16,932 bases of DNA from Fusobacteriota bacterium (GTDB lineage Bacteria > Fusobacteriota > Fusobacteriia > JAPLKR01): assembly GCA_026387965.1 (NCBI GenBank), contig JAPLKR010000073.1, positions 1-16,932 of the forward strand, in the 5' to 3' direction. Position 1 is the first letter of the stretch. The number at the start of each line of letters is the position of its first letter. A program made the translations under genes and the position numbers. The notes beneath the pieces are model-generated. The model worked only from the letters and a program-made list of their open reading frames with translations. It was not told where the DNA came from and searched no databases. Shown here in pieces: positions 1 to 16,932 of this stretch.

Positions 1-1
1 A

Positions 2-646
2 GCAAATTATGGCATTAGCTATGGAATTGACAAGGCCTTTTCAAAGAGTAGCAGCAGCATATCTGTTCAAAATAGCAAATTATCAAATGGGATTAGTTCC
101 CAAAATATGAATATTTTTAGTTTTAATGATAACGGGGTATATAAAAATATCATTCATAAGGGAAAATTTGAAGAAAAAGTTCTGAGCAGTGGCGAAACGG
201 CATCATATTTTTCAGTTGTAAATACGCTGCCGATAAATTCAAAATGGTCTATTGATTATATCGATACACTTCAGATAGCTTCAAAATTATATACTCAAAG
301 TATACAACCATATTTAGTAGCGGATAATTATTTAAATTATCTATTCAATACTCAAAATTATGAAAATGTATCGCTGGGTATGAGTTATAATGATGAAAAT
401 AATAGCGGTATATTTGCAGATTCAAAAATTGGATATACTCTTTTTGGAAGTAATCAACTGGGAGGCGGAGAAAATTATTTCACTACGCTGTATATAGACT
501 CTAAAGTGGGCATTAATTTGAATATTATGACAAATTGGTCGGTTAAACTCTATGCAGAGCCTATGGTTGTGCAAAATATTATTGGAATTAACTTAGTGCC
601 TAATTATTCGATGATAGTGGGATTAAATATGGGTTATCACTACTAA
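2..646 (+). CDS. C-terminal fragment of a probable outer-membrane beta-barrel or surface protein (5' end outside window)
   Basis: The reading frame is open from the first bases of the window, so the ATG at 107 is probably internal and the gene starts upstream. The visible 214 residues are rich in Ser, Asn, Tyr and Gly and contain no enzyme motif I recognise. The last third reads as alternating polar and hydrophobic strands separated by Gly/Asn turns, and the protein ends GLNMGYHY. A terminal aromatic residue on an amphipathic last strand is typical of outer-membrane barrels, including autotransporter translocators, so an exported barrel protein in a diderm is my best inference. The Ser/Asn-rich beginning could be passenger or linker. 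The family was not identified. The gene ends just before a strong bidirectional terminator and converges on pncB. Confidence 0.6.
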   Translation, partial: ANYGISYGIDKAFSKSSSSISVQNSKLSNGISSQNMNIFSFNDNGVYKNIIHKGKFEEKVLSSGETASYFSVVNTLPINSKWSIDYIDTLQIASKLYTQSIQPYLVADNYLNYLFNTQNYENVSLGMSYNDENNSGIFADSKIGYTLFGSNQLGGGENYFTTLYIDSKVGINLNIMTNWSVKLYAEPMVVQNIIGINLVPNYSMIVGLNMGYHY

Positions 647-686
647 CAAATAAAACGCACAGCAACACTGCAGTGCGTTTTATTTG
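647..686. terminator. Bidirectional intrinsic terminator between convergent genes
   Basis: A perfect 14-bp inverted repeat (647-660 with 673-686) encloses a 12-base loop. The stem has a GC-rich core next to the loop (ACGCAC/GTGCGT) and A/T-rich outer arms, so each strand reads as a hairpin running into a T-rich 3' arm. It lies between the stop codon of the barrel-like gene (ending 646) and that of pncB (714 on the minus strand), as expected for a shared terminator. Confidence 0.85.
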
Positions 687-713
687 TGTTTGAACAAATT
701 TCAAAACTAATAG

Positions 714-2210
714 TTACATTCCTTTTTCAATTTCTACAATGAGTTTCTTTTTTAGTATTTGTAAACTATTCGAAATTAATATGGGATAAGTTTGTGGAAA
801 CTCTAAACGCTTGTATGATTCTTCAAGTGTATCTAAAACCTCAAAATAATAGGATTGTGATTTTTTGATATCACTTAAGAGAGATAAATTTCGAATATTT
901 CCGTTATGCACAAAATCGATTAAAAGAGGTTTTAGAGAATAACTATTTTTTTCTAAGTTGATTTTATGTGTAATATTACTGTGAGCAGTTTTAAGAGCTA
1001 TTTTCTCGCTATTCTTAAGATTTACAAGTTCTTTATCACTCTCTTGAAGTGCAATGATATCCGCTACAGCTTTTTCATTTTGATAAATTCGATAGATGCA
1101 CTTTGCTCCAGGATTGGTCACTTTAAAAATATCGCCCGAAAGTTTGATGACAGGACTATTATCGATTTGAGAAAGTTTGTATACTCCACCAAAACAAGGA
1201 TTAGATTTACTTACAGCAATGGAGTCCCCAACACCGAAAAGATCCACTTTAGCGCCTTGTTGTTTAATTGAACGAATTAAGTTTTCATCAAGTGAACTGG
1301 TAAGAATAATTTTAGCCTTAGTCAGCCCTGCGCGGTCTAACTCATTTCGGCAAGTAATAGAGAGAGTGGCTAAATCGCCAGAATCAATACGCACCCCATA
1401 ATTTCCACGATAGTTATTGTCAATACCTTCATCTTGAAAGGCGTTAATTGCATTTTTAATCCCAATTTTTAGGGTGTCAAAGGTATCGATGAGAAGAATA
1501 AGATGTTGCCCAAGGGGTTTTCTATGCTTTAAAAAAACTTTGAAAGCATGAAATTCTGCTAGTTTTCCATTACCAAAGGATTGAACATAGGAGTGAGCCA
1601 TTGTACCGATGCTAGTAATATCAAAGAGATATTCGGTAACAAGATTAGAGTGTGATTCACATCCGCCGATATAGGCAGCTTTATTTCCATAAACGGCACT
1701 ATCAAATCCATGCGCTCGACGGCTCCCAAATGACGATACTCCGATAGGATGTGCTGCGCGAGTCACACGCGAAGCTTTTGTGGCTATAGCCATTTGATGG
1801 TTGATGATATTAAGGATTGGAGTTTCTAAAATTTTAGCCTCAATAAGCGGTGCTGTGATACGGATAATCGGTTCATTCGGATAAGCAATTTCCCCCTCAC
1901 GCATGGCACTTAAATTTCCAGTGAATTTAAGTTTTACAAGAAATTCGAGTAAATTTTTATCAGAGATTATTTTATCAAAATAGTGACGCTTCTCGTCTTC
2001 GGATGTTTCATTGAGAATTCGGATAAGATCGACAATTTCTAAAATACCCGAGACAACAGCAAAGCCACCATCCTCTGTTTTTCTAAAAAAAACATCAAAG
2101 ACGGCATTTTTATTTTCCATTTTTTCACCTAAAAAAACAGAACTCTCTGTATATTGGTATCTATCGGAGTTGATTACTCTTGCAAATTCAGTTAATAATT
2201 GGCTATTCAT
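714..2210 (-). CDS. pncB: Nicotinate phosphoribosyltransferase (NAD salvage)
   Basis: This cytoplasmic enzyme joins nicotinate to PRPP, using ATP, to give nicotinate mononucleotide, the first step of the Preiss-Handler salvage route to NAD. The 498-residue length fits the long bacterial form. The N-terminal third carries the substrate-channel segment with YPNEPIIRI. The core holds GSRRAHGFDSAVYGN, then GTMAHSYVQSF with the His expected to be phosphorylated, then the PRPP-site strand GVRIDSGDLA and FGVGDSIAVS. The ATG at 2210 is preceded by AAAGGAG at good spacing. The gene is monocistronic and leftward, read from a near-consensus promoter (2301-2329) and closed by the terminator at 647-686. 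Smaller reading frames on the opposite strand inside it look like shadows. The family assignment is secure; nicotinamide as substrate is unlikely given the motif set. Confidence 0.95.
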   Translation of the reverse strand: MNSQLLTEFARVINSDRYQYTESSVFLGEKMENKNAVFDVFFRKTEDGGFAVVSGILEIVDLIRILNETSEDEKRHYFDKIISDKNLLEFLVKLKFTGNLSAMREGEIAYPNEPIIRITAPLIEAKILETPILNIINHQMAIATKASRVTRAAHPIGVSSFGSRRAHGFDSAVYGNKAAYIGGCESHSNLVTEYLFDITSIGTMAHSYVQSFGNGKLAEFHAFKVFLKHRKPLGQHLILLIDTFDTLKIGIKNAINAFQDEGIDNNYRGNYGVRIDSGDLATLSITCRNELDRAGLTKAKIILTSSLDENLIRSIKQQGAKVDLFGVGDSIAVSKSNPCFGGVYKLSQIDNSPVIKLSGDIFKVTNPGAKCIYRIYQNEKAVADIIALQESDKELVNLKNSEKIALKTAHSNITHKINLEKNSYSLKPLLIDFVHNGNIRNLSLLSDIKKSQSYYFEVLDTLEESYKRLEFPQTYPILISNSLQILKKKLIVEIEKGM

Positions 2211-2230
2211 TTTACTCCTTTTAGTTCAGT

Positions 2231-2259
2231 TTTAAATATCTACTGAAATGTGATATAAT
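2231..2259 (+). promoter_or_regulatory. Probable promoter of purB-glmM (extended -10)
   Basis: A perfect TATAAT (2254-2259) preceded by TG at 2251-2252 forms an extended -10. The -35 hexamer 17 bases upstream is poor (TTTAAA, 2231-2236), which an extended -10 can tolerate. The start would be near 2266, about 73 bases upstream of the purB GTG. No purine riboswitch or purine-box repeat was recognised in this leader. Confidence 0.55.
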
Positions 2260-2300
2260 ATAAGCAAATATAGGATGTATAAGCTACTAAAATTTAGTAT

Positions 2301-2329
2301 AGTATAGAATGATTTAGAGGTAAAGTCAA
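2301..2329 (-). promoter_or_regulatory. Sigma-70-type promoter of pncB
   Basis: On the minus strand, TTGACT (2329-2324) is followed after exactly 17 bases by TATACT (2306-2301), each one mismatch from consensus. Transcription would start near 2294, giving a leader of about 84 bases before the pncB ATG. The -35 box overlaps the ribosome binding site region of purB on the other strand, so the two divergent transcription units share sequence. Confidence 0.75.
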
Positions 2330-2338
2330 GGAGGAATT

Positions 2339-3766
2339 GTGGATAAATACGAAAACCCCTTAGCTACACGATATGCATCGAAGGAGATGTTATATATATT
2401 TTCGGATAGCTATAAATTTAAATCATGGAGAAAGCTGTGGATTCATTTAGCAGAGTGCGAAAAAGAGCTTGGACTTTCGATTACAGATGAGCAAATTAGT
2501 GCTATGAAGGCTGTTTCGAATGATATTGATTTTGACTACGCTGCTGCTAAGGAGCGAGAACTTCGTCATGATGTGATGGCACATATTCACACGTTTGGTC
2601 ATCAAGCACCGAGTGCAATGCCTATTATCCATTTAGGTGCGACAAGTGCTTACGTTGGAGATAACACAGATGTGATTCAAATACGTGAGGGATTAAAACT
2701 TCTCAGAGGGCGCATGGTGGAAATTATTGAGCAATTTTCTGAGTTTGCGATAACGCACAAAGCGTTGCCTACCTTAGGATTTACTCATTTTCAATCAGCA
2801 CAATTGACAACGGTAGGGAAAAGAGCGACCCTTTGGCTTCAGAGTTTGGTTTCTGATTTTGAAGAGCTAGAGTATCGATTAGAGACGCTAAAGTGTCGTG
2901 GCGTTAAGGGAACAACGGGTACACAGGCGAGTTTTTTAGAGCTTTTCAATGGTGATTTTGAGAAGGTATTTAAGTTAGATGAGATGGTTACTAAGGCGAT
3001 GGGCTTTGAGAAGAGCTTTGCGGTAACAGGGCAAACGTATGATAGAAAACAGGATAGTACCGTTCTACAACTGCTCTCTAATATTTCTCAATCAGCCTAC
3101 AAGTTTGCAGGAGATATACGTCTTTTGTCTCATTTAAAGGAGATTGAAGAGCCTTTTGAGAAAAATCAAATCGGTTCAAGTGCAATGCCGTACAAGCGCA
3201 ATCCCATGAGAAGTGAGAGAATATGTGCCATAGCAAGGTTTGTGATGAGTCTAGAGGCCAATGGACCCATGACGGCTTCGTCGCAATGGTTTGAGCGTAC
3301 ATTAGATGATTCGGCCAATAAAAGACTCTCTATTCCACAGGCGTTTTTAGGTGTAGATGCTGTTTTACTCATTTGGAGCAATATTTTAAAAGGGATATTG
3401 GTCTATCCAAAGATGATTGAAGGAAACATTTCGAAAGAACTTCCCTTTATGGCGAGTGAGGTAATCATCATGGAGGGTGTAAAAAATGGTGGAGATAGAC
3501 AGGGGCTTCATGAAAAAATTCGTGAGTACGCCATGCAAGCAAGTTATCGTGTGAAAGTTGAAGGAAAATCAAATAATTTAATTGAGCGCATACTTCAAGA
3601 TGATAGCTTTAAGATAGATAAGGAAAAACTACAAGTGATATTAGAACCGAAAAATTTTGTTGGAATGGCAGAAATTCAAACAGAACGTTATATCGCTGAG
3701 TGTGTCGCGCCACTATTAAAAAAATATATAGAAAGTAAAGTAGAGGCGAGCGAGCTGACAATTTAG
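2339..3766 (+). CDS. purB: Adenylosuccinate lyase
   Basis: It catalyses two beta-eliminations in purine synthesis: SAICAR to AICAR plus fumarate, and adenylosuccinate to AMP plus fumarate. It belongs to the fumarase/aspartase superfamily and acts as a cytoplasmic homotetramer. The 475 residues match the longer clostridial/animal-like branch. Visible landmarks are RHDVMAH near residues 76-82, the general acid His in TLGFTH (about 150), and the superfamily signature loop IGSSAMPYKRNP at about 278-289 with the catalytic serine. The start is a GTG at 2339 directly after AAGGAGG; no better in-frame ATG fits the family N-terminus (DKYENPL). It is followed 13 bases later by glmM, so the two are probably co-transcribed. 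Nothing else for purine synthesis is in the window. Confidence 0.96.
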   Translation: MDKYENPLATRYASKEMLYIFSDSYKFKSWRKLWIHLAECEKELGLSITDEQISAMKAVSNDIDFDYAAAKERELRHDVMAHIHTFGHQAPSAMPIIHLGATSAYVGDNTDVIQIREGLKLLRGRMVEIIEQFSEFAITHKALPTLGFTHFQSAQLTTVGKRATLWLQSLVSDFEELEYRLETLKCRGVKGTTGTQASFLELFNGDFEKVFKLDEMVTKAMGFEKSFAVTGQTYDRKQDSTVLQLLSNISQSAYKFAGDIRLLSHLKEIEEPFEKNQIGSSAMPYKRNPMRSERICAIARFVMSLEANGPMTASSQWFERTLDDSANKRLSIPQAFLGVDAVLLIWSNILKGILVYPKMIEGNISKELPFMASEVIIMEGVKNGGDRQGLHEKIREYAMQASYRVKVEGKSNNLIERILQDDSFKIDKEKLQVILEPKNFVGMAEIQTERYIAECVAPLLKKYIESKVEASELTI

Positions 3767-3779
3767 AGAGGAGAGTGTG

Positions 3780-5135
3780 ATGGGTAAGAGAAAATATTTT
3801 GGAACAGATGGTGTAAGAGGTGAGGCCAATATTGAGTTAACACCAGTATTTGCAATGAGACTTGGGGCAGCGTTAGGCCATATTTTAAATCAAGAGAGCG
3901 AAGAACCAAAAGTTGTAATTGCAATGGATACACGAATTTCTGGAGAGATGTTAGCTGCGGCTTTAGCAAGCGGGCTGAGTTCAATGGGCGTAAGTGTTGA
4001 TATTATTGGTGTACTTCCTACACCTGGACTGGCTTTTTTAACAAAAAGATTAGAGTTTAATGCTGGGATAATGGTCTCAGCGTCACATAATCCGGCCAAA
4101 GATAATGGAATTAAAATTTTCACAAGTGATGGATTTAAATTGCAAGATACAAAAGAGCTAGAAATTGAGAATTTGATTGATAATATTGATTCCGTGTTTG
4201 ATTATAAAAAGGGTGGTGATAGAGTTGGAAAAATCAAAAACACCCAAGAGTACAAATTTTTATACTATGATTTCCTAAAATCGAGCGTTCATACTAAATT
4301 TAGAGGAAAAAAAGTTATTGTAGATGAGGCAAATGGTGCAGCAAGTGGACTTGCTTCAAAAGTATTTTCTGATTTAGGGGCAGAAGTGGTTGCTATCAAC
4401 GATGTACCCAATGGAACAAACATCAATTTGAAATGCGGGTCAACCAATATTGATGTACTTTCAAAAGTAGTTCGTGACTATGAAGCAGACATAGGTTTTG
4501 CATATGATGGCGATGCAGACAGACTCATCACAGTAGATAGAAATGGCCTCGTAGTGGATGGCGACTTAGTCATTACTCTTATGGCACAGTTTTTAAAGGA
4601 GCAAGGGAGACTAAGTGGAAATAAAGTGGTTGGAACAATCATGACCAATATGGGAATTGAAAAATATCTTGAATCTCAAGGCATTATCTTGGAAAGAACA
4701 GCAGTAGGGGATAGATATGTGCTTGAGAAAATGATTTTAGATGATCTAAATCTCGGGGGAGAGCAATCTGGCCATATCATCATGAGAGATTTAATCAATA
4801 CCGGAGACGGAATTTTAAGCAGTTTACAACTCTTTCAATTTCTAGTTACCACAGGAAAAGACCTTTCAGAACTCACTTCTCATATACAAAGATATCCACA
4901 ACAGTTAAAAAACTTAAAAGTAGATAGAGAAAAAAAGGCTACGTGGCAGAAAAATTTTAAAGTGACATCTTTTATTGAAGAGCAGAAAAAAGCCTTAGAG
5001 GGCAAAGGACGCGTTGTGATACGTGAGTCGGGAACTGAGCCACTGATACGTATCATGGTTGAAGCAGAGTCGATGGAACTGGTGAATTCAACGATTGCAA
5101 CGTGTTATGCGTTTTTAGATAAAGAGCTTAATTAA
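3780..5135 (+). CDS. glmM: Phosphoglucosamine mutase
   Basis: It interconverts glucosamine-6-phosphate and glucosamine-1-phosphate, feeding UDP-GlcNAc for peptidoglycan. The protein is 451 residues from the ATG at 3780. A GTG lies directly before it at 3777, but AGAGGAG at 3767-3773 is better spaced for 3780. The four-domain alpha-D-phosphohexomutase pattern is complete: KYFGTDGVRG at the N-terminus, the phosphoserine loop SASHNP with Ser102, the Mg loop DGDADR near residue 240, the sugar loop GEQSGH, and the C-terminal phosphate loop RESGTEPLIR. Those loops in this combination distinguish GlmM from general phosphomannomutases. It lies 13 bases after purB and probably shares its transcript. 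What follows (5136-6140) is decayed sequence and no terminator hairpin is evident directly after the stop. Confidence 0.96.
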   Translation: MGKRKYFGTDGVRGEANIELTPVFAMRLGAALGHILNQESEEPKVVIAMDTRISGEMLAAALASGLSSMGVSVDIIGVLPTPGLAFLTKRLEFNAGIMVSASHNPAKDNGIKIFTSDGFKLQDTKELEIENLIDNIDSVFDYKKGGDRVGKIKNTQEYKFLYYDFLKSSVHTKFRGKKVIVDEANGAASGLASKVFSDLGAEVVAINDVPNGTNINLKCGSTNIDVLSKVVRDYEADIGFAYDGDADRLITVDRNGLVVDGDLVITLMAQFLKEQGRLSGNKVVGTIMTNMGIEKYLESQGIILERTAVGDRYVLEKMILDDLNLGGEQSGHIIMRDLINTGDGILSSLQLFQFLVTTGKDLSELTSHIQRYPQQLKNLKVDREKKATWQKNFKVTSFIEEQKKALEGKGRVVIRESGTEPLIRIMVEAESMELVNSTIATCYAFLDKELN

Positions 5136-5312
5136 CAAAGTGTGTCGGTGGTAGTATGGGTGAGAAAAAAGAGTAAGGGTTGCCACGGAGGACTTTCGTC
5201 ACGCACGTGTAAAGATTGAATTGATATCTCCGGTAATCAGGTTTTTTTAGATTTGCATCCGTGTCAAAGTTTTACCGTGTAAATTAGTAGTGAGATTACT
5301 AGGAGGTTGACG
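5136..5312 (+). other. Degraded sequence after glmM, possible coding remnant
   Basis: No intact gene is present. One frame starting with GTG at 5142 runs 25 codons to a TGA at 5217 and then continues in the same frame to a TAA at 5280. The stretches (…GCHGGLSSRTCKD, then …SGNQVFLDLHP) look more protein-like than random AT-rich DNA. I do not recognise a family. An AGGAGG at 5301-5306 at its right end belongs to the DUF362 pseudogene. Confidence 0.35.
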
Positions 5313-6140
5313 GTGTCGAAAGTAGCGGTAGTATCATGTAGTTTGTGTAATGCATAAGAGTTAGAAAGGCAGATAACTCAAGCGCTATCGCTTCTTGGTT
5401 TTTTTACCTATTTGCAAGATAAACCAATATTGATTAAACCCAATTTTCTCTCCCAAAACTCTCCTGAAAGTGCTGTGACCACACACCCTGAATTTATTTC
5501 AGCGGTTGTGAGGGTATTGAAACGGTACTCCCTTCAACTTTACTTGGGGATAGTCCGGGGATTGGCAGTTTAGATCAAGTTCTTGAAAAGTTCAATCTAA
5601 AAGAGAGATTGATCGCTGGGCGTTACGTTAGTAGAGTTTAAAGAGAGTATACTAAGAACTGTCAATGGGGCGGTGTGCAAACACTTTTCTTTGGCTAAAA
5701 TTGTGGATGAAGTGGACTATATTATCAGTCTACCAAAACTTAAAACCCATGGAATGATCTATTATACAGGGGCGTTTAAAAATCAGTTTGGACTTGTTCC
5801 AGGACTATTGAAACCTAAACAACACTATATCTATAAAGAGAAGGAGCAGTTTGCTCATATTTCTCACAAAATATCACTGCTGAGTTCATCCCGTTTTTAA
5901 GATACCTCCCTTTAAAAAAGCTTGTTTATCGGTTGGTCAGTCTGTTTTTTTATCCCGACCTGTTTTAATATTGGATAGATGCATGGTTGCAAAGAGTGTG
6001 CGAAAGTGTGTCCAAGCCAACCCAAATCAATTCAGATGGTGGATAAAAAACCAAAATTTAGCTATAAGAATTGTATTCAAGGTTTTTGTTGTCAAGAGAT
6101 GTGTTCAGTAGGCGCATTAAAGGCAAAGAAGGGGTTATGA
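5313..6140 (+). pseudogene. Decayed DUF362 protein with C-terminal 4Fe-4S ferredoxin domain
   Basis: An AGGAGG at 5301-5306 precedes a GTG at 5313 (SKVAVVSCSLCNA), but codon 15 is TAA (5355). The DUF362 core continues past it: KPILIKPNFLS, LGDSPGIGSLDQVLEKFNL, DYIISLPKLKTHG and GAFKNQFGLVPGLLKPKQ. Reading it needs frame changes at about 5546-5549 (one base lost in a G run), about 5616 (one extra base), about 5870, 5954-5956 (one lost in a C run) and about 5985 (one lost in a G run). Near 5870 roughly 100 residues expected between the core and the ferredoxin domain are missing. The end still encodes GCKECAKVCP and CIQGFCCQEMC, typical of the DUF362-linked dicluster ferredoxin. An intact relative would be an iron-sulfur protein of unknown substrate. 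Its TGA (6138-6140) overlaps the next start codon. Confidence 0.85.
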
Positions 6141-6853
6141 TGTATCAAAAGTTTGCGAGTGTTTATGATAAATTTATGCAAGATAGAATGAATTATTATG
6201 GATGGGCATGTTTTACGGAAAATATGTTTCAAATGTACGACGTAGAGAAGAGCGATAATATTGCCGATGTGGGGTGTGGAACCGGAAGTTTTCTCAAACA
6301 TATGAAGCGATTTGGATATAAAAACATGGTAGGGGTAGATAGCTCTCCTGAAATGTTAGAAGTGTTAAATGGTAAATTTAAAGAAAGTAAAGTGGTTGAA
6401 ACACGCCTATTAGATATGAAGGAGTGGAGTGAGCCAAAAACGTACAAAGGGATTACAAGCTATTTTGATGTGGTAAATTACCTAGCAAACGAAGAGGAAG
6501 TTGAACGTTTTTTTAGAAGTGTTCATACCAATCTTGTAAAAAAAGGAGTATTTATTTTTGATCTTTTTGACCACAGTGTTTTAGAAGAGGTATTTGAAAA
6601 TAATTTGGTTCATGAGGCGCGTGAGGGGTGGAGTGTAACGTGGGAGTGCATCGAAAAGGAGAATCAATTCGATGTTATCACAACAGTAAAATTTGCCGAC
6701 GACTCAACAAATTACGTTGAAAAACATCAAAAATATCTCTATAGTGAAGAGCGCATAGAAAAGTTGTTGAAAAAAGTAGGCTTCACAGTGAGCAGGGTAT
6801 GTGAGCCAAGTATTGCAGAGAGCCGTGATTTTTTTATAGCGATAAAGGAGTAA
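6140..6853 (+). CDS. Class I SAM-dependent methyltransferase
   Basis: This 237-residue protein has the Rossmann-fold methyltransferase signature: motif I IADVGCGTGSF at residues 41-51, an acidic residue ending strand 2 (VGVDSSPEML, D67), and a conserved DVVNYL region later. The acceptor substrate cannot be read from the sequence. It resembles the generic small-molecule-type families rather than TrmK or other RNA methyltransferases. I chose ATG 6140 because AAGGGG at 6129-6134 is five bases upstream and the N-terminus MYQKFASVYDKFM is family-like. ATG 6137 is also possible, and an upstream start at 6071 would run through the ferredoxin domain of the pseudogene in another frame. The start overlaps the pseudogene's stop (TGATG), so the pair was once translationally coupled. 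The next gene follows after three bases. Confidence 0.85.
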   Translation: MYQKFASVYDKFMQDRMNYYGWACFTENMFQMYDVEKSDNIADVGCGTGSFLKHMKRFGYKNMVGVDSSPEMLEVLNGKFKESKVVETRLLDMKEWSEPKTYKGITSYFDVVNYLANEEEVERFFRSVHTNLVKKGVFIFDLFDHSVLEEVFENNLVHEAREGWSVTWECIEKENQFDVITTVKFADDSTNYVEKHQKYLYSEERIEKLLKKVGFTVSRVCEPSIAESRDFFIAIKE

Positions 6854-6856
6854 AAA

Positions 6857-7732
6857 GTGAAAGCATTATTGAATTTAGAGAGTTTGGAAAAAAGTGGGCA
6901 AGATAAAATTTCTCTCGAGGCACTCCTAGGAGGCGAAATTTTAGATAGAGAAAATTTTGAAATAGTGATAAAAAAATCCCTTGAGATGGGAAAATTTATA
7001 TCGGTTGATAAAGATGAAAAGTTAAAACCTGATATGGAAGAAGCTAATTTAATAGAGCAGTATTTTACAGAGCTCAAAGAATTAGAGACGATAGGTATCA
7101 ATGAACTCTATACCATTTTAAAAAAGCCAACGTTAACAGAGTGGGACGAAGAGGGAATTATTGCCTATTTTTTAAACATTCCAGCTCAAGTCGCACTTCA
7201 TTACTATTCGAAAAAAGCACTATTTTTAGATCTGCTGCAAGAGGGGACGATAGGTCTACTTGAAGGTATTCGCTTTTATTCAACTGTTCGAGAGTATGAA
7301 GTTGAATATGTTTTGACACTTTTTGCAGGCAAAAAGATTATAGATTATGTAACAGTTCAAAAGCTTGAAGAGGGCGGAATTGCACAGTTAGAAGTGGAAT
7401 TTAAAGAGCTTCACACTAAAAGTCGTGATGGACTACTGACAGAAGACGAGAAAGAGCGTTTTCTACAGCTACAATATATAGCTAACAGTGAAGAAGGGCT
7501 AGATGTCCCTGAGCTTTCAAAGGCGTTACTGGGACTAAACGAGGAAGAGCGTGATGTTCTCGCTGCGGTTTTAGGCCTTTTTAAAGAAAAAGAGAGTTTA
7601 GAATCCGTTGCAAAACGTAAAGGTTATAGCGTAGAACAGATTCAAAATATATTTGAGGTGGCGTTGGAGTCAATGAAACGTTATCTTATTGAAAATGGAG
7701 ATCTCAATGCAATTGAAACACTTTTTGAATAA
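6857..7732 (+). CDS. Divergent sigma-70-like protein
   Basis: The 291 residues show the sigma-70 skeleton in the right order but weakly. A region 1.2-like segment (EEANLIEQYFTELKEL, 61-76) comes first. Region 2 follows, with a good 2.1/2.2 core-binding helix (FLDLLQEGTIGLLEGIRF, 123-140). A linker comes next, and then a region 4-like helix-turn-helix (LNEEERDVLAAVLG … ESVAKRKGYSVEQIQ, about 227-264). The region 2.3 aromatic block that melts the -10 element in RpoD (usually STYATWWIRQAI) is replaced by VEYVLTLFAGKKII (149-162) with no tryptophan. It may therefore bind core polymerase yet be a poor or specialised promoter-opening factor. The GTG start at 6857 follows AAAGGAG at ideal spacing. 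Nif3 starts inside its last 26 bases. Neighbourhood with nif3 recalls the rpoD-nif3 linkage of Bacillota. Confidence 0.7.
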   Translation: MKALLNLESLEKSGQDKISLEALLGGEILDRENFEIVIKKSLEMGKFISVDKDEKLKPDMEEANLIEQYFTELKELETIGINELYTILKKPTLTEWDEEGIIAYFLNIPAQVALHYYSKKALFLDLLQEGTIGLLEGIRFYSTVREYEVEYVLTLFAGKKIIDYVTVQKLEEGGIAQLEVEFKELHTKSRDGLLTEDEKERFLQLQYIANSEEGLDVPELSKALLGLNEEERDVLAAVLGLFKEKESLESVAKRKGYSVEQIQNIFEVALESMKRYLIENGDLNAIETLFE

Positions 7733-8708
7733 ATTAGAAAAAATGTATCCTGTAGAGTTACAAGAAAAATGGGATAACTGTGGGTTTTTAGTGGGGCGAC
7801 TTGAAAATGAAGTGAAAAAAGTACTCACAACACTTGATGTGACACATGAGGTGATAGAGTATTCCATTGCAAATAATGTGAATTTAATTGTGTCGCATCA
7901 TCCCATTATTCTTGATGGAATGAAATCTATTACAAGTAAAACGATGCATGGCGATAAAGTATTAAAACTTATCGAAAATAAAATCGCAGTGATTTCGATG
8001 CACACCAATATAGATAAACACCCTGAAGGACTGAATGATTTTTTGATTCAAAAGTTATCAGGGACAAAAGGTAAATTTTTAAATTCAGATCGAAGTAGTG
8101 ACGTGAAATTGATCATAAATGAGAAGAAATTAGAAACTAAACTGGAAAATCTTCTCATAAAAATGAAAAAGAGTGATGAAATTTATGATTATGGTATTGA
8201 AAACCAAAAATTGACGGTAACGCTTCGAAGTAAAGATTTAAAAAAATCCATAAATATGATACAATATTTAAAGGAAGATGAAATTCAGTTTGAAGCATTT
8301 CCGTATGCTTTGGGAAAAGAAATCGGAGGCCTTGGTAATTATTTTACGATAGAGAAGCCGCTCCCTTTAAGAGAGTATATCGAGTATGTAAAAAAAGCAT
8401 TAGATATTTCAATACTTTCAGTAGTTGCAGAGGATTTAGATAAAATAATTAAAAAAGTGGCGATTGTTTCAGGCAGTGGCGGATCCTTAATTAAGGAGAG
8501 CTATAAAAAAGAGATTGATCTATATATTTCAGGGGACATTAATTATCATGTAGCGCAAAGTGCGAAGGACTATGGGTTAGCTATAGTTGATATAGGACAT
8601 TTTGAAAGTGAAGTAATTTTTTGTGAACTCATGGCACATAAAATCTCTACTTTCTTTGAAGGTAAAGTGATACAATTTGGCGGAAAAAATCCATTTTTAA
8701 GGATGTAA
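7707..8708 (+). CDS. Nif3-family dinuclear metal-centre protein (YqfO/YbgI type)
   Basis: This 333-residue member of the Nif3/DUF34 family has the conserved metal ligands: WDN at 22-24, LDVTHEV at 43-49, VSHHPII at 62-68, SMHTNID at 97-103, and near the C-terminus DIGHFESE. Those residues build a toroidal protein with a two-metal site. A role as GTP cyclohydrolase-like or metal-handling enzyme has been proposed, but the physiological function is not settled. The length fits the long form with an inserted PII/CutA-like domain, here about residues 130-235. The ATG at 7707 is supported by GGAG at 7697-7700 six bases upstream. An in-frame ATG at 7689 lies deeper in the sigma-like gene and gives a non-family N-terminus. 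The 26-base overlap suggests translational coupling with the sigma-like gene. Confidence 0.9.
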   Translation: MQLKHFLNKLEKMYPVELQEKWDNCGFLVGRLENEVKKVLTTLDVTHEVIEYSIANNVNLIVSHHPIILDGMKSITSKTMHGDKVLKLIENKIAVISMHTNIDKHPEGLNDFLIQKLSGTKGKFLNSDRSSDVKLIINEKKLETKLENLLIKMKKSDEIYDYGIENQKLTVTLRSKDLKKSINMIQYLKEDEIQFEAFPYALGKEIGGLGNYFTIEKPLPLREYIEYVKKALDISILSVVAEDLDKIIKKVAIVSGSGGSLIKESYKKEIDLYISGDINYHVAQSAKDYGLAIVDIGHFESEVIFCELMAHKISTFFEGKVIQFGGKNPFLRM

Positions 8709-8710
8709 AA

Positions 8711-9403
8711 ATGAAAAAATTTATTCTAGTTATATTGCTTGTATTAGGGAGCTTAACACTTTTTGCAGCCGTGAACGATTCAGCACAGGTGCTTTCGAAC
8801 ACTCAAACAAAAGAACTCCTCAAACTAACGAATGAAGCGACAGGAAAAACAGGTTTTGAGTATAACTATTATTTTATTAATAATGAAGAAGAGTTGGTAA
8901 AAGCCACATCTGCTTCTGGTAATGCTCCACGTACAGTCACATTTATATTTTACAGAGTAGAGCAAGCGAAAATGAAAGTTTCTATTTTGGTAAGTAACGA
9001 TATAGATTTATCGGATTATAGTGGACAAATTAATAATGCACTCGTAACAATAAAGCCACAACTTGAAAGTAAAAAGTATATTGAGGGTGCTACAATACTA
9101 CTTGAAAATATTTCAACAGTTATTGAAACTGGAGAACATGAAAAGAAAATTTCAAAGATTGAAAATTCACATATAAATGGAAGAATATTGGGCATAGAAA
9201 TTCTGGAGTGGGTACTTGGACTAGCCATTGTAATATTTTTAATTGTACTCATTCAAAGATATTTTAAGGCAAGAAAGTCTACACAATGTAAATTTTGCAA
9301 AGTTCTGATGCATATGACTGCAGGAGATAGAAACAATCCTTCGGTGACTCGTGAATATGAGTGTAAAATATGCGGATACAAACGCAGATTTATAAAAAAA
9401 TAG
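8711..9403 (+). CDS. Secreted/membrane-anchored TPM-like protein with C-terminal zinc ribbon
   Basis: The 230 residues begin with a clear signal peptide (MKKFILVILLVLGS…LFAA, cleavage near residue 20). The exported part opens VNDSAQVLSNTQTKELLKL, like the start of TPM domains found in YgcG-type proteins. A transmembrane helix follows at about 165-183. The tail after it has two CxxC pairs (CKFC at 193-196, CKIC at 218-221), a zinc-ribbon pattern. With a cleaved signal peptide the ribbon would lie in the cytoplasm. TPM assignment is moderate, the topology is well supported, and the function is unknown. The ATG is two bases after the nif3 stop, with AAGGA inside the end of nif3. Many bacteria place a zinc-ribbon gene between nif3 and rnpB; here that slot holds a membrane version. 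Its TAG stop coincides with the candidate -10 box of rnpB. Confidence 0.75.
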   Translation: MKKFILVILLVLGSLTLFAAVNDSAQVLSNTQTKELLKLTNEATGKTGFEYNYYFINNEEELVKATSASGNAPRTVTFIFYRVEQAKMKVSILVSNDIDLSDYSGQINNALVTIKPQLESKKYIEGATILLENISTVIETGEHEKKISKIENSHINGRILGIEILEWVLGLAIVIFLIVLIQRYFKARKSTQCKFCKVLMHMTAGDRNNPSVTREYECKICGYKRRFIKK

Positions 9404-9406
9404 AAT
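9401..9406 (+). promoter_or_regulatory. Candidate -10 element for rnpB
   Basis: TAGAAT lies four bases before the first base of the RNase P RNA P1 stem, the spacing expected between a -10 box and a start site. Its first three bases are the stop codon of the preceding gene. No convincing -35 is visible about 17 bases upstream, so read-through from the nif3 operon may also supply the RNA. Confidence 0.4.
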
Positions 9407-9409
9407 ACT

Positions 9410-9726
9410 AAGGGATAAGAGATAGTCGCAAGCGCAAGTTTGAGGAAAGTCCGGACTCCAAAAAAGTGAGGGCAGTTAACGGCTGCTGGAAGCAATTCTA
9501 AGGAAAGTGCCACAGAAAATAGACAGCCCGCAAGGGTGATGGTGAAACGGTGGTGTAAGAGACCACCAGTGCTATTCGAGAGAGTAGTAGCTAGGCAAAC
9601 CCCCTCTGGAGCAAGACCAAATAGAAAAGTTGAGAGACTTTTGGGTAGGTTGCTAAAGATGCGCAGTAATGTTCATCGTAGAGAAATGACTATCAGATAC
9701 AGAATCCGGCTTATACTTATCCCTTT
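9410..9726 (+). ncRNA. rnpB: RNase P RNA, bacterial type A
   Basis: This is the catalytic RNA of RNase P, which cuts the 5' leader from pre-tRNAs. The ends are set by a perfect 10-bp P1 stem, 9410-9419 pairing with 9716-9725. The conserved P4 5' half with GAGGAAAGTCCGGACTCC is at 9442-9459, and its partner ACAGAATCCGGCTTAT lies near 9699-9714. Between them are the GAAACGGTG and GTAAGAG segments of the specificity domain (9541-9560) and CTAGGCAAACCCC at about 9591-9603. The wording of these elements is that of type A, not the Bacillus type B. The length is about 317 bases. No strong terminator hairpin follows, only a T-rich run near 9733-9746, so some transcripts may continue into the glycosylase gene. 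Confidence 0.96.
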
Positions 9727-9760
9727 GTAGATATATATTTTTTAAATACGTAAGGAAATT

Positions 9761-10462
9761 ATGAAAACATTTTTAGAAGAATATAAAATTCACAAAAGTT
9801 ATCAAGCATTTTTTTCATCAAAAAGGGTTATGTGGATTGAAAAAACTTTAGAACTATTAGGTGATTACACACCTTCTAAGGAAAATATTTTTAAAGCGCT
9901 GAGTAGGGATATAAGCACAGCGAAAGTTATAATTTTAGGGCAAGACCCTTATCCACAAAAAGGTGCTGCAACGGGACTCGCATTTCAAGTTAGTGCAGCT
10001 AGTTGGCTAGACAAAGAGATCAACACATCTTTGAAAAACATTTTAAAATTACTTTATTTTAGTTATGAAAATAAAAGAGCTACGATTGAAGAGATTCGAA
10101 GTGAAATTTTGTTAGGAAAATTTTTGATTTCGGCACCTCATAAACTTTTAGATTCATGGCAAAGACAAGGTGTGATTTTACTTAATACTGCGTTAACTAC
10201 TAAGGTTTTAGAAGCTGGAAGTCACTTAAGTATATGGAAAGAGTTTACAAGTGATTTACTAGACTATATGGCGCATAAAAATCAAAATTTAGAATTTTTT
10301 TTGTGGGGGAACAAAGTTGCGCCATTTAAAAAATCGCTAAAATTTGGTAAAATAAGTGAGAGTAATCACCCAGCAATATGTGGAAATTTAGAAAACCCAA
10401 AAGATTTTTTAAATAATTTTTGTTTTATTGAGAGTCAAACAAAGATAGAATGGTTAAAATAA
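9761..10462 (+). CDS. ung: Uracil-DNA glycosylase, family 1-like
   Basis: It removes uracil from DNA to start base-excision repair. Family 1 landmarks are in order: the water-activating loop GQDPYP at residues 60-65 with Asp62, GLAFQVS with the stacking Phe (about 75), SLKNILK, LLNTALT with the uracil-binding Asn (about 142), and a C-terminal SNHPAICGN with His203. Two spots differ from the usual enzyme. The loop reads GQDPYP rather than GQDPYH, and the intercalation loop lacks the common HPSPLS wording. The region between SLKNILK and LLNTALT is longer than in E. coli Ung. All main catalytic positions are present, so an active enzyme is likely, but the symbol is by family. AAGGA precedes the ATG. 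The gene is followed by accB with its Shine-Dalgarno starting at the stop, so they are probably co-transcribed. Confidence 0.88.
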   Translation: MKTFLEEYKIHKSYQAFFSSKRVMWIEKTLELLGDYTPSKENIFKALSRDISTAKVIILGQDPYPQKGAATGLAFQVSAASWLDKEINTSLKNILKLLYFSYENKRATIEEIRSEILLGKFLISAPHKLLDSWQRQGVILLNTALTTKVLEAGSHLSIWKEFTSDLLDYMAHKNQNLEFFLWGNKVAPFKKSLKFGKISESNHPAICGNLENPKDFLNNFCFIESQTKIEWLK

Positions 10463-10472
10463 GGAGGATTTA

Positions 10473-10910
10473 ATGGAAATAAAAGAAATTGAAGAGTTAA
10501 TGGAGATCTTGAAAAAAAGCGATCTGTCATATATTTCACTAGAAAGACTCGATGGGAAACTCACATTAAAGAAAGCTTGTATTATAGAAGAGAAGCCAAA
10601 TAGAATTATAAATATCGAAGGCTATTCGCTTGAACATGATATTATTAATTCACCTGAAGGAGAGTCAAATATTATTGAAATTAAATCACTACAAATTGGG
10701 AAGCTTTATTATTCTAAGGGATTAGAAATTGGATCAATGATCACTGAAGGTGATATTATTGCAAAAATTAAAGCACTTGGCGTTCTTAAAGATGTTAAGA
10801 GTGCCGTAACGGGTAAAATTACTGAGCTTGTTGTAGCAGATGGAGAAGTAGTGGGTTATGGAAATATCATTGCAAGAGTTCATGTTGAAGGGGGAGTCGA
10901 GAATGTTTAA
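10473..10910 (+). CDS. AccB-like biotin carboxyl carrier homologue lacking the biotinyl-lysine
   Basis: The 145-residue protein has the AccB N-terminal helix pattern (MEIKEIEELMEILKKSDLSY) and a C-terminal biotinyl/lipoyl-type barrel (about 69-137). In this fold biotin is attached to the Lys of the EAMK(L/M) hairpin. Here the aligned turn reads IKALGVLKDV, putting Gly103 (codon 10779-10781) where the lysine should be. The following strand and GxVxEI-like part (GKITELVVADGEVVGYG) remain normal, so the alignment is firm. It also lacks the usual Ala/Pro-rich linker. It therefore cannot carry biotin in the known way. It may be a structural or regulatory subunit, loosely like plant BADC proteins, with another carrier elsewhere in the genome. 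AAGGAGG (10461-10467) precedes its ATG. Its end overlaps accC by eight bases, so it is surely translated with it. Confidence 0.85.
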   Translation: MEIKEIEELMEILKKSDLSYISLERLDGKLTLKKACIIEEKPNRIINIEGYSLEHDIINSPEGESNIIEIKSLQIGKLYYSKGLEIGSMITEGDIIAKIKALGVLKDVKSAVTGKITELVVADGEVVGYGNIIARVHVEGGVENV

Positions 10911-12246
10911 GAAGATTCTTATTGCCAATCGCGGAGAGATAGCGGTTAGAATAATTCGTTCAGCTAAAGAGCTTGGAATTAAAACAGTTGCAATTTACTC
11001 GGAAGCAGATAAAGAATCTCTACATGTTAGACTCGCGGATGAAGCCGTGTGTGTTGGGAGTACTTACGCGACAAATTCTTATTTAAAAATCCCTAATATT
11101 ATTGCAGCAGCAGAAATTACTGAGGCGGATGCTATTCATCCAGGATATGGGTTTCTTTCAGAAAATGAAGAGTTTGCCTCAATTTGTGAGTCTCACGGGA
11201 TTGTATTTATAGGTCCAACGGCAGAGTGTATCCATAAAATGGGAGATAAAGTTACAGCAAGAAAAACAGCTGAGAAATTTGGCGTTCCTGTTACACCTGG
11301 AACAAAAGATTTAGTTCAAACTGAAGAAGAAGCTGTTGAAATGGCTGGAAAAATTGGTTATCCTGTAATGCTAAAAGCAAGTTCGGGTGGCGGTGGAAAA
11401 GGGATGCGTGTTGCAAATAATGAAGAAGAAGTGCGCGCAAATCTTAAAATTTGTAAAAATGAAGCTATGGCAAACTTTGGAAATGATGATATGTATATTG
11501 AAAAATATATCCTTAATCCTAAACATATTGAAATTCAAGTTATTGGAGATAAATATGGAAATGCAATTCATCTAGGTGAGAGGGATTGTTCAATTCAAAG
11601 AAGAAATCAAAAGATGATAGAAGAAGCTCCCTCCATTATTTTAGATAGCGATCTTAGAAATAAAATGGGTGAGAGTGCCGTAAGAATAACAAAAGGAATT
11701 CATTATGATTCGGTGGGGACTTTTGAGTTTCTTGTGGACCAACATAAAAATTATTATTTTATGGAAATGAATACACGTGTACAAGTAGAACATACGGTAA
11801 CTGAGCTTGTTACAGGAATTGATATTATAAAAACTCAAATTATGATTGCTGCTGGTGAGAGACTCTCTGTAAGACAATCAGAAGTTAAACTATCTGGCCA
11901 CGCCATTGAGTGTAGAATTAATGCGGAAGACCCAAGTATGAATTTTATGCCTTCTGCAGGACTGATTACACACTATATTCCAAGTGGAGGACTCGGTGTG
12001 CGTATAGATAGTCATATTTTTAGTGGCTACGAGATTTCCCCTTACTATGATTCGATGATTGGAAAACTTATCGTGTATGGTGCCGACAGAGAAGAAGCTA
12101 TAGAGAGAATGAAAAGAGCTCTTGATGAGCATATCATCGAAGGTGTGAAGGTAACAACGCCATTTCTAAGAAAAATAATGGACGACGAAGATTACATCGC
12201 AGGAAAAGTATATACAAACTTTATTGATTTATTTATGAAAAAATAA
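10903..12246 (+). CDS. accC: Biotin carboxylase subunit of acetyl-CoA carboxylase
   Basis: It carboxylates biotin on the carrier protein with ATP and bicarbonate, the first half-reaction of malonyl-CoA synthesis. It has 447 residues, the normal size. The order is complete: N-terminal KKILIANRGEIAVRIIR, HPGYGFLSEN (79-88), Lys116 in MGDKVTAR, the glycine-rich ATP lid SGGGGKGMR (161-169), HLGERDCSIQRRNQK, and the catalytic EMNTRVQVEH. All catalytic residues I can locate are kept, in contrast with its AccB-like partner. I chose ATG 10903, preceded by GGGGGAG at 10890-10896 and giving the family N-terminus; the upstream in-frame start at 10858 lies within the accB-like gene. It overlaps that gene by eight bases. 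The asp23 gene follows at once. No accA/accD genes are here, so pyruvate- or propionyl-type carboxylases cannot be excluded as the user of this subunit. Confidence 0.93.
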   Translation: MFKKILIANRGEIAVRIIRSAKELGIKTVAIYSEADKESLHVRLADEAVCVGSTYATNSYLKIPNIIAAAEITEADAIHPGYGFLSENEEFASICESHGIVFIGPTAECIHKMGDKVTARKTAEKFGVPVTPGTKDLVQTEEEAVEMAGKIGYPVMLKASSGGGGKGMRVANNEEEVRANLKICKNEAMANFGNDDMYIEKYILNPKHIEIQVIGDKYGNAIHLGERDCSIQRRNQKMIEEAPSIILDSDLRNKMGESAVRITKGIHYDSVGTFEFLVDQHKNYYFMEMNTRVQVEHTVTELVTGIDIIKTQIMIAAGERLSVRQSEVKLSGHAIECRINAEDPSMNFMPSAGLITHYIPSGGLGVRIDSHIFSGYEISPYYDSMIGKLIVYGADREEAIERMKRALDEHIIEGVKVTTPFLRKIMDDEDYIAGKVYTNFIDLFMKK

Positions 12247-12256
12247 GGAGGGTGAA

Positions 12257-12634
12257 GTGATAGAAGGAAGAATAAAAATTGCAACGGATGTGGTTGCAGC
12301 CATTGCTGGAACCGCAGCACTACAAGTAAAAGGGGTTGTGGCTCTTTCGAGTAATACCGTTATTTCAGAGATACTTTCAAAACGTTCGCCTTCAAAAGGC
12401 GTTACGGTAAATGTGTCTGAAGATAGCTGCAGTGTAAGCGTTTCGGTTGTTGTAATCTATGGTATTGAAATTCATGCAGTGGCAGTGGATGTTCAAGAGA
12501 GCGTTAACAAAGCAGTGACACAAATGACGGGGCTTAAAGTTTCGGAAGTGAATGTATTAATAGAAGGAATTTCAGTAGAAAAAGAGAGAAAAGCTCAAAG
12601 TAAAAAAAATGAGCATGAAGTAGAGTCAATATAA
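12257..12634 (+). CDS. Asp23/Gls24 family envelope-stress protein (YqhY-like)
   Basis: This 125-residue protein of the Asp23 (DUF322) family opens with GRIKIATDVVAAIAGTAALQVKGVVAL, the characteristic segment, and continues with beta strands around VNVSEDSCSVSVSVVVIYG. It ends in a charged Lys/Glu tail. Relatives bind the membrane through AmaP and respond to cell-envelope stress. The Bacillus YqhY paralogue, also next to accBC, influences acetyl-CoA carboxylase activity. The GTG start at 12257 sits five bases after AAGGAGG (12245-12251). It lies ten bases after accC and precedes amaP, which supports both links: envelope and lipid synthesis. I infer the YqhY-like role from position. Confidence 0.9.
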   Translation: MIEGRIKIATDVVAAIAGTAALQVKGVVALSSNTVISEILSKRSPSKGVTVNVSEDSCSVSVSVVVIYGIEIHAVAVDVQESVNKAVTQMTGLKVSEVNVLIEGISVEKERKAQSKKNEHEVESI

Positions 12635-12665
12635 ATAATTTCTCTAGAGAATCATAGGAGGACGC

Positions 12666-13193
12666 ATGTTTTTTCAAAAAACAGTTTATTTTATTTTTTG
12701 GATAATAAACTTTTTTGTTTCAGTAGTAATGATTATTGCGGCGGTTGACACACCTTTTGCAAGTCAATTTATTCAAGATTACACACCACACTATGCATTG
12801 CCGTTACTTGGAGATTATGGTCATCTAATACTTCTAATTGTTGGGATTTTTTATTTTATTTTAACGGTAAAACGAATTTCCTATAAAAGAGCTAATAGTT
12901 TTGCTGGAAAAAAAGCTCTAATAGCGACTTGCAGTGATGGTAGCAAAATTGAAGTATTATTTCAAACATTTAACGATGCCATGAAAGCTTATACTCAAGA
13001 GCTAGATTATGTAAAGAGAGCTAGCGTAATAACACTTGAAGGTAAAGAGGGCATAGAGGCTAAAATTAAGTTACAAGTGTTTGTAGAAGAGGGGTTGAAC
13101 AAAGAAGTTCAGGACCTTAAAGACGAGCTTGTAGATTATATTCAAAAAACTTTTGGTATTGTGATTAAAAAAATTGATATTATCTTAGTATGA
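12666..13193 (+). CDS. amaP: AmaP-like alkaline-shock membrane anchor protein
   Basis: The 175 residues contain two hydrophobic helices near the N-terminus (about 5-27 and 50-67) separated by a short loop. A soluble alpha/beta domain follows, with strand segments SKIEVLFQTF, YVKRASVITL and AKIKLQVFVEE, and the end IVIKKIDIIL. This matches AmaP, which anchors Asp23-type proteins at the cytoplasmic membrane and itself has an Asp23-like C-terminal half. GGAGG at 12657-12661 precedes the ATG. The 31-base gap from asp23 contains a 12-bp perfect palindrome (12640-12651) of unknown meaning. Neighbours on both sides are the usual partners. The gene symbol is by synteny and topology, since AmaP sequences diverge strongly. 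Confidence 0.82.
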   Translation: MFFQKTVYFIFWIINFFVSVVMIIAAVDTPFASQFIQDYTPHYALPLLGDYGHLILLIVGIFYFILTVKRISYKRANSFAGKKALIATCSDGSKIEVLFQTFNDAMKAYTQELDYVKRASVITLEGKEGIEAKIKLQVFVEEGLNKEVQDLKDELVDYIQKTFGIVIKKIDIILV

Positions 13194-13209
13194 TTGAAGG
13201 AGAAAATAG

Positions 13210-13425
13210 ATGAATAATAGCACAAAAATTCGTCTTATCGGAATTGTTGTAGGTGTTGTGATAGGATTTTTACTAGTGACACTTGGGATTATAAAGCTTC
13301 TCATTATTGTGGTTTTTGGCATCGTCGGCTACTTTCTATCATTTGCAGATTGGAGCCCAGTGGGCGAAAGAATTCGTGAAATTTTTGGAAGGAGAGATGA
13401 ATGGGAGAAGGAAATAGACGATTAG
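13210..13425 (+). CDS. DUF2273 small membrane protein
   Basis: This 71-residue protein consists of two adjoining transmembrane segments (about 8-26 and 28-45), then FADWSPVGERIREIFGRRDEW, a basic, amphipathic cytoplasmic tail. DUF2273 proteins of this size are routinely found next to amaP and asp23, and a role in the same envelope-stress membrane complex is inferred. The ATG at 13210 follows GAAGGAG (13196-13202). Its end overlaps nusB by 25 bases in another frame. Confidence 0.85.
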   Translation: MNNSTKIRLIGIVVGVVIGFLLVTLGIIKLLIIVVFGIVGYFLSFADWSPVGERIREIFGRRDEWEKEIDD

Positions 13426-13823
13426 CACGAGAAGTATTATTTACAATACTATATCAAGCCGATATATTGAATAGTTATGAAAGTCAGCAGATTGTTGAGG
13501 TGATGGAATCACTGTCAACAGAGTTAAAGTTGCAAAAGCTCGTAGAGGCTGATAAAAAATTTATTTCCGAATATGTGAAAGAGGTACAAGAACATAAGAC
13601 TTCACTTCTTGCTACTCTCGAAAGTAAAATGAAAGATTGGAATATTGAGCGAGTTGGTTCTGTGGAACGTATTATTTTATTAATTGCAGCCTATGAACTT
13701 ACAATGAAATTAGATATAAATTATACAATAGTTATAAATGAAGCTGTTGAACTTGGAAAATGTTATGGAGATGATAAGACATCTTCATTTATAAATGGAG
13801 TACTCGCAAAATTTGTAAAATAA
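13401..13823 (+). CDS. nusB: Transcription antitermination factor NusB
   Basis: NusB binds boxA RNA with NusE (ribosomal protein S10) and supports antitermination in rRNA operons. The 140-residue all-helical protein begins with RRLAREVLFTILYQADI (Arg-rich helix that contacts RNA). It contains ERVGSVERIILLIAAYEL (close to the family's W…R…DR.ILR.A.YEL motif), then INYTIVINEAVELGKCYGDDKTSSFINGVL, the signature C-terminal half. The ATG at 13401 overlaps the DUF2273 gene, with AAGGAG at 13389-13394 upstream. It is the last gene of the accBC-asp23 run and is closed by a strong terminator. Confidence 0.95.
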   Translation: MGEGNRRLAREVLFTILYQADILNSYESQQIVEVMESLSTELKLQKLVEADKKFISEYVKEVQEHKTSLLATLESKMKDWNIERVGSVERIILLIAAYELTMKLDINYTIVINEAVELGKCYGDDKTSSFINGVLAKFVK

Positions 13824-13825
13824 TG

Positions 13826-13856
13826 AAAACACAAGGAATGTCTTGTGTTTTTTTTT
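13826..13856 (+). terminator. Intrinsic terminator after nusB
   Basis: A 10-bp perfect stem (13826-13835 with 13842-13851) and 6-base loop are followed directly by an unbroken T run to 13856. It lies three bases after the nusB stop and ends the long operon. Confidence 0.9.
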
Positions 13857-13885
13857 ATGTAAAAAAAGTTACTAGTGGAGCCTAT

Positions 13886-13914
13886 TTGAAATATTTTGAA
13901 AAATAAAGTAGAAT
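13886..13914 (+). promoter_or_regulatory. Sigma-70-type promoter of the D-2-hydroxyacid dehydrogenase gene
   Basis: TTGAAA (13886-13891), a 17-base spacer and TAGAAT (13909-13914), each hexamer one mismatch from consensus. Start near 13921. The short leader then carries a 6-bp hairpin, AACGCT/AGCGTT (13928-13933 with 13941-13946), directly upstream of the AAAGGAG ribosome binding site. The hairpin could protect the mRNA end or act as an operator. Confidence 0.75.
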
Positions 13915-13962
13915 ACACGTATAAACTAACGCTGAAAAGTAGCGTTTACAAAGGAGAGCTAA

Positions 13963-14919
13963 ATGTTGAAAGTGATACTTGGAAAGCCATTTCTAGATGA
14001 AGCGATGGAGGAGTTAAGAGCGTTGTGCACGTTAATAGAAGTTGATGAAAGTGAAACATTTTACGAAGTTGTCATGCGTGAAAGTGATTGTGATGTCATT
14101 ATAGCGCCCTTGGGACATAAAATGTCATCTGAGATGATCTCGAATTGTTCAAATTTAAAGTTGATTTGTAGTGATGGTGTGGGATATGACCACATAGAAG
14201 TAAGTGCAGCCCTAAAAAGAGGGATATACGTTGTCAATACTCCGAATGTTTTGACTAATGCAGTAGCAGACTTCATATGGACGCTAATTTTATGTTGCGC
14301 ACGTCGGATAATAGAAGGGCTAGAGTTTATGCAGGCGGGAAAGTTTATAGGGTATGATAAAAGGCTTCTGCTTGGAAAGGAATTAACTGGCGCTACAATC
14401 GGTATTATAGGTATGGGTAGAATTGGGGAAGCGGTTGCAAAAAGAGCTAAAGGGTTTGGTATGAATGTAGTATATTTTTCCCGTACACGCAAAAGGAAGT
14501 TGGAAGAAAAGTTAGAAATTGAGTACGTGACATTTGAAGAGCTTGCGAAAAGATCTGACGTTGTAGTTCCAATTATGAATTATTCCCAAGAGGTATATCA
14601 TCTTTTTAATAAAAAAGTATTTGAGATGATGAAAAAAGACGCGATACTTGTAAATGCTTCAAGAGGGAAAGTAATTAATGAAGAAGCATTAGCAAATCAT
14701 CTTGAAAATACATCAACATTTTATGCTGGACTAGATGTATATGAGTTCGAACCAGAAATAAATGAAAAATTTAAAGTGTTAAAAAACGTTGTATGTTTAC
14801 CACATATTGGAAGTGCCACTAAGGAAACGCGTTATAAAATGGCTAAAATGAATATTGAGGATATACTTTTGATAGAAAAGGGCGAACGACCTAAAAATTT
14901 AGTCTCAGAGTATAGATAA
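13963..14919 (+). CDS. D-2-hydroxyacid dehydrogenase (glyoxylate/hydroxypyruvate reductase-like)
   Basis: The 318-residue protein reversibly reduces a 2-keto acid to the D-hydroxy acid. It has the family's split catalytic domain around a Rossmann domain. GIIGMGRIGEA (147-157) binds the nucleotide. The catalytic triad is Arg234 in NASRGKVINE, Glu263 in EFEPEIN, and His281 in LPHIGSAT. The second Rossmann strand ends YFSRTRKRK with no acidic residue, a pattern seen in glyoxylate reductases able to use NADPH. SerA is less likely because there is no ACT-type C-terminal domain. AAAGGAG precedes the ATG. The gene has its own promoter and terminator hairpin, so it is probably a single-gene unit. It lies upstream of the inositol genes, but the gap and separate signals do not show a shared operon. 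The substrate is not determined. Confidence 0.88.
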   Translation: MLKVILGKPFLDEAMEELRALCTLIEVDESETFYEVVMRESDCDVIIAPLGHKMSSEMISNCSNLKLICSDGVGYDHIEVSAALKRGIYVVNTPNVLTNAVADFIWTLILCCARRIIEGLEFMQAGKFIGYDKRLLLGKELTGATIGIIGMGRIGEAVAKRAKGFGMNVVYFSRTRKRKLEEKLEIEYVTFEELAKRSDVVVPIMNYSQEVYHLFNKKVFEMMKKDAILVNASRGKVINEEALANHLENTSTFYAGLDVYEFEPEINEKFKVLKNVVCLPHIGSATKETRYKMAKMNIEDILLIEKGERPKNLVSEYR

Positions 14920-14923
14920 TATC

Positions 14924-14955
14924 TAACCCACTTAAGCGAAAGCATGAGTGGGTTA
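14924..14955 (+). terminator. Terminator-like hairpin after the dehydrogenase gene
   Basis: An 11-bp stem with one G-T wobble (14924-14934 with 14945-14955) and a 10-base loop lies five bases after the stop codon. The stem has a GC-rich centre (ACCCACT/AGTGGGT). The downstream T run is broken (TTAATTTCT), so termination may be partial. Confidence 0.65.
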
Positions 14956-14958
14956 TTA

Positions 14959-15004
14959 ATTTCTAGGAAAATATACATTTCGAAGATTAGAGGATTTCTA
15001 GGAA
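14959..15004 (+). repeat. Short direct repeat ATTTCTAGGAA
   Basis: The 11-base sequence occurs at 14959-14969 and again at 14994-15004, with start positions 35 bases apart. It may be chance in AT-rich DNA or a remnant of a duplication. No function is assigned. Confidence 0.3.
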
Positions 15005-15076
15005 TTTCAGAGGAAGGAGCTATAAATAGAGGGCTCGGGAGAATTATTTATAGTATTTATGAAAAAATAATAACAC

Positions 15077-15099
15077 AAAAAGGCACGCCTCAGCGTGCC
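15077..15099 (-). terminator. Minus-strand intrinsic terminator without an obvious gene
   Basis: A perfect 7-bp GC-rich stem (GGCACGC 15082-15088 with GCGTGCC 15093-15099) has a 4-base loop. Read on the minus strand it is followed directly by TTTTT (15081-15077) and further T-rich sequence. On the plus strand it is followed by AAAGG and would not terminate. A leftward transcript ending here is implied, but none with a clear gene was found upstream on that strand. Confidence 0.6.
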
Positions 15100-15331
15100 A
15101 AAGGAATTGTGGAAATAGAAATCACATTGATATTGTAGTCATAAAATTGTAAATATAACCATAGTTAGGATGCCATATTGTAAGAATCTCAAGAGTAGCA
15201 GAGCACCGTGAAGAACAGGAACGAAGGTAAACGACTTAATTGTAGTTTATACATATTGAAAAAAGGAAGTTGTGTTTCTAAAAATCAGATCCACATATAT
15301 TTTGTTATATTAATAAATTCCGGAGTTTGCA

Positions 15332-15360
15332 TTGACTAACCAGTTAATGTGTGTTAATAT
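15332..15360 (+). promoter_or_regulatory. Promoter of the rpiR-iolB unit
   Basis: TTGACT (15332-15337), a 17-base spacer and TAATAT (15355-15360) with an upstream TG (15352-15353) form a good -35 and an extended but imperfect -10. The start would be near 15367, about 46 bases before the regulator gene. TAACCAGTTA (15337-15346), an imperfect palindrome just downstream of the -35 box, is a possible operator. The A-rich leader has no hairpin. Confidence 0.6.
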
Positions 15361-15412
15361 ATCTTGACCAAAAAAAAAATAAAATGGGAAAAAAAAACCA
15401 AAACGAGGAATA

Positions 15413-16234
15413 ATGAAAGAAATAGGATGTATAATCAGAATTAAAATGAGATTTAATCAACTAGCTAAAACAGAAAGAATAATTGCAAAATATATTTTGG
15501 ATAATTATCTTCATTTAGAATTAATTACGATAAAAGATCTCGCAGAAAAAACAGGTGTTGGAAACGCTTCGATTTTAAGATTTTGTAAAAAGTTACATTT
15601 TGATGGATTTCAACAGTTTAGGATTGCACTCGCACGAGATCAAATTAAAAATAATGCGATATACGCACATACTCCTATTAATGAGTATGAAAAATTAATT
15701 TTGGATGTAAGTAGTGAAAATATAGAAACGATTAAAAATTGTATACTTAAATTGAAAGAAGAATCTTTAACTTTAGCGATCGACTATTTGTTGAATGCTG
15801 AAAAAATATTGTTAATTGGTAAAGGAGTTTCAAGATTAGCTTCGCAAGCATTCAAATATAAACTGCTAAAATTTGGTTTATCGGTTGATATTATTGATGA
15901 CTTAATTTTTGTTCCTACATTTAGAGAAAATGTTACGAATAAGACAGTTATAATTGTATGGGATTTAGCAGAAGAAACCCTAGAATTTTTGGATTTTATT
16001 AAATTGTTGAGAGAGAAAAATATTCCTGTTATTTGTTGCAGCCATTATATCACATCTGATATCGTTCAGGTTGCGAATGTGACACTTCTTTTTGAAGCCA
16101 CAGAAGATGCATTTAATGATGGCGAACTAACTGCATTAATGGCTCAAATTAATTTGATAGATATTATATATACTTCATTAGCATCTCGAAAGGGTGATGA
16201 ATATATAAATAAAATAGAAAGGATGAGGATATAA
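15413..16234 (+). CDS. RpiR-family transcriptional regulator, probable regulator of inositol catabolism
   Basis: The 273-residue protein has the RpiR layout. The N-terminal helix-turn-helix domain covers about 12-85, with KTERIIAKYIL, then ITIKDLAEKTGVGNASILRFCKKL as the recognition region and GFQQFRIAL. A sugar-phosphate-binding SIS domain covers about 120-250, with KILLIGKGVSRLASQAFKYKL near its start. SIS domains sense phosphosugars or inositol derivatives, so ligand-controlled repression or activation is expected. The ATG at 15413 is chosen because GAGG lies four bases upstream; Met12 (15446) would also fit the family but has no ribosome binding site. It precedes iolB by three bases, so the regulator is probably the first gene of the operon it controls. 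RpiR-type IolR proteins control inositol genes in Salmonella and rhizobia, whereas Bacillus IolR is of the DeoR family. The target is inferred from position. Confidence 0.85.
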   Translation: MKEIGCIIRIKMRFNQLAKTERIIAKYILDNYLHLELITIKDLAEKTGVGNASILRFCKKLHFDGFQQFRIALARDQIKNNAIYAHTPINEYEKLILDVSSENIETIKNCILKLKEESLTLAIDYLLNAEKILLIGKGVSRLASQAFKYKLLKFGLSVDIIDDLIFVPTFRENVTNKTVIIVWDLAEETLEFLDFIKLLREKNIPVICCSHYITSDIVQVANVTLLFEATEDAFNDGELTALMAQINLIDIIYTSLASRKGDEYINKIERMRI

Positions 16235-16237
16235 GAA

Positions 16238-16932
16238 ATGGGAGTTCAAAATTATAAAAAATTTCAGAATGGATACAACTTAATAGTTTCAGAAGATTCT
16301 GATATGAATGTTGAATTTGGAATTTTAGCTATGGAGAAAAACAAAAAGGTAACTGTTGAATCACATGAAAATGAAATTGTAGTCTTATTAGTTCAAGGTA
16401 ATGTGGAGTTTATAATTGAAAATAATAGCTATTTAGCCAAAAGGAGCAACTGTTTTGACGATTTACCAAGTGCATTACACGTCCCTAGAGGATGTGTTTT
16501 TGAAATTATCTCTGCAGCAGAAAGTGAATGTATTGTTGTTAAAAAGAGAAATAGTAAAAAATTTCCAATAAAATTTTATTCGACAGTTACCATTCAAACT
16601 GGAACATTTGGGGATGGAATATTAAATAATACAGCTAAAAGGGATGTCCGTATTGTATTTGATTTTTTTAATGCTCCATATTCAAAATTTGTGATAGGTG
16701 AATTAGTTACTTACCCAGGCAGGTGGTCTAGTTATCCACCGCATTCTCATCCTCATCCGGAAATTTATTATTATAGATTTTCAAAAGAGCAAGGGTTCGG
16801 ATGTTCAATTATAGGTGATGAGGCATATGTCGTAAGAGATAGAAGTGTTGCACTCATAAAAGGTGGAGAGAACGCACCTACTCATCCTCAAGTTGCCGCA
16901 CCTGGATATGCTATGTATTATTGCTGGATTAT
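16238..16932 (+). CDS. iolB: 5-deoxy-glucuronate isomerase, 3' end outside window
   Basis: IolB converts 5-deoxy-D-glucuronate to 2-deoxy-5-keto-D-gluconate in myo-inositol catabolism. The frame opens with ATG 16238, three bases after the regulator's stop (GAGG at 16225-16228), and runs without a stop for 231 codons to the window edge, about 85% of a usual 270-residue protein. The bicupin signature is clear in the second half: FVIGELVTYPGRWSSYPPHSHPHPEIYYYRF is the family core, with metal ligands probably His169, His171 and Glu175. HPQVAAPGYAMYYCW follows near the edge and holds the last ligand His. This is a distinctive enzyme, so the assignment is firm. Other iol genes (iolC, iolD, iolE, iolG) would be expected just beyond the window. 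Confidence 0.93.
   Translation, partial: MGVQNYKKFQNGYNLIVSEDSDMNVEFGILAMEKNKKVTVESHENEIVVLLVQGNVEFIIENNSYLAKRSNCFDDLPSALHVPRGCVFEIISAAESECIVVKKRNSKKFPIKFYSTVTIQTGTFGDGILNNTAKRDVRIVFDFFNAPYSKFVIGELVTYPGRWSSYPPHSHPHPEIYYYRFSKEQGFGCSIIGDEAYVVRDRSVALIKGGENAPTHPQVAAPGYAMYYCWI

Follow-up and report, generated by a model that had tools for sequence, protein, structure and literature searches.

The window, by which we mean the whole stretch of DNA analysed (16,932 nucleotides; contig C11 in a genome of 1.79 Mb and 95% completeness), carries a gene for an AccB-like protein directly upstream of accC. Since this protein has glycine where AccB has its biotin-accepting lysine, we refer to it as Gly-AccB. 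The gene, its parts and its neighbours are the following:

10462..10467, + strand: Shine-Dalgarno-like AGGAGG ahead of the Gly-AccB gene (sequence inspection)
10473..10910, + strand: Gly-AccB, AccB-like protein of 145 aa without the lysine, ATG start (ORF translation, 4hr7 profile match, PF00364)
10473..10577, + strand: N-terminal AccB-type domain, residues 1-35, predicted helix and two strands (conserved xIxxLMxILxxxxLTEI...K; AF2)
10680..10877, + strand: predicted beta-barrel domain of the biotinyl/lipoyl type, its acceptor lysine absent and its thumb shortened (PF00364; AF2; match to 1bdo)
10779..10781, + strand: GGC codon of Gly103, in the column of the biotin-accepting lysine (alignment; Gly in 80 of 80 aligned members and in G095)
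10903..12246, + strand: accC, biotin carboxylase (TIGR00514, 713 bits against a cut-off of 626.5)
12257..12634, + strand: Asp23-family protein, in the YqhY position of the accBC-yqhY operon (PF03780, E 2.3e-26)
13401..13823, + strand: nusB, downstream in the same orientation (PF01029, E 2.9e-30)

The stretch AKIKALGVLKDVKSAVTGK lies within the translation of the ORF at 10473-10910. The overlap with accC that had been noted from the sequence is real, as the stop codon of Gly-AccB occupies 10908-10910 and the ATG of accC begins at 10903, so that the two genes share 8 bases. The gene order (AccB-like, accC, asp23, with nusB next in the window) is that of the accBC-yqhY(asp23) operon of Bacillus subtilis, an arrangement that the accessible part of PMC5437119 describes as a conserved operon of Firmicutes and Fusobacteria. 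In that same part the B. subtilis AccB is reported as biotinylated, whereas Gly-AccB is predicted not to be biotinylatable at the usual site; we found there no mention of a missing lysine in an AccB of this operon. Between asp23 and nusB, positions 12666-13193 (+) encode a 175-aa protein with hydrophobic stretches at its start, which gave no match in a Pfam search and occupies the place where AmaP-like proteins might be expected. Upstream, a class A bacterial RNase P RNA (9410-9729, +; RF00010, 269.5 bits) is followed by a uracil-DNA glycosylase gene and then by the Gly-AccB gene.

The motif KALGVLKD of Gly-AccB aligns to EAMKLMNE, both in Escherichia coli AccB and in the normal AccB encoded by the same genome, which bears out the claim that Gly103 stands in place of the target lysine. 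The lipoyl-accepting lysine of GcvH and of lipoyl domains is missing as well, being replaced by the same Gly103. Judged from its sequence, Gly-AccB is unable to carry biotin at the usual site. The nearby Lys106 had been named as an alternative attachment site, an idea that did not survive comparison with the family: this position, three residues after Gly103, is a lysine in only one of 80 aligned members and mostly Thr or Asn in the others, which rules out biotin on Lys106 as a family trait.

In the remainder of the protein the AccB character is well preserved. A family profile built on 37 sequences aligns with E. coli BCCP (4hr7_B) over its full length (residues 22-176, E 7e-18), the N-terminal domain of full-length AccB included, and the window protein itself matches PF00364 with 27.1 bits (cut-off 22.1). 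An AF2 model, computed from an alignment of the window protein, named AccBs and a single other Gly protein (L314), predicts a confident barrel (pLDDT 93-97 over residues 71-140) in which Gly103 sits in the hairpin turn between strands 95-101 and 104-109, and, with moderate to low confidence, an N-terminal domain made of helix 3-15 and strands 24-26 and 29-31. In a structure search with this model the best PDB match was 1bdo, the biotinyl domain from E. coli, and the third was Arabidopsis BCCP1 (9a87). The flanking barrel had been described as normal. This applies to the predicted fold but not to the thumb, which is shortened to SKGLEIG where the genome's own AccB has TSASPDSPNYVKEGQ. Gly-AccB thus resembles the AccB/BCCP of heteromeric acetyl-CoA carboxylase (TIGR00531; 1bdo, 4hr7) in its full-length homology, predicted barrel and place before accC, and differs from it by the absence of the acceptor lysine, by xxhG (h, hydrophobic) in place of EAMK, by the shortened thumb and by a TIGR00531 score of 35.6 bits, below the curated cut-off of 115.2.

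As had been predicted, the true carrier is encoded elsewhere in the window genome: a normal AccB of 152 residues with EAMKLMNE, a lone gene on contig C125 (L001), which rules out a missing carrier. AccD and BirA are also encoded, GcvH is a separate gene (L003), and the accC of the window is the sole AccC match in the genome.

To what extent the substitution is shared by related genomes was a question left by the sequence-only reading, and the change turned out to be lineage-wide. Among 98 Fusobacteriia genomes, 81 encode an AccC at 62% identity or more, and all 81 possess Gly-AccB, with Gly every time; the gene lies directly upstream of accC in 80 of them, and in the remaining one (G095) the two genes lie at the ends of separate contigs. 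In Fusobacteriia genomes without accC, Gly-AccB was not found, apart from one truncated match at a contig edge in G068, a genome that is 71% complete. A normal AccB occurs in 79 of the 81 accC-bearing genomes, the window genome included, and the normal copies retrieved from Fusobacteriia carry EAMK. In G027 and G040, from two fusobacterial families, accD is present but a free normal AccB was not found; the one full AccB-type carrier detected there forms a fusion with a PycB-like protein and may serve acetyl-CoA carboxylase too. Two near-complete genomes of genus g10 (G017 and G059) have accD and lack both accC and a normal AccB.

Conservation at the critical residue is strict within an otherwise variable family. 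Only Gly76, Gly103 and Gly114 are invariant among 80 members whose median pairwise identity is 33% (effective number 29), and over 26 close pairs, not all of them independent, the median dN/dS is 0.16 (range 0.07-0.44) for Gly-AccB and 0.024 for AccC. The invariance of Gly103 at such low identity, together with the low dN/dS, indicates that glycine has been selected for at this position, beyond being merely tolerated in place of lysine. The loss of the lysine, the shortened thumb and a dN/dS above that of AccC are what one might expect of a decaying pseudogene or of an assembly or contamination artefact, but a gene that is intact in every accC-bearing fusobacterial genome, with an invariant Gly and dN/dS values in this range, leaves such an explanation next to no probability. 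Pseudogene decay, a frameshift and an assembly error are ruled out by the class-wide intact frames, the same Gly being found in all other fusobacterial genomes examined, and the earlier view of a maintained protein holds.

The AccC tree groups all Fusobacteriia into one clade (support 99) in which the window AccC is the deepest branch, sister to the rest (93), which implies that the Gly state dates back to the ancestor of the class. As a control, the lysine is retained in 77 of 77 accC-adjacent AccBs of other named contigs, mostly from Bacteroidota. A profile search covered 389 genomes, some 290 being from outside Fusobacteriia, and the best and two-copy cases were then inspected, a sample selected by similarity that is no census. 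In nine other families of this sample, lysine-less AccB-like proteins occur next to accC, with Gly (G331, G168/G309, G114/G261, G101/G249 and G223), Asp (G388 and G164), Glu (G125) or Ser (G215) in the lysine column; the accC start of G101/G249 lies some 360-380 bases downstream, near but not abutting. Two further lysine-less proteins have His (G376) or Asn (G239), the accC of both genomes lying outside the stretch retrieved. Several of these non-fusobacterial genomes encode a second, unlinked AccB with EAMK; in G376 and G239 the EAMK AccB is fused to a PycB-like protein, and in G331 the only carrier found is a 75-residue one with EAMKME, accD matches there being weak only. Concerning the number of origins, parsimony on the AccC tree requires 7 label changes, and in the AccB tree, where long branches meet, a single clade of all lysine-less proteins is not rejected (p-AU 0.68).

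The closest known parallel comes from plants, where BADC proteins are BCCP homologues without a biotinylation motif that stand beside a true BCCP, as Gly-AccB does. They differ in that BADCs are plastid-targeted proteins of the green lineage, while Gly-AccB is a bacterial protein whose gene lies in the accC operon. A 23-residue plant motif, CYIEQLGGQFPIESDVTGEVVKI, reported in PMC9578262 as a new biotinylation domain of Brassica proteins (orthologues of Arabidopsis BCCPL-2 among them), likewise has Gly in the column of Gly103. With this column removed, the motif, the only plant sequence compared, reaches 5.5 bits against the fusobacterial family, compared with 10.2-18.1 bits against lysine-bearing AccBs. 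Outside the Gly column it is therefore nearer to ordinary AccB, which makes convergence with BADC likelier than common descent. The comparison with BADC drawn by the sequence-only reading thus stands as an analogy, the same lysine being replaced and by Gly in the PMC9578262 motif, and Gly-AccB probably works in a similar way; shared ancestry is unsupported by the sole motif compared, and membership of the BADC family finds no support in these sequences. The roles proposed for BADC are those of a 'glue/cap' (PMC11926652) and of a competitor of BCCP for BC (PMC7712654). The idea of a non-catalytic subunit that aids assembly also exists for the AccE/epsilon subunit of bacterial acyl-CoA carboxylases (PMC11926652, PMC3199775), which is helical by description, whereas Gly-AccB is an AccB homologue, a distinction drawn from that description only.

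We propose that Gly-AccB is a maintained non-catalytic subunit of AccC, descended from the accC-linked accB and most likely involved in assembly, a reading to which we assign a probability of about 0.6. Its gene would descend from the accB that held the first place of the accB-accC-asp23-nusB locus. In the fusobacterial ancestor, Gly would have become fixed in the accC-linked AccB in place of the biotin-accepting lysine, a second, unlinked AccB would have retained the carrier function, and the Gly protein would have been kept as a non-catalytic subunit co-produced with AccC. It is predicted to bind AccC, and perhaps AccB, by way of the N-terminal domain and barrel surface that it has kept, and it might build or stabilise an AccC-AccB sub-complex, as proposed for the plant BADC 'glue'. 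A non-catalytic subunit of AccC is the simplest reading: both AccB domains are kept, the gene is translationally coupled to accC, and the protein comes and goes with AccC. Several observations count against the proposal. The thumb shortened in the window protein has been placed at the face of BCCP that contacts BADC (PMC11926652), Gly-AccB has a dN/dS about six times as high as AccC, indicating only moderate constraint, two of the 81 accC-bearing genomes, both about 82% complete, have no separate normal AccB, and the PycB-like fusions of G027 and G040 indicate that a free AccB need not be the partner in every case.

The same complex could be imagined to work in the opposite direction, Gly-AccB filling the AccB site on AccC as a competitive inhibitor or rheostat, with the Gly-AccB:AccB ratio setting acetyl-CoA carboxylase activity. 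For plant BADC, competition with BCCP over access to BC has been described (PMC7712654), and since AccB and Gly-AccB are encoded on different contigs in the window genome, their ratio could vary. However, translational coupling to accC would fix the ratio of inhibitor to enzyme, the strict co-occurrence with accC better suits a structural subunit, and PMC11926652 argues that its own plant data do not fit an inhibitor model. An inhibitor made at a fixed ratio from the operon of its own target would be wasteful, for which reason we favour the assembly role and regard inhibition as unlikely.

The PycB-fused AccB-type carriers of two fusobacterial families make a docking adaptor conceivable, whereby AccC-bound Gly-AccB would let one AccC serve either free AccB or AccB-type carriers fused to PycB/OadA-like carboxyltransferases. 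G027, G040, G376 and G239 all have accD and a PycB-fused normal carrier, while their single AccB-like protein lacks the lysine; yet a free normal AccB exists in most Fusobacteriia, the window genome included, and the accC of G376 and G239 lies outside the stretch retrieved, so that we hold this function to be distinctly improbable. In these four genomes (L302 in G040, L306 in G027, L267 in G239 and L268 in G376) a PycB/OadA-like carboxyltransferase bears, at its C-terminus, a complete AccB-type carrier that has its own N-terminal domain. In E. coli, AccB affects the transcription of accBC; BirA, for its part, binds apo-BCCP. Resembling an AccB that stays unbiotinylated, Gly-AccB might accordingly act on accBC expression or as a non-modifiable decoy for BirA, but the hairpin recognised by BirA differs strongly, with xTxG in place of EAMK, and a search for a DNA-binding domain in Gly-AccB found none, which leaves such regulatory mimicry very improbable.

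Returning to the non-catalytic subunit, it is tempting, if still rather doubtful, to extend it into a broader scheme in which a non-biotinylatable AccB-type subunit would be obligate to biotin carboxylase throughout the class, the arrangement having arisen or been inherited in several other lineages, with AccC as a shared docking module and the whole as a bacterial counterpart of plant BADC. In the accessible parts of the open-licence papers searched, we found no description of a lysine-less AccB in bacteria. If such a subunit exists, annotating the accC-linked gene as a biotin carrier misleads in the whole class, relatives of Fusobacterium and Leptotrichia included, and the accBC operon by itself would not suffice to rebuild the enzyme. 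It would also provide a simple bacterial system for the plant BADC debate on whether such proteins build or brake. A carrier look-alike without the lysine, found in every accC-bearing genome of the class, suggests that the enzyme initiating fatty-acid synthesis has a hitherto undescribed non-catalytic component.

Some other AccB-like proteins are also worth describing. In several non-fusobacterial genomes (L193, L241, L179, L185, L153 and L160) a divergent accC-linked AccB that still has the lysine, within EAMKHKNE, EAMKVENK, EAMKIRHD or EAMKIIKD, occurs together with a second, unlinked AccB, and these pairs are possible intermediate stages. Finally, a 144 aa ORF on the minus strand of L243 (G219), with no adjacent accC within the stretch retrieved, encodes an AccB-like protein with KAMNLEN, and thus Asn in the lysine column; the same genome encodes a normal AccB as well.
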